The notes under the pieces are model-generated. The model was not told where the DNA came from, did no database searches, and was given only the letters and a program-made list of their open reading frames with translations. This document shows positions 1-64,000 of a DNA stretch of 64,000 bases, piece after piece. Where the stretch lies: NCBI RefSeq assembly GCF_000508085.1, contig NZ_KI669560.1:340219-404218 (forward strand), given 5' to 3'. The position numbers and the translations under genes were made by a program. Within the stretch, counting starts at the first letter, position 1, and every line of letters begins with the position of its first letter. The stretch is from Sediminibacterium sp. C3 (GTDB lineage: Bacteria; Bacteroidota; Bacteroidia; Chitinophagales; Chitinophagaceae).

Positions 1-1
1 C

Positions 2-451
2 GAAACTCATATATCCAATCGATCTAAAGATAATAATATAGATGTTCATTCTTACGGGAATAATGCTGCCCAAAAAGGTTCGTGGGATATTGATCAGTTT
101 ACAAAACTGACTGTAAATATGGAAGGGGATAGTAAAAAAGACCATGTTTTAGGATTAAAGGGTACAGTCAGTGGGGATGATTTTCCTAATCAAGAGAGTA
201 TGATTTATGATAGTAAAGGAAACGGGCTTTGGTTAGGAAATTATGAAACATCGGGAGGCTCTGTTGCTGGCCCGACGTTAGGCTTAGCAAGAGAAAATGA
301 AGGTGATGTACATATCAAAATTGACATTAGAATTAAAGTCAATAAAGATGGTGTTTTCCAAGGAGTGATGCAGAGAAACAAAGATGGCAAGGATGTTATG
401 ATATCTCTTAAAGACTGGAATAAAAAATTTAAGTCCGATGAAAACAAATAG
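2..451 (+). CDS. C-terminal end of a protein, probably an RHS toxin tip (5' partial)
   Basis: The frame is open from the left edge to the TAG stop, so the gene begins outside the window; the first internal ATG (119) is not a likely start. The visible 149 residues are polar and Gly/Asp/Lys rich, with no signal peptide, membrane segment or motif I recognise. Its stop overlaps the next gene by 14 bp, the tight coupling expected of a toxin tip and its immunity gene. The neighbouring locus is full of RHS CT/immunity pairs, which is the only reason for the RHS guess; no RHS core motif is visible in this fragment. It could equally be another secreted protein. Confidence 0.5.
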   Translation, partial: ETHISNRSKDNNIDVHSYGNNAAQKGSWDIDQFTKLTVNMEGDSKKDHVLGLKGTVSGDDFPNQESMIYDSKGNGLWLGNYETSGGSVAGPTLGLARENEGDVHIKIDIRIKVNKDGVFQGVMQRNKDGKDVMISLKDWNKKFKSDENK

Positions 452-887
452 AATTTTTTTGGTTGTATGGTTTGTGTGTGTCTTAATTTATTTAATTCCA
501 GAGCTCTTTTTCGAAGGTGCGCTGCTTTATTTGTCGGGAGGGGTTATTGGCGGCACTATTAGTGAGATTATTAAAGATCTGATAGGGGAGCGAAATGATT
601 TTTTTGTTTTTTTAATATGGGCAGTTTTACTTGGAGGACTTGTACTCTTATTCGTTCGATTACAAAATAAGATTGCGAAGTATTTGGTTATAACTGTGGT
701 TGCATTTTTCCTGTATATCATCGATAATTTGTTAGCCTTTGTGCCATTCCCGATAGATAGTTCACAGAGTACCTTTATGATAAAAATAGACTTGATAGCT
801 TTATCAATTTTATTGAAAGGGGCTTTTTTAGCATGGCTCTATTGTCGAAGGTTGCAAATGAAAAATAACCAAGTTCGTCTTAATTAG
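438..887 (+). CDS. Small polytopic membrane protein, putative immunity protein
   Basis: A 149-residue protein with four or five hydrophobic segments (near residues 5-23, 28-45, 52-70, 77-97 and 110-130) and a short basic C-terminus. It is predicted to sit in the inner membrane. I recognise no family. The start codon lies inside the preceding gene (14-bp overlap), so the two are translationally coupled. In this toxin-rich locus a small membrane protein directly behind a CT tip is most simply an immunity protein against a toxin acting at or in the membrane, but that is inference from position only. A strong hairpin follows within 20 bp of the stop. Confidence 0.6.
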   Translation: MKTNRIFLVVWFVCVLIYLIPELFFEGALLYLSGGVIGGTISEIIKDLIGERNDFFVFLIWAVLLGGLVLLFVRLQNKIAKYLVITVVAFFLYIIDNLLAFVPFPIDSSQSTFMIKIDLIALSILLKGAFLAWLYCRRLQMKNNQVRLN

Positions 888-906
888 CTTAGAACTTAAT
901 GATAGT

Positions 907-934
907 AACAAAGCCCTCGGTTGAGGGCTTTGTT
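907..934. terminator. Bidirectional hairpin terminator
   Basis: A perfect 12-bp stem (AACAAAGCCCTC paired with GAGGGCTTTGTT) with a 4-nt loop lies between two convergent genes (stops at 887 plus and 959 minus). The A/T-rich arms give a U-tract on both strands. Confidence 0.85.
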
Positions 935-958
935 GTTTATAGAACAGGTACTTTACTT

Positions 959-1354
959 TTATTGTTTCTTCCATTCACTCACCGTAAACGAGGTTATAAC
1001 AGAATCATCTTTTGAAAAGAATATCTTTAAATCCTTTGTATAAACAGGGTCAATATCTTGCTTGTAATCTATCAAAATTCTATAGGTTAAAGAACTACTA
1101 TCTTTTATATCTGGCACTCCTAAAAGTTCAGTTAATTTGGAATACTTTAATCCTTTCAAATTGTAATTCATCGTAAGGTCTGTAAGCATTCGTGAACGAT
1201 AAGGAGAAGGGAAAAGTGGGTCGGCTTGTTCACCCCATTTATTCTTATCGAACTTTATTTGTCTCTTATCACCATTACAAGAAAGTAAAATAACAAAAGC
1301 AGAAAACTGTAATATTAGCAGAATAAAATTTGTATTTCTATTTACCATTTTCAT
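959..1354 (-). CDS. Lipoprotein, putative immunity protein of the RHS module at 1370
   Basis: A 131-residue protein with an N-terminal hydrophobic segment ending in a lipobox-like LLSC, so it is probably a lipoprotein exposed to the periplasm. The mature part is about 105 residues; its LTELLGVPD segment recalls small BamE/SmpA-like lipoproteins, but the resemblance is weak. It begins 15 bp after the stop of the truncated RHS gene (1370-3259, same strand), the usual place of a cognate immunity gene. Two starts are possible (residue 1 or 3, both ATG). Function is inferred from position only. Confidence 0.65.
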   Translation of the reverse strand: MKMVNRNTNFILLILQFSAFVILLSCNGDKRQIKFDKNKWGEQADPLFPSPYRSRMLTDLTMNYNLKGLKYSKLTELLGVPDIKDSSSLTYRILIDYKQDIDPVYTKDLKIFFSKDDSVITSFTVSEWKKQ

Positions 1355-1369
1355 TGTTATTTCTTCTCT

Positions 1370-3259
1370 TTACTTAATAATATGCCCTTGTTGCTTCCTT
1401 GCCTCTTCATTCCTTTTGTTCTGTTCTTCTTGAGTAAACCCATCTTTATTTAATTTTTGAAACACGGTCTTTAGTGCATTATATTGTTCATCTGATATTT
1501 TCCCTTTAACAATTTTCCAACTACCATCTTTACCTTTCTCTGCTGAATAAAATCCATCTGTATGAAATGCTTCTAAAACTGTCAATGCCATATCTCTCAT
1601 CCCAAGCTCTTTATTCTTACTTCCGATTTCTCGACCTATAACGTTATTCAGTAAATCAATTGATTCATCTGCCTTTCCAAGGCTTGAAAATCTTTGTGTA
1701 AAAGGGGAGATAGAATTACCATCAATTGCATTGGGATTATCTTCATGAGCCTTGCCTATCTGATTGGCTATATCTCCGCCAAATTCTTTTGTTATTGTAG
1801 CTTGCCACAAAACATGCCTAAAAGCATTTACCTGACTACCTTCGCTACCTTGCCCTTGTGGCTCTTCTAATACAGATGATTTAGATTCGGCAGAACTTCC
1901 CCTTGTAGAAAAACGTGCTGAATTTGTAGAAATATTCGTTGCACCAGGAGAAACATATCCAATAGTAGCCGCAGCCAGTGGATGTCGTACTGAAAATTTC
2001 GTTGTTCTCCACCATGAAGGGCCAGGGTCTTCCGTAGGAGCCATACCATCAGGATCTATATATCGTATTGGATTGTCATATGCATAAGCGTAAGGAGACC
2101 ATCTACGCATTTCATCAGTCCTTGGATCTATTACCATCCAACGTCCTATTTGATTATCATACATCCTCGCCCCATAATCATACCACTCTAATCCAGATCC
2201 ATCGCTGAACTCTTCATTCTGTTTTTCCTTACCATTGTATTGATACTTATTGGATAATTTACCTACTGCTTTTGAGGATATACCACCCATTGTTAACCCG
2301 AACGGATAGTAATGGGTTTCTTCGAGTAGGGGCCCAGCTTGATGGGTCAGGTTAAAATTATCAAAGAACACTACATCGTTACTTTCGTTGCTAAAGTAAA
2401 TATACGCATATCCATTCTTTTTTGCGCTTGCACTGCCGTATAATGTTTGTCTACTTTCTTGTACCCATGCACTTACTTGTACTACATAGCTATTGGCTGC
2501 ATCAAACTTAAACTGTTCGTCAAAAAGCAGGATATGCATATAGGCTTTGGGCTGGTAGGTATAACCGCCTGATGGGCTTTGTGGCGCAAAGACTCCTGTA
2601 AATAAGCCGTCTGCTCCAAGGCTACCTGCCGCAGCATTATTGGCTGTTTTTACTGCTGTTCCTGCTGGGCTTCGAGTGCCAGCAATAACCCCTGCAATAT
2701 GGTTTAAAATGCTGCCTAATCCATTGGCGCTGCTATTGTCTGCATAATTGTTGTGGTAAAAATAATCTACACTGCTGTAGATATTATCGCCACTCATGAC
2801 TTTCAGTAACTTTCCTGCCCCTATACTCCCTCCATTCTTGGTGATGCTGAACGCGTAATTCCCGTTGGTACCCGTTGTGCCAAAATTACCCGGTCTGTTC
2901 ACTCTTCTATTCACAATATCTATGCTATTGCCTGCTGCATCATCCCAGATGGCATTTTGGTTATTGGCTTCCCCACTACCGCTACCTCCTTCACTACTTA
3001 AAGTGGGGTAGTACTGTGTATTGGTTTCATCGGTAAGTACCATACGGGTATTCCCTAAATGGTCTTTGATAAAGTAATCATAAGCCACTACACCACTGGC
3101 TGCTTTGCGTAACCTTCCTTCTTCATGACCAGCAAATAAAAACACATCATTCTCAAAAACCATATCCCCTAAGTAAAGCGTTGTCTTTACACTGCTGCCT
3201 TTAACTAAACCGGACGATATGAAACAAATAAATCTAATTCCTCTTCGGATGTGCTGCAA
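1370..3259 (-). CDS. N-terminally truncated RHS protein with DUF6973-like toxin tip (orphan module A)
   Basis: The 629-residue frame opens at a TTG inside an antisense XRE remnant, so residues 1-20 are junk. From about residue 21 ([11 protein letters not shown]) it matches the C-terminal core of the full-length RHS gene at 13046, through [11 protein letters not shown] and the RHS core motif ([22 protein letters not shown]) near residues 375-405. The signal peptide, DUF6443 region and upstream RHS repeats are missing, so it is probably silent. The unique tip (about 225 residues) has a segment with [10 protein letters not shown] followed by GKAHEDN, which resembles the DUF6973 family found in bacterial surface and RHS proteins; its activity is unknown to me. 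The lipoprotein gene at 959-1354 follows as putative immunity. Confidence 0.8.
2283..3199 (-). repeat. 917-bp RHS core repeat, copy A (inverted relative to copies B and C)
   Basis: This block aligns without gaps to 15449-16365 (plus) and 18133-19049 (plus): all three are exactly 917 bp between the GGCAGCAGTG-like start and the ATGGGTGG end. Only scattered substitutions are visible, for example V/M and V/A changes near the start. Similarity falls off abruptly at both ends. Confidence 0.9.
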
Positions 3260-3463
3260 CGCCTCTCTGCCGCATTCGATACTACTACCGATTATATCAT
3301 GAAGGGTGCTGAAGATGATTCTGTGGCCTCTCAGCTTAAAGTTAAAGAACTACTTAAGCAGTTCAGACAGGTCGAACTCATGAACGCCGATGATAAAAAC
3401 CTTATTAAGACTTTGATTGATGCTTTTCTTACCAAAAGGCAGGTGCAGCAACTCGCACAATAA
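3209..3463 (+). pseudogene. Decapitated XRE-family regulator, copy A
   Basis: Read upstream of the apparent GTG start at 3251, the frame stays open to a TAA at 3206-3208 and gives [20 protein letters not shown]. This matches the last helices of a Cro/C1-type HTH (the region after the recognition helix, with YE and a following L-x-x-LS). The rest is a Lys/Leu-rich tail of about 55 residues. The first 40 or so HTH residues, including the recognition helix, are missing; in their place stands the end of the RHS core on the opposite strand. The frame is otherwise intact. The same fragment recurs at 17869-18123. Confidence 0.75.
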
Positions 3464-3492
3464 CAAAGCCACCCGTGAAGAGTGGCTTTGTT
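3462..3492. terminator. Bidirectional hairpin terminator after the XRE remnant
   Basis: An 11-bp stem (AACAAAGCCAC with GTGGCTTTGTT) around a 9-nt loop starts in the XRE stop codon. It also serves the minus-strand gene ending at 3498. Confidence 0.8.
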
Positions 3493-3497
3493 AGAGC

Positions 3498-3905
3498 TTA
3501 CTTACATGACAATACTGAATCAATATATTGTCGAGAAGGCGGTATCTGGTAATTATATAATGCAGCCTCTCTTTGCCTAAGAATTATATCAGATTTTTGA
3601 AAATTATCAGTATCATAAGCAACAGGGAATTCCTGATTAACAAGTAATAACCTCAATCCTTGACTATCCGTTTTAACACATGGCGCAAGATTATTCTCGC
3701 CATGCAATAATTTCCCATCCACTTCATAATCATATAGCACTGACCTATTATTATTTTTGTATGACGTGCCTGTTATACCTGTAATATGTCCCGTTGTAAT
3801 TGTAAAGTGGGTTCGTAAATGTCGATTTTTATATTCACTCCAGATAAGCCAAAACACAATTAAGCCTATCACTAAAATCGATATTATTTTTTTAGTATGC
3901 TTCAT
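3498..3905 (-). CDS. Small single-span membrane protein, putative immunity protein
   Basis: The likely start is the ATG at 3905 (MKHTKK); a TTG two codons upstream overlaps the stop of the RHS module at 3908. The protein has about 135 residues: a basic N-terminus, one membrane segment (about residues 6-24) and an extracytoplasmic domain with the beta-rich look of DUF3592-type proteins (TGHITGITGTSY, then YDYEVDGK). That family assignment is tentative. Coupling to the preceding CT module and the membrane anchor suggest immunity against a toxin acting in the envelope; this is inference from position. Confidence 0.6.
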   Translation of the reverse strand: MKHTKKIISILVIGLIVFWLIWSEYKNRHLRTHFTITTGHITGITGTSYKNNNRSVLYDYEVDGKLLHGENNLAPCVKTDSQGLRLLLVNQEFPVAYDTDNFQKSDIILRQREAALYNYQIPPSRQYIDSVLSCK

Positions 3906-3907
3906 AA

Positions 3908-4951
3908 TCAATTATTTTTTGTTTTCTCGTCAACAATAGCCCCCGTAAAATTTATAGACTGGGAAACACCTTCGCCAAGTGAGAGATTTCTAAAATCAAC
4001 TTTTAATTGATTCCCCATTGCACCACCTGCCGTGCCAAATGCAGCGTTGATAATTATTGCTCTTGCATCAAATGAAAATACTGACCCTTCCATTCTTGAT
4101 GCTGATGAGAGGTTGATTGAACCTGACAATGTTGCGTTAAACAAAGACACTCCTGCAATATTCCCTAATGAATGTGTTGGTGTTCCTATGCCAAATGATA
4201 ATGCTGTGCTAACTGGATTCCAGTTTTGAAGAATTGACCTATGCTTTATACCCCCATTTACTATAGCTTGAATTCCAAAATCAGCACCTGCGGCAATGAC
4301 ATTTGCTTGCAATTTCATTCTTAACGCAGTTAATACTACTGCCGGAGCAGTGGAAACTAAAACTGGCGTAGCCAATATACCTACAGCCCATGCCTGCATC
4401 TGTCTATATGCCCTTTCGTTTTGAGCAAATCTTATATGATTGTTCTCTTGACCAGCTAACCAACTTGGATCACCTGCTTGATGTAATTGTTGACCATCAC
4501 GTATCCTACCTGCCATAGCATCACTCCATTTGCCTTGATCTTTACGAATTGTTGGCCAATTAAATCCACCCCAACTACTTCCACTGCTTTTGTGCTTTTT
4601 TGAACTGGTCACTGTTACGCTTCCGTATAAAGCATTGGGGTCATCATTACCATAAATAGTTTCACCACTCTTTGTCTTGCCTACTGGCATATTATCCGTT
4701 AGACCCAATGGGTCATTTATACGAATGGGATTATTGCTGCCAAAATTATACGGTGATTGATGTAAAGACACATCGGCCAATGCGTCAATTTGATTGAACC
4801 TTCCTAACTGTTGATCATACCTCCTATGCATTGCATCATAAAGCTCTAAACCACTACCATCAGAGAACTCTCCACTTTGCAGCTCATTACCACCATTGAA
4901 TTTGTATTTGTTTTCTAATTTACCTGCTGCCTTAGAAGAGATACCCGTCAT
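3908..4951 (-). CDS. Orphan RHS CT module with hydrophobic Gly/Ala-rich tip
   Basis: The 347-residue frame begins just after the conserved RHS segment HYYPFGL. The upstream codons that would read ETHYYPFGL are still present at about 4949-4981, so the true module starts there and no expression signal is evident. Residues 1-75 are RHS core (GRFNQIDALAD, NPIRINDPLG). The tip has a Ser/Lys linker, a polar helix with QLHQAGDPSW, then long Ala/Val/Gly-rich hydrophobic stretches (about residues 165-200 and 285-320). No catalytic motif is visible. The composition suggests membrane insertion or pore formation, which fits the membrane-anchored partner at 3498, but this is inference. Confidence 0.7.
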   Translation of the reverse strand: MTGISSKAAGKLENKYKFNGGNELQSGEFSDGSGLELYDAMHRRYDQQLGRFNQIDALADVSLHQSPYNFGSNNPIRINDPLGLTDNMPVGKTKSGETIYGNDDPNALYGSVTVTSSKKHKSSGSSWGGFNWPTIRKDQGKWSDAMAGRIRDGQQLHQAGDPSWLAGQENNHIRFAQNERAYRQMQAWAVGILATPVLVSTAPAVVLTALRMKLQANVIAAGADFGIQAIVNGGIKHRSILQNWNPVSTALSFGIGTPTHSLGNIAGVSLFNATLSGSINLSSASRMEGSVFSFDARAIIINAAFGTAGGAMGNQLKVDFRNLSLGEGVSQSINFTGAIVDEKTKNN

Positions 4952-4981
4952 TATTAACCCAAACGGATAGTAATGAGTTTC
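4949..4981 (-). repeat. RHS core junction (HYYPFGL block) of orphan module at 3908
   Basis: The reverse strand reads GAAACTCATTACTATCCG and continues TTTGGGTTAATAATG, nearly identical to the end of the 917-bp core (GAAACnCATTACTATCCG). Upstream of 4981 all RHS similarity stops. The remaining intergenic stretch to 5193 is AT-rich, and I see no gene in it. Confidence 0.75.
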
Positions 4982-5193
4982 GATTTTTTATATTGCAACA
5001 ATAAAGAAATACGTTAGAGCTTCAATCAAAGAACTTTTCTATAATCTAAAAATACTAGTTTAATTACGAAAGGTAAAGTTCACAATTTAGTAGCTGTTTA
5101 ACTCTCCTTTAAGGAGCCGAGTAAATAATTCAAAAATGAAAATTGATTTACAAATCTTATCAAAACTTTCTTGACCTTATTCTTACTTAGTTG

Positions 5194-5778
5194 CTATTCA
5201 ACTTTGGGGTCTGTAAACTTATTCTTGCTTTGTGGTATCGGATTATTAAACATCTCCTCATCTGTTAACACTCTGTACATTAAAGCCGTTAATCTTACAT
5301 AATCACTATCATCTTTGTTAGGAACCATCACTTGCCCTATCCGCCATGTATTTGATTTACTGACCAACAATCCTACATCTGTCGAAAAAAAATATGAAAT
5401 CTCACCATCTGTTATTCCTTTGTTTCTTATAAGCTTGAGTAATTTAAAATTTTTTCCGTTTACACTGTATATTTTTTCATCTTCTAAAGCAAATACAACT
5501 GTATCGACTTTATTAAATATCCCATTGTATTTTTTCTTTGAAGTATCACAACTAACCACGAAGTTATTACTATCATTATCATAATATTTAAAAACAACTA
5601 TTCCGTCTGACAGCTCCAACTTATTGAACTGATAGTTGATAAGAAAAGCCTTCTCTTTTTCAATAGAAGAGAATACTCTTTCTATTTTAGTTCTTTGTAA
5701 TGATAAATCGTGTTGCTTTTCTTTTCTCTTACATGAAATTAAAATTACAAGACTTAAGAATATTAGTAGTCTATACAT
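5194..5778 (-). CDS. Lipoprotein, putative immunity to the HETQH-type RHS tip
   Basis: A 194-residue protein with an N-terminal hydrophobic stretch ending LVILISCK, a lipobox, followed by a basic spacer. The mature domain is beta-rich and polar (for example DGIVVFKYYDNDS and DVGLLVSKSNTWRIG) and belongs to no family I recognise. It starts 5 bp after the stop of the module at 5784-6632 on the same strand. A lipid-anchored periplasmic partner is expected if the toxin acts in the periplasm. Confidence 0.65.
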   Translation of the reverse strand: MYRLLIFLSLVILISCKRKEKQHDLSLQRTKIERVFSSIEKEKAFLINYQFNKLELSDGIVVFKYYDNDSNNFVVSCDTSKKKYNGIFNKVDTVVFALEDEKIYSVNGKNFKLLKLIRNKGITDGEISYFFSTDVGLLVSKSNTWRIGQVMVPNKDDSDYVRLTALMYRVLTDEEMFNNPIPQSKNKFTDPKVE

Positions 5779-5783
5779 AACCC

Positions 5784-6632
5784 TTAGTTGAAGAAGTCAT
5801 TGACTTTTTTTCGGATATATTCAGATTCATTTTTAACCTTACCTTGAGATTTCTGTCTTTCATAGTCAGCTTGCCACAATTGTCGATTCTCTATGTAAAA
5901 AACAGATCTTTCTTGATACCACCCCGAAGTAACTGGTTTCATCCAATCCCTATGTTGAATAAAAGTACTGGCCATAGCTTTATCTGAAATTAGAGTTTGC
6001 TGATCCATTCTTACATGTTGCGTTTCATGTAAAATAGTTTCTGCACCCTCCGCCTGATCTACTGAATTAATCATATCATCCGATCGTATTGTAACGTCAA
6101 ATTTCAGATAACTACCTTTACTATTACCACTTGCAACTTGATCAATGCTCCTATATTTCTTATCAGTTTTAAGCTCGGTTGCTGCACCATCAGCCCTATT
6201 AATGGAGAAAACTTTTGTATTTCCAGAAACGCCAGTTGACCGAACTTTGAACTCAACAGTAGTTGTTCCATATTTCCCCCCTGGGCTGTATAATTTTACA
6301 AATCTCTTTCCAGCCTTGGAACTAAGAAACGTATTATAGGCTTTATTTAAATTTTTATCCCCTCTTAGTTGTGCATCTATAATTGTATCGCCTAATGGGT
6401 CGTTATTTAATATTGGATTATTACCCATTGCAGCATATGGGCTTTGGAAGTCAGTTGGCTTAGGATCAATTTGTAGCCATCTTCCAATTTGAGGATCGAG
6501 TGATCTAAAATGAGTGTCATACCATTCAAGTCCGTTTCCATCAGAAAACTCTTTACTCTGCAATTCAGAACCTGCATTAAACTTCCTTTTATTCTCCAAC
6601 CTTCCAGATGCTTTCGAACTCACCCCACCCAT
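5784..6632 (-). CDS. Orphan RHS CT module with HExxH metallopeptidase-like tip
   Basis: The 282-residue frame starts within the RHS core (MGGVSSKASG), with an HYYPFGL-coding remnant just upstream (to about 6657) and nothing RHS-like beyond it. Residues 1-75 carry the core motif (GRWLQIDPKP, NNPILNNDPLG). The tip contains AETILHETQHVRMD near residue 200: HETQH fits the HExxH zinc signature, with the adjacent helix typical of such peptidases. A peptidase toxin is therefore plausible; the third ligand cannot be assigned by eye. There is no signal peptide, so the module is probably silent unless recombined onto a full-length carrier. Confidence 0.72.
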   Translation of the reverse strand: MGGVSSKASGRLENKRKFNAGSELQSKEFSDGNGLEWYDTHFRSLDPQIGRWLQIDPKPTDFQSPYAAMGNNPILNNDPLGDTIIDAQLRGDKNLNKAYNTFLSSKAGKRFVKLYSPGGKYGTTTVEFKVRSTGVSGNTKVFSINRADGAATELKTDKKYRSIDQVASGNSKGSYLKFDVTIRSDDMINSVDQAEGAETILHETQHVRMDQQTLISDKAMASTFIQHRDWMKPVTSGWYQERSVFYIENRQLWQADYERQKSQGKVKNESEYIRKKVNDFFN

Positions 6633-6721
6633 TATTAACCCAAACGGATAGTAATGGATTCAGTTACATAGCATACCCAGCAATGGTTTCAAAGATCAGA
6701 CAAAAACTATCTTATGCTAAT

Positions 6722-7743
6722 TTATGCATTTTTTGTATCACTTTTAACACAAGAATTTTGTTGCACTAGTTTATTATGTGCTTGCTGAACTTCATCATTT
6801 AAAAATCCTTGTGCAATTACAACATATTTATAAAATTCCTTGCTTCCGGGTGCATGTCCTGATACTTTTCTAACAACATGTTCTGGCACACCTAAAACCA
6901 AAAGTGTAGTGATTGCTGTCCTTCGCATTGTATGAGAACTTAAGTGGTCATAATATTGCCAACTTTTGTTACCCCCTTTTTTTGTTCTATCCATTTGCCT
7001 TTATAGCTCATATATTTGGGCTGCAGTTCTGTCCAGCCTACCTTTTCACCAAATCGTTTAATTAAAATATTAAATCTAGCATTTGAATATTGTGGCAATA
7101 AAAACTTACCCTTATTTGTTCTGTAAGTTTTAAAAATTGTACATAGATAATCTGGCACTGGTATTTTAGTATAGCTACCTGTCTTAATTGTATATAGAAT
7201 AATATATAGCTGCCCATCTTCAGTTATCAAGTTGTTTTTCTTTAGGCCCATTAAGTCTGAAAATCTTAATCCTAGCGTACAACCTGCAAGGAATATATCT
7301 TTTACACGAATGAGGTTTGCAGTTAATCCAGTTGTATACAATTTATCTGTGATTAAAAACTGTAATTTTGGTACACTTAAGATTATGGGGTTATACTGGG
7401 TTTGTGTTATCGTAAACCAATTATAAACAGGAGCAATAGGCAATACTTTCTCTTTTATAATCCATCGAACCAATGTTTTCAAAGATTTCCAAATTGATCC
7501 AACATAGCCATCAGAATACCCTTTATTATAAAGAAACGTAGAAAATAAATGGTAGAATTTTAACCAGTATTTTTTTTCGATTGTATTTATTTTAATGCTT
7601 TGTTTAGGTAAAAGCCTAAAACCAATTGCTGTTTTATTTTGGTATTCATATTCTTGTAAAAGCTTTAAAACACATTCATAGAACACAATAGTATTCTTAT
7701 TGATTTTTTTTCCTGTAGCAGTCCGTCTTTGCCCATAAATCAT
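6722..7743 (-). pseudogene. Tyrosine recombinase (phage-type integrase) with a -1 frameshift
   Basis: Two frames together make one integrase of about 340 residues. The first (6940-7743) has an N-terminal SAM-like core-binding region (about 1-150) and the first catalytic Arg in LGLRFSDLMGLK. The second (6722-6994) supplies HTMRRT (the HxxR box), SGHAPGSKEF and the Tyr in YKYV. They join if the ribosome slips -1 at AAAAAAG (minus strand, 6982-6976, in phase as A_AAA_AAG), giving EQKK-GGNKSW. Either this is programmed frameshifting, or one A was lost from the A7 run by mutation or sequencing error. Its place inside the RHS locus suggests a role in past rearrangement. Confidence 0.75.
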
Positions 7744-7918
7744 CTCTTTGATAAACTGAATAAAAAGTGGGGTAAGTAATTCTTTTTTGCATTTTTACTA
7801 AAATTATCTATTAAAAGGTGTTTTCCATGCTTTTTGTAGTTGATTTACTACAATTCAATTCGTAAAAACCCCCAATAAAATGTTTGTTTTATTTACAAAA
7901 AGTTTTTAGGCGCAAATT

Positions 7919-7926
7919 TAGTTTTG
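7919..7926 (+). promoter_or_regulatory. Candidate -7 box for the RHS operon
   Basis: TAGTTTTG matches the Bacteroidota TAnnTTTG -7 element and lies 37 bp before the GTG at 7964. No convincing -33 element is visible. The surrounding gap (7744-7963) is AT-rich and otherwise empty. Confidence 0.4.
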
Positions 7927-7963
7927 ATTCACGGGTGTAATAAAGGCCTGTAGAATTAATTTA

Positions 7964-9343
7964 GTGCGGAATAAATTTTTAGTTAGTATAACAGGCTTGG
8001 TATTTTGTTCGAGTACATTGTTAGCTCAAGACACTGCTGTTTATAATCATGCATTACTTGAACATATAGACAAAAAGTACAATGGGCTAGCGTATCTGTT
8101 AAATAAGAAATCAAATAAAGTATTTGCGCAACTACAAAAACAAGAACAAAAACTGATTTCAAAGCTTTCGAAGCTGGATACGAGTAAAGCAAAAAATCTA
8201 CAAATTAGTTCATCTGCTGCTTACCAAGATTTGCCTACTCAATTAATGAAGGAAAAGGGCAATTCCGTGTCAGCTGTCCGCAATTATATTCCTGCATTCG
8301 ATAGTGTACAGGCAATGATGAGTTTTATAAATGGGGGCAATGGTATAAAATCAGTTGCTGCTTTGCAAGAACAATTACAGATAGCTAATTATACAAAGAC
8401 ATTTTTACAAAATAGAAAACAAGCATTGCAAGTAGCATTAGCTGGCACGCCATTAGCAAAGCAATTAAAGCAAGTACAAAAAACGGCATTTTATTACCAA
8501 CAGCAAATACAATCGTATCGCGAAACTTTAAAGGATCCAGATAAAATACAAAAACTCGCCTTGGCAGAGCTTTCCAAGTTGGATGCTTTTAAATCCTTCT
8601 TCGCAAAGAACAGCCAGCTAGCCAATATTTTTAGAATGGGGGTTGCTGAAAATGAGTTAGATGCAGCTTCAATAAATGGTTTACAAACCAGACAGAGCAT
8701 GCGTGTTGCACTGCAGCAGTTTGAATCTGCTGGCGCAAATCCACAACAGTTTGTGCAGAGGCAGGTACAAAGTGCTACTGGCGAACTTCAAACGTTTAAA
8801 AACAAAATAAATAATGCAGTTGGTGGCAATGGTGAAGCTGGTATGCCATCATTTAAACCCAATACCCAAAAAGCAAAATCCTTTTTACAAAGAATTGAAT
8901 TGGGTTTTAATATTCAATCATTAAGACCCAATGGGCTATTGCCAGTAACAAGTGATTTGGCTTTTACGCTTGGCTATAAACTAAACAGTCAAGGCGTTAT
9001 TGGAGTTGGGATGAGTTATAAAATGGGCTGGGGCAATGGAATAAGCGATATGCGCATAACCCATGAAGGTTTTGGCTTGAGGAGTTTCGTTGATTGGCAA
9101 ATTAAAGGGGGCTTTTACATGAGTGGAGGATACGAACAAAATTACATGCAGTCTTTTAATCGGCTTTCAGAGCTCTTGAATCAACCCATGAGTACATGGA
9201 AGCAAAGCGGATTAATAGGCATTAGCAAAAAATACAAACTAGGAAAGAAGAAAGGAACCTTACAAGTATTGTATGATTTTTTACATTTTTCAAATCAAGT
9301 AAATACACAACCAGTGATTTTTAGAACTGGATTTAATTTTTAG
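7964..9343 (+). CDS. Exported protein with helical N-half and beta-rich C-half, first gene of the RHS operon
   Basis: GTG start; the signal peptide ends at TLLAQ (about residue 22). Residues 25-280 are Gln/Lys/Ala-rich and mostly helical or coiled coil. The last 160 residues have alternating amphipathic strands and aromatic residues and end in NTQPVIFRTGFNF, a typical outer-membrane barrel C-terminus with final Phe. I know no characterised family member. It is followed 4 bp later by the large RHS/SpvB-like gene and likely co-transcribed with it; a role in outer-membrane presentation of the RHS proteins is a guess from context and architecture. Confidence 0.7.
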   Translation: MRNKFLVSITGLVFCSSTLLAQDTAVYNHALLEHIDKKYNGLAYLLNKKSNKVFAQLQKQEQKLISKLSKLDTSKAKNLQISSSAAYQDLPTQLMKEKGNSVSAVRNYIPAFDSVQAMMSFINGGNGIKSVAALQEQLQIANYTKTFLQNRKQALQVALAGTPLAKQLKQVQKTAFYYQQQIQSYRETLKDPDKIQKLALAELSKLDAFKSFFAKNSQLANIFRMGVAENELDAASINGLQTRQSMRVALQQFESAGANPQQFVQRQVQSATGELQTFKNKINNAVGGNGEAGMPSFKPNTQKAKSFLQRIELGFNIQSLRPNGLLPVTSDLAFTLGYKLNSQGVIGVGMSYKMGWGNGISDMRITHEGFGLRSFVDWQIKGGFYMSGGYEQNYMQSFNRLSELLNQPMSTWKQSGLIGISKKYKLGKKKGTLQVLYDFLHFSNQVNTQPVIFRTGFNF

Positions 9344-9346
9344 TAT

Positions 9347-12300
9347 ATGGGTATTAGATTTTTATGGCTGGCTTTATCGGTTTTAACAATGGGCACTAAA
9401 TTGTTGGCTCAGGTTGAATTGCAGGGCACATTAATGGAGTTAAAAAAAGTGCCAATTGCGCCCTCTCCTAATGCATCTGCAATTGGAAAGTTTGGTGAAA
9501 TTCCTGTTTCCTTGAGCACGGGTATACCCAGTATACAAGTGCCAATGTATCAATACCAAAGTAATGACAAGGGTATTAGTGTAGATGTTTCACTTCGTTA
9601 TCATGCGGGCGGCCATAAGGTAGATGATATGGCAGCTAACGTAGGATTGGGATGGTCCTTAAATGCTGGCGGTGTGGTTTCAAGAACGATGCGTGGCAGG
9701 CCGGATGATGGAACAGCAGGGTATTTGTCTACGGGTAATTTGCCAGCCTATCAAACACAGGTTTTCGACTATATGTATACAGAACCTGGCACATATACTT
9801 CTACCAACCAAGGAATTTGCTACGACAACTCTAGTGACTATTATACCATAAAAAATATTGCGGAAGGGGAGCTGGATGGCGAGTGTGATATTTTTCAGTT
9901 TAATGTTGGGTCGGTTGCAGGTAAATTTTATTTTAAGAAGAATGGACAAGTGCAGTTGGTAACGCAACAAAATGTAAAAATCACATTTAGTGCTGTTTAT
10001 AGCAATGGCACCATGTCTTATATAGATGAATTTGTAATTACGGATGAATGGGGTAACAAATATGTATTCAATCAAAAAGAGTGGACATCTTCGAGTAGCG
10101 CATTAGGCTCTACTCCACCAGTTTCGCCCAGTTACATTAGCAGTTGGTATTTGAAAAAGATTATTGCAGCCAGTGATGCAAGAGAAATCATTTTTAATTA
10201 TACTTCTCCTTCTTATTCACTACAATACGAAGGGGGCTTTGCAACTTCTTATCGAACCAAGTGGGCATATGGCTATATCAACGGTCCAACAGAAGCCACT
10301 TACGGGTATTCCATCATTTCGATATTATATCCACAAAGAATTAGCTCTATTGATTTTCCAAATGGCAACCAAGTATTTTTCAATTATAATTTGGCGAGAG
10401 TCGATTATGTGGGTGATTATGCATTAACCGATGTGGTGATAAAAAACAATGCGTTTCAAAAGAAATTTATTTTAGAATATGATTATTTTGTTTCACCCAC
10501 TTGTTACCCACAGAGCAGCCCTTGTACTCCTCCGCCATATTCCGCTAATGATTATTATCGCAGGCTTAAGTTGACTTCTGTAAAAGAGACTGGAGGTTCA
10601 CAAATTATTCCTCCTTATACATTTGAATACAATGCTACACCATTACCCGTTCGAAATTCAGCATACAAAGATGCATGGGGATATTACTCAGGAACAGCCA
10701 CTCCCAATAGTGCAGGTACTCCTATAACAATCTCAACACCAGGACAGCCTTTTACACTATTTTTTAGTGATGCACTACCTGTTGAACAATATACCAAAGC
10801 CTGGGTTTTAGAGAAGATCAATTATCCAACGGGTGGCTTTACCAGTTTAACTTATGAACTCAACAATGGCTATAACAACGGAGTATTAAAAAATATTGGT
10901 GGTTTAAGAATAAAAAAGACAGAAGACCATAATGGAGCAACGAGCAATATTGTGGTAACCAATTATAGTTATGTAAAGGCAGATAATAGTTCTTCTGGTA
11001 CCATGCAGACCATGCCCAATACGACCTATTATTGGACAGTAATGAGAGACAACTATAATTCTATTAAAGCCTATTTTTTAAATCAAACCAATAGCCCCAC
11101 GCAATCACTTTCTTATTTTAATGGCAGCCCAGTTATCTATACCAGGGTTAAGGTGGATAAGAATAGCAATGGTCAGAACAATGGGTATTCTATAAGTGAA
11201 TACAGTGCTGTTGCTAGTTACCATATTCACCAAGATAATTTCCCCTATGTGCAAAAGCAAGACCTAGATTGGGCGCAAGGTTTACTAGTAAAGGAAACCC
11301 AATACAATAGTGCCAATGCAATTGTAAAGCAGTTAGATAATGAATACCAAGACTATACTTATTATCCAAGTGCCGATCCACAATCACGAAATACTATTAG
11401 TGGGTTGTTATTCTGGGATGATCAAGGCTCTTTTAACGCCAACTTATATGGTGCTAGGTCTTATTATATGAACTATGGAAGATCGGCATTAAAGAAACGC
11501 ACAGAAACCATTTATGAAAATGGAATTGCACAAACCCATATCACCGACTACTATTACGACCACAGCAACTATTATTTTCCATCGAGAGTAAAAAGAACCA
11601 ATAGTAAAGGACAAGAAATTGAACAAAGATTAAAGTATCCGTTCGATTTTACGGGAACGTATGTATATGATCAAATGGTAGCACGCAATATATTGGCTCC
11701 TATTATTGAATCAAAGCAGGTGTACTTGTCAGGAGGACTCACCCAAAGTGGCATATTAAATAATTATGGTTTGGTGAATGGTACAATCATAGATATTAAT
11801 AATCAACAACGTTTCAATACCAGCTCAAATGGATGGGATACAGAGGTAGTATTTAATCAATACGACAGTAAGGGCAATGTTTTGCAAATGAGTCCCAAAA
11901 ATGGCCCCGTGGTTGCTTATGTATGGGGTATCAATCAAACCAGTGTGTTAGCCAAAATTGAAGGGGCTACCTATGCAGAAGTATTGGCAGCGCTTGGGCA
12001 GTCTGATCCAAATTTGACATATCTACAACAAATGGGTGAGACCGATTTAAGAAATCAATTGAACTTGCTTCGTAATAATTTAAAGAGCAGTAAGCCTAAA
12101 GCACAAGTAACTACTTTTCTATACAAGCCCTTAGCTGGTATAAAGGAACAAACCAACCCGAATGGTAAAACCAGCTATTTTGAGTACGATGTTTTCAATA
12201 GGCTTTCCTTAGTAATAGACCAAGACGGAAATATCGTAAAGCGCATTTGCTATAATTACCAAGGTCAACCAGAAGTATGTTATACAGCCGAAAGTGCGGG

Positions 12301-12613
12301 TGGTCAAACGGTATATGCAAGATTAAGTTATGAAAATCAATGGTGGTCGGGCAATTATAGTTATGCAGACATTGTTGTTCGGTTTTATTCTGATGCAGCG
12401 GGGACTATTCCAGTGTCTGTAAGCAATCTATCTACCGCATACCAAAATCAATCTTGCTATGGCACATCTTATAATTCCGCTACTGCCAATGGAACGGCCA
12501 TTGTGTTAAACTATTCTGCCCTAGTGTACGAGTACAATTTCGATTATGGTTATTGGTGGGACTGTTCTTATAACTATGGTTTAACAAGCGGCAATTATGT
12601 CATCATTCAATAA
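9347..12613 (+). CDS. Large exported RHS/SpvB-like surface protein
   Basis: 1088 residues with a signal peptide ending at KLLAQ (about residue 22). The N-terminal part (PVSLSTGIPSIQVPMY, then LRYHAGGHKV and NVGLGWSLNAGG) is typical of the large Bacteroidota proteins related to SpvB/TcB and RHS shells. Degenerate YD-type repeats follow; the clearest is FEYDVFNRLSLVIDQDG near residue 945. The protein has no RHS core motif or CT tip, and its last 100 residues are Tyr/Asn-rich and beta-like. It probably sits on the cell surface and may work with the DUF6443/RHS protein three genes downstream. No enzymatic residues are visible. Confidence 0.8.
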   Translation: MGIRFLWLALSVLTMGTKLLAQVELQGTLMELKKVPIAPSPNASAIGKFGEIPVSLSTGIPSIQVPMYQYQSNDKGISVDVSLRYHAGGHKVDDMAANVGLGWSLNAGGVVSRTMRGRPDDGTAGYLSTGNLPAYQTQVFDYMYTEPGTYTSTNQGICYDNSSDYYTIKNIAEGELDGECDIFQFNVGSVAGKFYFKKNGQVQLVTQQNVKITFSAVYSNGTMSYIDEFVITDEWGNKYVFNQKEWTSSSSALGSTPPVSPSYISSWYLKKIIAASDAREIIFNYTSPSYSLQYEGGFATSYRTKWAYGYINGPTEATYGYSIISILYPQRISSIDFPNGNQVFFNYNLARVDYVGDYALTDVVIKNNAFQKKFILEYDYFVSPTCYPQSSPCTPPPYSANDYYRRLKLTSVKETGGSQIIPPYTFEYNATPLPVRNSAYKDAWGYYSGTATPNSAGTPITISTPGQPFTLFFSDALPVEQYTKAWVLEKINYPTGGFTSLTYELNNGYNNGVLKNIGGLRIKKTEDHNGATSNIVVTNYSYVKADNSSSGTMQTMPNTTYYWTVMRDNYNSIKAYFLNQTNSPTQSLSYFNGSPVIYTRVKVDKNSNGQNNGYSISEYSAVASYHIHQDNFPYVQKQDLDWAQGLLVKETQYNSANAIVKQLDNEYQDYTYYPSADPQSRNTISGLLFWDDQGSFNANLYGARSYYMNYGRSALKKRTETIYENGIAQTHITDYYYDHSNYYFPSRVKRTNSKGQEIEQRLKYPFDFTGTYVYDQMVARNILAPIIESKQVYLSGGLTQSGILNNYGLVNGTIIDINNQQRFNTSSNGWDTEVVFNQYDSKGNVLQMSPKNGPVVAYVWGINQTSVLAKIEGATYAEVLAALGQSDPNLTYLQQMGETDLRNQLNLLRNNLKSSKPKAQVTTFLYKPLAGIKEQTNPNGKTSYFEYDVFNRLSLVIDQDGNIVKRICYNYQGQPEVCYTAESAGGQTVYARLSYENQWWSGNYSYADIVVRFYSDAAGTIPVSVSNLSTAYQNQSCYGTSYNSATANGTAIVLNYSALVYEYNFDYGYWWDCSYNYGLTSGNYVIIQ

Positions 12614-12623
12614 AATTATTATC

Positions 12624-13040
12624 ATGCGATACCAATATATCATCGGGTTTGTTTTGTTATTGTGTTCATTTACTTCTGCACAAGCACAAGACCGAAAAAC
12701 ATTCAAAGACAGTTTACGCAATAAAGAGGTAAAGCATTTTGCCGATACACTATCCTTAAGTAAAGCACAAGCCAAAGCATTGTCACAACATTATGTAAAC
12801 AGAGATAGGCAAACCGATTCTATTATGCGCTTACCGCTTATTGGCCAAGATGGAGCAAAGCGAAAGGCGATGTTACAAGAAGTGAGAACCACTTTTAATG
12901 AGGCAGTTAAACAAACCTTAAATAAAAAGCAATACCAGATTTTTAAAGAAGTGCATAAAGCACAGCAAGCCCTAGCAATGGAAAAACTAAAAGGGTTAAA
13001 GAAACAAATACTTGTGGACAATAACGATAAAGACAACTGA
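12624..13040 (+). CDS. Small exported helical protein, Spy-like
   Basis: The start is taken at the ATG at 12624 (MRYQYI), which gives a clean signal peptide ending SAQAQ; a longer frame from 12597 would overlap the previous gene. The mature part (about 115 residues) is Lys/Gln/Ala-rich and almost entirely helical: LSLSKAQAKALSQHYVNR is followed by LNKKQYQIFKEV. This pairing of a first and second helix with a late L-x-x-x-Q element resembles Spy/CpxP-type periplasmic chaperones. Lying between two giant exported RHS proteins, it could assist their periplasmic passage; that is inference. Confidence 0.65.
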   Translation: MRYQYIIGFVLLLCSFTSAQAQDRKTFKDSLRNKEVKHFADTLSLSKAQAKALSQHYVNRDRQTDSIMRLPLIGQDGAKRKAMLQEVRTTFNEAVKQTLNKKQYQIFKEVHKAQQALAMEKLKGLKKQILVDNNDKDN

Positions 13041-13045
13041 TCAAT

Positions 13046-16000
13046 ATGTTTCCAGCAGCTAAAATAATAAAGGGGATTGCAATTTGTTCAATCATTTTGA
13101 TATGTGATAATCAAACTTATGGGCAAGGAACCTACCCAGGTAGTACCCCTATTAACTATGTACGAGTTTGGGACCTAAGGGCTCCTGAACAAAACCATTT
13201 AAATATAAGTTCCAAGCCACTTAAGGATGCCTTACAAAGCACTATGTATAGTGATGGGTTGGGCAGGGTATTACAAACAGTGGTGAAACAAGGTGCGCTA
13301 ACAACCGCAACAGCAGCAAGTGCTGACCTGGTGACTCCACAGCAGTATGATGTTTATGGAAGAACACCACAAGTATATCTGCCTTTTGCGGCAACCGATA
13401 ACCAGGGTGGATTTAAATACAATCCATTTGATCAACAGGTTGGATTCTACAATGCACAACTAGCAGGTCAAAGTGAGCAGTATTTTTATCAACAACTTAC
13501 TTATGAATCGAGTCCACTTAATCGCGTGATTAAAACTACCGCACCGGGAAGCAGTTGGACGGGCAGTAATAGAGGCGTTAATACGGTATATGGACTTAAT
13601 GATGCCAGTGACGACGTAAAAATTTGGACAGTGTATGGCAGTGGCAGTTATGGTTTAACGGGCACTTATGCAAATGGACAACTCAGTGAAATCACTACCA
13701 TAGATGAAGATGGTAAGCAGGTGGTAGAATATAAGGACAAAGACGACAAAACGATTTTAAAGAAAGTACAACAGAGCTCTAGTCCTAGTGCGGGATATAG
13801 TGGTTGGATGTGTACCTATTATCTCTATGATGATTTTGGCTTACTCAGGCTTGTGGTACAACCCAAAGGGGTGGAGTATATGTTACAGAACGGATGGTCT
13901 ATCAATAGCACAATACTAGCAGAACAATGTTTTGAATACAACTATGATGGCAGGGGTAGAATGATTGAAAAAAGAGTTCCAGGTGCGGGTCTCGTTGAAA
14001 TGGTATATGATGCAAGGGATCGGGTAACCCTAACCCGTGATGCCAATATGTTGGCAGCTGGTAAATGGCTGTTTACCAAGTATGACGATGTAAACAGAGT
14101 AATACAAACAGGGTTTGTTTTTCAAGGAGCCAGTAGAGCTACCTTTCAATACTATGGTGATAGCTATGTTGATTATCCTATTCATTGGTGGAGTAATGAA
14201 GTGCTCACTGAAACCTACTATGATAACTACAGTTGGAGCCCTGCTAGTTATGGATTATCGGATGCATTGAACCTTAGTTGGGGCAGTTTTGCTGCGGAAG
14301 ACAATAGTAATTTCCCCTACCCAAGAGGAGTGGTAAAGAGTAATGATGTGCATGGAATGGTTACAGGTACAAAGGTAAAACAACTAGGAGGTTCAGGCGG
14401 ATATTTATACAGTGTATTGATCTATGATAAAGAGGGAAGGGTTTTACAAACACAGCGCACCAATATAACTGGTGGAGTGGATATTGCTACCACACAATAT
14501 AGTTTTAGTGGACAGCCACTTCGGGTGGTACAAAGAACGCAAAAAGCGGGTGCCAATGCAAGTGATATCGTAACTACGAGTGAACACAGTTACGATGATT
14601 TGTGGCGGATTACTGCAACTACCAAAACCGTTAGTGGTCAGGCGAATGGGCAATCGCTATCTGCCAGTAAGCAAATCAGCCAAAACAGTTATGATGCTTT
14701 GGGTCAATTAAGTAAAAAAGTATTAGCGCCGTACATGAGCCTAGAACAACTGGATTATGAATACAATATCAGGGGATGGTTGCTAGGGGTTAATAGGGGT
14801 TATTTAACTGGATCGGGTAAAAGATTTGGTTTTGAATTAGCATACGATAAGCCAGGTAACTATGTAGGTGGAGCTAATTATACCCCCCAGTACAATGGTA
14901 ATATTGCTGGTACTACCTGGAAAAGTATGGGTGATGAAGAGAAGCGTCGCTACGATTTTGGATACGATGCCGCCAACCGCTTATTAAAAGCCAATTTTGG
15001 ACAGTTTACCAGTGGTGGGTTTAATCTTAGTGCAGGCATCAACTACAGTGTACAACTGGGTGATGGTGTCAATGGGTCTTCTGCCTATGATGTTAATGGC
15101 AATATTAAAGCGATGCAGCAGTGGGGCGTAAAGGGCATCAGTAGCACGGTCATAGATGACTTGTCGTATACTTACCAAAACACTCTCAGTAATAAGCTGC
15201 TTGCAGTAAATGAAGTGTCTTTGGGAAGTACCAACAATTACTTAGGTGATTTTACCGATGCGAACACTTCGGCAAACGATTACAGTTATGATGGCAACGG
15301 TAATTTAATTGAAGATAAAAACAAGGGCATTGGTTCTATTGGTTACAATCATTTAAATCTACCACAGCAAATCAGTGTTCCTGCAAAAGGAAATATCACC
15401 TACAACTACGATGCCAGTGGCGCAAAGTTAAGCAAGACCGTAACCGAGGGTAGCAGTGTAAAGACAACGCTTTACTTAGGGGATATGGTTTTTGAGAATG
15501 ATATGTTTTTGTTTGCGGGCCATGAAGAAGGAAGGTTGCGCAAAGCAGCCAGTGGTGCAGTAGCCTATGATTACTTTATCAAAGACCATTTAGGGAATAC
15601 CCGTATGGTACTTACCGATGAAACGAATACACAGTATTACCCTACTTTAAGTGCAGAGGGAGGCAGTGGCAGTGGGGAAGCCAATAACCAAAATGCCATC
15701 TGGGATGATGCAGCAGGCAATAGCATAGATATTGTGAATAGAAGAGTGAACAGACCGGGTAATTTTGGCACAACGGGTACCAACGGGAATTACGCGTTCA
15801 GCATCACCAAGAATGGAGGGAGTATAGGGGCAGGAAAGTTACTGAAAGTCATGAGTGGCGATAATATCTACAGCAGTGTAGATTATTTTTACCACAACAA
15901 CTATGCAGACAATAGCAGCGCCAATGGATTAGGCAGCATTTTAAACCATATTGCAGGGGTTATTGCTGGCACTCGAAGCCCTGCAGGAACAGCAGTAAAA

Positions 16001-17323
16001 ACAGCCAATAGTGCTGCGGCAGGTAGCCTTGGAGCAGACGGCTTATTTACAGGAGTCTTTGCGCCACAAAGCCCATCAGGGGGTTATACCTACCAGCCCA
16101 AAGCCTATATGCATATCTTGCTTTTTGACGAACAGTTTAAGTTTGATGCAGCCAATAGCTATGTAGTACAAGTAAGTGCATGGGTACAAGAAAGTAGACA
16201 AACATTATACGGAAGTGCAAGCGCAAAAAAGAATGGATATGCGTATATTTACTTCAGCAACGAGAGTAACGATGTAGTGTTCTTTGATAATTTTAACCTG
16301 ACCCATCAAGCTGGGCCCCTACTCGAAGAAACACATTACTATCCGTTCGGGTTAACAATGGGTGGGGTGAGTAGTAAGGCTCTAAATAGCACTCAAGAAA
16401 ATAAGTTCAAGTACAATGGTAAAGAAGAACAACGCAAAGAGTTTACAGATGGTAGTGGACTTGATTGGTTAGACTATGGTGCAAGGATGTATGATGCGCA
16501 AATTGGGAGGTGGCATGTGGTTGACCCACTTAGTGAGTTAGATAGAAAAACAACTCCTTATGCCTATGTATTTAACAATCCAATTTTGTTTGTTGACCCT
16601 GATGGGATGTTTGGTGATTACTATACTATGGATGGTAACTATCTCGGAAACGATGGGAGGGATGATAAAAAGGTGTATGCCGTTAAAGAAGGGGATTATA
16701 AAAAACTTGATGAAAAAAGAAATATTATTTCTAAAAAAACAGAATTGAAGGGGTTGACAAATGAAGTTCTAATTGGGTTTGCTGCAGCTATTCACGCTGA
16801 ATCAAGTGGGAGCAAAGATGAATCCTATGCAATAGGCAATGTAGTGATGAACTTTTTAGGTGGCGGTGGAAGTAAGGGGTTGAAAACCCTTGAAGATGTT
16901 GCTATGTATGACAACTCACTTGTACAAGGTGCTACTCAAAAACATTATTCTGATTATTTAAAATTATCAGAGGAAGGGAAAGGTTCAAAGTTCGCACTTG
17001 GGGCCGCCATAAATGCTTACGGATATTCGCAAGGGATTGCTGGCTTTAAGGATTATAGTGGGGGTGCAAATTCATGGGATGGGATTGATTTAATGGACAC
17101 GAAAGCTGTCAATAGTCATAGAGGCTATTCGTGGAGTTCTGATTCAAAAAAAATGTTAAGTGATTATAAAAAGCTAGTAAATGGAGGTGTAAATGTAGCA
17201 GGTTTTACATATAAGGATAAAGGCTATCAAATTTCTGCAGATAAGATTATTGGCAAGACACTTTATACTAACTTAACAACGGGGCGTGGGGAAGGAAAGG
17301 AAAATAATAAACGATTTCAATAA
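13046..17323 (+). CDS. Full-length DUF6443/RHS toxin carrier with SleB-like cell-wall hydrolase tip
   Basis: 1425 residues. A signal peptide (about 1-27) is followed by a DUF6443-type N-terminal domain (KDALQSTMYSDGLGRVLQTV near residue 60), many YD/RHS repeats, the duplicated core block (residues about 802-1107) and the RHS core motif (GRWHVVDPLSE, NNPILFVDPDGM, about 1152-1188). The unique tip of about 235 residues has AAAIHAESSGSKDE, AIGNVVMNFLG and later YSGGANSWDG. This order resembles SleB/CwlJ-type cell-wall hydrolases (IYAEARGE, VLNRV, DPTGGALYF), so I infer a peptidoglycan-cleaving toxin. It is the only RHS gene here with an export signal and complete shell, and an immunity lipoprotein follows after 11 bp. 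Confidence 0.85.
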   Translation: MFPAAKIIKGIAICSIILICDNQTYGQGTYPGSTPINYVRVWDLRAPEQNHLNISSKPLKDALQSTMYSDGLGRVLQTVVKQGALTTATAASADLVTPQQYDVYGRTPQVYLPFAATDNQGGFKYNPFDQQVGFYNAQLAGQSEQYFYQQLTYESSPLNRVIKTTAPGSSWTGSNRGVNTVYGLNDASDDVKIWTVYGSGSYGLTGTYANGQLSEITTIDEDGKQVVEYKDKDDKTILKKVQQSSSPSAGYSGWMCTYYLYDDFGLLRLVVQPKGVEYMLQNGWSINSTILAEQCFEYNYDGRGRMIEKRVPGAGLVEMVYDARDRVTLTRDANMLAAGKWLFTKYDDVNRVIQTGFVFQGASRATFQYYGDSYVDYPIHWWSNEVLTETYYDNYSWSPASYGLSDALNLSWGSFAAEDNSNFPYPRGVVKSNDVHGMVTGTKVKQLGGSGGYLYSVLIYDKEGRVLQTQRTNITGGVDIATTQYSFSGQPLRVVQRTQKAGANASDIVTTSEHSYDDLWRITATTKTVSGQANGQSLSASKQISQNSYDALGQLSKKVLAPYMSLEQLDYEYNIRGWLLGVNRGYLTGSGKRFGFELAYDKPGNYVGGANYTPQYNGNIAGTTWKSMGDEEKRRYDFGYDAANRLLKANFGQFTSGGFNLSAGINYSVQLGDGVNGSSAYDVNGNIKAMQQWGVKGISSTVIDDLSYTYQNTLSNKLLAVNEVSLGSTNNYLGDFTDANTSANDYSYDGNGNLIEDKNKGIGSIGYNHLNLPQQISVPAKGNITYNYDASGAKLSKTVTEGSSVKTTLYLGDMVFENDMFLFAGHEEGRLRKAASGAVAYDYFIKDHLGNTRMVLTDETNTQYYPTLSAEGGSGSGEANNQNAIWDDAAGNSIDIVNRRVNRPGNFGTTGTNGNYAFSITKNGGSIGAGKLLKVMSGDNIYSSVDYFYHNNYADNSSANGLGSILNHIAGVIAGTRSPAGTAVKTANSAAAGSLGADGLFTGVFAPQSPSGGYTYQPKAYMHILLFDEQFKFDAANSYVVQVSAWVQESRQTLYGSASAKKNGYAYIYFSNESNDVVFFDNFNLTHQAGPLLEETHYYPFGLTMGGVSSKALNSTQENKFKYNGKEEQRKEFTDGSGLDWLDYGARMYDAQIGRWHVVDPLSELDRKTTPYAYVFNNPILFVDPDGMFGDYYTMDGNYLGNDGRDDKKVYAVKEGDYKKLDEKRNIISKKTELKGLTNEVLIGFAAAIHAESSGSKDESYAIGNVVMNFLGGGGSKGLKTLEDVAMYDNSLVQGATQKHYSDYLKLSEEGKGSKFALGAAINAYGYSQGIAGFKDYSGGANSWDGIDLMDTKAVNSHRGYSWSSDSKKMLSDYKKLVNGGVNVAGFTYKDKGYQISADKIIGKTLYTNLTTGRGEGKENNKRFQ
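15449..16365 (+). repeat. 917-bp RHS core repeat, copy C (inside the full-length gene)
   Basis: Gap-free with copies A (2283-3199, inverted) and B (18133-19049, direct). The reading frame is the same in all three, ending just before the variable tip. Confidence 0.9.
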
Positions 17324-17334
17324 AAATTGATATC

Positions 17335-17823
17335 ATGAAAGTTCAGCTGATTTTGAGTACATTATTTCTGATATTACAAGCCTGTGCAAATGACGCACAT
17401 AAAAATGAATTGAACAATGTGGCGGATACAAATGAGATAGTATTTAAGCGTTGGGTAAAAGACACACTTCCGTCAATCAAAACCAGTGATAGCCTATTTT
17501 TTAGTGAGGTTAATATTAACGAGGATACTACTCTGATGGAGATAAAGAAACACTACAAATTGAAAGTTACTTCAGTTGGCAATTACAAGAATAGTGATTT
17601 AGTTTATGCTTTTAGCTTGTTGCAACGTGAGCACTTATTACCAACAACGTCCTTTTTCTTGAACTTGGATGTAAACTATATCTACATGGTTTCGTTTGTT
17701 GGAACGAAGTATGATTATAAAACCGAGATTGATAGCTTTGATGTGATTACAGAAAAAGAAGTTATGAACCTGAGTTATGTGAAGGGAAATTTAGTAGACA
17801 AAAAAATAAAGAAACGAACATAA
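17335..17823 (+). CDS. Lipoprotein, putative immunity to the SleB-like RHS tip
   Basis: A 162-residue protein with signal sequence and lipobox LILQACAND (Cys about residue 17). The mature part is polar and beta/alpha mixed with no recognised domain. It follows the full-length RHS gene by 11 bp and is the last gene before a strong terminator, the classical immunity position. A periplasmic lipid-anchored protein fits protection against a peptidoglycan-acting toxin. No homology supports the role; it is inferred from position and location. Confidence 0.65.
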   Translation: MKVQLILSTLFLILQACANDAHKNELNNVADTNEIVFKRWVKDTLPSIKTSDSLFFSEVNINEDTTLMEIKKHYKLKVTSVGNYKNSDLVYAFSLLQREHLLPTTSFFLNLDVNYIYMVSFVGTKYDYKTEIDSFDVITEKEVMNLSYVKGNLVDKKIKKRT

Positions 17824-17842
17824 TAAAAGCCAATGATCTTAC

Positions 17843-17870
17843 AAGCCACTTTTCTTGAGTGGCTTTTTTT
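17843..17870 (+). terminator. Rho-independent terminator of the RHS operon
   Basis: An 8-bp stem (AAGCCACT with AGTGGCTT) and a 7-nt loop are followed by a run of T. The hairpin sits against the stop of the minus-strand XRE remnant, the same arrangement as at 3462-3492. Confidence 0.85.
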
Positions 17871-18123
17871 ATTGTGCGAGTTGCTGCACCTGCCTTTTGG
17901 TAAGAAAAGCATCAATCAAAGTCTTAATAAGGTTTTTATCTTCAGCGTTCATGAGTTCTACCTGTCTGAACTGCTTAAGTAGTTCTTTAACTTTAAGCCG
18001 AGATGCCACAGAATCATCTTCAGCACACTTCATGATTTAATCGGTGGTAGTATCGAGTGCGGCAGAGAGGCGTTGCAGCACATCCGAAGAGGAATTAGAT
18101 TTATTTGTTTCATATCGTCCGGT
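17869..18123 (-). pseudogene. Decapitated XRE-family regulator, copy B, with a nonsense codon
   Basis: This is the counterpart of the remnant at 3209-3463, equal in length and gap-free (position p in copy A maps to 21332 minus p). The N-terminal HTH half is absent at the same base. The codon for Tyr in DTTTDYIMK is TAA here, so the frame is also broken; the following residues differ only slightly from copy A (for example MKC for MKG). It is certainly nonfunctional. Its tail is the promoter-proximal flank of RHS module B. Confidence 0.75.
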
Positions 18124-19950
18124 TTAGTTAAAGGCAGCAGTGTAAAGACAACGCTTTACTTAGGGGATATGGTTTTTGAGAATGATGTGTTTTTATTTGC
18201 TGGTCATGAAGAAGGAAGGTTACGCAAAGCAGCCAGTGGTGTAGTGGCTTATGATTACTTTATCAAAGACCATTTAGGGAATACCCGTATGGTACTTACC
18301 GATGAAACCAATACACAGTACTACCCCACTTTAAGTAGTGAAGGAGGTAGCGGTAGTGGGGAAGCCAATAACCAAAATGCCATCTGGGATGATGCAGCAG
18401 GCAATAGCATAGATATTGTGAATAGAAGAGTGAACAGACCGGGTAATTTTGGCACAACGGGTACCAACGGGAATTACGCGTTCAGCATCACCAAGAATGG
18501 AGGGAGTATAGGGGCAGGAAAGTTACTGAAAGTCATGAGTGGCGATAATATCTACAGCAGTGTAGATTATTTTTACCACAACAATTATGCAGACAATAGC
18601 AGCGCCAATGGATTAGGCAGCATTTTAAACCATATTGCAGGGGTTATTGCTGGCACTCGAAGCCCAGCAGGAACAGCAGTAAAAACAGCCAATAATGCTG
18701 CGGCAGGTAGCCTTGGAGCAGACGGCTTATTTACAGGAGTCTTTGCGCCACAAAGCCCATCAGGCGGTTATACCTACCAGCCCAAAGCCTATATGCATAT
18801 CCTGCTTTTTGACGAACAGTTTAAGTTTGATGCAGCCAATAGCTATGTAGTACAAGTAAGTGCATGGGTACAAGAAAGTAGACAAACATTATACGGCAGT
18901 GCAAGCGCAAAAAAGAATGGATATGCGTATATTTACTTTAGCAACGAAAGTAACGATGTAGTGTTCTTTGATAATTTTAACCTGACCCATCAAGCTGGGC
19001 CCCTACTCGAAGAAACCCATTACTATCCGTTCGGGTTAACAATGGGTGGGGTGTCAAGTAAGGCAGCTGGAAGGTTGGAGAACAAATACAAGTTTGGTGA
19101 CAAAGAGATGCAAAATAGAGAGTTTACTGATGGATCAGGTCTTGAGATGTATGATTTTGGAAAACGCAACTACGATCAGCAAATAGGAAGATGGTGGCAA
19201 ATTGATCCAATGTCAGAGGCTCGTAATTGGGTAACTCCATTTAACTATGTGCAGAATAATCCAATTACTCGAATAGATCCAGATGGAGCTTTTGATGATT
19301 ACTACATAAGAGACAATGGAGAAATATCAGTGAAGAAGACTGATGATTCGTTCGATAAATTCTATACGCAAAAAAGTGAGAGAACCGAAGGCGATATGGT
19401 TATACGGACGTATAAGTTCGAAGCCAAGCTTGATAAAAATGAAGATGGTCTCATAGCGTTACCTAATTCTTTTCAGGGTGATGGCTTCGGCTTTAATTAC
19501 ACAGGTAGCAAGGGTGAAAATTATATATCTGGATCTGCTTTTGCTGGTTTGATAGGTGCGTTGAAAGAGGCACAAGTTTCAGATGTAAGCTTAAATCACT
19601 GGAGTAATGCAGATGGTTCTTCGCCTAGTCCAAGTAGGAGCCACAAAAATGGGGAAGTTGGTGATATTCGACCTTTGCGAAAAGATGAATCAGGTAGCCC
19701 TGTTCTTATTACCGACAAACAATTTGATGCTGAAAGAAATGGAACATTAATGAAGTCTATGAAAAAGTTTGGATGGACGAGTATTTTGTCTGAGAAAAAT
19801 CCTTCGACTGGACAGATAACGCCAGGAACAACACACTATTCTGGGTACACCGATAAAAATGGTAATTGGAAATCAGTTCGCCACAACAATCATTATCATG
19901 CCCAAAGATTCCATCCTAAATTGATACCTTACAAACCTTATAAACCATGA
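18073..19950 (+). CDS. N-terminally truncated RHS protein with LAS-type metallopeptidase-like tip (orphan module B)
   Basis: The 625-residue frame opens at a TTG inside the antisense XRE remnant, exactly as in module A, and only from about residue 21 is it RHS. It carries the 917-bp core, then the RHS core motif (GRWWQIDPMSE, NNPITRIDPDG). The tip of about 215 residues has SRSHKNGEVGDIRPL and near the end HNNHYHAQRF. The spacing H-x2-G-x3-D followed by H-x-H matches the zinc sites of LAS-family D,D-peptidases (M15/MepA-like: S-x-H-x2-G-x3-D ... H-x-H), so a peptidoglycan peptidase toxin is likely. No signal peptide or shell is present, so the module is probably silent. An immunity lipoprotein overlaps its stop. 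Confidence 0.8.
   Translation: MQHIRRGIRFICFISSGLVKGSSVKTTLYLGDMVFENDVFLFAGHEEGRLRKAASGVVAYDYFIKDHLGNTRMVLTDETNTQYYPTLSSEGGSGSGEANNQNAIWDDAAGNSIDIVNRRVNRPGNFGTTGTNGNYAFSITKNGGSIGAGKLLKVMSGDNIYSSVDYFYHNNYADNSSANGLGSILNHIAGVIAGTRSPAGTAVKTANNAAAGSLGADGLFTGVFAPQSPSGGYTYQPKAYMHILLFDEQFKFDAANSYVVQVSAWVQESRQTLYGSASAKKNGYAYIYFSNESNDVVFFDNFNLTHQAGPLLEETHYYPFGLTMGGVSSKAAGRLENKYKFGDKEMQNREFTDGSGLEMYDFGKRNYDQQIGRWWQIDPMSEARNWVTPFNYVQNNPITRIDPDGAFDDYYIRDNGEISVKKTDDSFDKFYTQKSERTEGDMVIRTYKFEAKLDKNEDGLIALPNSFQGDGFGFNYTGSKGENYISGSAFAGLIGALKEAQVSDVSLNHWSNADGSSPSPSRSHKNGEVGDIRPLRKDESGSPVLITDKQFDAERNGTLMKSMKKFGWTSILSEKNPSTGQITPGTTHYSGYTDKNGNWKSVRHNNHYHAQRFHPKLIPYKPYKP
18133..19049 (+). repeat. 917-bp RHS core repeat, copy B (direct repeat of copy C)
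   Basis: Gap-free with copies A and C. Together with the 264-bp XRE flank (17869-18132) it forms a 1181-bp unit that is the exact inverted counterpart of 2283-3463. Confidence 0.9.
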
Positions 19951-20696
19951 GTTTTAAAATAATCTTTTTGTGTAGCTGCGTGTACATGTGTAGTTCCTGT
20001 AATGAGCATAAAGCAACAGCTGAATTAACTAAGGATACGATAAGTTCAACTGTTAGTAAGCCCGTATATACAGACACGTTAGAGTCCTTTTTTCAATCAA
20101 AGGGCGTACTCGTATTTAATGCGACTGATAAAAATCTGAGTAAAGATGCAAAGATTTTAAATGACGATAATACCGTTTTCGCTACGTACAATTTGGCCAA
20201 GAATCAAATAGCAATTGGTGAATATCGGCAGTCACTAACTAATTTTCCCAAAGAGAATCAGATGTGCATACAGAATGATTTTTTCCCAAAAGAATTTTAT
20301 CCAGAGCAATCAGTTATTCAATTTGAGTATACTAGTATAGTCGATGGTTTTGCAGAAGTTATCCTTAACAAGGAGAAGCAAATTAAAAAGCGAATAGAGC
20401 TAAAAGACAGTTTGTACACTGTTGTGCCTTGGAAAAAACATTTAATCGGCAGTATGGTTGATTTTAATCCAAGACTCAACCCGGTACATGAATCTAAATT
20501 TGACTATTCTGGTGTTATTACTTACGAAAGTGATGAGGATGTAGTTTTTGTTATAAGCGAGATATCAGGTGATTGGATGAAAATAGAATGTGCTGAAAGG
20601 TGCGGCTTTTCATGCCCAGCCGGGAAAAAAATAGCTGGCTGGATTAAGTGGAGAAAAGGTACTAAGTTGCTTATTAGGCTTGCTTACTCTTGTTAA
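19947..20696 (+). CDS. Lipoprotein with SH3-like C-terminus, putative immunity to the LAS-type tip
   Basis: 249 residues; the signal sequence ends in a lipobox region (CSSCNEHK, Cys near residue 18). The C-terminal 70 residues (YESDEDVVFVISEISGDWMK, then KKIAGWIKWRKGTKLLI) look like a bacterial SH3-type barrel, a fold often found in proteins that bind peptidoglycan or its hydrolases. Its start overlaps the stop of RHS module B by 4 bp (ATGA), so translation is coupled. The match of a periplasmic SH3-bearing lipoprotein with a cell-wall peptidase tip supports the immunity assignment, though no direct homology is known to me. Confidence 0.68.
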   Translation: MSFKIIFLCSCVYMCSSCNEHKATAELTKDTISSTVSKPVYTDTLESFFQSKGVLVFNATDKNLSKDAKILNDDNTVFATYNLAKNQIAIGEYRQSLTNFPKENQMCIQNDFFPKEFYPEQSVIQFEYTSIVDGFAEVILNKEKQIKKRIELKDSLYTVVPWKKHLIGSMVDFNPRLNPVHESKFDYSGVITYESDEDVVFVISEISGDWMKIECAERCGFSCPAGKKIAGWIKWRKGTKLLIRLAYSC

Positions 20697-20730
20697 ATCC
20701 AATCTTTTAAATAGTTGTGTAAGAATATTT

Positions 20731-20769
20731 AAATGACAACCCCCTGGAGTAATCGGGGCGTTGTCATTT
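20731..20769 (+). terminator. Hairpin terminator after RHS module B
   Basis: AAATGACAAC pairs with GTTGTCATTT, extended by CCCC/GGGG with one bulged C; a 10-nt loop separates the arms. Confidence 0.7.
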
Positions 20770-20788
20770 AGGACTAGACAAATACTAA

Positions 20789-20815
20789 AAAGGCCCCGAA
20801 ATTTTCGAGGCCTTT
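20789..20815 (-). terminator. Hairpin terminator of the tricorn-like protease gene
   Basis: AAAGGCC pairs with GGCCTTT and CGAAA with TTTCG across one mismatch. It lies about 20 bp beyond the minus-strand stop at 20838. Confidence 0.7.
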
Positions 20816-20837
20816 GTACTAAATAGAATTTCTGTAA

Positions 20838-23800
20838 TTACTTAATCGTCTTCATCAATTCTTTCACGGCTACTTCCAATTGCTGATCTACACCTTTCTT
20901 CACTACTTCGTATTCATTGTAAACTAAGAAGTCTGGATCGGTTGCTGCATTTTCTAAATACTTGCCCGCATTGGTTTTTACACCCACGGTTGGTGCGCCC
21001 CAACGGATTCCTGAATCCATTAGACTTTCCCATGCTGCAAAAGAACAAGTGCCTGGAACCTGTGTGCCCACTAACTTGTTTACATTTAGTTCTTGCACCA
21101 TGAATGCATAACAATGTCCATCACTATAGTTCGCTTCATTCGCCAAAGAAATACTTGGCTTAGTCCAACGGAAATTGGGTTCATAGCCATTGCTTCTTAC
21201 ATCATTGGTATAGTTCATGAATTGCTTACCACTTAAGAAAACAGCTAGGTCAGCTACTAAGTCTCCCCCGCCATTGTTTCGGGTATCTACTACTACGCCT
21301 TTCTTTAAGAAATGTTTACCCATGATATCTTCATAGGTAGATCTAAAGGTACCATCACTCATACCAGGAATATGAACATAGCCTAAAGCACCTCCACTTA
21401 AGCGTTCTACTTCATCTGCATTTCTTTTTACCCAACGCTTGTACAACAAGCCATTCTCTTCTCCTGTACTAATAGCTTTTACTGTGATCTCTCTTTTAAC
21501 GCCATTTTCATTTAAAGTAAGCAATACTGTTTTACCAGATTTTCTATTTAAGTATTGCGCCAGGTCCTTGTCTGCTGTTACCGTTTCTCCATCAATCATT
21601 TCAATGATGGCACCCGCTTTCACATTCAGTCCTGCTCTATCCAATGGACCTCCTACAATCACTTCTTCAATTTTAACACCATTTCCGGTGTAGGCTGCAT
21701 CGTAAAACGCACCCAAAGAAGCCGTTGCGTCTCCGTTGGCATTAAAGCTTCCAAAAGATGCACCACTATGGCTCACATTCAATTCGCCCAACAATTCGCT
21801 TAGCATTTCACTGAACTCATAGTTGTTGCCAATGAAAGGAAGGTATTTTTCATAATCCGTTTTATAACTATCCCAGTTAATTCCATGGAAGGTTTTATTG
21901 TAAAATGTTTTCTTGGTTCTGCGCCATACATGGTCAAACATAGCTTGGCGTTCTTCACTCATGTTCACCAACATTTCTCCGCTAATACCTACTCTGTCTT
22001 GTTTGCTGCTAGCTACATCCAACTTAGTGATGCTGCCATCGCTACTGATGAAAATATTTTTCTGGTCTTTGTCCCATACCATACTGGCTCCATTGGCATT
22101 CAAGGGCACCAACATTTTGGTTTCCTTGGTTCTCAAATTGGTGGTCCATAAGTTCATGCCTCTTTCAAAACGAGCGAGGTAATAAAGCGTTTCTCCATCC
22201 TTGCTTACCAAGGCATCGCCCATAGACGAAGAGTGAATAGTAGCTCTTACCCTGCGCTGTGTTAATCCCTCCCATTCTATTTCTACGGCTTCAACTGCTG
22301 GCGTTTTTTTCTTGCTGGTATCTGCTTTGGCTTTTTGTTCTTCCATTTCTTTTACTAGCATCAACTCTTCTTTAGTCAATTTAAATCGATCCATAGCAGC
22401 CTGTGTAAAGAACATGAGGTAAGCATCGCTTTGAGCACCTCCGCTCATGGCAGCGCCTCTTAATCCATCCCGATTACTCTGCCACAACATAGCTTTACCA
22501 CCCATTACCCATTTAGGACGATAGTCGTTGAATCCACTCTCGGTAATATTCATGATTTTCTTTCCATCTACACTGGCCAAACCCACTTCCCCTACTGCAC
22601 TACCAACCACTGCATAATCAAACAACAACCACTTACTGTCTGGACTCCACTGAAAATATTGGTCGTTTTCTGTCCAGGCAAAAATTTGATCAGAGCCCAA
22701 TACGGTTCTGCTTTGCTTGCTTGCAATATTGTAGATGCGCACATTGTTTCTGTTTTCTACAAAGGCAATTTCCTTACCATCTGGAGAATACAAGGGTTGT
22801 GTATTGTCGTTTGCATTGTCTAATACAGGGGTTTCTTTAATTAAAGTGGCTGCATAAAAATAAGGTTCGTCTGCTCTTACCTTACTGCTTTCAAAAATGC
22901 TCCACTTGTTATTGCGCTCAGCTGTATAAATAATGGATTTGCCATCTGGTGAAAATCCAATCCCCAATTCCTGTGTAGGCGTTGCAGTGATTCTTTTGGT
23001 TACTCCTCCCTCTACACTGGTTACAAATACATCGCCTCTATACAGGAAAGCAACTTCTTTACCATTAGGAGAAACTACAATATTGCTTCCGCTACTTACG
23101 CGCATCACTTGCTCATCGTTCTTTCTGGCATCTGCTAAAATGGTCACCCCTAATTTTTGCGGAGTTGCTCCCGCTTTCATGGTGTATAATTCCCCATCAT
23201 AGCTAAAGCATAGGGTTCCATCATTGGCCGTACTTAAATAACGAACTGGATGTTTTTTAAAGGAAGTCAGCTTCTCTGATTTGCCGCCGGCAACCGACAT
23301 TTTGTGTACATTGAAACTGCCACTCTCTTCACTTAAATAAATCAATTCTTTTTCGCCATTGGCAAAAACTGGATTGCGGTCTTCTCCGTTAAAACTGGTC
23401 AGCTTGGTATGCTTATCTGTTTTGGCATCGTAGATCCAAATATCACGGGTAATAGAAGAAGTATGGTGTTTTCTCCAGGCATTCTCTCCTCCCTTTTTAT
23501 CGTGGTAAACCATTTTGCTACCATCCTTGCTAAATTTTACATCTTCAGCAGGGGTGGTTTGTAATTGAATAGGTCTGCCGCCATTCACACTTACACTATA
23601 GAGTTCGGGCATAGACCCTGTTGGGAATTGGCGGTTGCTGGCCAAATCCATTCTTGCAGAGCCAAAAATGATTCGTTGATTATCAGCAGAGAAATCGTAA
23701 GGATATTCTGCAGCTGAATGAAAAGTAACGCGCTTGGCTTCTCCCCCATTGGCAGGGATTGTGAAAATATCAAAGTTGCCATAGCGATCACTGGCAAACG

Positions 23801-24038
23801 CAATGGTCTTTCCATCTTTACTCCATACGGGCATATAATCGTGTGCTTCGTGCAGGGTTAATGCAGTGGCATTTCCGCCGCTTACCGGTACCGTGTATAA
23901 ATCTCCTTTATAGGTAAACACAACGGTTTTACCATCCGGAGAAATACTGGAATAACGCAACCACTTGGGATTGGATTGCGCCTGCACCTGACCAGCCATT
24001 AAGGTTGCAAGTGTAAACATTGACAATATTTTTTTCAT
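20838..24038 (-). CDS. Tricorn-like S41 family peptidase (exported)
   Basis: The start is set at the ATG at 24038 (MKKILSMF), which gives a signal peptide ending QVQAQ; the upstream extension is Ser-rich and lacks export features. The 1066-residue product has WD40-like PD40 beta-propeller repeats (SPDGKTVVF, SKDGKTIAF, SPDGKEIAF) over about residues 25-530, a linker, a helical C1-like region, a PDZ domain (about 730-810) and an S41 catalytic domain. The nucleophile is Ser in NYSDGHCY (about residue 972), followed by the VGT-x-x-PG loop. It resembles Thermoplasma tricorn protease in layout but is a periplasmic or surface peptidase here. It is divergent from pxpB and ends at its own terminator. 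Confidence 0.92.
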   Translation of the reverse strand: MKKILSMFTLATLMAGQVQAQSNPKWLRYSSISPDGKTVVFTYKGDLYTVPVSGGNATALTLHEAHDYMPVWSKDGKTIAFASDRYGNFDIFTIPANGGEAKRVTFHSAAEYPYDFSADNQRIIFGSARMDLASNRQFPTGSMPELYSVSVNGGRPIQLQTTPAEDVKFSKDGSKMVYHDKKGGENAWRKHHTSSITRDIWIYDAKTDKHTKLTSFNGEDRNPVFANGEKELIYLSEESGSFNVHKMSVAGGKSEKLTSFKKHPVRYLSTANDGTLCFSYDGELYTMKAGATPQKLGVTILADARKNDEQVMRVSSGSNIVVSPNGKEVAFLYRGDVFVTSVEGGVTKRITATPTQELGIGFSPDGKSIIYTAERNNKWSIFESSKVRADEPYFYAATLIKETPVLDNANDNTQPLYSPDGKEIAFVENRNNVRIYNIASKQSRTVLGSDQIFAWTENDQYFQWSPDSKWLLFDYAVVGSAVGEVGLASVDGKKIMNITESGFNDYRPKWVMGGKAMLWQSNRDGLRGAAMSGGAQSDAYLMFFTQAAMDRFKLTKEELMLVKEMEEQKAKADTSKKKTPAVEAVEIEWEGLTQRRVRATIHSSSMGDALVSKDGETLYYLARFERGMNLWTTNLRTKETKMLVPLNANGASMVWDKDQKNIFISSDGSITKLDVASSKQDRVGISGEMLVNMSEERQAMFDHVWRRTKKTFYNKTFHGINWDSYKTDYEKYLPFIGNNYEFSEMLSELLGELNVSHSGASFGSFNANGDATASLGAFYDAAYTGNGVKIEEVIVGGPLDRAGLNVKAGAIIEMIDGETVTADKDLAQYLNRKSGKTVLLTLNENGVKREITVKAISTGEENGLLYKRWVKRNADEVERLSGGALGYVHIPGMSDGTFRSTYEDIMGKHFLKKGVVVDTRNNGGGDLVADLAVFLSGKQFMNYTNDVRSNGYEPNFRWTKPSISLANEANYSDGHCYAFMVQELNVNKLVGTQVPGTCSFAAWESLMDSGIRWGAPTVGVKTNAGKYLENAATDPDFLVYNEYEVVKKGVDQQLEVAVKELMKTIK

Positions 24039-24131
24039 ACATTTTTTTGTTGATTGGAAAGATATAGAAGATGAAGAGGATTTTAAAATCAATTACATGA
24101 GTGTCGGGAATTAAATAAGTACCTTTAAATA

Positions 24132-24848
24132 GTGGGAAATTCAGCAATACAGATATATCCTCTGGGAGATCAGGCCCTAACCATTGAATGGTCAAGCACC
24201 ATCAATGAAGCGGCCAATCAAAAAGTTATGCAGGCTTTCCGCTATTGGCAAAAAAATCCTATTGCCGGGGTTACCGATCTTATTCCCGCATATAGCAGTT
24301 TAACTTTTGTGTACGATACAGCCATCATTCAACAATATTCCCGCGGCCAATCTCCTTTTACCTGGCTTAGTCAAAAAATCAATTCAACCAACTCAACAGC
24401 AACAACCGTTGAAGAAGAGACAGCGCCATTAATCGTTCCCGTTTGTTACGATCCCTCCGTAGCACCCGACCTGGAATTTGCAGCTCAATTTGCAAAATGC
24501 GCTGTAGAAGAATTCATTCAATTACATAGCAGTAAAATATATAAGGTTTATATGCTGGGATTCTTACCCGGCTTTGCTTATATGGCTTCGGTAGACGAAA
24601 AAATCCGGTTGCCCAGAAAAGAAACGCCAAGAAAATTAGTGGCTGCCGGAAGCTTGGGCATTGCAGGAGAACAAACCGGTATTTATCCGCTGGATGCCCC
24701 TGGTGGATGGCAATTAATTGGTAAAACGCCAATATCATTATTTGATATCAGTAAGGAAGATCCTTGTTTTTTTAAATCGGGTGACCGGGTAAAATTTGAA
24801 CCCATATCATTAGATGCATTTCATGACTTAAAAAATAGTAAGCCATGA
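24132..24848 (+). CDS. pxpB: 5-oxoprolinase subunit B (KipI-like)
   Basis: 238 residues, GTG start. The family signature is clear: YPLGDQALTIEW at the N-terminus, then KVYMLGFLPGFAYM (about 137-150), LPRKETPRKLVAAGS, GIAGEQTGIYP and PGGWQLIGKTP. With PxpC and PxpA it forms the ATP-dependent 5-oxoprolinase that opens pyroglutamate to glutamate in the cytoplasm. The order pxpB-pxpC-pxpA-transporter is the usual cluster (compare ycsFG-kipIA of Bacillus). Its stop overlaps the next start by 4 bp. A TACCTTTA box ends only 4 nt before the GTG, so the mRNA may be leaderless or another start may be used. Confidence 0.92.
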   Translation: MGNSAIQIYPLGDQALTIEWSSTINEAANQKVMQAFRYWQKNPIAGVTDLIPAYSSLTFVYDTAIIQQYSRGQSPFTWLSQKINSTNSTATTVEEETAPLIVPVCYDPSVAPDLEFAAQFAKCAVEEFIQLHSSKIYKVYMLGFLPGFAYMASVDEKIRLPRKETPRKLVAAGSLGIAGEQTGIYPLDAPGGWQLIGKTPISLFDISKEDPCFFKSGDRVKFEPISLDAFHDLKNSKP

Positions 24849-25824
24849 GCATTGAAATTGTAAAAGCCGGATTGTTCTGTACCATTCAGGATGGGGGCAG
24901 GAAAGGATTTCAGCATCTTGGCATTAATCCCGGCGGCGCCATGGACAAAGTGGCGATGCAAGTTGCCAATCTATTGATACAAAACAAACCCGATGAAGCC
25001 CTGATTGAATTTTTTTATCCTGCACCTGCATTTCAATTTAACCAGGCAGCTTTCATTGCGCTGAGTGGAGCAGATTTTGGCGCCACGATTGATGACACGC
25101 CCGTTCCTATTCATCAGCCCATTTTTGTGCCGGCCAATGCAACCCTTCGCTTTAACAAAAAACAAAAGGGCATATTGGGTATATGGCCATTCAAGGGGGA
25201 CTGGAACTGAATGAATGGCTGAACAGCTTTAGCACCAATACACGTGTAATAGCAGGCGGGCTCGACGGAAGAAATCTAATGAAAGGAGATCTGATTGCAT
25301 TTAAGTCTAAACCCCCTTTTTTGAAAGAAACAGAAGGGCTTCAGATTTTACCCTGGATAGCAGATACGAAAAGGTTATATCAGGTTGAAAGAATCCGGTA
25401 TTTACCAGGCAGAGAATTTAGTTTGCTCAATCAGGCTTCTCAGCAATTCATGACAAACGCCCAGTTTACAATTCAAGCGGATAGTGACAGGATGGGCTAT
25501 CGTTTGAAAGGGCCCTTGCTGCGTTTAAAAAAACCCATGGAACTCATTTCTTCCGGTGTTACCAATGGCACCCTGCAACTCTTACCCAGCGGGCAATGCA
25601 TTGTTTTACTGGCTGATCATCAAACCACTGGAGGGTATCCCAGAATTGGTCATATCATACAGGCAGATATCCCCAGCCTGGTGCAACAGGCTCCGGGAAC
25701 AATCATTCAAATGATTCCTGTAAATATGGAGACAGCAGAAAAAATCAACAAACAACAACTACAATATTTGCAGCAATTAAAGAATGCCTGTACCTTACAA
25801 CTGCATGCTTACCATCGATATTAA
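24845..25824 (+). pseudogene. pxpC: 5-oxoprolinase subunit C (KipA-like), interrupted by a frameshift
   Basis: Residues 1-105 (frame 24845-25210) show IVKAGLFCTIQDGGRKGFQHLGI and GGAMDKVAMQVANLL, typical of PxpC. The rest (GYMAIQGGLELNEWLNS, VIAGGLDGRNLMKGD and IGHIIQADIP near the end) continues in the -1 frame to 25824. The switch must occur near the A6 run at 25157-25162; one extra A there would restore FNKKTKGHIGYMAIQGG. Without it the enzyme lacks two-thirds of this subunit. Because pxpB, pxpA and the transporter are intact, a sequencing error or recent mutation is more likely than long decay; the phase C_AAA_AAA also permits low-level slippage. Confidence 0.85.
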
Positions 25825-26548
25825 TTGTGATTTGGGCGAAGGGTTTCCCAACGATTCTTTGCTGATGCCATTTATCAGCAGCGCCAATATTGCCTGCGGA
25901 TTTCATGCAGGCGATACAGATACCATCAAGCGGACCATTGAAAATTGTGTAAAAAATAAGGTTGCCATTGGAGCGCATCCGGGATTTAAGGACCGGGCTA
26001 ATTTTGGCAGAACAGAAATGGTATTGTCCGACTGTGAATTGTACGATGTAGTGGCCGAACAAATTGAACTGGTGTTAAATATTTGTACAGAGATGGGCGC
26101 AATGCTGCATCATGTAAAACCACACGGGGCTATGTACAATATGGCTGCCCGTGATACTACTATGAGTTATATTATTGCTGGTGCAATAAAAGAGATCAAT
26201 CCTTCATTGATATTGTATGGACTTAGTAATAGTTTTTTAATTTCAGAGGCAGAAGCCCTTGGATTAAAAACCGCATCGGAAGTTTTTGCGGACCGTACCT
26301 ATACACCCGAAGGAATGCTGACACCCAGATCAGAAGCCAACGCCTTGCTGCATTCAACGGAGGAATCTTTGTCGCAGGTATTGCAAATGATTACTCAGCA
26401 TCAGGTAATCGCAACCGATGGCAGCATTGTTTCCCTTAAAGCAGACACGATTTGCATTCATGGCGATGGAGCCCATGCGCTTTCATTTGCTGCTGCTATT
26501 TTTAATTCCATGAAAGACAATAATATTTTGATTAAACCCTGCTCATGA
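25805..26548 (+). CDS. pxpA: 5-oxoprolinase subunit A (LamB/YcsF family)
   Basis: The start at 25805 (MLTIDINCDLGEGF) is preferred over 25784 because the family begins with this motif. About 247 residues with NIACGFHAGDT, IGAHPGF, VKPHGAMYN and EVFADRTYTPEG, all diagnostic of the LamB/YcsF family. It is the subunit of the PxpABC 5-oxoprolinase with a metal-dependent TIM-like barrel. The start overlaps the end of pxpC by 20 bp, and the stop overlaps the next gene by 4 bp, so the cluster is one operon. Confidence 0.93.
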   Translation: MLTIDINCDLGEGFPNDSLLMPFISSANIACGFHAGDTDTIKRTIENCVKNKVAIGAHPGFKDRANFGRTEMVLSDCELYDVVAEQIELVLNICTEMGAMLHHVKPHGAMYNMAARDTTMSYIIAGAIKEINPSLILYGLSNSFLISEAEALGLKTASEVFADRTYTPEGMLTPRSEANALLHSTEESLSQVLQMITQHQVIATDGSIVSLKADTICIHGDGAHALSFAAAIFNSMKDNNILIKPCS

Positions 26549-27726
26549 AGCCAAGCCCGAAAAAACAATCTGCCATTTTAGGTGCCGCTTTTTTAATGGC
26601 TACTTCTGCCATTGGTCCGGGTTTTCTTACACAGACAACGGTGTTTACACAATCCCTTGCTGCCAGTTTTGGTTTTGTGATTCTAATTTCTGTATTGCTC
26701 GATATTGGCGCACAGATGAATATCTGGAGAGTAATTGCTGTTACGGAAAAAAGAGCGCAAATCATTGCCAACGAACTCTTGCCGGGTATGGGGTATTTGT
26801 TGAGTGCTTTAATAGTGGTGGGTGGATTGGCTTTTAATATTGGCAATATTGGCGGGAGTGGATTGGGACTGCAGGTAATAACAGGCCTTGATCCGGCTTA
26901 TGGAAGTGTTATCAGTTGTGTTGTGGCTTTAATTATCTTTTGGTACAAGGAAGCAGGCAAAGCCATTGATGGATTTACCAAAGTACTAGGGTTGCTGATG
27001 ATTGGCCTTACCTGTTATATTGTATGGAAAGCGAATCCACCCATTGGTACAGCCATACACAGAACCTTCATTCCGGAAAAATTATCCGCAACTGCCATTG
27101 TAACCTTAGTGGGCGGAACCGTCGGAGGCTATATCAGTTTTGCAGGTGGACATCGTTTATTGGATGCGGGAATTAAAGGGGAAGCACAATTGCCATCGGT
27201 TAACAGAAGTGCCATTTCAGGAATACTCATTACTTCAGTGATGCGGTTTCTACTGTTTCTCTGTGTTTTGGGTGTAATGACCATGGGCCTTCCGATTGAT
27301 GCGCAAAACCCTGCAGCTGCTGTGTTTCAGCAAGCAGCAGGCAATCTCGGTTATCGGTTTTTTGGTATAGTCATGTGGTCTGCAGCCATAACTTCTGTGG
27401 TAGGGGCAGCATATACTTCTGTTTCTTTTATCAAAACCTTTCACCCCTGGCTGGAAAAAAATGAAAAAGCCATCATCACTGCTTTTATCATTTTCAGCAC
27501 TACGATTTATTTATTCATGGGTAATCCTGTAAAAATTTTAGTGACCGTTGGTGCATTGAATGGATTGATTCTTCCCATTGCTCTGGCCATTATTTTATTG
27601 GCAGCCTATAAAAAAAGATTGGTCAACACTTACCAGCATCCACTCTGGTTAACCATCACGGGTTGGATGGTGGTTGCCGCCATGACTGTCATGAGTGGCG
27701 TTACCATTATGAAATGGTTTAGCTAA
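26545..27726 (+). CDS. Nramp-related transporter (YcsG-like), last gene of the pxp cluster
   Basis: 393 residues with about 11 membrane helices. The fold family is Nramp/LeuT: GPGFLTQTTVF in TM1, a GGTVGGYISFAGGHR segment in TM6. The metal-binding motifs of true Nramp proteins (DPGN in TM1 and MPH in TM6) are both absent, so it is unlikely to carry Mn or Fe. Position after pxpA mirrors B. subtilis ycsF-ycsG, which suggests a substrate linked to 5-oxoproline. It overlaps pxpA by 4 bp. Confidence 0.85.
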   Translation: MKPSPKKQSAILGAAFLMATSAIGPGFLTQTTVFTQSLAASFGFVILISVLLDIGAQMNIWRVIAVTEKRAQIIANELLPGMGYLLSALIVVGGLAFNIGNIGGSGLGLQVITGLDPAYGSVISCVVALIIFWYKEAGKAIDGFTKVLGLLMIGLTCYIVWKANPPIGTAIHRTFIPEKLSATAIVTLVGGTVGGYISFAGGHRLLDAGIKGEAQLPSVNRSAISGILITSVMRFLLFLCVLGVMTMGLPIDAQNPAAAVFQQAAGNLGYRFFGIVMWSAAITSVVGAAYTSVSFIKTFHPWLEKNEKAIITAFIIFSTTIYLFMGNPVKILVTVGALNGLILPIALAIILLAAYKKRLVNTYQHPLWLTITGWMVVAAMTVMSGVTIMKWFS

Positions 27727-27755
27727 CTAAGTCCCCTTAAACTTTATTTTGATTA

Positions 27756-28805
27756 CTAATCGACTTGTAATAAGCGAATCGCATTGCCCACTGGATCTAC
27801 TTTCGGGCATTCAATGGTATGTATCAATTCGGCTGGATTTTCTCTGCGCAACGAGCCGGCATAATAGCCCTTGTCGTAGTACTTCAGCAGAATGGAAAAG
27901 CAGCCGGGAATATCATCTTCAATTAAACAGTTGATGGCTGTTTTGGTTTCCAATCCACCCAGGCGTTTTTTAATTCTGATAACGGCATTTACCAGAAACT
28001 CCTTATTAAATTTTCCGTAGCCTTTTATGATGTATTGCAATCGTTCTTCAAAAGGAATTTGCAGGAAGCATACTTTTTTATTTCGCATCTGCTTAAATAA
28101 AACCGTGGGAATATTTACATCTCCTATTCTTTGACTCTCGTCTTCCAGCCAAATGAAAGGATGTGTTTCTGAAACTTTAGCGGACTGATTCTGAAGGGCT
28201 TCAGCCAATTGGTTTTCAAACATTTCCTGACTGGGTTGTGGCGGTTGTCCCAGGTTGCCAAAGGCAGAGCCCCGATGATGCGCCAATCCTTCCAAATCAA
28301 TAATAGCAGCGCCTCTGCGTTGTAATTCCTGCAACACTTCTGTTTTACCTGAACCTGTGTACCCACCTACAATCTGCATGGGATATTCTTTTACAAATTG
28401 TCGCAACACCCAGTTCCGGTAAACTTTGTAGCCGCCAACCAAGGTGTAAACTTTAAAACCGTAAAGATCTAAAAGCCAGGCTACTCCTGCACTTCGCATT
28501 CCCCCTCTCCAGCAATGTACCAACACCGTTTTATGCTCTGCGGAAGCAGTAATTTTTTCTACCGCTTCCACCATTTTAACCATTTTGGTGCCAAAATATT
28601 TGAGCCCGATTTTGATGGCTTTTTGCTTGCTTTCCTGTTTGTAAGCCGTACCTACAATTTTCCTTTCTTCATTATTGAACAAGGGCAGACTATGGGCACC
28701 GGGAATATGTGCATGTTCAAATTCTCCCTCACTTCTTACGTCGAATACAGGGAACTGTTTGCAGAGCGGTATAAAATCTTCTATAGTTAATTTGGTGATT
28801 GCCAC
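27756..28805 (-). CDS. mnmH: tRNA 2-selenouridine/geranyl-2-thiouridine synthase
   Basis: The GTG at 28805 (VAITKLTIEDF) is chosen as start; the frame continues upstream but that part is not protein-like. The 349-residue product has an N-terminal rhodanese domain (FDVRSEGEFEHAHIPGA; catalytic Cys98 in VHCWRGGMRS) and a C-terminal P-loop domain (GGYTGSGKTE, about 147-156). MnmH replaces sulfur by selenium, via a geranylated intermediate, at wobble U34 of some tRNAs, using selenophosphate from SelD, which is not in this window. The gene diverges from sixA with a 38-bp gap. Confidence 0.93.
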   Translation of the reverse strand: MAITKLTIEDFIPLCKQFPVFDVRSEGEFEHAHIPGAHSLPLFNNEERKIVGTAYKQESKQKAIKIGLKYFGTKMVKMVEAVEKITASAEHKTVLVHCWRGGMRSAGVAWLLDLYGFKVYTLVGGYKVYRNWVLRQFVKEYPMQIVGGYTGSGKTEVLQELQRRGAAIIDLEGLAHHRGSAFGNLGQPPQPSQEMFENQLAEALQNQSAKVSETHPFIWLEDESQRIGDVNIPTVLFKQMRNKKVCFLQIPFEERLQYIIKGYGKFNKEFLVNAVIRIKKRLGGLETKTAINCLIEDDIPGCFSILLKYYDKGYYAGSLRRENPAELIHTIECPKVDPVGNAIRLLQVD

Positions 28806-28809
28806 ATAG

Positions 28810-28839
28810 CAAATGTACAATGGAAATGGAGTAACTTTT
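28810..28839. promoter_or_regulatory. Overlapping divergent -7 boxes of mnmH and sixA
   Basis: Minus-strand TACATTTG (28817-28810) ends 4 nt before the mnmH GTG; plus-strand TAACTTTT (28832-28839) ends 4 nt before the sixA ATG. Both fit the Bacteroidota -7 element and imply very short or absent leaders. Confidence 0.45.
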
Positions 28840-28843
28840 CGGC

Positions 28844-29335
28844 ATGAAAGAATTATTACTGGTGAGACATGCCAAGAGCAGCTGGGCCAATCCCGGACAG
28901 GATGATTTTGACAGACCGCTGAACGAAAGAGGACAAAAAGATGCACCCATGATGGCACGGAGAGTTATTGAAAGAGGGGTAAGCATCAATGGCATTATTA
29001 CCAGTACGGCTTTGCGGGCCATTACCACTGCTCGTTTTTTTGCTGTTGAAAATTCAATTGCAGAAAAGGAAATTATAAAGCAGGATTTCTTATACCATGC
29101 ACCACCCGAAAGATTTGTAAAAGCCATTCTGCAAATACCTGATACCATTACCACGGCTGCCATTTTTGCCCACAACCCGGGTATAACCGATTTTGTAAAC
29201 CAGCTTACAGATGCACGCATAGATGATATGCCCACTTGTTGTGTATTTGCCATTAAAATCAATGCGGATTCCTGGATAGATTTTTCAAAAGTCAAAAAAG
29301 AATTCTGGTTTGCAGATTGGCCTAAGCGGATGTAA
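28844..29335 (+). CDS. SixA-type histidine phosphatase
   Basis: 163 residues of the histidine-phosphatase superfamily. The catalytic LVRHAKSSW (His9) lies at the N-terminus, with DRPLNERGQKDA, ITSTALRAITTA and the second catalytic His in FAHNPGI. This subgroup resembles E. coli SixA, which removes phosphate from phosphohistidine proteins; the true substrate here is unknown. It is cytoplasmic, without signal peptide. The 3' end overlaps the convergent EamA gene by 14 bp. Confidence 0.88.
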   Translation: MKELLLVRHAKSSWANPGQDDFDRPLNERGQKDAPMMARRVIERGVSINGIITSTALRAITTARFFAVENSIAEKEIIKQDFLYHAPPERFVKAILQIPDTITTAAIFAHNPGITDFVNQLTDARIDDMPTCCVFAIKINADSWIDFSKVKKEFWFADWPKRM

Positions 29336-30221
29336 CAGCAGGCTTCTTGTTAACCAGGTAAACGCCCGTAAAAATTAATACTGCAGCAACCAGTTTATAA
29401 ATCGTAAAATATTCGCCGGCAAAAATCATGGCAAATATCGCCGCAAATACGGGTTGTGTGTAAATGAATGCGCCTGTGGCGGAAGAGCCAATCAGGGCAA
29501 TGCTTTTCACCGTTAACAGATAAGCTACAAAAGTGGCGAAAATAGCTACATAGGCCAGGACCAGCCAATGACTGGTTTCAAAACCAGACCAGGAAGCTTC
29601 CAGCATATAAGGGAAACCAACAGGTAATATGCCGAATGCACCAATGGTAAATATCCAGCGCAGTACCTGTATCCCCGAGTACTTAGCCATCAGGGGTCTA
29701 ACCAATACTAAGTAAAAGGCATATGAAATGGCATTGACTAAAACCAGGATATCGCCCAGCACCATATTGCTCGCAACGGCGCCAGAACTGTCTTTCATTA
29801 GCACCAATACCGTAGCGCCTCCAATCCCGCAGGCCAAACCCAATCCCTTCAGGAAAGTAAACTTTTCCTTTAATAAAAAAGCGGCAATGATAGTAATAAA
29901 AATAGGAGAGCCCAAAGACAATAGAGAACTATGTATAACTGTTGTGAGTGAAACACCCTTGATAAAAAAAAGTTGATTAATGACAATGCCGGTGAGTGCA
30001 CATAAAGCAAATCGGGGTAAATCTTTTCTTTCAAATTTTACCTTGCCCGGTTTTAGTATAAATAAAATCCAGAACAAGACCAGCGTAACCGCTACCCTTA
30101 CAAAATTCAGTGCAAAGGGATGTATATACTGCGGTGTAATGTATTTCACAGCCGTATAACTGCTTCCAAAAATCAGATTGGCCCCTAATGCTGCTGCAAA
30201 TGCTTTATAAGATCTGCTCAT
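29322..30221 (-). CDS. EamA/DMT family transporter
   Basis: 299 residues with ten predicted membrane helices in two EamA repeats (the second begins near MVLGDILVLVNAISYAFYLV). Drug/metabolite-transporter superfamily permease of the inner membrane; the substrate cannot be told from sequence. It follows the glycosyltransferase gene with a 4-bp overlap (ATGA-type), so the two are one transcription unit. The early LIFGSSYTAVKYI and the late YTQPVFAAIFAMIFAGE are family hallmarks. Confidence 0.88.
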   Translation of the reverse strand: MSRSYKAFAAALGANLIFGSSYTAVKYITPQYIHPFALNFVRVAVTLVLFWILFILKPGKVKFERKDLPRFALCALTGIVINQLFFIKGVSLTTVIHSSLLSLGSPIFITIIAAFLLKEKFTFLKGLGLACGIGGATVLVLMKDSSGAVASNMVLGDILVLVNAISYAFYLVLVRPLMAKYSGIQVLRWIFTIGAFGILPVGFPYMLEASWSGFETSHWLVLAYVAIFATFVAYLLTVKSIALIGSSATGAFIYTQPVFAAIFAMIFAGEYFTIYKLVAAVLIFTGVYLVNKKPAVTSA

Positions 30222-31315
30222 TTAGGCAAAAGTAACAATAATGTACGCAGCTGTTCCAGATCGAATGGATCAATATTCATTTTACTGAAAGTAAAAGACT
30301 GTGCCTGCATATAGGCATCCTGCAAACTGAATTGCGACTGATCAATACGCAATAACCGTTTGTTTTGCATTAGAAGTTTACTGAGATACTCCTGCTCTGT
30401 TTGTCCGGGGGTTGGCACTACAATTAATTTTTTATCAATGGAAATAAGCTCCATCAACGAAGTATAACCGCCTCTGCTAATGATATAATCGGCCTGTTGC
30501 AATTCATTGGCCAGCTCTATGGTATCCAGGTGATTAAAGACGGTTACATGCGATGGAACTTCTATACTGGCCGTTTCTGCAGGCAGCCCCCTCACCAATA
30601 ATACAGGCTTGGTATAAGTTTCCAGGTCTTTTAAGATTTTTCTTTCCAGCATGGTGCGCTGTGGCTCAGGACCAGAAAGTACTACTGCAAAACTATATTT
30701 AGTAGCACAGGTTACCCGATGAAAACGGGTGAGCAGCTTCATGTAGTGAACTGGAATGGAAGGCAGTTTAGCAGGGTGTGAGAGTTCGCCGGCCAATCCG
30801 GGAGCTGCTGCCATATCCGGCACCCAGCAAGCAGTAAACTTTTTTATGAAGAAATAATTTACCCATTGTATAATGCTTTGCACCCAACGATACGGTGCTT
30901 TAATAATTAGCTGATGCGTAATAAAAATGGATGGGATGGTTGGATGATGCACCCCATATCGGTTGTCTGAAATAATCAAATCAATAGGGTGTTCATCCGC
31001 AATCGATTGTACCCAGGCTTCTTCTCTTTTGATGGTTTTATAAATGCCGGGCATCTGAAACAATAATTTAAACAATAGGAGTAACCGGGATTTTGCATAG
31101 TGAACCCGATAGCCCGTTAAAGGAAGTATGGTTAAATCGGGAAATTCTTTCAACAAGAGTGCAGCCTGGTGTCCTTCGGCAGCTACTAGTACTTTGCAAT
31201 TCAATTGCTGAAAAGCTTTGATAATAGGTATGCAGCGGGTTGCGTGTCCTAAACCCCAATCTAGTGGTGCAATTAATACGGTGGAAATGTTAAATTGATT
31301 ACGCGAATCGGCCAT
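30218..31315 (-). CDS. GT-B fold glycosyltransferase (MurG/UDP-GlcNAc transferase-like)
   Basis: 365 residues. The N-terminal half has LIAPLDWGLGHATRCIPII, the glycine-rich loop of GT28/MurG-like enzymes; the C-terminal half has ISRGGYTSLMELISIDKKL and VPTPGQTEQEYL, which contact the nucleotide-sugar in this group. A UDP-sugar donor is likely; acceptor unknown. It is cytoplasmic or membrane-associated, with no signal peptide. The downstream EamA gene overlaps by 4 bp. Confidence 0.85.
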   Translation of the reverse strand: MADSRNQFNISTVLIAPLDWGLGHATRCIPIIKAFQQLNCKVLVAAEGHQAALLLKEFPDLTILPLTGYRVHYAKSRLLLLFKLLFQMPGIYKTIKREEAWVQSIADEHPIDLIISDNRYGVHHPTIPSIFITHQLIIKAPYRWVQSIIQWVNYFFIKKFTACWVPDMAAAPGLAGELSHPAKLPSIPVHYMKLLTRFHRVTCATKYSFAVVLSGPEPQRTMLERKILKDLETYTKPVLLVRGLPAETASIEVPSHVTVFNHLDTIELANELQQADYIISRGGYTSLMELISIDKKLIVVPTPGQTEQEYLSKLLMQNKRLLRIDQSQFSLQDAYMQAQSFTFSKMNIDPFDLEQLRTLLLLLPK

Positions 31316-31356
31316 GATGAATAATGTAAAATGATTTTATTATTTTAGTTGAACAT

Positions 31357-31476
31357 ATGAAAAGCAGAACAAACCAAATTATATTTTTACTGTTAGTTAT
31401 GATGTTGGCGACTACGTCTTGTGGGATTTTTCAAAAATCGAACAAGTCTACATTTTGTGCTTGCCCGAAACACTAA
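31357..31476 (+). CDS. Very small lipoprotein (39 residues)
   Basis: ATG at 31357, TAA at 31474-31476. The product has a basic start (MKSRTNQ), a hydrophobic segment and lipobox ATTSCG (Cys22), leaving a mature peptide of about 18 residues with two further cysteines (FCACPKH). The complete signal-plus-lipobox layout argues that it is a real gene despite its size. It lies 42 bp from the divergent glycosyltransferase start and 10 bp before the next small gene. Confidence 0.6.
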   Translation: MKSRTNQIIFLLLVMMLATTSCGIFQKSNKSTFCACPKH

Positions 31477-31486
31477 TTTGTAAATC

Positions 31487-31726
31487 ATGAGTAGAGATTT
31501 GTTGGTGCTTACTAACCAGGCTTACTTATCTGCAGAACAGACTGCAACCATTGTAGCAGGATTAAACAAAGTACTGGGCCCGGTTGAAAACTGGGGAGCA
31601 TTTTGCATAGCCAACGAAATCATCGACATCAACAGACATAAAATCATCACCAAAACGCATTTAGTGAAGCAAATATTACAGGACAAGCCAAATAAACCTT
31701 TCCTGTTTATTTGCAATAAAAATTAA
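31487..31726 (+). CDS. Small hypothetical protein (79 residues)
   Basis: A soluble 79-residue protein with a helical first half (SAEQTATIVAGLNKVLG) and a Lys-rich second half ending FLFICNKN. No motif or family is recognised. It lies 10 bp after the small lipoprotein gene and is probably co-transcribed with it. Codon use looks normal for the region, which supports coding. Confidence 0.55.
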   Translation: MSRDLLVLTNQAYLSAEQTATIVAGLNKVLGPVENWGAFCIANEIIDINRHKIITKTHLVKQILQDKPNKPFLFICNKN

Positions 31727-31775
31727 GGTCGCTGATTTTTGAAGCCCTCAGATTGTATCGTTTAGCTCAACTCAA

Positions 31776-33035
31776 TTAAGAAAGTTTTTCCAAAGCTGCG
31801 CCTAGCTGGGCCAGAACGGTTGGGATATCTTGCTTTCTGCAGGTTCCCACACTTAAACGATACCAGCTGCTATTGGCTCCGGCTCCAAATGCGGAGAAGG
31901 GAACAATGGCAATTTTGGCTTCGCTTAAAATATACTGGGTTACATCAGACTGGGTAGCGAGAACATTACCCTCCGCCGTTTTACTTCCCACCAGATCAAT
32001 CTGTATGGTTAAATAAATAGCAGCCTGTGGAGCAATGGCATCTACTTTGAAGCCCTTTTGTTTTAAGGCAATGATTCCATCGTAGATACTTTGTAAACGG
32101 AAAGCTATTTCAGATTTAAAGTGTGTTAAGTAAGTGCCTATCGCATTTTTCATTGGCAGGTATTTGGCTACTGCATGTTGCTCTGCCATAGGCGCCCAGG
32201 CACCCAAATGACTTAAGATGGCTTTCATCTTCGCAATTACATTTTCAGGACCCAATGCCCAGCCTACTCTAACACCCGTTGCAGAGAATACTTTGGAAAT
32301 ACCATCTATGAAAATAGCATAGGGCTTCATGGCCGGATTCAGGGTAAGGGGATTATAATGAACCGTATCACCATAAGTTAATGTCCAATACATCTGATCG
32401 AACATCAGATAAAGTTTTTTCTCTTCTGGGCCGCGACTGGCATTCTCTTCCAGAATCAATTCGCAGATTTCTGCCAGTGCATTCTTGCCTAAAGTAGTAC
32501 CAGTAGGATTTTGCGGAGTACATAAACAAATTAAGCTGGCTCCTTTAATATGAGGCTTAAGGTCTTCTACGGTTGGCATGAAATCGTTCTCCGGCAAACA
32601 ATTCACTTCGCAGTGTTGTCCTTCGGTTAAATGTACGTAGTGATTGTTGTTCCAGGATGGTACGCCATACACTACTTTGTCTCCTTTATCTACTATTACT
32701 TTAAACAAAGCATAAATCAACGGACGTCCACCGGATGCTACCTGAATTTCAGCAGGCGTAAAATGCAGGCCTTCCCAATCCTGAATGAACTGACTAATGG
32801 ATTTCCTTAAATCAAGGATGCCCTCCGCTGCAGGATAACTGGTCTTTTTTTGCTGATAGGCTTCAATAATGAGCTGCTCTAATTCAGCGGGAATAGGAAA
32901 TTCGCCGGGATTAAAATCGCCAATGGTGAAATTATAAATGGTTTCTCCATTGCGGATTCTTTCATTGATGGCATTGCCCAATTTTACAATCTCACTTCCA
33001 ATAAGGGTTTCTGCCAGATGACTCAGCTTGCTCAT
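31776..33035 (-). CDS. Class I/II PLP-dependent aminotransferase
   Basis: The start at 33035 (MSKLSHLAETLIGS) excludes a 48-residue upstream extension of unlikely composition. The 419-residue protein has fold-type I features: GGRPLIYALFK, CLCTPQNPTGTTL, MFDQMYWTLTYG and the PLP lysine in IDGISKVFSATGVRVGWALG. The C-terminal RLSVGTC supplies the carboxylate-binding Arg. Substrate unknown; the family includes aspartate and aromatic aminotransferases. The start region overlaps no real gene; the divergent gene begins at 33082. Confidence 0.9.
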   Translation of the reverse strand: MSKLSHLAETLIGSEIVKLGNAINERIRNGETIYNFTIGDFNPGEFPIPAELEQLIIEAYQQKKTSYPAAEGILDLRKSISQFIQDWEGLHFTPAEIQVASGGRPLIYALFKVIVDKGDKVVYGVPSWNNNHYVHLTEGQHCEVNCLPENDFMPTVEDLKPHIKGASLICLCTPQNPTGTTLGKNALAEICELILEENASRGPEEKKLYLMFDQMYWTLTYGDTVHYNPLTLNPAMKPYAIFIDGISKVFSATGVRVGWALGPENVIAKMKAILSHLGAWAPMAEQHAVAKYLPMKNAIGTYLTHFKSEIAFRLQSIYDGIIALKQKGFKVDAIAPQAAIYLTIQIDLVGSKTAEGNVLATQSDVTQYILSEAKIAIVPFSAFGAGANSSWYRLSVGTCRKQDIPTVLAQLGAALEKLS

Positions 33036-33081
33036 ACAAAAATTTTGTGCAAGGTACAGAATTGCAGGTAACTTTATTGGT

Positions 33082-34227
33082 ATGTATAAGCATTCCCAAA
33101 TTTTACTATCTATATTGTGTTTAGTGCTATTCAACAAGGTTGAAGCACAGGACAATACATTAAAAATAAATTTATCCAAACAGAGCTATTTGCAGGGCGA
33201 TTCGCTGGAAATACAAATTGTTAGCCCTAATTATTTAGACAAAAAACTAAAATCGGCCACTGCACATATCTGGTTAGATCATCTGGTAACCAAACAACGC
33301 TGGAAATTTCGCTTTCCCATGATTGAAGGAGAAGTGAATGCAGCTTTAAAAATCAGCGAGACAGTTCCCAGTGGCAATTATGCCATCAGTTGTTTAATTC
33401 AATCCGGTTTTTACAGAATTCAGGGACAGGTGCTTGAACGGGATAAAAAAGATACGGTCATTAATTACATGATGCGGACCAGTACCAAACAAATGATGGT
33501 AGACCGGGTTAAAGTGGATGCAAAAGGTTTTTTTACCATGAAGCCTATGTTGTTTCAGGACACAGCTTCATTTTATTTTTCCCCCATGCAAAAACCCAAG
33601 AAGAATTATTTAGCCATTCTTTTAAAAACACCAGTGGATTCTGTATTTGAGCCTGTTGAAACACAAACAGTATTTTTTACTGTAGGCAAACCAGGAGAAT
33701 ATGTAGAGAAAAAATTCAACTATACCCTGCTTTTAGACGACCCGGAAATTAGTACAGAAGGTTTGCCCAACGTTACGGTATTTGCCAAAACAAAAACCAA
33801 GCTGCAACAATTCGAAGAGAGCTATACCAGTGGATTATTTAAGAATGACAACGCTTTTGTTTTTGACGGTTTGGAAAGTGATGAATTGGTTCGGTCTCAG
33901 TCGCTGGCCTGGTTTCTGCAACAAAAAGTACCGGGACTAACCGTTGCTATTGACTCTGCCAACAATGAAGTATTTAAATGGAGAGAAGAAATTTGTACCA
34001 TATTCATTGATGAGTTCGAAGTAATGCCTGGTGAACAATCAATGGTATTTCCGCGCGACATTGCCATGATAAAAGTTTTCAGACCTCCGTTTCAATACAG
34101 TTCTACCACAGGGTTCGGGGGGGCCATTGCCATCTACACGAAGAAAGGAAAGTTTGTAGACAACAATGGCGCTAAATTTTCTTTTATCTTAAAGGGCTAT
34201 ACCGGATTTGATAGTGAATGGAAATAA
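33082..34227 (+). CDS. Exported MG2-like protein with TonB-receptor plug-like C-terminus
   Basis: The start at 33082 (MYKHSQIL) gives a signal peptide ending KVEAQ. The 381-residue product has an N-terminal beta domain with SYLQGDSLEIQIVSP (MG2-like) and a C-terminal region of about 95 residues that reads like the plug of SusC/TonB receptors: LQQKVPGLTVAID, CTIFIDEFEV, DIAMIKVFRPP and GGAIAIYTKKG. No barrel follows; the protein stops there. In Bacteroidota similar plug-ended proteins accompany outer-membrane systems, but the function is unknown. TAACTTTA ends 5 nt before the ATG. A terminator follows. Confidence 0.75.
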   Translation: MYKHSQILLSILCLVLFNKVEAQDNTLKINLSKQSYLQGDSLEIQIVSPNYLDKKLKSATAHIWLDHLVTKQRWKFRFPMIEGEVNAALKISETVPSGNYAISCLIQSGFYRIQGQVLERDKKDTVINYMMRTSTKQMMVDRVKVDAKGFFTMKPMLFQDTASFYFSPMQKPKKNYLAILLKTPVDSVFEPVETQTVFFTVGKPGEYVEKKFNYTLLLDDPEISTEGLPNVTVFAKTKTKLQQFEESYTSGLFKNDNAFVFDGLESDELVRSQSLAWFLQQKVPGLTVAIDSANNEVFKWREEICTIFIDEFEVMPGEQSMVFPRDIAMIKVFRPPFQYSSTTGFGGAIAIYTKKGKFVDNNGAKFSFILKGYTGFDSEWK

Positions 34228-34230
34228 AAA

Positions 34231-34257
34231 TCCCCGCTACTTTCACAAGAGCGGGGA
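34231..34257. terminator. Bidirectional hairpin between convergent genes
   Basis: An 8-bp GC-rich stem (TCCCCGCT with AGCGGGGA) around an 11-nt loop, with A- and T-rich flanks, between stops at 34227 (plus) and 34285 (minus). Confidence 0.8.
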
Positions 34258-34284
34258 TGTATTAAATCATTGTTCTTAATCTAA

Positions 34285-37200
34285 TTACTCCAAAGGCTTA
34301 TAATCCTTAAAGAACTTCAGCGGAGCCGCTTCGGCCAATGCACGATACTGCTTCCAGCTGCCTTCGAACAAGGCATTGGCTTTTTGTATCACACTGTTCA
34401 CCGCTTCTTCTGCATAACCCATTAAGCGATTTTCCTGCTCACCAGGAATGGTGGTTTTACCCATAATCAATTGTCTGGCTTCGCCCAATAATCCATTAAT
34501 TGTTTCCTGCGGAATATTTCCATAGCCTTGTTTCAACTGAGGCTTACCATTCAGCATTTCGCGGATTTCTTTTAATGCATCTGTAACTGGCTTAGCAGCT
34601 TTGCGGATAGTATCAGCTGCTTTGCGATCCATGCTTGCATAACCAGCTTCTACTTTCTTCATAATCTCATCCACTTCTGTCAAACGATCATTCAAAGCAG
34701 TCAGCTTTATGATTGATTTTTCCATTCTTGCATTCGCAACCCGGATAGCATTTCTTACTGTCAATGGTGTTGGTGCATTCGGATCATCGTTCACTACAAC
34801 AAATGTGCTGTCTTTTAAATCTCTGCCAAGGGTTAATACCACTTTGTATTTGCCAGGATTAACAGGCAATCCTCCAGGTTCAGCACCACCGCCACCTGCA
34901 CCTCCAAAACGGCCACCGCCGCCGCCTCTTCCGCCGCCGCCTGCCTGGCGAATACCCTTACCTTCCATACCCCAGTAATATTTATTGAAGCCGGAATCTA
35001 CGCGGGTTCTGAGGTTTCTTACATTTACCCCATACTCATCATAAATAGCCATCTGCAACGTATCGGAAATTCTATTTTTACCTGTATCAGCAGCCGTTTT
35101 ATTTACGAAGAAAGTAATAGGAGCTCCTGTTCTTTTGTTCTCTCCTTCGTAAGTGCCATAAGTACTGTACTCAATACCAGAAGCATTTTTCATTTTAGCC
35201 TGGTATGCTTGTGGTGCTTCAAAAGCGACTAGCTTTTTAGCAAACACTTGACCTTTATTTGCCGCCACTTTTCGCAATGGACGAATATCATCTAGAATCC
35301 ACAATGCTCTGCCAAATGTAGCGATTACCAAATCGGCCTCTCTTTCCTGAATGGCCATATCATAAGTAGATACAGAAGGATAGCCATTTTTGAACTGCTG
35401 GAAATTGGTTCCGTTGTCTAAGCTTACCCATAGCCCTTGTTCTGTTCCTACAAATATTAAATTAGGTTCTACTGGATCTTGAATCACACACAGTGCATAG
35501 CCAATCACTTTTTTCTCATCCACCATTCTTGTCCAGGTTTTGCCATAGTCTGTAGTTCTGTAAACAAATGGACGCATTTCACCTCTTCTGTAATCGTTCA
35601 CTACTACAAAAGCTTCGCCACCATTGTGTTTAGACGCTTTGATTTGTGGAACCCATGCTCCCAAAGGCATTCCAGGTAATTTGCCTCTGAAATTGGTCCA
35701 TGTTTTTCCACCATCTCTGGTCAATTGAATATTACCATCATCGGTTCCTACCCAAATAACCCCTTGCTCTTTTGGAGATGGCTCAATGGTTAAAATGGTA
35801 CAATGGTTTTCTGCACCGGTAATATCTACGGAAATACCACCATTGTTGCTCTGATCAATTTTGGCAGAATCGTTGGTAGTTAAATCAGGAGAAATTAATT
35901 CCCAAGAAGCGCCTTTATTCGTACTCTTATTTACAAACTGACTTCCGTAATATATAGTGGCTTTGTCAAAAGGATCTTGTGCAATAGCAGCATTCCAGTT
36001 GAAGCGCTGTCTTACATTTTTACTGGGTCTGGGTGGTCTGATACTCCACTGTTCTCCGGTTGCAATATTATAACGGGAAACATTTCCTCCCTGACTCATC
36101 GTATACACCCAGTTAGGGTCTTCTGCATCAGGCATCACATCAAACCCGTCTCCACCGCTAACGCCTTGCCAGAAAGCGTTTCTGATTCCACTTCTTCTCC
36201 AAACATAGGCAGGTCCATGCCAGCTACCGTTATCTTGTAAACCTCCCATAACATTGTAAGGGATTTGATTGTCTACATTCACATGATAGTATTGACCCAA
36301 TGGTAGTTTTTCATCAAACTGCCAAGTCTTACCTCTGTCTCTTGAAATACCGATACCCCCATCATTACCATCAATAATAAAATTGGCATCGTTTGGATGA
36401 ATCCACCATGCATGGTGATCGGGATGGATACCACTGTAAGGAATAACTGGCTTCCAGGTTTTACCTGCATCATCACTTACATTGATTACCTGATTGATAT
36501 TGTAAATTCTGTTTTCATTTTTGGTATCTACCGCAATGTCCTGAAAATAAAAAGCACGATTGGTTACCACAGCTGGATCGCTGTTTACCAACTCCCATTT
36601 AAATCCACCATCATCGGATTTATACAAGCCATTCTTGGTGGCTTCCACCAATGCATATACGCGGTTCGGATCGGTACGAGCAATGCTGATTCCGATACGG
36701 CCATAATCGCCCTCGGGCAAACCATGCTCCTTACCTAATTTGGTAAAAGTTTTACCGCCATCCATGGTTACATAAAAACCACTTCCGCTTCCACCACCTT
36801 TTAAGCTCCAGGGTGTGCGCTTGTGCTCGTACATATTCACAAACAACTTATTGGGATTCGCAGGGTCCATTACCATATCACCTACACCACTGTTTTGATT
36901 GGTGTATAAAATTTGCTTCCAAGTTTCTCCTCCATCGGTTGTTTTATAAACGCCTCTTTCGGGATGATCTGCAAATGGATTACCCATTGCACCTACATAT
37001 ACCACATCCGGATTGGTTGGGTCAATGATGATGCGATGAATATTGCGGGTCTTTTCTAAACCCATGCGCTTCCAGGTTTTTCCACCGTCTAAACTTTTGT
37101 AAATTCCTTCTCCTAAGCTGATTGAATTACGAGGATTACCTTCTCCAGTTCCTGCCCAAACCACGCTGGGATTGGATTGTACCAACGCTATTGCACCTAT

Positions 37201-37464
37201 ATTCTGTATGGGTTGGTCGTCAAAAATGGGCGTCCACGAAGCACCTCCATTTTCAGTTTTCCATACGCCACCACTGGCTGTGCCCAAAAAGATAATATTG
37301 GGATTGGTCCACACCGCATCAATGGCAGTTACACGACCACTCATGCCTGCCGGCCCAATATTACGGGGCTTCATGTTTTTAAAGTGTTTGGATAAATCTA
37401 CCTGCTGGGCATACACAGCAAAACTGGCTGCAATACCCACAAAGGCTAAGAGTAATTTTCTCAT
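34285..37464 (-). CDS. Exported VPS10/BNR-repeat (sortilin-like) protein
   Basis: The start at 37464 (MRKLLLAFVG) gives a signal peptide ending AVYAQ and a protein of 1059 residues. About 650 residues consist of BNR/Asp-box repeats (SLDGGKTWKRM, TTDGGETWKQI, SDDGGFKWELV, SDDAGKTWKPV), forming one or two beta-propellers of the VPS10/sortilin type. A beta domain, a flexible Gly-rich linker (about residues 865-885) and a helical C-terminal region follow. The role is unknown; related Bacteroidota proteins are annotated as exported glycosyl hydrolases, but I see no catalytic signature to prove that. Confidence 0.88.
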   Translation of the reverse strand: MRKLLLAFVGIAASFAVYAQQVDLSKHFKNMKPRNIGPAGMSGRVTAIDAVWTNPNIIFLGTASGGVWKTENGGASWTPIFDDQPIQNIGAIALVQSNPSVVWAGTGEGNPRNSISLGEGIYKSLDGGKTWKRMGLEKTRNIHRIIIDPTNPDVVYVGAMGNPFADHPERGVYKTTDGGETWKQILYTNQNSGVGDMVMDPANPNKLFVNMYEHKRTPWSLKGGGSGSGFYVTMDGGKTFTKLGKEHGLPEGDYGRIGISIARTDPNRVYALVEATKNGLYKSDDGGFKWELVNSDPAVVTNRAFYFQDIAVDTKNENRIYNINQVINVSDDAGKTWKPVIPYSGIHPDHHAWWIHPNDANFIIDGNDGGIGISRDRGKTWQFDEKLPLGQYYHVNVDNQIPYNVMGGLQDNGSWHGPAYVWRRSGIRNAFWQGVSGGDGFDVMPDAEDPNWVYTMSQGGNVSRYNIATGEQWSIRPPRPSKNVRQRFNWNAAIAQDPFDKATIYYGSQFVNKSTNKGASWELISPDLTTNDSAKIDQSNNGGISVDITGAENHCTILTIEPSPKEQGVIWVGTDDGNIQLTRDGGKTWTNFRGKLPGMPLGAWVPQIKASKHNGGEAFVVVNDYRRGEMRPFVYRTTDYGKTWTRMVDEKKVIGYALCVIQDPVEPNLIFVGTEQGLWVSLDNGTNFQQFKNGYPSVSTYDMAIQEREADLVIATFGRALWILDDIRPLRKVAANKGQVFAKKLVAFEAPQAYQAKMKNASGIEYSTYGTYEGENKRTGAPITFFVNKTAADTGKNRISDTLQMAIYDEYGVNVRNLRTRVDSGFNKYYWGMEGKGIRQAGGGGRGGGGGRFGGAGGGGAEPGGLPVNPGKYKVVLTLGRDLKDSTFVVVNDDPNAPTPLTVRNAIRVANARMEKSIIKLTALNDRLTEVDEIMKKVEAGYASMDRKAADTIRKAAKPVTDALKEIREMLNGKPQLKQGYGNIPQETINGLLGEARQLIMGKTTIPGEQENRLMGYAEEAVNSVIQKANALFEGSWKQYRALAEAAPLKFFKDYKPLE

Positions 37465-37558
37465 AAAGGAATTTAGTTTTAGGAAGCGGTAATTTCCTAA
37501 ATAAAGGTGCAATTGCCAAAAACTAAGGATGAGTGGCTTATATTTATCGGTAGAAAGA

Positions 37559-38839
37559 ATGCCCTTGAAAAATAATTCCATCCTTACCAACAGCAGCTTA
37601 AAAACAGGTATCTACGCAGCCGTCGTTGCTTTTTTAAGTTATACCATGATTTTTGGTTTTCGCAAATCCTTTACGGTTTGCACGTTTGATGGCATGGCAT
37701 ACTGGGGCCTGGGTTATAAAACATTGTTGGTACTAAGCCAGATGCTTGGGTACTTGATGGCCAAGTTTTATGGAATTAAATTCATTGCAGAACTCAAACG
37801 TATGGGTCGCAATAAAAATGTGTTGACCTTGGTAGGAATTTCCTGGTTGGCCTGGTTGTTATTTGCGTTAACTCCTGCGCCATTCAATATTGTTTTTCTT
37901 TTCATGAACGGGTTTCCACTGGGTATGTTGTGGGGCGTTATTTTTTCTTATATCGAGGGGAGAAAAACCACCGATTTTATTGGCGCAGCACTAGCAGTTA
38001 GCTTTATTTTTTCATCGGGTTTTGTAAAGTCGGTTGGGGGCTGGCTGATGGTGGAATGGAATATATCTGAGTTCTGGGTTCCCTTTGTTACTGGGCTGGT
38101 TTTTGCACTTCCTCTACTGTTGTTTATTTACCTCATGGAACAAATTCCTCCGCCAACTGAAGAAGATATTGCCTTACGCATGAACCGAACACCCATGACT
38201 GCAGCAGACAGAAAAAAATTTATTCGGCATTTTTTTCCAGGTATTGTTGCGGCCGTTATCATCTATGCTTTTGCCACTATTTTCAGAGACATTAGAGACA
38301 ATTTTAGTGCAGACATGTGGAAGGAAATGGGCTATTTAAATCAACCTGCCATATTTTCTAAAACAGAAACCCCCATTACACTGGTTATTCTGGTTTTGAT
38401 AGGCAGCATGGTGCTGATCAAAAACAGTTTTAAGGCATTTATGCTTTCTCATGTTTTTATCATGCTGGGCTTTATTGTTGCGGGATTGAGTACCTGGTTG
38501 TTCAGCAGTGGAGGGCTTGCCCCCATCTGGTGGATGACCCTGGTAGGCTTGGGTTTATACATGGTTTATATCCCCTTCAATGCAGTGTATTTTGAGCGCA
38601 TGATTGCTGCATTTCAATTTACCGGCAATGCGGGTTTCTTAATTTATGTAGCCGACTCTTTTGGTTACTTGGGAAGTGTGAGTGTCTTATTGAGCAAAGA
38701 AATTTTTAAAGTTCAATTGAATTGGGTGCATTTCTTTTCGAATAGTGTAATGGGCTTGTCTGTGGCGGGGGTATTGATTACGCTTTATTCTGCTAGGTAT
38801 TTCAAATTAAAACACGATAAAAATGCCTCTTTTTTATAA
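37559..38839 (+). CDS. DUF5690 family membrane protein
   Basis: The start at 37559 (MPLKNNSIL) is preferred; an ATG ten codons upstream would place a TATATTTA box (37539-37546) inside the gene. About 426 residues with 12 membrane helices, MFS-like overall. The N-terminal YTMIFGFRKSFTVCTFDG and the following LGYKTLLVLSQMLGY are typical of DUF5690, a Bacteroidota membrane family of unknown function. No substrate can be inferred. It is the last ordinary chromosomal gene before the accessory segment. Confidence 0.85.
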   Translation: MPLKNNSILTNSSLKTGIYAAVVAFLSYTMIFGFRKSFTVCTFDGMAYWGLGYKTLLVLSQMLGYLMAKFYGIKFIAELKRMGRNKNVLTLVGISWLAWLLFALTPAPFNIVFLFMNGFPLGMLWGVIFSYIEGRKTTDFIGAALAVSFIFSSGFVKSVGGWLMVEWNISEFWVPFVTGLVFALPLLLFIYLMEQIPPPTEEDIALRMNRTPMTAADRKKFIRHFFPGIVAAVIIYAFATIFRDIRDNFSADMWKEMGYLNQPAIFSKTETPITLVILVLIGSMVLIKNSFKAFMLSHVFIMLGFIVAGLSTWLFSSGGLAPIWWMTLVGLGLYMVYIPFNAVYFERMIAAFQFTGNAGFLIYVADSFGYLGSVSVLLSKEIFKVQLNWVHFFSNSVMGLSVAGVLITLYSARYFKLKHDKNASFL

Positions 38840-38901
38840 TTGATTATAAAGATATCGCTTATTTTTAGGGTTTTGATATAAATAACTCGCTATATTTGAG
38901 T

Positions 38902-40014
38902 ATGATTTCCCGTTATTTAGGTGACCAAATAACCCATATACAACCCACCAAAAAAGCGATTCTATTAATTGGGGCAAGGCAAGTTGGCAAAACAACTTTA
39001 CTTAAACAACTGTTTTCAGATGCTTTGTGGTTGTATGGAGATGATGCGGATACACGTCAACAACTGAGTAATCCAAATGAGACAGTTTTAAAAAATCAAT
39101 TAGGTACTAATAAAACCTTAGTAATAGATGAAGCACAAAGAATTGAAAACATTGGTTTAACGGCAAAAATCATCACAGACAGATTACCCAATATAACATT
39201 AATACTATCTGGTTCATCTGCTTTTGAATTAGCGAATAAATTAAATGAGCCATTAACCGGTAGAAAATGGGAGCTGCAAATGTTTCAATTGAGCTATGAT
39301 GAAATGTGTAATTATCATACAGCTTTTACGGAAAACAGATTGTTAAAGCAAAGGTTATTATACGGTTATTATCCAGAAGTAGTATTGGGTGAAGGCAATC
39401 AACAAACTATCCTAAAAGAAATTTCAAGTGCATACCTATATAAAGATATTCTGACCTGGGAAAATATTCATAAACCTGATAAATTAGAACGACTCATACA
39501 AGCCATTGCCCTTCAAGTAGGCCAATTGGTATCCTATCATGAATTAGGACAAATAGCAGGATTAAGTTCAGCAACCGTTGAACGCTATATTAACTTATTA
39601 GAAAAAGCATTTGTAATATACAGGTTAGGCAGCTTTAATAGAAATTTGAGAAACGAATTAAATAAAAGTCGGAAAATATATTTTTACGATAATGGATTAA
39701 GAAATGCAGTCATTAATCAGTTTCAGCCAATTGAACTAAGAAATGATATTGGTGCCTTATGGGAAAATTATTTATTAGCAGAAAGAACCAAATATTTATC
39801 AGCGAAAAAAATATATTGTAATCGCTATTTCTGGCGAACAAAAGATGGCGCTGAAATAGACTATGTTGAAGAGTATAACGGCGAAATTTATGCGTATGAA
39901 TTTAAATGGAGTTCAGCAACAAAAGCAAAGTTTTCTAAATCATTTGTTGAACAGTACAAACCGGTAGAAACAAAACTTATTCATTCAGAAAATTATATGG
40001 AGTGGTTGAGGTGA
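38902..40014 (+). CDS. AAA-type ATPase with DUF4143 C-terminal domain
   Basis: 371 residues, ATG at 38902. N-terminal AAA_14 ATPase: Walker A GARQVGKTTLL (about 27-37), Walker B LVIDEAQR, sensor-like ILSGSSAFEL. A winged-helix-like segment (HELGQIAGLSSATVERYI) leads to the DUF4143 domain with a PD-(D/E)xK-like end (WRTKDGAEIDYVEEY, then YAYEFKW). Such proteins are common single accessory genes in Bacteroidota and are moved between genomes; their role is unresolved. TATATTTG ends 3 nt before the ATG. It marks the left part of the accessory segment. Confidence 0.88.
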   Translation: MISRYLGDQITHIQPTKKAILLIGARQVGKTTLLKQLFSDALWLYGDDADTRQQLSNPNETVLKNQLGTNKTLVIDEAQRIENIGLTAKIITDRLPNITLILSGSSAFELANKLNEPLTGRKWELQMFQLSYDEMCNYHTAFTENRLLKQRLLYGYYPEVVLGEGNQQTILKEISSAYLYKDILTWENIHKPDKLERLIQAIALQVGQLVSYHELGQIAGLSSATVERYINLLEKAFVIYRLGSFNRNLRNELNKSRKIYFYDNGLRNAVINQFQPIELRNDIGALWENYLLAERTKYLSAKKIYCNRYFWRTKDGAEIDYVEEYNGEIYAYEFKWSSATKAKFSKSFVEQYKPVETKLIHSENYMEWLR

Positions 40015-40508
40015 AAAAAATTAATCAGATTTCATCACTTTTGAAATAAACGCTTCTTTTCGCCTAGTTGATACTTCGACTTCTGATCCATCTATTAGTT
40101 GAACAGAACCACCTTTGCCTTTATTATAAGACTTAATAAACGAAAGATTAATGAGATGAGAATTATGTACTCTGAAAAAATTATAATCGGTTAGTAATTC
40201 TTCAAACTCTTTTAAAGTTTTAGCTACTACTAATTTAGTCTTTTCTGTTAAATATAAGGTAGTATAGTTGATATCACTTTCGCATCTAATAATAGAAGAA
40301 ACAGGAATAAATTCTATACCCGATAAAGTAGGGACGGCTATCTTTTTATCATGTAAGCTTAATTGTTTAAAATTTGCATACAACAAATCAAATTTCTGTT
40401 TGAAATCTTTTTGTTCAATAGTATCGCTAAATTTATCGATAGCTAGTTTCAAATCGTCAATATCAACTGGTTTCAGTAAATAACCAATAGCACTAATGTC
40501 TCGACCCC

Positions 40509-41525
40509 TTAAAAACTAGACAAAAGTTCAATATTGGTTAGTCTGTTTTGGGCTGTTTTTTCTCTGCTTTTGGCAAAGATAGCCTCGCCTGCAGAAAACT
40601 CAAGGCTATACGAAGCGGTGGTGGCCTTTTCACAAGGGCCTTCAACCACCGGCCTTGACTTTTCCTCCGGCTTTGCGGCTTCAGGTTGCCTAAGCAGATC
40701 AACACCAGTATAATAGTCATCCCAGGCCTGTTGTGGTGATTGATCACCTAAGCTTCCGTGTAGCCTTCTTTCATTGTAATGCTTTTTCCACCTGTTCATG
40801 ACCAGGCCGGCATCATAGATCGATTCAAACTCATATCTGCGTTCAATGGTTCGCTCTACAATGCTGTGATATGCTTCTATGAAAGAGTTCTCCTCCGGAG
40901 TGGCAACATGGGTAAATTCTTGGTCTACTTGCATCTCTTTGAGGTAATCCCTCACAAGCTGGGCAATGAACTGACTTCCGTTGTCGTTTCTGATGGTGAT
41001 ACCCTTAACAGGATGTTTTTCAATAATCCGGCTAAGCAACCACTTCACCTGTTCCTTTCGGATACGCCACCAAAGAAGCTGTCCCAAGATCTTGCGACTA
41101 TATACATCGAGCACAGTCAACACCAATGCATTACGACCTGCACCATGGATATGAAGGTACTTGATGTCCATACACAGCTGCTGCATCGGCGCTTCGGCTT
41201 GTTGAGTGTAGTACTGAACAAACTTACGCTTGTCTGTCTTAACCTGAATTTTACTACAATACAGCAAACCTTGCTCCGCCATCAGCCTGTACACCTTTTT
41301 CCTATTGATTAGAAAACCTTCCTGTCGAAGACTGGAAGTCATCACCCGGTATCCATAGTCAACAAACTCAATGCCTAAAATAAACTTTACAGCAATAATC
41401 ACGCTGATGTTGCTGAGCTCATTACCATCCTTCATCAGAGTATGGGTCGATGGCTTTCTGCCTTGTTTTCCCGATTTACATCGGTAATAGAAGCTACTCC
41501 GATTAACACCACACCATTGCAGCAT
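40509..41525 (-). CDS. IS3-family transposase OrfB (DDE integrase domain)
   Basis: 338 residues from an internal ATG; in the -1 frame relative to OrfA it extends upstream without stop to the A8 run at 41593-41600, giving KPLKVQDVRSCIQLFESKIK before MLQWCGVN. The DDE catalytic residues are in CMDIKYLHI, IRNDNGSQF and EENSFIEAYHS, within an rve core. The C-terminal 80 residues after SPQQAWDDYY form an unusual polar extension. The natural product is expected to be the OrfAB fusion made by frameshifting. Confidence 0.92.
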   Translation of the reverse strand: MLQWCGVNRSSFYYRCKSGKQGRKPSTHTLMKDGNELSNISVIIAVKFILGIEFVDYGYRVMTSSLRQEGFLINRKKVYRLMAEQGLLYCSKIQVKTDKRKFVQYYTQQAEAPMQQLCMDIKYLHIHGAGRNALVLTVLDVYSRKILGQLLWWRIRKEQVKWLLSRIIEKHPVKGITIRNDNGSQFIAQLVRDYLKEMQVDQEFTHVATPEENSFIEAYHSIVERTIERRYEFESIYDAGLVMNRWKKHYNERRLHGSLGDQSPQQAWDDYYTGVDLLRQPEAAKPEEKSRPVVEGPCEKATTASYSLEFSAGEAIFAKSREKTAQNRLTNIELLSSF

Positions 41526-41584
41526 CCGACTAACCTTTATCTTACTTTCAAAGAGCTGGATACAGGATCTTACATCCTGAACCT

Positions 41585-41878
41585 TTAACGGCTTTTTTTT
41601 AAAAGCTCGGTTTTGAACTCAAGCTCCAAAGCCTGGTTCGCAATGATCCGTTTCAAACGTTCATTCTCAGACTGTAACTGTTTGACTTCCGGATCAATGG
41701 TGTGATACTTGGACCGTAAACCAGCTATCCCATCCTGATTGAACTCCTTCTTCCAACGATGGAATAACGATTGTGCCACATTGTGCTTGCGTAGCGTCTC
41801 AGTAAGCCCGTACTGATCCACTTCCTGGATGAGCTGAAGCTTCTGTTCAACACTCCAACTTCGACGTTTTGTACTCAT
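41585..41878 (-). CDS. IS3-family transposase OrfA (HTH protein)
   Basis: 97 residues with an HTH_Tnp_1-type domain (SVEQKLQLIQEVDQYGL, SLFHRWKKEFNQDG) and a C-terminal leucine-zipper-like coiled coil (LQSENERLKRIIANQALELEFK). It ends in LLKKSR just after an A8 run where -1 slippage would fuse it to OrfB, as in other IS3-family elements. OrfA alone usually binds the terminal repeats and limits transposition. Confidence 0.92.
   Translation of the reverse strand: MSTKRRSWSVEQKLQLIQEVDQYGLTETLRKHNVAQSLFHRWKKEFNQDGIAGLRSKYHTIDPEVKQLQSENERLKRIIANQALELEFKTELLKKSR
41593..41600 (-). promoter_or_regulatory. Slippery A8 run for -1 OrfAB frameshifting
   Basis: In the OrfA phase the run reads TTA AAA AAA AGC; a -1 slip continues as AAG CCG TTA AAG into the OrfB frame with no stop. 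Confidence 0.7.
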
Positions 41879-42230
41879 GGTTCCCTAAATTTAATGTTCT
41901 AAACTGAATTAAAAAATCAGTCCAGTCATTTAGGGGGCTAAGACACTAAATTTGAAGGCTTTTACTGCATACTTTTCATAAGCAGTTGTAAAAATAACAT
42001 CAAAAGAAAGTTTATCAAACTTACTCAACAAATCGAAGCCAGTTAACTCATTTAATTGGACATCCAAAAAAATGAGATCAGGCATTTCTTGGACTATTAA
42101 ATCATAAGCCGATAGCACAGAACTAGCTATGCCAACTAATTTTAATTTTTCTGCAAACTTTGTCAAAAATAAAGACTTTAGTCTATCAATACAATGCTGC
42201 TCATCATCTACAATAATTACTTTAATCATA

Positions 42231-44249
42231 TCAAGCCTTCATTAAGGGTAATTGCAAAACAACTCTGGTACCAACAGGTAAGTCATGGATGTCTATAGTT
42301 GCATTTGTCTTTTTCAAATGATTTAAAATGGCTATTCTTTCCTTCGTTAAACTAAATCCAAACGATTTTTTATTCTTGCTTAAAACTTGGACATTTTTTC
42401 GTCCAACTCCATTATCGTCAACATGTATCAGAAGCATCCCATTTTCCAGTCGAATGTCAATAGAAACAATGCCACCTTGTTCCTTACTTGATAATCCATG
42501 CCAAATACTATTTTCCACCAATGGCTGCAATATCGAAGGAGGAACTAACAGTGTTGATACATCAACACTGTCTTGAACTGACAAATTGTAATTTACTTTA
42601 TTACCTAATCGCTTTGATTCTAGCTGAACATATAGTTCAATCATTGATAATTCTTCACTCAATAGGATTTCTTTTTCTTCAGAGTTCTCTAGAGTATATC
42701 TCATTAATTTAGCGAACTTTGTAAGGTACTCGTCTGCATCTTGAATATTGTTCTTTTGAATATAATCTGAAATAGAATTAAGTGAATTAAACAAGAAGTG
42801 CGGATTAAGCTGCAACTTCAGAATTTTCATCTGATTCTCAATCACTGTCGATTTCAAAATCTGCTCTTTGGTTGTACTCTCTAATGACTGTTTCTTTCTT
42901 AGAAAATAAAATATTACTAGCAACAATAATAAAAGTATTGCTGAAAATATAAGTGTATACTTTCTTTTAATTTCAATATTTGAGATTTCTTGTCTTAGCA
43001 ACATTTTGTTTTTTTCTGATGCTTGAATAACTTGATCTTTTTTTTGCCTTTCTGCTAAAACTAATTTTTGACTCTCAAAACTTTTTTTTGCACTAGATAA
43101 TTCAAGCGAAATGTATCTAATCTTTTCTTTATTTAAAGCTATTTTCGTTTTTTGCTCTTTAAGTAAAGCAGCAAGTTTAAGCCTATTAATAATTTCCTTA
43201 TCCACAGCAGCTTTTTTCTCAGATTCGAACTTAAGTTCAGCCTTTGTAACCTCTACTCGCTTATCGAGATTGTCAATACTGTCACGAGCCCCTATGAATC
43301 GCTTATAATAATCATATGCCATTGGAAAATTATTTTTCCTCTCATATATCGCATATAATTTCTCAAAAGCCTCTTTCTGGCGAAATAGAATTCCACCTTT
43401 ATTTGCATCATCAGCTAATTCCAAGTATTTTTTTTCAGCGGAATCAAAATCTTCCATATGAAAATAAACATCCGCTAAACTGGAGTTCACCTCCAAACGC
43501 TGTGTTTGATCTGTTTTATAGGAAGAACTTTTTTCTAGTCTCTTTAATATTTGAAGAGCTGAGTCAAACTTATTTAAGCGATTATACAATACCGATTGGT
43601 TATAAAGTGAAATATCAGCCAACGATGTATATCCCAAATTCAATTGAATCGATGCCACTACTTTAAACTCATCTAAAGCACGCTGATAATCAATAGCATG
43701 ATCCATAAGAAACGAGCCATAGTTACCATGACATACAGCCCTAACTTCTTTATCACCTATCTCATCTGCTAGCTTAATACTAAGCTTGCCAACTGAATCA
43801 GCTTTTTGCTGTATATTGAGTCTATTATAAACTCCAGTAAGCTGGCCGAGTAAGCTAACATAAAATATGTGAATTCTATTTGCTGCATATTTCTTTTTTA
43901 AGACATCGATATAGCTAAGAGCTTTAAGCGTTGTCTCAAGTGCCTTCACCATATCCCCTTTAATTGTATACATTGTACCTAGCTGTCGGTATGCTGAAGC
44001 TACACCTCTTAAAAAGCCTATCTTTTCCGACATTCCCAATCCTATATAAGTGAGTTTGATGGGTGTGTCAATAATTGAAAACATTCTATGCTGACCAGCC
44101 AAATTTATAATTCCAATAATTCTTTCAGAATCCGGTAATGACTTGTTTTCGTAAACTTTATAAAACGGATGCTTTTTATAATCAAAATTTTGTGCAACAA
44201 GCAAAAAATTTGAAAAGAGTAAAACAAGAAACAATGCACCTTTAATCAT
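42231..44249 (-). CDS. LytS-like sensor histidine kinase with TPR sensor domain
   Basis: 672 residues. A signal-like N-terminus (to about residue 19) leads to a periplasmic TPR array (about 55-330), a long coiled coil (about 335-425) and one membrane helix (about 437-457). The cytoplasmic His_kinase domain has the phospho-acceptor in LNPHFLFNSLNS (His484), and the HATPase domain has PSILQPLVENSIWHGL and VDDNGVGRKN. This 7TMR-less, TPR-sensing layout is typical of Bacteroidota LytS/LytTR systems. Its response regulator, 1 nt downstream, is destroyed by the IS. A divergent orphan LytTR gene lies 215 bp upstream. Confidence 0.92.
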   Translation of the reverse strand: MIKGALFLVLLFSNFLLVAQNFDYKKHPFYKVYENKSLPDSERIIGIINLAGQHRMFSIIDTPIKLTYIGLGMSEKIGFLRGVASAYRQLGTMYTIKGDMVKALETTLKALSYIDVLKKKYAANRIHIFYVSLLGQLTGVYNRLNIQQKADSVGKLSIKLADEIGDKEVRAVCHGNYGSFLMDHAIDYQRALDEFKVVASIQLNLGYTSLADISLYNQSVLYNRLNKFDSALQILKRLEKSSSYKTDQTQRLEVNSSLADVYFHMEDFDSAEKKYLELADDANKGGILFRQKEAFEKLYAIYERKNNFPMAYDYYKRFIGARDSIDNLDKRVEVTKAELKFESEKKAAVDKEIINRLKLAALLKEQKTKIALNKEKIRYISLELSSAKKSFESQKLVLAERQKKDQVIQASEKNKMLLRQEISNIEIKRKYTLIFSAILLLLLLVIFYFLRKKQSLESTTKEQILKSTVIENQMKILKLQLNPHFLFNSLNSISDYIQKNNIQDADEYLTKFAKLMRYTLENSEEKEILLSEELSMIELYVQLESKRLGNKVNYNLSVQDSVDVSTLLVPPSILQPLVENSIWHGLSSKEQGGIVSIDIRLENGMLLIHVDDNGVGRKNVQVLSKNKKSFGFSLTKERIAILNHLKKTNATIDIHDLPVGTRVVLQLPLMKA

Positions 44250-44342
44250 GGTTAAATTAGTTTAAAAAACATGACCATAAAAATACTCACTATTAGAAAC
44301 TAAGCACTTGATTACTTCAAAACTACTCAGTTCAATAAGTAT

Positions 44343-44374
44343 CAAATAATAAATCATATATTCCAAATAATAAA
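44343..44374. promoter_or_regulatory. Pair of 11-bp direct repeats, 21-bp period: putative LytTR operator
   Basis: CAAATAATAAA occurs at 44343-44353 and again at 44364-44374, start-to-start 21 bp. LytTR regulators typically bind two direct half-sites two helical turns (about 21 bp) apart. The pair lies between the divergent kinase and LytTR genes. Confidence 0.6.
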
Positions 44375-44430
44375 CAGCACTATTCTTGTTGGGGGGATTA
44401 ATCTAAGTTAGCTCAAAAATTAATTTAAAC

Positions 44431-44460
44431 CCTACTATGTAGGGAGAAAATTTTATCTCC
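44431..44460 (+). promoter_or_regulatory. Two small inverted repeats before the orphan LytTR start
   Basis: CCTAC-TAT-GTAGG (44431-44443) and GGAGA...TCTCC (44443-44460) stand in tandem and end 4 nt before the ATG at 44465. They could fold in the mRNA leader and affect initiation; no known riboswitch is recognised. Confidence 0.3.
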
Positions 44461-44464
44461 GCAT

Positions 44465-44878
44465 ATGCTGGAAACCAATAAGTTACTAACAAACCAATAT
44501 CAAGATTTACTTATAGCCCATTTGAGTAGGCTATTATCCAAACAAATAATTACACTTCAAACAACTGAAGAAATAATATTGGTTAACACGGCTGATATTA
44601 TTTATTGCTCAAGTGCTATTAATTACACTACAATCTGGTTAATTGAGAAAAAAAAGATTGTTATAGCAAAAACCCTCGGGGATATAGAGCAACAATTAAA
44701 AGAGTATAATTTTTTTAGAATTCATCAATCATATCTCATTAATCTGCTTTGGCTAAAACAATTTAAAAAAGCTAAAGGTGGTTATGCAATTATGATTGAT
44801 GATACAAAATTGGAAGTGTCCAGTAGAAAAAGAGAAGCATTTCTAAAATATATTACTCGTTACACAAAATTGACATAA
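44465..44878 (+). CDS. Orphan LytTR DNA-binding protein without receiver domain
   Basis: 137 residues: a short helical N-terminus (about 35 residues) and a full LytTR domain (VNTADIIYCSSAINYTTIW, then FFRIHQSYLINLLWLKQF and a basic KREAFLKYI). No phospho-acceptor domain exists, so activity must be set by abundance or by a partner. The DNA-binding half is clearly related to that of the interrupted regulator (compare FFRVHNSHLINLSFI), suggesting similar target sites. Direct repeats with 21-bp spacing lie before this gene and before the YIP1 operon that follows it. Confidence 0.88.
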   Translation: MLETNKLLTNQYQDLLIAHLSRLLSKQIITLQTTEEIILVNTADIIYCSSAINYTTIWLIEKKKIVIAKTLGDIEQQLKEYNFFRIHQSYLINLLWLKQFKKAKGGYAIMIDDTKLEVSSRKREAFLKYITRYTKLT

Positions 44879-44884
44879 TACGTG

Positions 44885-44917
44885 CGAATAATAAATGGTA
44901 TTCTACGAATAATAAAT
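44885..44917. promoter_or_regulatory. Pair of 12-bp direct repeats, 21-bp period: putative LytTR operator of the YIP1 operon
   Basis: CGAATAATAAAT occurs at 44885-44896 and 44906-44917, start-to-start 21 bp. It shares AATAATAAA with the pair at 44343-44374 and lies 50-85 bp before the ATG at 44969. Confidence 0.65.
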
Positions 44918-44968
44918 CGCACTTATTCTCTCGATACTATTCTAATAAGTTAGAGCAAAATATATAAT

Positions 44969-45667
44969 ATGGTATCAACCAACCAACCGCTTAATCAACC
45001 TTCACATACTAACAATTCCACTAATAGTGGTTGGTTCGACAAAGAAAAGATTAAAGACTTCTACAAAGAAAGTTTACCGAAAATTTTAAAAACAATCTTC
45101 ACGGAACCGATTGAAGGAACCTATTCACTGCTATCCGAAAAAACTGAAACTAGTTACTTTAACTCTTTAGTACTCCTAATATCTACAGGCATCCATTATA
45201 TATTAATCCTGTATATAATAGCAGGAGACATGCGATCGATGGTTGGCTTTGGAACCTTAGTAAAAATTGGTTTAGAAATTATTGCGTTTATGCTCGTGAT
45301 TACTGCTATAAGTTTTGGCATTAAGTCTATTTCAGGTAAACCCTCTTTTAAGAATGAGTTACTTACAGGTGCACTTTATGGTATTCCTCTTACTTTACTT
45401 ATCATTAGCGTACTCCTATTAAACTTCTTTTCTAAAAGCTTAGATGTTACAGACCTCCTCTCTGACAGAAGTTTAAAAGCACTTCAAAGTGGCGGTATCA
45501 TCATAGGATTTTTAATGCTCTATATTTTTTTCATGTTTATCAATATCATCCAACAATCACTAAAATCCGCAGGTAGAAAAGACTCAATAGCCTGGTATAT
45601 ATCCCCAATTGCAGTACTTACTGCCTTCTATATTACTTCAATAATTATCGAAAAACAACTTAAATAA
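44969..45667 (+). CDS. YIP1-family membrane protein
   Basis: 232 residues: a polar Asn/Thr/Ser-rich N-terminus of about 65 residues, then five membrane helices (LVLLISTGIHYILILYII; LEIIAFMLVITAISFGI; TGALYGIPLTLLIISVLLL; GGIIIGFLMLYIFFMFI; ISPIAVLTAFYITSIII). The layout fits the YIP1 fold; function in bacteria is unknown. First gene of a tight plus-strand set (9-bp gap to the WG-repeat gene) preceded by the putative LytTR operator. Confidence 0.75.
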   Translation: MVSTNQPLNQPSHTNNSTNSGWFDKEKIKDFYKESLPKILKTIFTEPIEGTYSLLSEKTETSYFNSLVLLISTGIHYILILYIIAGDMRSMVGFGTLVKIGLEIIAFMLVITAISFGIKSISGKPSFKNELLTGALYGIPLTLLIISVLLLNFFSKSLDVTDLLSDRSLKALQSGGIIIGFLMLYIFFMFINIIQQSLKSAGRKDSIAWYISPIAVLTAFYITSIIIEKQLK

Positions 45668-45676
45668 ATATTTTAT

Positions 45677-47233
45677 ATGAAAAATTTACACCTCTCTAGC
45701 ATAATTTTAGCTATAACTATTTTTTTAACTAGTTGTGATTCAGGATCTGGCAATAGTATTGGAAAGGAAATTGATCTTATCCCCGTATCAAACGGTGATA
45801 CCTGGGGATACATTAATAAAGAAGGAGAATTTAAAATTAATACTCAGTTTGTTTATGCCGGTTTATTTAATGATGGGATAGCATTAGTTAAAACCGACGG
45901 CGAAAATAATACTTATGGCTATATAGACGAAAGTGGGAAGTACCTCATTAATCCTTCTTTTCTCCAAGCCACCAATTTTAATAATGGTATCGCAGTAGTT
46001 GTATCGCCGAATGAGGTTCCTAAAGCCATCAATAAAAAGGGGGAGGTACTATTTCCACTAACAGGCGCAGAAAAAGCGATGGAACCGAGAGGTGGCTTTA
46101 TTGCCTTTGCCATACAAAAGGATAACGAACAACTTTGGGGATTTGCTGATCTAAAGGGAAAAACTATTATCAACCCTCAGTTTAAGCAAGTAGGCTATTT
46201 TAGTGAAGATCTATGTGCTGTAGCAGATAAAACAGGTAAATGGGGATTTATAGATGAGCAAGGAAAAATCATTATAAATCCGCAGTTTCAGTTCGCAGAA
46301 GCATTTCAGGGTGAAGAAGCTATTGTTATTAACGACCGTAAGGTAGGTTTAATTGATAAAACTGGGAAATACATCATTAATCCACAATTTGAACAGCTGG
46401 TAAGAGATGGAAATTTGTTTGTGGTAAGGAGTGGTGGTAAGTTTGGTTGGGCCGATAAAGAAGGAAAATTTGTTATCAACCCGCAATTCGAAGCTACTTA
46501 TGGCTTTGCTGGCAGCAAAATGGCTGCAGTAATGAGTGGGAGAAGTTGGGGCTATGTAGATAAAGAGGGAAAATATATTATCAACCCGCAATTTTCTTAT
46601 GCAAGTCCATTTAACGGTTCAGTAGCAGTTGTAAGTAACGGCTCACAAGTAGGCATTATCGACAAAGAAGGAAAATATTTGGTTAATCCTCAATTCAGTG
46701 GCGTTTCAAGTGATTATGCCGGAGCCCTGATTGGTAAAAGTACAACTGGCACTGTTGTCTCGGATTTCGTAGATATTGGTTCTGCAATTAATAAACTTCA
46801 TGGAGAGATTACAGATAAAACCGTTGCTGGTTTCAGCTTTGCTAGTAAAGTTGGGGAGATCATTCAAAAATTTAGTAAAACACCCGCAAACTATAGCTAC
46901 TCAAATAGAAATGTTTATTTATTCGAAAGAGAACAAATAAGTCCGGGAATTAAACTAAGCCTAGAAATCGGCGGAATCATATTTATTTCTAGAGGATGGA
47001 ATTATGAACTAAATCCCGAAGCGTATCCTGATCAGTTTCAATATAGAATTGATTTAGAAGGAAAGGCTATAAGTAAGGTAAAGGATCTGATGCAAGGATT
47101 AAAGAATGCTTTTGCAGGATATACACTAACAAGTGGCGATAATAGCGATATAGAGATGAGCAATAGCTATCAAAAAATTTCGATTGCAGATAGAGAATCG
47201 GCAATTTATGTTGAAATAACCAAACTCAATTAA
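45677..47233 (+). CDS. WG-repeat lipoprotein
   Basis: 518 residues. A signal peptide with lipobox FLTSCDSG (Cys20) is followed by about nine WG repeats (GYIDESGKYLINPSF, GFIDEQGKIIINPQF, GLIDKTGKYIINPQF, GWADKEGKFVINPQF and others) over residues 30-350. The C-terminal 160 residues form a separate domain with KTPANYSYSNRNVYLFERE and an amphipathic helix, which I do not recognise. It is probably anchored at the cell surface or in the periplasm. Gaps of 9 and 8 bp to its neighbours indicate an operon. Confidence 0.88.
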   Translation: MKNLHLSSIILAITIFLTSCDSGSGNSIGKEIDLIPVSNGDTWGYINKEGEFKINTQFVYAGLFNDGIALVKTDGENNTYGYIDESGKYLINPSFLQATNFNNGIAVVVSPNEVPKAINKKGEVLFPLTGAEKAMEPRGGFIAFAIQKDNEQLWGFADLKGKTIINPQFKQVGYFSEDLCAVADKTGKWGFIDEQGKIIINPQFQFAEAFQGEEAIVINDRKVGLIDKTGKYIINPQFEQLVRDGNLFVVRSGGKFGWADKEGKFVINPQFEATYGFAGSKMAAVMSGRSWGYVDKEGKYIINPQFSYASPFNGSVAVVSNGSQVGIIDKEGKYLVNPQFSGVSSDYAGALIGKSTTGTVVSDFVDIGSAINKLHGEITDKTVAGFSFASKVGEIIQKFSKTPANYSYSNRNVYLFEREQISPGIKLSLEIGGIIFISRGWNYELNPEAYPDQFQYRIDLEGKAISKVKDLMQGLKNAFAGYTLTSGDNSDIEMSNSYQKISIADRESAIYVEITKLN

Positions 47234-47241
47234 TAACCTGT

Positions 47242-50187
47242 ATGAAAAAATTATTTTTATTGATATTGTTTATTGCACAGTATCTATGGTCAGATGGACA
47301 ATTTTTATTAGACACATCTTTCAATACTCCTAGTCTAGAAGAAAAACTACCTCGCGGATTTAATTTAGGAATTGGAAATGCAATAAGTGATATGGCATTA
47401 CAAAAAGATGGTAAGCTAATTGTAGTAGGAAGTTTTGAAGAGTACAATGGGAGAAAGCGGAATCGTATTTGTAGAATTTTATCGAACGGAGAAATAGATG
47501 AGGGTTTTATAACTGGCAGTGGGTTTAACGCTAGCGCCAATATTGTTAAAATTCAAAATGATGGCAAAATTTTAATTGCAGGAAGATTCAATGTTTATAA
47601 CAACATGCCATGCGCTGGCTTAGTGCGATTGAATGAAAATGGAACTATTGATAAAACATTTAATCTTCCTACGAGAATACAAGGAACAATAAACGACATA
47701 TTACCAACTGAAGACGGAAAAGTATTTATTGCAGGTAGATTTAATCAATACAATAATGTTTTTGTAAAAGGTGTAGTCCGCCTATTAAATGACGGAAGTG
47801 TCGATAATACTTTTGCTTTGCCAAGTGGTTTTGATGGTGGTGTTAATAGTATTGCAATACAAAAAAATAAAATTATAATTGGAGGTGACTTTACCTTTAA
47901 CCTGGGCAGTGGTCTACTTATCAGCAAATTAACCAGATTAACAGCCAGCGGCTCTTTTGATATAACCTACAACGCAAGTGGCAAAGGTTTTGAAACCTCA
48001 GGTGGAAACGTACTAAAAGTATATATTCAACCCGACAACAAAATTTTAGTTTCGGGTAATTTTAAAAAATATAATGACAATGTTGTAAATAGATTTATTA
48101 GAATTAATGAAAACGGTTGGTTAGATAAAAAATTCAATAATAATATCGATTCTAAAAAATTTGGCTCTGTAGAAGGAGAAATAGATAAAATTTATTGTGC
48201 TGCAGATGGTAGCATTTATTTAGGTGGTGAATTTGAATCATTTGGAAACTACATACGATTTGGTTTTGTAAAATTAGACGCACAAGGAAATGTTGTTCGT
48301 GAATTTTATGATAATAATGTACTTACTGGTCAAAGGCCTATCATTACTTCTTTTGCGGTACTACCTTCTGGAGAGTATATTGTTGGAGGGAGATTTGAAT
48401 ATTTAAACGGTTTCAAAAGAAACTCAATTGCGTTATTAGATAATAGAGGCTCAATATCAAAAAAACTATTTTTTGTATCAAAAGGAGTAAGTGGCCCAGT
48501 TACCCATATTATTCCATTTAAAGGAAAATTCTTACTTGCGGGTAAGTTTAATTTTTATGACGATGAAGTGGTAAATGGAATAACCCTGATAGATGAAAAA
48601 GGGGAAAGAGATGCATCATTTAATTTTTCTTCGGTATCCTTTAGAACAGAAACAATTTCAGATGTAAAAGTGTTGAAAAATGGTCAGATTTTACTTGCCG
48701 GTATTTTTAATCCAACTAATGCAAATAATAGCCATAAAATATTAAAGCTGAATGAGGACGGCTCTATTGAAGAGAGCTTCTATATTGGCGCAAACATTGA
48801 TAATTATGTTTACAGTATTGATGAACAAAGCGATGGAAAAATTATAGTTGGGGGTGACTTTAAGAAAGTAGACGGTATTAGTAAAGTGGGTATTATAAGA
48901 ATTAATATTGAGGGATCTATTGATAACAGTTTTAACAGTAACAACAGTTTAGATATGTTCATCAAAAAAATTGTCGTTGATAAAGAAACAGATAAGATTT
49001 TTGTTTCTGGAAGATATACTCATCCTTCAAGAAGGGTCTACATTAACTTACAACGATTAATGCCCAATGGAAATATAGACAATACTTTCAACTTTAGTTT
49101 ATTTGAAAATAAGGATGTCAAGGGTTTTACCATTGATAACAAAAAGCGAATTTTAGCTTATGGAGGTCTAAATACACAAGCTAATGCAAGGACAGAAATT
49201 ATTAGGGTTGACTATAACGGCAATTACGATCCATCTTTTTTAATAGATCCTAAATTTTACAAATATGGGAACTATGTTAACAGAGTACTTGTGCTACCTA
49301 CAAATGATATAATGGTTGGATTCCAAAGCCCCCCTAATGGAGATAATATATCTGAAAATAATTCAATTATTAGGCTAAACGATAACGGGGCAGTAAGTAC
49401 TAACTTTAAATTTAGTTCAAACATGAATTTGGGTACACAAGGTGAAATGTTTGGAACAATGAATAGCTCTATATTGTTAAACAATAATACCCTTTTGGTT
49501 GGAGGTAATTTTAATTTTATCGATAATCACTACATAAATTATTTAGCTAAGTTAAAAGTTAGCAGTTCTGTTAATATTTTAAATCAGCCTAGCTCTACAA
49601 TTAATTCAGGCAAAATCGAAACAGAAAAAGATGTACCATTAAATGCACTGGCAAAAGCGTTATTTAAAAACAAAAAAACTTTGCTTACTAACCAAGAGAA
49701 AAACTTGCTGTCAAATACTATTAGTGATTTTAAGATCGGGAAAAATGCCATTGAATTTTTTATAATTAACGACAAAGATGATTATGAGAGACCCGAAGAT
49801 GACCTTATACCTGTAAATATTAGTGTGAATGTGTTGGATCTAAACGATGACAGGAAAGACGAAGTAATTATTCAAATGAGTTCATCTATTTATGGTAGAG
49901 AAGGATCGCCGATTTTTATTTATTCACTTATAAATGGACAATTCACCAGAATATTAAATGACTCCGGAATATCGGTAGAAGTAAATACTAATACAAAAAG
50001 CGGATATAAGGAGATTGCTTTAATTAATCCAAATGGAGATATTAAGAAACCAGATGGGAGAAAATACACCATTTATAGTTTTAAAAAAGAGGATTATCAA
50101 ATGGTTGCAAAAACAAAACTTACTACCATACCTAAATGGGAAAAAATAGAAACCCTTTCAACTAAATATCAATCAACAATAAAATAA
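47242..50187 (+). CDS. Exported delta-60-repeat beta-propeller protein
   Basis: 981 residues, signal peptide to about residue 19. Residues 30-780 hold about 12 delta-60 repeats of 50-60 residues, each with a DGKILIAGRFN- or DNKILVSGNFK-like strand and a RLNENGTIDKTF-like end, forming tandem propeller blades. The C-terminal 190 residues are different: a charged helical linker, then VNISVNVLDLNDDRKDEVII, an FG-GAP/VCBS-like calcium-loop segment. No C-terminal type IX sorting domain is evident. It likely acts on or outside the outer membrane with the WG-repeat lipoprotein upstream. Confidence 0.87.
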   Translation: MKKLFLLILFIAQYLWSDGQFLLDTSFNTPSLEEKLPRGFNLGIGNAISDMALQKDGKLIVVGSFEEYNGRKRNRICRILSNGEIDEGFITGSGFNASANIVKIQNDGKILIAGRFNVYNNMPCAGLVRLNENGTIDKTFNLPTRIQGTINDILPTEDGKVFIAGRFNQYNNVFVKGVVRLLNDGSVDNTFALPSGFDGGVNSIAIQKNKIIIGGDFTFNLGSGLLISKLTRLTASGSFDITYNASGKGFETSGGNVLKVYIQPDNKILVSGNFKKYNDNVVNRFIRINENGWLDKKFNNNIDSKKFGSVEGEIDKIYCAADGSIYLGGEFESFGNYIRFGFVKLDAQGNVVREFYDNNVLTGQRPIITSFAVLPSGEYIVGGRFEYLNGFKRNSIALLDNRGSISKKLFFVSKGVSGPVTHIIPFKGKFLLAGKFNFYDDEVVNGITLIDEKGERDASFNFSSVSFRTETISDVKVLKNGQILLAGIFNPTNANNSHKILKLNEDGSIEESFYIGANIDNYVYSIDEQSDGKIIVGGDFKKVDGISKVGIIRINIEGSIDNSFNSNNSLDMFIKKIVVDKETDKIFVSGRYTHPSRRVYINLQRLMPNGNIDNTFNFSLFENKDVKGFTIDNKKRILAYGGLNTQANARTEIIRVDYNGNYDPSFLIDPKFYKYGNYVNRVLVLPTNDIMVGFQSPPNGDNISENNSIIRLNDNGAVSTNFKFSSNMNLGTQGEMFGTMNSSILLNNNTLLVGGNFNFIDNHYINYLAKLKVSSSVNILNQPSSTINSGKIETEKDVPLNALAKALFKNKKTLLTNQEKNLLSNTISDFKIGKNAIEFFIINDKDDYERPEDDLIPVNISVNVLDLNDDRKDEVIIQMSSSIYGREGSPIFIYSLINGQFTRILNDSGISVEVNTNTKSGYKEIALINPNGDIKKPDGRKYTIYSFKKEDYQMVAKTKLTTIPKWEKIETLSTKYQSTIK

Positions 50188-50193
50188 TAAAGT

Positions 50194-50496
50194 ATGAAAA
50201 AAGTATCAATCTTCGTATTAACAATTATTTCTACTTGCACAATCTCTTGCTCCTCTGGATTATCAGGAATTTATAAACCATCTAGTAATAGTGGCTTAGG
50301 GGAAGTAATTGATCAAATTGAGTTCGTTTCAAGCTCTAAAGCAAAAATAACTTCTATGGGCATGAGTACTGAGGTAACTTATGAATTAAATGGCAAGGAA
50401 TTAAAATTTACTACTGACCAAGGAAATCAAATATTAACTATTGATGCCAATGGTTGTATAGATGGAGGAAAAATGTTAGGTAAATTTTGTAAATAA
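50194..50496 (+). CDS. Small lipoprotein
   Basis: 100 residues with lipobox TCTISCSSG (Cys about residue 18) and a compact beta-rich mature domain (IEFVSSSKAKITSMG, then YELNGKELKFTTDQGNQILT) that resembles small lipocalin-like or DUF-type stress domains without a firm match. It follows the delta-60 gene by 6 bp and is the last clear gene of the operon. Confidence 0.7.
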   Translation: MKKVSIFVLTIISTCTISCSSGLSGIYKPSSNSGLGEVIDQIEFVSSSKAKITSMGMSTEVTYELNGKELKFTTDQGNQILTIDANGCIDGGKMLGKFCK

Positions 50497-50507
50497 ATCT
50501 TACTTCA

Positions 50508-50633
50508 ATGTCCAGTAAAAGTTATAGAAGTGTATACGATGGAAAAATAGTTAATATAGGAGGTAATTATATTGACTATAATAACGATAGAATGGACCGA
50601 GATATACAATCTGGTGAAGGTGGAAGCCTATGA
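50508..50633 (+). CDS. Possible 41-residue peptide
   Basis: ATG at 50508, TGA at 50631-50633. The product is polar, Tyr/Asp/Asn/Gly-rich, without signal or motif, and its composition is compatible with a degenerate end of a delta-60 or WG-type gene. It sits 11 bp after the small lipoprotein. Coding status is uncertain. Confidence 0.3.
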   Translation: MSSKSYRSVYDGKIVNIGGNYIDYNNDRMDRDIQSGEGGSL

Positions 50634-50641
50634 AATTATAA

Positions 50642-50974
50642 ATGATTATAAATTATTTTTTAAACCAAGAACTGCAATCGTTTATGGACATTTGTGGCGC
50701 TTGTGAAAGAATTAAGAACACACCCATTCCCTATTCTTACAGTGCGTTTATTAAGAAATTTATTTTCTTATACATCATTACATTACCCTTAGGATTTGCA
50801 CTAACGCTTGGTTATTTTACCATACCAGCCACTTTGTTTATCAGCTATGTATTAACCAGTTTAGAATTGATTGCTGAAGAAATTGAAGACCCATTTGGCA
50901 ACGACGACAATGATTTGCCGATGGAAAAAATTGCCAATACCATTCAAAAAAACATTCAGGATATCTTGGCCTAA
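50642..50974 (+). pseudogene. C-terminal remnant of a bestrophin-family channel
   Basis: The 110-residue frame contains ICGACERIKNTPIPYSYSAF, a bestrophin signature, followed by two membrane helices and EEIEDPFGNDDNDLPMEKI, the conserved C-terminal acidic belt. Bacterial bestrophins are about 280-310 residues, so the N-terminal two-thirds are missing; an in-frame stop (50639-50641) stands just before the ATG. The missing part is not elsewhere in the window. The break coincides with the end of the accessory segment. A hairpin follows. Confidence 0.8.
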
Positions 50975-50991
50975 CCTTATCAAAAAAAGAA

Positions 50992-51009
50992 GGCCGGCTA
51001 ATGCCGGCC
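50992..51009. terminator. Bidirectional hairpin between the bestrophin remnant and msrB
   Basis: A 7-bp GC stem (GGCCGGC with GCCGGCC) and 4-nt loop, preceded by an A7 run that gives a U-tract for the minus strand. Confidence 0.8.
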
Positions 51010-51027
51010 CCTTCATTCTCAGTCTCA

Positions 51028-51588
51028 CTATCCCTTCTTCTCATTGTATTTTTTCTCAGCTTCAGCTGCTTTCTCAAAATCTAAGACGACCCCATTAATA
51101 CAAAAGCGTAAGCCAGTTGGGGGCGGACCATCTTCAAAAACATGACCTAGGTGCGATTTACAACGACCACATTGTACTTCTGTTCGCTGCATGCCGTGGG
51201 AATTATCAGGTAAATAAATGATGGCCCCTTTAGACAAAGGCTCATAAAAACTAGGCCAACCACAACCGCTGTCGAATTTGGTATCACTTTTAAATAAGCC
51301 ATTGCCACATACCGCGCAATAGTAAGTACCTACTTCTTTGAAATTCTCAAATTTGCTGGTCCAAGGACGTTCAGTACCTTTTTCTCTGGCGATATAATAC
51401 ACTTCCGGAGACAATATTTTTTTCCATTCACTGTCTTTTACAGCCACAGGCGCTTTTTGGCCCTTTACATAATACGGATTGTCTTTTTTGCTCATACTAT
51501 CTTTAACAAGTGTTTTGTTTGAATTGTTCTGCGCCTCACAACCAGTTAGGCTTAACAAACCGGCCAGTAAAAATGCTGTCCATTTCAT
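51028..51588 (-). CDS. msrB: Peptide-methionine (R)-S-oxide reductase, lipoprotein
   Basis: 186 residues. Signal peptide with lipobox LLSLTGCEA (Cys17), a charged spacer, then the full MsrB domain: zinc ligands in YCAVCG and QCGRCKSH, FDSGCGWPSFY substrate loop, HLGHVF and the catalytic Cys in LRFCINGV. It reduces methionine-R-sulfoxide in proteins; the lipid anchor puts it in the periplasm, unlike cytoplasmic MsrB. The resolving Cys is not obvious beyond GCGWPS. Monocistronic, ending at a terminator. Confidence 0.95.
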   Translation of the reverse strand: MKWTAFLLAGLLSLTGCEAQNNSNKTLVKDSMSKKDNPYYVKGQKAPVAVKDSEWKKILSPEVYYIAREKGTERPWTSKFENFKEVGTYYCAVCGNGLFKSDTKFDSGCGWPSFYEPLSKGAIIYLPDNSHGMQRTEVQCGRCKSHLGHVFEDGPPPTGLRFCINGVVLDFEKAAEAEKKYNEKKG

Positions 51589-51734
51589 ATTTGGGAAAGT
51601 TTAATGAATTCAATTTACGTATATAAGACAGTTAAGGTTTGTCCTTGTTGTGTTAAAACACTAAAATTTGGGTTAAAACCACTGTTTTGGGTGGATTTGG
51701 CCCATTTGTTAAAGGATTTTTAACAAGCCCTTTG

Positions 51735-51742
51735 TATATTTG
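51735..51742 (+). promoter_or_regulatory. -7 box of adk
   Basis: TATATTTG fits TAnnTTTG exactly and lies 25 bp before the adk ATG, room for a normal short leader. Confidence 0.5.
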
Positions 51743-51767
51743 TATCTCAAGCAAGCATCGACACCAC

Positions 51768-52346
51768 ATGTTTAATATTATTTTATTCGGTCCCCCCGGA
51801 AGTGGAAAAGGAACGCAGAGTGAGAAATTAATTGAAAAATACGGGTTAAAGCATTTGTCTACAGGCGATTTACTGCGCAGCGAAATTGCACGCCAAACCC
51901 CATTGGGGCTTGAAGCCAAAAACTTAATGGACAAAGGCCAATTGGTGCCAGATGAAGTAGTCATCGGCATGATTTCTTCGGCTTTAGAAGCCAATCCTGA
52001 TGCAAAAGGCTTTTTATTTGACGGATTTCCAAGAACAACCGCCCAAAGTGAGGCTTTAGACAAGCTTTTAAAGCTTAAACAGACCGAAATCGGGGTATTA
52101 ATTGCCATGGAAGTATCTGAGGAAGAACTGGTAAAACGCTTATTAAACCGCGGATTAACCAGTGGTAGAAGCGACGATACCAACGAATCGGTCATCAGAG
52201 CCCGTATTGTTGAGTATAAAAACAAGACAACAGTAGTGGCAAACTACTACAGCGAATTCAATAAAGTGGTCACAATTGCTGGCGAAGGCAGCGTTGAAGA
52301 AATTTTTTCTGCGCTTTGCAGCGAAATAGACAAACGGATGTCTTAA
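51768..52346 (+). CDS. adk: Adenylate kinase
   Basis: The start at 51768 (MFNIILFGPPGSGKGTQ) puts the Walker A loop at residues 8-16, as usual; an upstream 27-residue extension is not conserved-looking. The 192-residue product has LSTGDLLRSEI, the GFPRT AMP-binding motif (FDGFPRTTAQ) and a short LID (RGLTSGRSDD) without zinc cysteines, the form common in Bacteroidota. It interconverts ATP + AMP and 2 ADP in the cytoplasm. A strong terminator follows. Confidence 0.96.
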   Translation: MFNIILFGPPGSGKGTQSEKLIEKYGLKHLSTGDLLRSEIARQTPLGLEAKNLMDKGQLVPDEVVIGMISSALEANPDAKGFLFDGFPRTTAQSEALDKLLKLKQTEIGVLIAMEVSEEELVKRLLNRGLTSGRSDDTNESVIRARIVEYKNKTTVVANYYSEFNKVVTIAGEGSVEEIFSALCSEIDKRMS

Positions 52347-52391
52347 GTATAAGAACTGTTAAAGTTTTTTTGACCAATAACCAACTGCTAT

Positions 52392-52425
52392 ACCCGTCCC
52401 GATGATATCGGGACGGGTTTTTTTT
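52392..52425 (+). terminator. Rho-independent terminator of adk
   Basis: A perfect 12-bp stem (ACCCGTCCCGAT with ATCGGGACGGGT), 3-nt loop and T8 tail. Confidence 0.95.
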
Positions 52426-52452
52426 ATCCCTCCCAGATAAACTATCAATCGT

Positions 52453-52460
52453 TAGCTTTG
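52453..52460 (+). promoter_or_regulatory. -7 box of the paaZ operon
   Basis: TAGCTTTG matches the consensus; it ends 8 nt before the ATG at 52469, so the GTG at 52460 cannot be the start. Confidence 0.5.
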
Positions 52461-52468
52461 TGGCGAAA

Positions 52469-54529
52469 ATGAATCATATGTATACAGTTGAGAACTATTT
52501 GATGGGGCAATGGGTAAAAGGGGAAGGAGAAGGTCAATTATTGTACAATGCCGTTACTGGTGTTCCAATAGCCAACGCAACGGCTAAAGGATTGGATTTT
52601 TCTGCTGCATTACATTATGCGCGCAGCAAGGGTAATCCTGCCTTAAGAAAAATGAGTTTTCACGAAAGGGGATTGATGCTAAGAGCCTTGGCCATTTATT
52701 TAAGAGACCATTTAGATGAATTATATGCCATTAGCTATCAAACAGGTGCTACCAAGGCAGATAGCTGGGTAGATATTGAGGGTGGCATTGGTAATTTATT
52801 TTCATATGCTTCTTTAAGAAGAAAATTGCCTGATACCCCCTATTGCTTGGATGGCGAGCACCACCCATTGGGTAAAGCCAATACATTTATGGGGCATCAT
52901 TTATTGATTCCAAAAGAAGGGGTGGCAGTGCATATCAACGCATTTAACTTCCCCGTATGGGGCATGCTTGAAAAAATTGCCGTCAATCTTTTGGCGGGAA
53001 TGCCTGCTATAGTGAAACCAGCTACGGTAACGTCCTATTTAACAGAAGCGGTTGTCAAAAAAATTATTGCATCGGGCATCCTGCCAGAAGGCTCATTGCA
53101 ATTGATTTGCGGCAGTGCCGGCGATTTATTAGACCATGTTCAATCACAGGATGTGGTCACTTTCACTGGGTCGGCAACAACTGGATTGATGTTGAAATCA
53201 GGAAAGAAAATTTTAGCTGAAAACGTGCCTTTTACCATGGAGGCCGATTCATTGAACTGTATTGTCTTAGGAGAAGATGTAACACCAGATATGCCTGAGT
53301 GGGATATTTTCATTAAAGAAGTAAGAAGAGAAATCACCACCAAATCAGGACAACGTTGTACTGCAGTCAGAAGAATTTTTGTGCCTGAAAATAAAATAGA
53401 AGATGTACAAAAAGCATTGACTGCAGCCCTTGCTCAAAATATTATTGGCAATCCTTTGAATCCAAAAGTAAGAATGGGTTCATTAGCAGGGGAAACACAA
53501 CGCAATGAAGTAAAAGCCCAAGTGAATAAATTATTGGAGACTTCAAGTATTTTATACGGTTCATTAGATTCAGTAGAAGTATTAGATGCAGACCCCATTA
53601 AAGGTGCTTTTGTAAGTCCTTTACTGTTGTTGAATGAAAATCCATTTGGGAATTCAAACGTACACGAAGTAGAAGCATTTGGACCAGTGGCCACATTGAT
53701 GCCATACAAGCATACAGAAGAAGCTATTTCATTGGCCAAATTAGGAAAAGGCTCTTTGGTAAGCAGCATTGTAACTGCGAGTACAACAATTGCAACCGAC
53801 TATGTAATTGGTGCGGGTAATTATCACGGTAGAATTTTAGTGCTGAATGAACAATGTGCTAAAGAAAGCACTGGGCATGGATCTCCTTTGCCTTTATTGG
53901 TACATGGTGGTCCAGGTAGAGCAGGTGGTGGAGAAGAAATGGGGGGATTAAGGGGCGTTAAACATTATATGCAGCGAGTAGCAGTGCAGGGTTCACCAGA
54001 TATGATTACTGCCATCAGCAAAGTGTATCAACCAGGTGCAACAGGAAATACTCCTACCATACACCCCTTCAAAAAATATTTTGAAGACTTAGTAATTGGT
54101 GATCAATTGATCACCGAGAAAAGAGTAATCACTGCTGAAGACATTAATGCATTTGCCGATTTAAGTGGTGATCATTTTTATGCGCATTTAGAAGACACCG
54201 ATTTCAATGGCACTATGTTTGACAAACAAGTTGCACATGGTTATTTAATCATGAGCATGGCTGCAGGATTATTTGTAGACAGCTATGAAAAAAACCCAGT
54301 ACTCTTAAATTATGGTATTGACGAATTAAGATTCACCAAGCCGGTTTATCCGGGCAGTGAAATGCATATCCGCTTTACCTGTAAGGAAAAAATAAGACAG
54401 GAGAAAAAAGAATCAACCGACATTAACAAAGGAATTGTAAAATGGTTGGTAGAAATGATTGATGAAACCAATGAATTAACCGGAATAGCAACCATATTAA
54501 CCATGGTTGCCAAGAAACCAGTAAAATAA
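52469..54529 (+). CDS. paaZ: PaaZ-type bifunctional aldehyde dehydrogenase/enoyl-CoA hydratase
   Basis: About 686 residues. The aldehyde dehydrogenase domain spans residues 1-520 (NAFNFPVWGMLEKIAV, catalytic Glu in MEADSLN near 257, nucleophile Cys in GQRCTAV near 297). A C-terminal MaoC-like hot-dog domain (about 540-680) has FADLSGDHFYAHLEDTDF and VAHGYLIMSM, which carry its active Asp/His. PaaZ opens the oxepin-CoA ring and oxidises the aldehyde in phenylacetate breakdown. Only an enoyl-CoA hydratase accompanies it here, so the rest of the pathway must lie elsewhere. ATG at 52469 or 52478 are both possible starts. Confidence 0.9.
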   Translation: MNHMYTVENYLMGQWVKGEGEGQLLYNAVTGVPIANATAKGLDFSAALHYARSKGNPALRKMSFHERGLMLRALAIYLRDHLDELYAISYQTGATKADSWVDIEGGIGNLFSYASLRRKLPDTPYCLDGEHHPLGKANTFMGHHLLIPKEGVAVHINAFNFPVWGMLEKIAVNLLAGMPAIVKPATVTSYLTEAVVKKIIASGILPEGSLQLICGSAGDLLDHVQSQDVVTFTGSATTGLMLKSGKKILAENVPFTMEADSLNCIVLGEDVTPDMPEWDIFIKEVRREITTKSGQRCTAVRRIFVPENKIEDVQKALTAALAQNIIGNPLNPKVRMGSLAGETQRNEVKAQVNKLLETSSILYGSLDSVEVLDADPIKGAFVSPLLLLNENPFGNSNVHEVEAFGPVATLMPYKHTEEAISLAKLGKGSLVSSIVTASTTIATDYVIGAGNYHGRILVLNEQCAKESTGHGSPLPLLVHGGPGRAGGGEEMGGLRGVKHYMQRVAVQGSPDMITAISKVYQPGATGNTPTIHPFKKYFEDLVIGDQLITEKRVITAEDINAFADLSGDHFYAHLEDTDFNGTMFDKQVAHGYLIMSMAAGLFVDSYEKNPVLLNYGIDELRFTKPVYPGSEMHIRFTCKEKIRQEKKESTDINKGIVKWLVEMIDETNELTGIATILTMVAKKPVK

Positions 54530-54534
54530 AAGTT

Positions 54535-55311
54535 ATGATTGAGCACATCAAAGAAGGGTACGTAAAAGTAGAACGCGAGCACGGTATTGCTACCATTGAA
54601 TTCTTTCATCCGCAAAGCAATTCATTGCCTGGAAAAATTCTGGATGCCCTTGCCAAAGAAATTTACAGCGAAGGATTGAATAAAGAAACCAAAGTAATTG
54701 TACTTCGTTCCGCTGGCGAAAAAGTGTTTTGCTCCGGAGCTTCTTTTGATGAATTAGCTGCAATTAAAACAGAAGCAGAAGGTCTAGCCTTTTTCAGTGG
54801 CTTTGCCAAAGTAATCAATGCCATGCGTACCTGCGGTAAAATCATTATAGCTCGTATTCAGGGAAAATGCATTGGAGGTGGAGTTGGACTGGCTGCGGCT
54901 GCAGACTATGCTATAGCCTGCGAAGGTGCCGATGTAAAACTAAGCGAACTGGCAGTAGGAATTGGCCCCTTCGTGGTAGGTCCTGCAGTAGAAAGAAAAA
55001 TCGGACTTTCCGCATTCTCTCAATTAACTATTGATGCAGTTACCTTTAGACCCGCGGATTGGGCCAGAAGAAAAAGTTTATACGCAGAACTGCACCCTGA
55101 TGTTGCAGGTATGGATGAATCCATCATCCGATTGTCTACTACTTTATCCCAATCCAATCCGGATGCATTAAAGGAATTGAAAAATATTTTCTGGAAGGGA
55201 ACAGAACACTGGGATGAATTGCTGAAAGAAAGAGCAGGCATTAGCGGACGCTTAATTTTAAGCGAACACAGCAAGGCATTTATACAGCGCTTCAAGCAAA
55301 AATTGTCTTAA
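54535..55311 (+). CDS. Enoyl-CoA hydratase/isomerase family protein
   Basis: 258 residues of the crotonase fold. The oxyanion-hole segments are VFCSGASFDEL and GKCIGGGVGLAAAADY; KLSELAVGIGPFVVGP carries the putative catalytic Glu region. In a paaZ operon (5-bp gap) it most likely acts on a CoA intermediate of phenylacetate catabolism, as PaaG/PaaF-type enzymes do, but a beta-oxidation role cannot be excluded. No partner acyl-CoA genes follow. Confidence 0.88.
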   Translation: MIEHIKEGYVKVEREHGIATIEFFHPQSNSLPGKILDALAKEIYSEGLNKETKVIVLRSAGEKVFCSGASFDELAAIKTEAEGLAFFSGFAKVINAMRTCGKIIIARIQGKCIGGGVGLAAAADYAIACEGADVKLSELAVGIGPFVVGPAVERKIGLSAFSQLTIDAVTFRPADWARRKSLYAELHPDVAGMDESIIRLSTTLSQSNPDALKELKNIFWKGTEHWDELLKERAGISGRLILSEHSKAFIQRFKQKLS

Positions 55312-55316
55312 TTAAA

Positions 55317-56699
55317 CTAACGAAGAAGTCCGGCCGCCCAGTTGATTCCATAGCTGGCTTTCAGGTATTTGGCCCTTAGCTGAATTAACTTTTCTGCGGT
55401 TTCAATTACTTTATTTTCACGGGTATTTAAAAGAAACAGAGAGCTTTCGCCATTTTGAAAACGAAGGTTCTCTGCTTTTAATAAAGCAGTGTAGCCGTTA
55501 TAGGCCTGTTGTGCAGCACCAATTTGATCTTTCAGCAAAGTGGCTTCAGCAAAGTAAGAACGGATTTTATTGGCTGTATTCCATTGCTTCATATTCAATT
55601 CGTAATTGGCCTCTGCAATTTTTAGTTTCGCCTGCTTGTAAGAACCCTGGCCTTCTCTCAGGAAAATGGGTATTTTAAATTGTATGCCCCATACATAATT
55701 ATTCTGAAGAAGCGCACCACCAAAATCTTTCATCACATTGTATCCCTTGTTTAGCATATTTGCCTTAAGATTCAAAGAAGGCAACAAAGACTGAAATTTT
55801 AATTTTCTTTCCACTTCCAGGGCTTCCAGTTCAAAAGCCAGACTTCTGATAGAAGGATTTTCCTGATTCACTCTGTTAATTAATTTATCGGGATCCTCTG
55901 AAGCCAGGTACATCTGAAACTGAACAGTATCCGGCACCAGATTAGCATTTAACAAATAAGCCGCATCGTTTTCATTCCATAAATAATTACCCAATTCCAG
56001 TTGCGCTGTTGCCAGCTTTGCTTTTGCATCTGCCTGCATCATTTGAAACTGTTGTACCTGGGTCAGCGCCTCAATGGTATCAATTACTGCCCTGTCTCCG
56101 TTTAAGTAAGCCAGCTTTACCAAACGGAAACGTTCTCTGCTGATTTGTAAAAACTGATTGTATATGCTGAACAACTGATAAGCACCAGCCCATTGCCAGT
56201 AAGTGTTGTAAGCGTCGAACAACAGGTCGTTCTGCATTTTCAGGCGATCCTGCTCACTTTGTTGTAAAGAAATCTGTGCCTGCTGAAGATTCGCTCTTCG
56301 CTGATCTATCAGCAAACCTTTAATCAAAGGCATTTCTAATCCCAGATAACTGCTTTGCCCTCTGGTGATCTGATTATTCAGAAACAAACCCCCATTGTCT
56401 TCCAGGCCTGCTTTAATGTCCATTCCCCCAATACGGGTGGGCACTTTAAATTCAGGATTGGTATAGAAATAATAGTTTTTACCATCAAAGGTTTTCCTGC
56501 TTGCTTCCATTTCTACGGTTGGATCAAAGCCTCCTTTAGCGCTTAACAAAGCGGCACTGGCTTTCTCTACCTTAATACCAGCCTGCTTGGCTAGTGGGTG
56601 AAAGCTCTTGACCTGATTAATGAACGCTTCAGGACTCAAGACCTGTGCATTCAGTTGAATCACAGAAATAAAACCAATCAAAAACAAGCAATGTTTCAT
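55317..56699 (-). CDS. TolC family outer-membrane efflux protein
   Basis: 460 residues with a signal peptide ending IQLNAQ. Two OEP repeats of long helices (ANLQQAQISLQQSEQDRL, and KLKFQSLLPSLNLKANML) and barrel strands with TRIGGMDIKAGLEDNGG fit a TolC-like trimeric exit duct. It begins 1 nt after the stop of the HlyD gene and is the last gene of the ABC-HlyD-TolC set, so it should form the outer-membrane part of that tripartite exporter. Confidence 0.9.
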   Translation of the reverse strand: MKHCLFLIGFISVIQLNAQVLSPEAFINQVKSFHPLAKQAGIKVEKASAALLSAKGGFDPTVEMEASRKTFDGKNYYFYTNPEFKVPTRIGGMDIKAGLEDNGGLFLNNQITRGQSSYLGLEMPLIKGLLIDQRRANLQQAQISLQQSEQDRLKMQNDLLFDAYNTYWQWAGAYQLFSIYNQFLQISRERFRLVKLAYLNGDRAVIDTIEALTQVQQFQMMQADAKAKLATAQLELGNYLWNENDAAYLLNANLVPDTVQFQMYLASEDPDKLINRVNQENPSIRSLAFELEALEVERKLKFQSLLPSLNLKANMLNKGYNVMKDFGGALLQNNYVWGIQFKIPIFLREGQGSYKQAKLKIAEANYELNMKQWNTANKIRSYFAEATLLKDQIGAAQQAYNGYTALLKAENLRFQNGESSLFLLNTRENKVIETAEKLIQLRAKYLKASYGINWAAGLLR

Positions 56700-56700
56700 A

Positions 56701-58074
56701 CTATTTCTCCTTACTTGCTTTTAGTTCTTCACCCTTAACAGGTTTATAATATTCAGGTGGGAAACCGTTGATGTTTCGCCATAATTCATACCCAATGGGA
56801 ACGTCTTTTAGCAAGGCAATACCGCTGGCGCCACCACCCATTCTCAATTCTCTGGGCCAGGGCTTTTCATTGGGATCTTCAACCACCAGCAATCGGAATT
56901 TTCCATTGCTGCTTACCGAAGTTTCAACTGCTGCAATTACGCCACCGAATGTTCCGTAAGAAGCTGCTGGCCAGCCAGAGAAAACAATGGCGGGAAATCC
57001 ATCAAAAATGAAACGAATTTTTTGACCGGTAGACAACAAGGGAAGATCCATTGGCTCTGCAAACAATTCAACTGCATAGCGAATTTTATCGGGTACAATT
57101 TCAACAATCATATCACCTTCCTTCACCATTTCTCCAATACCTGCTTTTCTGGCTTTGGTTATTTGTCCATCCTGAGGAGCAGTAATAAAATACAACTGAT
57201 TACGGATATCGTAGTTGCTGTATGCATTCTGAAGCTTTGCCACATCGGCTTCACCCGTTGCCATATTAGACAAGGAACTAAATTGCTCTCCCTGGGCTTT
57301 GGCAATTTTATCGGTGTATTCCTGTATGGTTCCGTTCTTCTCAATTCGGATGGCCGACAACTCCTGTTTCGATTGCAGGAATTTATTCTCAGCACTTATT
57401 TTTTTAGCCACTGCATTCTGATAAGACACTTTTCTTCTTTCAAAATCAACCAGTGAAATCACACCACTATCCAGCATATTTTTAGCGGCATCAATTTGTC
57501 TTTTGGTAACTGCCAGTTCATTTAATACAGCCTCCAAATCAATACTATCGCTGATTACTTTCAAATTTTGCTGACGGAGTTTAATATCCAGTTGTTCCAG
57601 CTTCAGGTCTCTTGCTTCTTCCAGTGCCTTCATCTGAGACACAGCAGTTGCAGCTTTATTACCATATCCTTCAACTGCTATTTGTTTGGCATCAATTTGC
57701 TTTTTAGTCCTGTTCAACAATTCCGGATCAAAGTAGTCGGTCTTTACTTCCCCTATCTGCAAAATGGTATCGCCCTTTTTTACAAAATCTCCTTCTTTCA
57801 CATACCACTTAATTACTCTCCCTGCCAAAACCGTGTTCAACTCCTGAGGACGATCTTCCTGACGCAGCGCTGTCACTGCTCCTTTGGCGCGGATATTCTG
57901 GGTCCATGGTAAAAAAAGCACAACAACCAGTGTGATTAAAGAACCCCACATCCATTTTTTTACCCGGTTCTTCTTCTTGATATTATAAATCGAATGAAAT
58001 GATGAAAGACTAGTGCTTTCCACTTCATCTTCAATAACGGTACTAATGAATTTATTATTGACCATAATTTTCAT
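56701..58074 (-). CDS. HlyD-type membrane fusion protein
   Basis: 457 residues. One N-terminal membrane helix (about 40-60, WGSLITLVVVLFLPW), a biotinyl-lipoyl motif (GRVIKWYVKEGDFVKKGDTIL), a long alpha-hairpin (about 115-280) and a beta barrel with GQKIRFIFDGFPAIVFSGWP. It bridges the inner-membrane ABC protein and TolC partner. The start overlaps the ABC gene's 3' end by 20 bp; the second ATG (three codons in) would reduce that to 11. The C-terminal helical hairpin is longer than in RND adaptors and fits type I secretion. Confidence 0.9.
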   Translation of the reverse strand: MKIMVNNKFISTVIEDEVESTSLSSFHSIYNIKKKNRVKKWMWGSLITLVVVLFLPWTQNIRAKGAVTALRQEDRPQELNTVLAGRVIKWYVKEGDFVKKGDTILQIGEVKTDYFDPELLNRTKKQIDAKQIAVEGYGNKAATAVSQMKALEEARDLKLEQLDIKLRQQNLKVISDSIDLEAVLNELAVTKRQIDAAKNMLDSGVISLVDFERRKVSYQNAVAKKISAENKFLQSKQELSAIRIEKNGTIQEYTDKIAKAQGEQFSSLSNMATGEADVAKLQNAYSNYDIRNQLYFITAPQDGQITKARKAGIGEMVKEGDMIVEIVPDKIRYAVELFAEPMDLPLLSTGQKIRFIFDGFPAIVFSGWPAASYGTFGGVIAAVETSVSSNGKFRLLVVEDPNEKPWPRELRMGGGASGIALLKDVPIGYELWRNINGFPPEYYKPVKGEELKASKEK

Positions 58075-59776
58075 TTAAAAATGGAGCAATAGCAGACCAG
58101 TTTCCGGAAGCTTTTACCACACCATCCTGCAGATAAATAATTTTATTACAACGAGCTGCCGTTTCTGCATCATTGGTTGCAATCAGAACCGTTGCATTTT
58201 CTTCAGAAAATATATAATCCTGTATATTCTTTTTATACTTACGCTCTAAAAAGTTCAGGGGCTCTTCTAAAAGCAATAATCGTTTTTTACCCAGCAAGGC
58301 CCTTAACAATAAAATATCCTGCCTGATTTTGCTGTTCAGTCTTTTACCGGTTGGATCCAGTACTGTATCATATCCCTTGGGAAGGCTTTGAACAAAACTG
58401 GTTAAGCCACAACGATTCACCAGATCGGTCACTTCCTCATAACTGATTTCCTCACTGCCCATGGTTATATTTTCCCAGATAGTGCCATTAAATATATCCT
58501 GTTGACTCAATAAAATACCAGTCTGAGATCGGACTGAATTAAGGTTATAGTTTCCAATTGGCATACCATCCAGTAAAATGGAACCTGTAAAATTATTGAA
58601 AGCTCCGGTCAGCAATCGTAAAATGGTGGACTTACCTGAACCCGATTCACCCATGATACAAACTTTATCGCCAGGTACTATATTCAGATTTAAAGATTTT
58701 AATGCCTTTACATTGTTACCATAAGTAAAGCCGACATTTTCAAACAATACAGACACTCCTTTAGCACTGTCGGAAAGCATAACGGTACCTTGTACTTCTA
58801 CTTCGCTCTCTGTAACCTTACTTAATTTCTCAACAGAAGTCAGGATATCGTAAACCTTATCCATATTCAGAATCAGCTTTTCAACAGAGCCGATAATGCT
58901 GATAATTACAAAGTCTGCAGCAATAAACTGTCCAATATTAATTTGCTGATCAACCAGAAGCACGGCTCCTACAATCAGCATAGCAGCCGTAATCACTACT
59001 TTAAAAATGATTAAACTCCAGTACTGGGTTAGTAACACTTTAAAATAGCTGGTTCTTGCAACCAGATAATCGGTCACAATTCCATCTGTCTTTCTGATAT
59101 TTAATCTTGTTCCTCTTGAATATTTGAAAGACTTAATAACACGGGCCATTTCTTCGAGCCAGGCAGCAGTAGCAAATTTCATATTGCTGGCTTCAATGCT
59201 TTTTTGAAATCCTGCAGGCAATGTGTATCGCATAATCAAATACACAATTAAAGTTAACACAGCGCCAAAGCCAATAAATACTGGATGATACAGAGAAAGC
59301 AAAATAAGACCAAAGAATATTTGAATAATGGCTGCAGGTACATCCAGCAAAAGTTTTTCAACTGCTTTCTGAAGAGAAACAGTATCAAAAAAACGGTTTA
59401 CTAATTCCGGAAGGTAATACGCATCTAATTTTTCAATGTTCATCTTGGGCAGTCGGTCTGCAAACTCAAGCGCGTATCTTACAAATAATTTTTGCTGAAT
59501 TTTTTCTGTAAGCTGAAGCTGTCTTACCTGCAAAAGCCCATACAAAAGTACAGCTGCTACTACTAAAAATATTAAAATAACTATGGAGGTAGAAATAGAA
59601 CCTGCCAGAACGAATCCAATAATGGTTTGTATGCCCAGCGGCATTGCCAAACTTAAAATACCGGCTAATATGGCAAATGCATATATAGAGGAGACGTCTT
59701 TTTTATCCAGTTTTAAGAGCTCCAAGATCTTTCTGGCCGCCCCCGTCGGTGATACTGCTTTGTGATTTTTTTCCAT
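58055..59776 (-). CDS. ABC exporter (type I secretion-like) with degenerate nucleotide-binding motifs
   Basis: About 573 residues (start M4 at 59776 preferred; M1 at 59785 possible). Six membrane helices (about 30-300) precede an ATPase domain. Walker A is intact (GESGSGKST) and the Q-loop is present (LLSQQDIFNGT). The signature LSGGQ is LNSKI, the Walker B end is LLLLEEP (Glu for Asp), the D-loop is NFLE, and the H-loop His is Asn (LIATNDAE). No N-terminal C39 peptidase is present. In one operon with HlyD and TolC. Cargo is unknown; reduced or altered ATPase function is likely if it works as a homodimer. Confidence 0.85.
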   Translation of the reverse strand: MEKNHKAVSPTGAARKILELLKLDKKDVSSIYAFAILAGILSLAMPLGIQTIIGFVLAGSISTSIVILIFLVVAAVLLYGLLQVRQLQLTEKIQQKLFVRYALEFADRLPKMNIEKLDAYYLPELVNRFFDTVSLQKAVEKLLLDVPAAIIQIFFGLILLSLYHPVFIGFGAVLTLIVYLIMRYTLPAGFQKSIEASNMKFATAAWLEEMARVIKSFKYSRGTRLNIRKTDGIVTDYLVARTSYFKVLLTQYWSLIIFKVVITAAMLIVGAVLLVDQQINIGQFIAADFVIISIIGSVEKLILNMDKVYDILTSVEKLSKVTESEVEVQGTVMLSDSAKGVSVLFENVGFTYGNNVKALKSLNLNIVPGDKVCIMGESGSGKSTILRLLTGAFNNFTGSILLDGMPIGNYNLNSVRSQTGILLSQQDIFNGTIWENITMGSEEISYEEVTDLVNRCGLTSFVQSLPKGYDTVLDPTGKRLNSKIRQDILLLRALLGKKRLLLLEEPLNFLERKYKKNIQDYIFSEENATVLIATNDAETAARCNKIIYLQDGVVKASGNWSAIAPFLNENYGQ

Positions 59777-59869
59777 TGCGCGCAAATATTACAAGTATTA
59801 TACCATTATTAGCCTTATTAGTAATAAGCTTTTGTGAAACCGTCTATTTTGGATATTCCTAAAATGAAT

Positions 59870-59890
59870 AAACGGGATCCTGTCCCGTTT
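59870..59890 (-). terminator. Hairpin terminator at the end of the carbonic anhydrase group
   Basis: AAACGGGA pairs with TCCCGTTT around a 5-nt loop and touches the minus-strand stop at 59889; it could also stop transcription from the other side. Confidence 0.65.
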
Positions 59891-60521
59891 ATAAATCATC
59901 AAATTCATACAGAGCATCTATATGTGTCCCCGCCTGCATTTCCTGAATGGGTTTTATCAATCCGTCCTGTAAATCATACACCCACCCATGCAAATGAGGC
60001 GCATTTCTCTCCTTCCACGCTTTCTGAATAATAGATGTCTTGGCCAGATTCAGCACCTGTTCCTGTACATTCAGTTCTACCATTCTATTTATCTGAGCCT
60101 TTTCATCTTTAATGGCATCTACTTCCTCCCGGTGAAAACGATGTACATCTTTAATATTCCTGATCCACTTATTGATAATGCCAAAATTATGGTTGGTCAT
60201 AGCCGCTTTTACACCGCCACATCCATAATGGCCACATACAATGATATGCTTCACTTTCAGTACATCTACCGCATATTGCAATACGCTCAATAAATTCAAA
60301 TCGGTGTGAATGACCATATTGGCAATATTCCGGTGAACAAAGATTTCACCTGGCTGTGTGCCTGTAATTTCATTGGCTGGCACCCTGCTGTCACTACAAC
60401 CAATCCAGAGAAATTCAGGATTCTGAACATGTACAAGCCTGTTAAAATATTCCGGATCATCAGCCAGTTTTTCCGTGGCCCAATTCTTATTTTCGGCTAG
60501 TAAACGTTCGTATGATTGCAT
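59889..60521 (-). CDS. Beta-class carbonic anhydrase
   Basis: 210 residues. The zinc ligands are Cys42 (CSDSRVP, with Asp44 and Arg46 of the catalytic dyad), His98 and Cys101 (CGHYGCGG). It hydrates CO2 to bicarbonate in the cytoplasm. It follows fabG with an 8-bp gap on the same strand and probably belongs to the lptB-GH3-fabG-can transcript, ending at the hairpin overlapping its stop. Confidence 0.95.
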   Translation of the reverse strand: MQSYERLLAENKNWATEKLADDPEYFNRLVHVQNPEFLWIGCSDSRVPANEITGTQPGEIFVHRNIANMVIHTDLNLLSVLQYAVDVLKVKHIIVCGHYGCGGVKAAMTNHNFGIINKWIRNIKDVHRFHREEVDAIKDEKAQINRMVELNVQEQVLNLAKTSIIQKAWKERNAPHLHGWVYDLQDGLIKPIQEMQAGTHIDALYEFDDL

Positions 60522-60529
60522 ATATGGGT

Positions 60530-61285
60530 TTAAATATTTAAGCCACCACAGGCACTGATTACCTGACCTGTAATGTAAGAACTCATATCACTTGCCAAGA
60601 ACAAAGTGGTATCAGCAATCTCTTCTGCTTTTCCGAATCTGCCCAACGGGATTTTTTGGAGAAATTGTGCCGCTCCATCTCCATCTTTTAAATAATGGGT
60701 CATATCGGTCTCAACAAAACCAGGGGCAATGGCATTACAACGGATATTTCTGGAACCCAGTTCAGCAGCGATAGATTTTGTGAAACCAATAATCCCGGCT
60801 TTGCTGGCTGCATAGCTACTCTGGCCTGCGTTTCCACGAATACCAATGATAGAACTCATGTTTATAATGCTTCCCTGTTTGGCTTTCATCATTGGACGAA
60901 TCACCTGCTTGGTCATATTATAAATGCTCTTCAAATTAACATCGATTACTTCATCCCATTGCTCCTCTGTCATTCTTAATAAAAGATTATCCTTAGAGAT
61001 GCCGGCGTTATTTACACAAACATCAATGGCGCCAAATTCTTTGATTGTATCATTCACCAGAGATTCGCAATCTGCAAAAACAGCAGCATTGCTCTTTACA
61101 GCTTTGGCTTTAACACCCATCGCTTCTATCTGCTGTACAAGGGCAGCTGCTTTTTCTGCACTCCCGTCGCTAACATAGGTTAAAACGATATGGCTTCCGT
61201 GTTCTGCTAATTTCAAGGCAATAGCAGCTCCAATCCCTCTGGCTGCACCGGTAACTATGGATACTTTTCCTGCTAATAACTTCAT
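60530..61285 (-). CDS. fabG: 3-oxoacyl-[ACP] reductase (SDR family)
   Basis: 251 residues of the classical SDR type. TGAARGIG NADP loop (residues 12-19), NNAG (92-95), catalytic Ser144/145, Tyr158 and Lys162 in SSYAASKAG, and the C-terminal SSYITGQVISACGG typical of FabG. It reduces 3-oxoacyl-ACP in fatty acid elongation. It lies 19 bp after the GH3-like gene; other SDR specificities cannot be excluded by sequence alone. Confidence 0.9.
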   Translation of the reverse strand: MKLLAGKVSIVTGAARGIGAAIALKLAEHGSHIVLTYVSDGSAEKAAALVQQIEAMGVKAKAVKSNAAVFADCESLVNDTIKEFGAIDVCVNNAGISKDNLLLRMTEEQWDEVIDVNLKSIYNMTKQVIRPMMKAKQGSIINMSSIIGIRGNAGQSSYAASKAGIIGFTKSIAAELGSRNIRCNAIAPGFVETDMTHYLKDGDGAAQFLQKIPLGRFGKAEEIADTTLFLASDMSSYITGQVISACGGLNI

Positions 61286-61304
61286 CTGATTTAATTATAT
61301 AGTT

Positions 61305-62813
61305 CTATAAAAAATTACGTTTTATTTCTTCCACAAAGATTCGCTCATTGCTTAAGCGAGGTACTTTATGTTGTCCGCCCAATTTGCCCTTTTGTTTTAA
61401 CCACTCATTAAAAACCCCTTGAGGCAATGAATGCACAACAGGCATGGTTAATGCCATATCCCGGTGACGCTTGGCTTCATAATCACTGTTCAGCTGTTTT
61501 AGAGCCTTGTCCAGTGAACTGCGGAATACTTCCAGCGAATCCGGCATTTGCTCAAATTCAATCAGCCACTCATGCGCACCCGGAGAATTTTCTCCAAAAT
61601 AAATAGGTGCAGCTGTATAGTCCTTTACCACTGATTGGGTTTGCTCACAGGCAATAGCAATTGCCTTGTCAGCATTGTCTGCAATCAACTCCTCTCCAAA
61701 CGCATTAATATACTGTTTTAGTCTGCCAGTTACTTTTAATTTGAAAGGGAACTTGCTGATAAATTGAACAGTATCGCCTACCAGATAGCGCCATAAACCT
61801 CCGTTGGTGCTGATGATAATGGCATAATGCTGACCTATTTCAACATCTTTCAGACCAATTGTTTTTGGATTAGGCTTACCATATTCTGAAACAGGCATGA
61901 ATTCATAGAAAATGCCATTCTCTGTAAACAATAGCATGCCTTCATCTTCCGGTGAAACCTGGGCAGCAAAAAAGCCTTCACTGGCATTATACATTTCCAG
62001 ATAATGGCATCCCTCGCCAATCAACTTTTGAAACTGGGTTCTGTATGGTGTAAAAGAAACACCGCCATGAATATATAATTCCAGGTTAGGCCAAACTTCT
62101 TTCAGGGTTTGCTTTCCGGTGATTTCTAAAATTCGTTTTATTAAAATCAGGGTCCAGGTAGGTACACCGGAAATAGAAGTAACATCTTCCTGAATGGTAT
62201 GCAGCGCCATTTTTTCAATTTTGGCTTCCCATTCGTCCATTAAAGCAATGGATAGTTCAGGTGTCCTAATCCAGTTAGCCCAGATAGGCGTATTCTGCAA
62301 CAATACAGCACTCAGGTCTCCGTATTGCATATCATCATTGATTGGGCTGATTTGATGACTACCCCCAATCACGAGTCCTTTGCCCGTTAATAAATCACTT
62401 TCAGAGCGATTATTGTAATACATCGTTAGCACATCTTTGGCACTTTGAAAGTGACAATCTTCCAGGCTTTCCTTGGTAATCGGAATGAACTTACTTTTTT
62501 CACTGGTGGTTCCACTGCTTTTGGCAAACCAGTTTACGGGGGTATTCCAAAGCACATTTTCCTCCCCCTGCATAATCCTATCGATATAGGGTTTTAAATC
62601 TTCGTATTCATGAATAGGAACCGTCTCTTTGAATTTTCGGATATTAAAGAGTTGATTAAAGCCGTATTTTCTCCCGAACTCCGTGTATTGTCCATGGGTT
62701 ATCAGGTCTTGCAAGACTTCTCTTTGAGCTGCAATAGGATCACTGGTCCATTGTTCAATACGCCAGTGCCTGATACGGGCCAAACGGGATATAGCAGGGC
62801 TTAATAATTTCAT
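61305..62813 (-). CDS. GH3-family acyl-adenylate-forming enzyme
   Basis: 502 residues. The protein is GH3-like throughout (AKSSGTTSEKSKFIPIT phosphate-binding loop near residue 96, SISGVPTWTLILIKRI, YLEMYNASEGFFAAQ, NGGLWRYLVGDTV, ITGR-like KVTGRLKQYINAFGEEL). Plant GH3 enzymes conjugate amino acids to auxin or jasmonate; bacterial members are adenylating enzymes of unknown substrate, often near lipid genes in Bacteroidota. The start is 45 bp after lptB on the same strand. Confidence 0.9.
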   Translation of the reverse strand: MKLLSPAISRLARIRHWRIEQWTSDPIAAQREVLQDLITHGQYTEFGRKYGFNQLFNIRKFKETVPIHEYEDLKPYIDRIMQGEENVLWNTPVNWFAKSSGTTSEKSKFIPITKESLEDCHFQSAKDVLTMYYNNRSESDLLTGKGLVIGGSHQISPINDDMQYGDLSAVLLQNTPIWANWIRTPELSIALMDEWEAKIEKMALHTIQEDVTSISGVPTWTLILIKRILEITGKQTLKEVWPNLELYIHGGVSFTPYRTQFQKLIGEGCHYLEMYNASEGFFAAQVSPEDEGMLLFTENGIFYEFMPVSEYGKPNPKTIGLKDVEIGQHYAIIISTNGGLWRYLVGDTVQFISKFPFKLKVTGRLKQYINAFGEELIADNADKAIAIACEQTQSVVKDYTAAPIYFGENSPGAHEWLIEFEQMPDSLEVFRSSLDKALKQLNSDYEAKRHRDMALTMPVVHSLPQGVFNEWLKQKGKLGGQHKVPRLSNERIFVEEIKRNFL

Positions 62814-62858
62814 GATTAGCGTACGGCAAAATACGGCATCCGCAGCAGAAAATCAATA

Positions 62859-63641
62859 TCAATCAACGTTTTGCGATTGATTTTCCTTGGCCATATCAAT
62901 AATCCAGTCCTTTCTTTTTAATTCGAAATTGGTACCCAAGTACAATCTTCTTACCTGCTCATCTTCTGCCAGTTCTTCAGCGGTACCATGCTTGAAAATT
63001 TTACCCTCAATAAGCAGGTAAGCCCTGTCGCAGATAGATAGGGTTTCATTTACATTGTGATCGGTAATCAAGATTCCGATATTCTTGTATTTGAGTTTGG
63101 CAACAACTGACTGAATATCTTCAACTGCAATAGGATCCACGCCGGCAAAGGGTTCGTCCAGTAAAATAAACTTGGGATTCACGGCGAGGGCACGGGCAAT
63201 TTCCGTCCTTCTTCTTTCACCGCCGCTTAAACTGTCCCCGTTGTTTTTTCTTACATGATGCAGGTTGAATTCGTCCAGAAGCGATTCCATTTTATGCTGT
63301 CTTTCCGCCTTGGTAAGCTTAGTCATTTCCAGCACGGCCATGATATTGTCTTCCACTGTGAGTTTTCTGAAAACACTGGCTTCCTGAGGTAAATACCCAA
63401 TACCCATCTGAGCCCTTTTATACATGGGAAGTTTGGTGATATCCTGATCATTCAGAAATACGGTGCCTTCATCGGGCTTTATCAGACCCACAACCATATA
63501 GAAACTGGTGGTTTTACCTGCTCCGTTCGGACCCAGTAGACCAACAATTTCACCTTGCTGCACACGAACAGAGACGTTGTTTACAACAGTCCGGCCCTTG
63601 TAGCTCTTTTGTAAGTTGTTGGTTTGAATAGTCAGGTTCAC
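62859..63641 (-). CDS. lptB: LPS export ABC ATPase LptB
   Basis: 260 residues. Walker [11 protein letters not shown]-loop YLPQEASVF, signature LSGGERRR, Walker [14 protein letters not shown], and H-loop ITDHNVNE are all intact. LptB drives LPS extraction with LptFG. The C-terminal 25 residues ([18 protein letters not shown]) form the extension common in this subfamily. First gene of a group continuing into the GH3-like gene. Confidence 0.94.
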
Positions 63642-63657
63642 AGGTTAACGCTTTACA

Positions 63658-63665
63658 CAAATGTA
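63658..63665 (-). promoter_or_regulatory. -7 box of lptB
   Basis: Minus-strand TACATTTG matches TAnnTTTG and ends 16 nt before the lptB ATG. Confidence 0.5.
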
Positions 63666-63688
63666 ATATGTCGTTTGTATATTGCAAC

Positions 63689-64000
63689 ATGAAAGTTACT
63701 GAACATATACAGCAGGCCAAGGATACATTGGTTTCTTTTGAGGTACTACCTCCGCTAAAAGGAAAGACCATTCAGCATGTTTTTGATCATCTGAATCCTT
63801 TAATGGAATTCAAGCCCAGCTGGATCAATGTTACCTATCACAGAAGTGAAACGGCTTTCAAGAAAAAAACAGACGGAACTTTTGAAAAAGTGGAAGTGCG
63901 CAAAAGACCAGGCACAGTTGGCATTTGCGCTGCTATCATGAACCATTATTCCATCGATACTGTACCTCATTTTATTTGTGGTGGCTTTAACAAAAGAGAA
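63689..64000 (+). CDS. metF: Methylenetetrahydrofolate reductase, 5' end (3' partial)
   Basis: The first 104 residues are in the window, running off the right edge in frame. The N-terminal VSFEVLPPLKGK, the barrel start WINVTYHRSE and RRPGTVGICAAIMNHYSIDTVPHFICGG-type layout (here RKRPGTVGICAAIM, then TVPHFICGGFNKRE) are those of MetF, which makes 5-methyl-THF with FAD and NAD(P)H for methionine synthesis. The gene diverges from lptB across 47 bp. Confidence 0.9.
   Translation, partial: MKVTEHIQQAKDTLVSFEVLPPLKGKTIQHVFDHLNPLMEFKPSWINVTYHRSETAFKKKTDGTFEKVEVRKRPGTVGICAAIMNHYSIDTVPHFICGGFNKRE

Follow-up and report, generated by a model that had tools for sequence, protein, structure and literature searches.

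The question raised by this locus is whether two pairs of short direct repeats in a 64,000-nucleotide stretch of Sediminibacterium sp. C3 (the window) are operators of a LytTR regulon and, if so, which protein reads them. The pairs are very probably LytTR operators read by the response regulator (RR) of the adjacent TPR kinase/RR pair, with two outputs and, in this strain, an input that has probably been lost. The regulon is a genuine one and is known in kind, whereas its operator sequence and extent are apparently undescribed in the literature searched. That search, covering part of the whole literature, found no described operator for the LytTR regulators of this group.

Repeat pairs and promoter architecture

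The repeats are CAAATAATAAA at 44343 and 44364 and CGAATAATAAAT at 44885 and 44906 (Table 1), with a period of exactly 21 bp in each pair. They share the core AATAATAAA, which starts at 44345/44366 and 44887/44908. A previous sequence-only reading of this DNA had given these coordinates and this period correctly, but had missed both the full extent of the repeats and an element that accompanies them. Each repeat is a 12-bp half-site that also takes in a C at -2 and, following the core, a pyrimidine. Both promoters further contain the identical -7 box TAAGTTAG, at 44404 and 44946, exactly 38 bp past the start of the second core. This box differs by one base from TAnnTTTG, the -7 consensus of Bacteroidota (PMC9723704).

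LytTR operators have been described as direct repeats of 9 to 11 nt separated by a gap of 11 to 13 nt (PMC4847170), and both pairs have 9-bp cores with a gap of exactly 12 bp. The geometry of direct repeats just upstream of a promoter is likewise of the LytTR type (PMC4847170, PMC6193735). In an alignment of 37 sites, which takes in a few matches without a kinase/RR neighbor, the -33 TTG position falls 5 bp past the proximal half-site and the -7 box 20 bp further. Columns outside the search pattern show the same elements, namely the -33 TTG 20 bp ahead of the -7 box (T in 35/37, T in 28/37 and G in 21/37) and the T and G that complete TAnnTTTG (23/37 each). The window promoters read TAT (promoter 1) and TTA (promoter 2) at -33, where most family sites have TTG, as would be expected of activator-dependent promoters.

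The first pair lies between the kinase and LytTR-only genes, as the sequence-only reading had it, but it is oriented toward the LytTR-only gene at 44465 and not toward the kinase. The product of this gene matches the LytTR domain only and has no receiver domain. The second pair precedes a tight operon of cargo genes (44969-50496), whose first product scores 18.3 bits against the Yip1 family, below the Pfam gathering cut-off of 28.6, and is called no more than YIP1-like. On the other side of the first pair, divergent from the LytTR-only gene, are the kinase gene and an RR gene into which an IS3-family element (40497-41943) has been inserted, with a CTAA repeat at both junctions. The severed receiver part aligns with residues 1-98 of the intact S. 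salmoneum RR at 94%. The reading frames on either side of the element are still open, suggesting that the insertion is recent.

Table 1. Operators, promoters and genes of the locus, in window coordinates
Feature	Coordinates	Strand	Remarks
LytTR RR, LytTR-domain part	40021..40452	-	PF04397 E=1.3e-16; 95% identical to S. salmoneum RR 92-251
IS3-family transposase genes, orfB 40509-41525 and orfA 41585-41878	40509..41878	-	Larger ORF over NF033516 cut-off
LytTR RR, receiver-domain part, severed by IS3 element	41930..42229	-	PF00072 E=3.3e-12
Histidine kinase, 672 aa, TPR repeats, His_kinase domain, intact	42231..44249	-	PF06580 E=3.9e-22; 83% identical in G659
Promoter 1 distal half-site CAAATAATAAAT	44343..44354	+	Identical in S. 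salmoneum and G659
Promoter 1 proximal half-site CAAATAATAAAC	44364..44375	+	21 bp from distal one
Promoter 1 -33 position TAT	44381..44383	+	Inferred from 37-site alignment
Promoter 1 -7 box TAAGTTAG	44404..44411	+	Equal distance in both promoters and across family
LytTR-only protein, 137 aa	44465..44878	+	PF04397 E=1.2e-18; promoter 1 target, possible second reader
Promoter 2 distal half-site CGAATAATAAAT	44885..44896	+	Exact pair, period 21
Promoter 2 proximal half-site CGAATAATAAAT	44906..44917	+	21 bp from distal; conserved in G659 ahead of different operon
Promoter 2 -33 position TTA	44923..44925	+	Inferred from 37-site alignment
Promoter 2 -7 box TAAGTTAG	44946..44953	+	Equal distance in both promoters and across family
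YIP1-like membrane protein, 232 aa, first promoter 2 cargo gene	44969..45667	+	Yip1 E=0.0023
WG-repeat protein, 518 aa, cargo	45677..47233	+	PF14903 E=5.1e-56
Delta-60 / DUF5122 repeat protein, 981 aa, cargo	47242..50187	+	PF17164 E=2.2e-79; TIGR02608
Probable lipoprotein, 100 aa, cargo	50194..50496	+	Near-identical protein ends G659 cargo operon

Recurrence of the operator in related genomes

Two relatives have a comparable locus. In Sediminibacterium salmoneum (L043) the kinase and the LytTR-only gene recur together with an intact RR of 251 aa, on DNA that is 96% identical up to window position 44849. Homology ends there, and the next operon is a different one, headed by a CsgG-domain protein. 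Ahead of this operon, CAAATAATAAAT and CGAAAAATAAAC stand 21 bp from each other, and TAGGTTTG follows at the 38-bp distance seen in the window; the operator is constant before unrelated cargo, CsgG-type in S. salmoneum and YIP1-like in the window. In a member of another genus (G659), the RR is also intact and the arrangement is complete, with a kinase that is 83% identical, an RR that is 70% identical and a 137-aa LytTR-only protein that is 77% identical. Its operators are 543 bp apart, against 542 bp in the window, and its cargo operon differs, starting with a different 239-aa protein and ending with a gene that matches the window gene at 50194. Between the window and this genome, promoter 2 has changed at 1/32 operator and -7 positions versus 20/37 spacer positions (p=2.8e-6). 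The LytTR-only gene itself shows a pN of 0.137 and a pS of 0.739, the latter nearly saturated, from which it follows that the gene is under purifying selection. The gene is a conserved target.

Two further genomes of the same genus (G094 and G089), with RR orthologs of about 53% identity, each have two sites, which precede genes for CsgG-type, YIP1-like and small membrane proteins, and the LytTR-only gene was not seen in the loci fetched from them. A half-site consensus, CRNNWAATMAAY, was derived from 14 half-sites in four same-genus genomes and built into a composite pattern of two 12-bp half-sites at 21 bp plus TAnnTT at a fixed distance. The 12-bp half-site was adopted because a pattern of a 9-mer pair plus TAnnTT at 2 mismatches was too unspecific, matching at about the control rate outside the four genomes. 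Among 147 same-genus genomes the composite pattern has 8 exact matches, 2 in each of the four with an RR ortholog and none elsewhere; this result is partly circular, as those sites built the pattern, whereas the absence elsewhere is not.

Blind searches extended this distribution. At the order level (398 genomes, exact pattern), one further genome (G447) was found. Its site is divergent from a TPR kinase gene, after which comes an RR of 58% identity, and a second, weaker site stands 2.7 kb away before a YIP1-like gene. Homologs of the YIP1-like protein stand behind the same operator type in G089, G094 and G447. At the family level (396 genomes, up to 1 mismatch), there were 36 matches outside the own genome versus 4 for the reversed pattern. 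The fetched stretch includes a TPR kinase and/or a LytTR RR for 24 of the 36, and for 16 of the 19 exact matches. The remaining 12 lack a kinase or RR nearby, 5 of them in genomes that have the system elsewhere and 7 not so explained. Overall, the operator recurs beside matching kinase/RR genes in about 20 related bacteria, and the downstream genes differ between species. The 21-bp period and the fixed box distance recur across the family, in agreement with the conservation of spacing that the sequence-only reading had proposed as a check; the exceptions, a 22-bp period in G276 and a 37-bp offset in G333, come from relaxed scanning only. The half-site pair alone, searched at up to 1 mismatch in seven genomes, gave mostly scattered 1-mismatch matches beyond the known sites. 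The own genome holds one further exact half-site pair (C4:3124403), at which the -7 position does not fit.

The sites are tied to one lineage of regulators. In a tree of full-length RRs, all those linked to sites fall into one clade (support 100/99), to which the LytTR part encoded at 40021..40452 belongs, except for L234, a 1-mismatch match beside an RR outside the clade. No site was found at the locus of one clade member (L175). Related RR lineages outside the clade (G398, G394, G423, G409, G313 and others) yielded neither this site nor any other 21/22-bp repeat with TAnnTTTG. Together, the 24 of 36 family matches and the single RR clade point to a cognate LytTR protein for these sites.

The candidate readers of the sites

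Since the sites are accompanied across species by the RR and mostly lack a LytTR-only gene, the RR is the likely reader, with adjacency as a pointer to the binding protein rather than proof of it. In the mechanism that we propose, two 12-bp half-sites 21 bp apart would lie on one helix face and end about 5 bp upstream of the -33 element, with the TAnnTTTG-type -7 box 20 bp further. The RR would bind this operator, probably as a phosphorylated dimer, and recruit RNA polymerase to promoters with weak -33 elements. Its two outputs in this lineage would be the LytTR-only protein and the interchangeable envelope-protein operon. Binding, phosphorylation and activation rather than repression are what we infer here from sequence. 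Because the RR gene is split by the IS3 element, the regulon of this strain is probably without its normal input. The sites may therefore be unread, or may be read by one of two possible remaining readers, the LytTR-only protein and, provided that it is expressed, the detached LytTR half of the RR.

A chance origin of the pairs in AT-rich sequence, or a recent duplication of one promoter from the other, in either case without any regulatory function, would fit the base composition (GC 38.7%) and the short distance between the promoters, which is only 542 bp. This explanation is extremely improbable. The pattern AATAATAAA-N12-AATAATAAA occurs 2 times in the window and 0 times in 100 dinucleotide-preserving shuffles, and the only exact pairs of AATAATAAA in the whole 3,219,312-bp genome are these two, with 1 for the reversed-pattern control, so that the many random pairs which the sequence-only reading had named as a counterargument do not exist. 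Even at up to 3 mismatches, the composite of half-site pair and box returns these two sites only. Shuffles, reversed-pattern controls and the family search thus largely rule out chance or AT-richness, while the diverged spacers between conserved blocks and the finding of the operator beside a single RR clade in about 20 genomes, with unrelated genes downstream, speak against a recent copy as well. What gains strong support instead, from conservation, from the blind family search and from the co-occurrence with one RR clade, is the LytTR regulon that had been predicted to cover the 44465 gene and the YIP1-WG-delta60 operon.

The same prediction had named the orphan LytTR-only protein and/or the disrupted regulator as the reader, and of these it is the disrupted RR, whose counterparts are present at most site loci, that gained ground. 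The LytTR-only protein could be the main reader of both operators and, in the manner of LytTR Regulatory Systems, activate the envelope operon along with its own gene. In favor of this role, the protein has a LytTR domain, its gene stands behind one operator and is under purifying selection, and no other LytTR gene at the locus is intact in this strain. We regard the role as unlikely. The LytTR-only gene was not seen at most of the family-search loci that carry sites. Its product, which is divergent in the tree (branch 1.08), does not group with the site-linked RR clade, and it reads FFRIHQS against FFRVHNS, with Q for N where N201 of AgrA contacts DNA. Moreover, the A-run of the gene is one A shorter in S. 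salmoneum than in the window (L043:6180-6200), which frameshifts it in the assembly, yet both operators persist there; the frameshift could be a real loss, an assembly error or a slippage-prone run. Alternatively, the LytTR-only protein might act as a brake on the same operators, the RR inducing its own competitor in a negative feedback like that of BlpS on BlpR in Streptococcus gallolyticus. Competition between a LytTR-only protein and a LytTR RR at one consensus has that precedent (PMC8545106), and the 44465 gene adjoins the two-component pair, stands behind an operator of the same type and is intact beside an intact RR in G659. Against this stand the divergence of the protein and its contact residue, and the fact that BlpS is co-transcribed with its pair whereas the 44465 gene is divergent; such a brake is conceivable but rather doubtful. 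The protein may thus also be a putative binder of the sites, as an activator or as a BlpS-like competitor, and its autoregulation is possible.

With the RR as the preferred reader, a broader reading of the circuit can be offered tentatively, as one that may well not hold. Through one operator type the RR would drive its own receiver-less LytTR partner as well as an exchangeable envelope cargo, forming a feedback loop of which the two closest species would each retain half, the RR being lost to the IS3 element here and the partner to the frameshift in the S. salmoneum assembly. A PDB sequence search found no relative of the LytTR-only protein, and for the RR the listed matches, in their best stretches, cover the receiver domain only.

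Relation to known LytTR systems and variation at the locus

The operators of AgrA (S. aureus) and of YpdB and BtsR (E. coli) resemble those described here in having a pair of direct repeats spaced by about two turns of the helix upstream of a promoter, and in serving a LytTR RR with a histidine kinase (PMC4847170, PMC4227749, PMC5552118). Unlike them, the present system has the half-site CRNNWAATMAAY, a Bacteroidota -33/-7 promoter, a link to a TPR kinase and an envelope cargo that changes from one species to another. LytTR Regulatory Systems (HdrRM, BrsRM and the similar operons of Bacteroides) share with this locus a LytTR-only regulator whose own gene lies behind a direct-repeat operator upstream of the promoter (PMC6193735). 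In contrast to them, the LytTR-only gene has no membrane inhibitor in the same operon, a second operator and promoter intervene before a species-dependent next gene, and a two-component pair is present. Membership in this class was consequently rejected, as the receiver-less LytTR regulator is there but the co-operonic downstream membrane inhibitor is not. BlpS is a LytTR-only protein that competes with BlpR, a LytTR RR, at the same site (PMC8545106), and the two loci are alike in encoding such a protein beside a LytTR two-component system (PMC8545106). Here, however, the gene is divergent with its own operator rather than co-transcribed with the two-component genes, the cargo consists of envelope proteins and not bacteriocins, and shared binding is putative.

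The operator/promoter grammar and the regulator clade are now concrete, with target operons of CsgG-type, YIP1-like/WG-repeat, beta-barrel and secreted proteins in about 20 species. These genes, mostly of unknown function, become testable as one regulon. Furthermore, the cargo swap under a constant operator, together with the broken regulator of this strain, provides a natural experiment in the persistence of a regulon whose operons or regulators have been exchanged.

Several minor observations concern the surroundings of the two promoters. The window from 34283 to 44849 is 96-99% identical to S. salmoneum, while its flanks are 79-88% identical, which looks like a recent exchange between species. 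The block breaks off 30 bp short of the stop codon of the LytTR-only gene, shortly ahead of the cargo operon that has been swapped. Beyond that operon, a 110-aa ORF (50642-50974) corresponds to the C-terminal portion of a membrane protein of 293 aa, present in intact form in S. salmoneum (L043:8798-9679), and the gene adjoining the cargo operon is hence truncated in the window. Promoter 1 of G659 (L255:9440-9530) has three tandem half-sites, each 21 bp apart, apparently through duplication of one 21-bp unit. Upstream of the kinase, a minus-strand TTTG-N17-TAGTTTTG at 44318-44346 has a -33 element that overlaps half-site 1, so that binding there could repress the kinase; since S. salmoneum does not conserve the TAGTTTTG -7 box, we do not claim such repression. 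The leader of the LytTR-only gene contains a perfect inverted repeat, CCCTACTATGTAGGG, at 44430-44444, unchanged in S. salmoneum and similar in G659, a possible hairpin or site for a second regulator. Finally, GTTGGGGGGATTA at 44388-44400, within the -33/-7 spacer of promoter 1, is near-unchanged in S. salmoneum and G659 and absent from the other promoters, and may serve the LytTR-only gene as a second control element.
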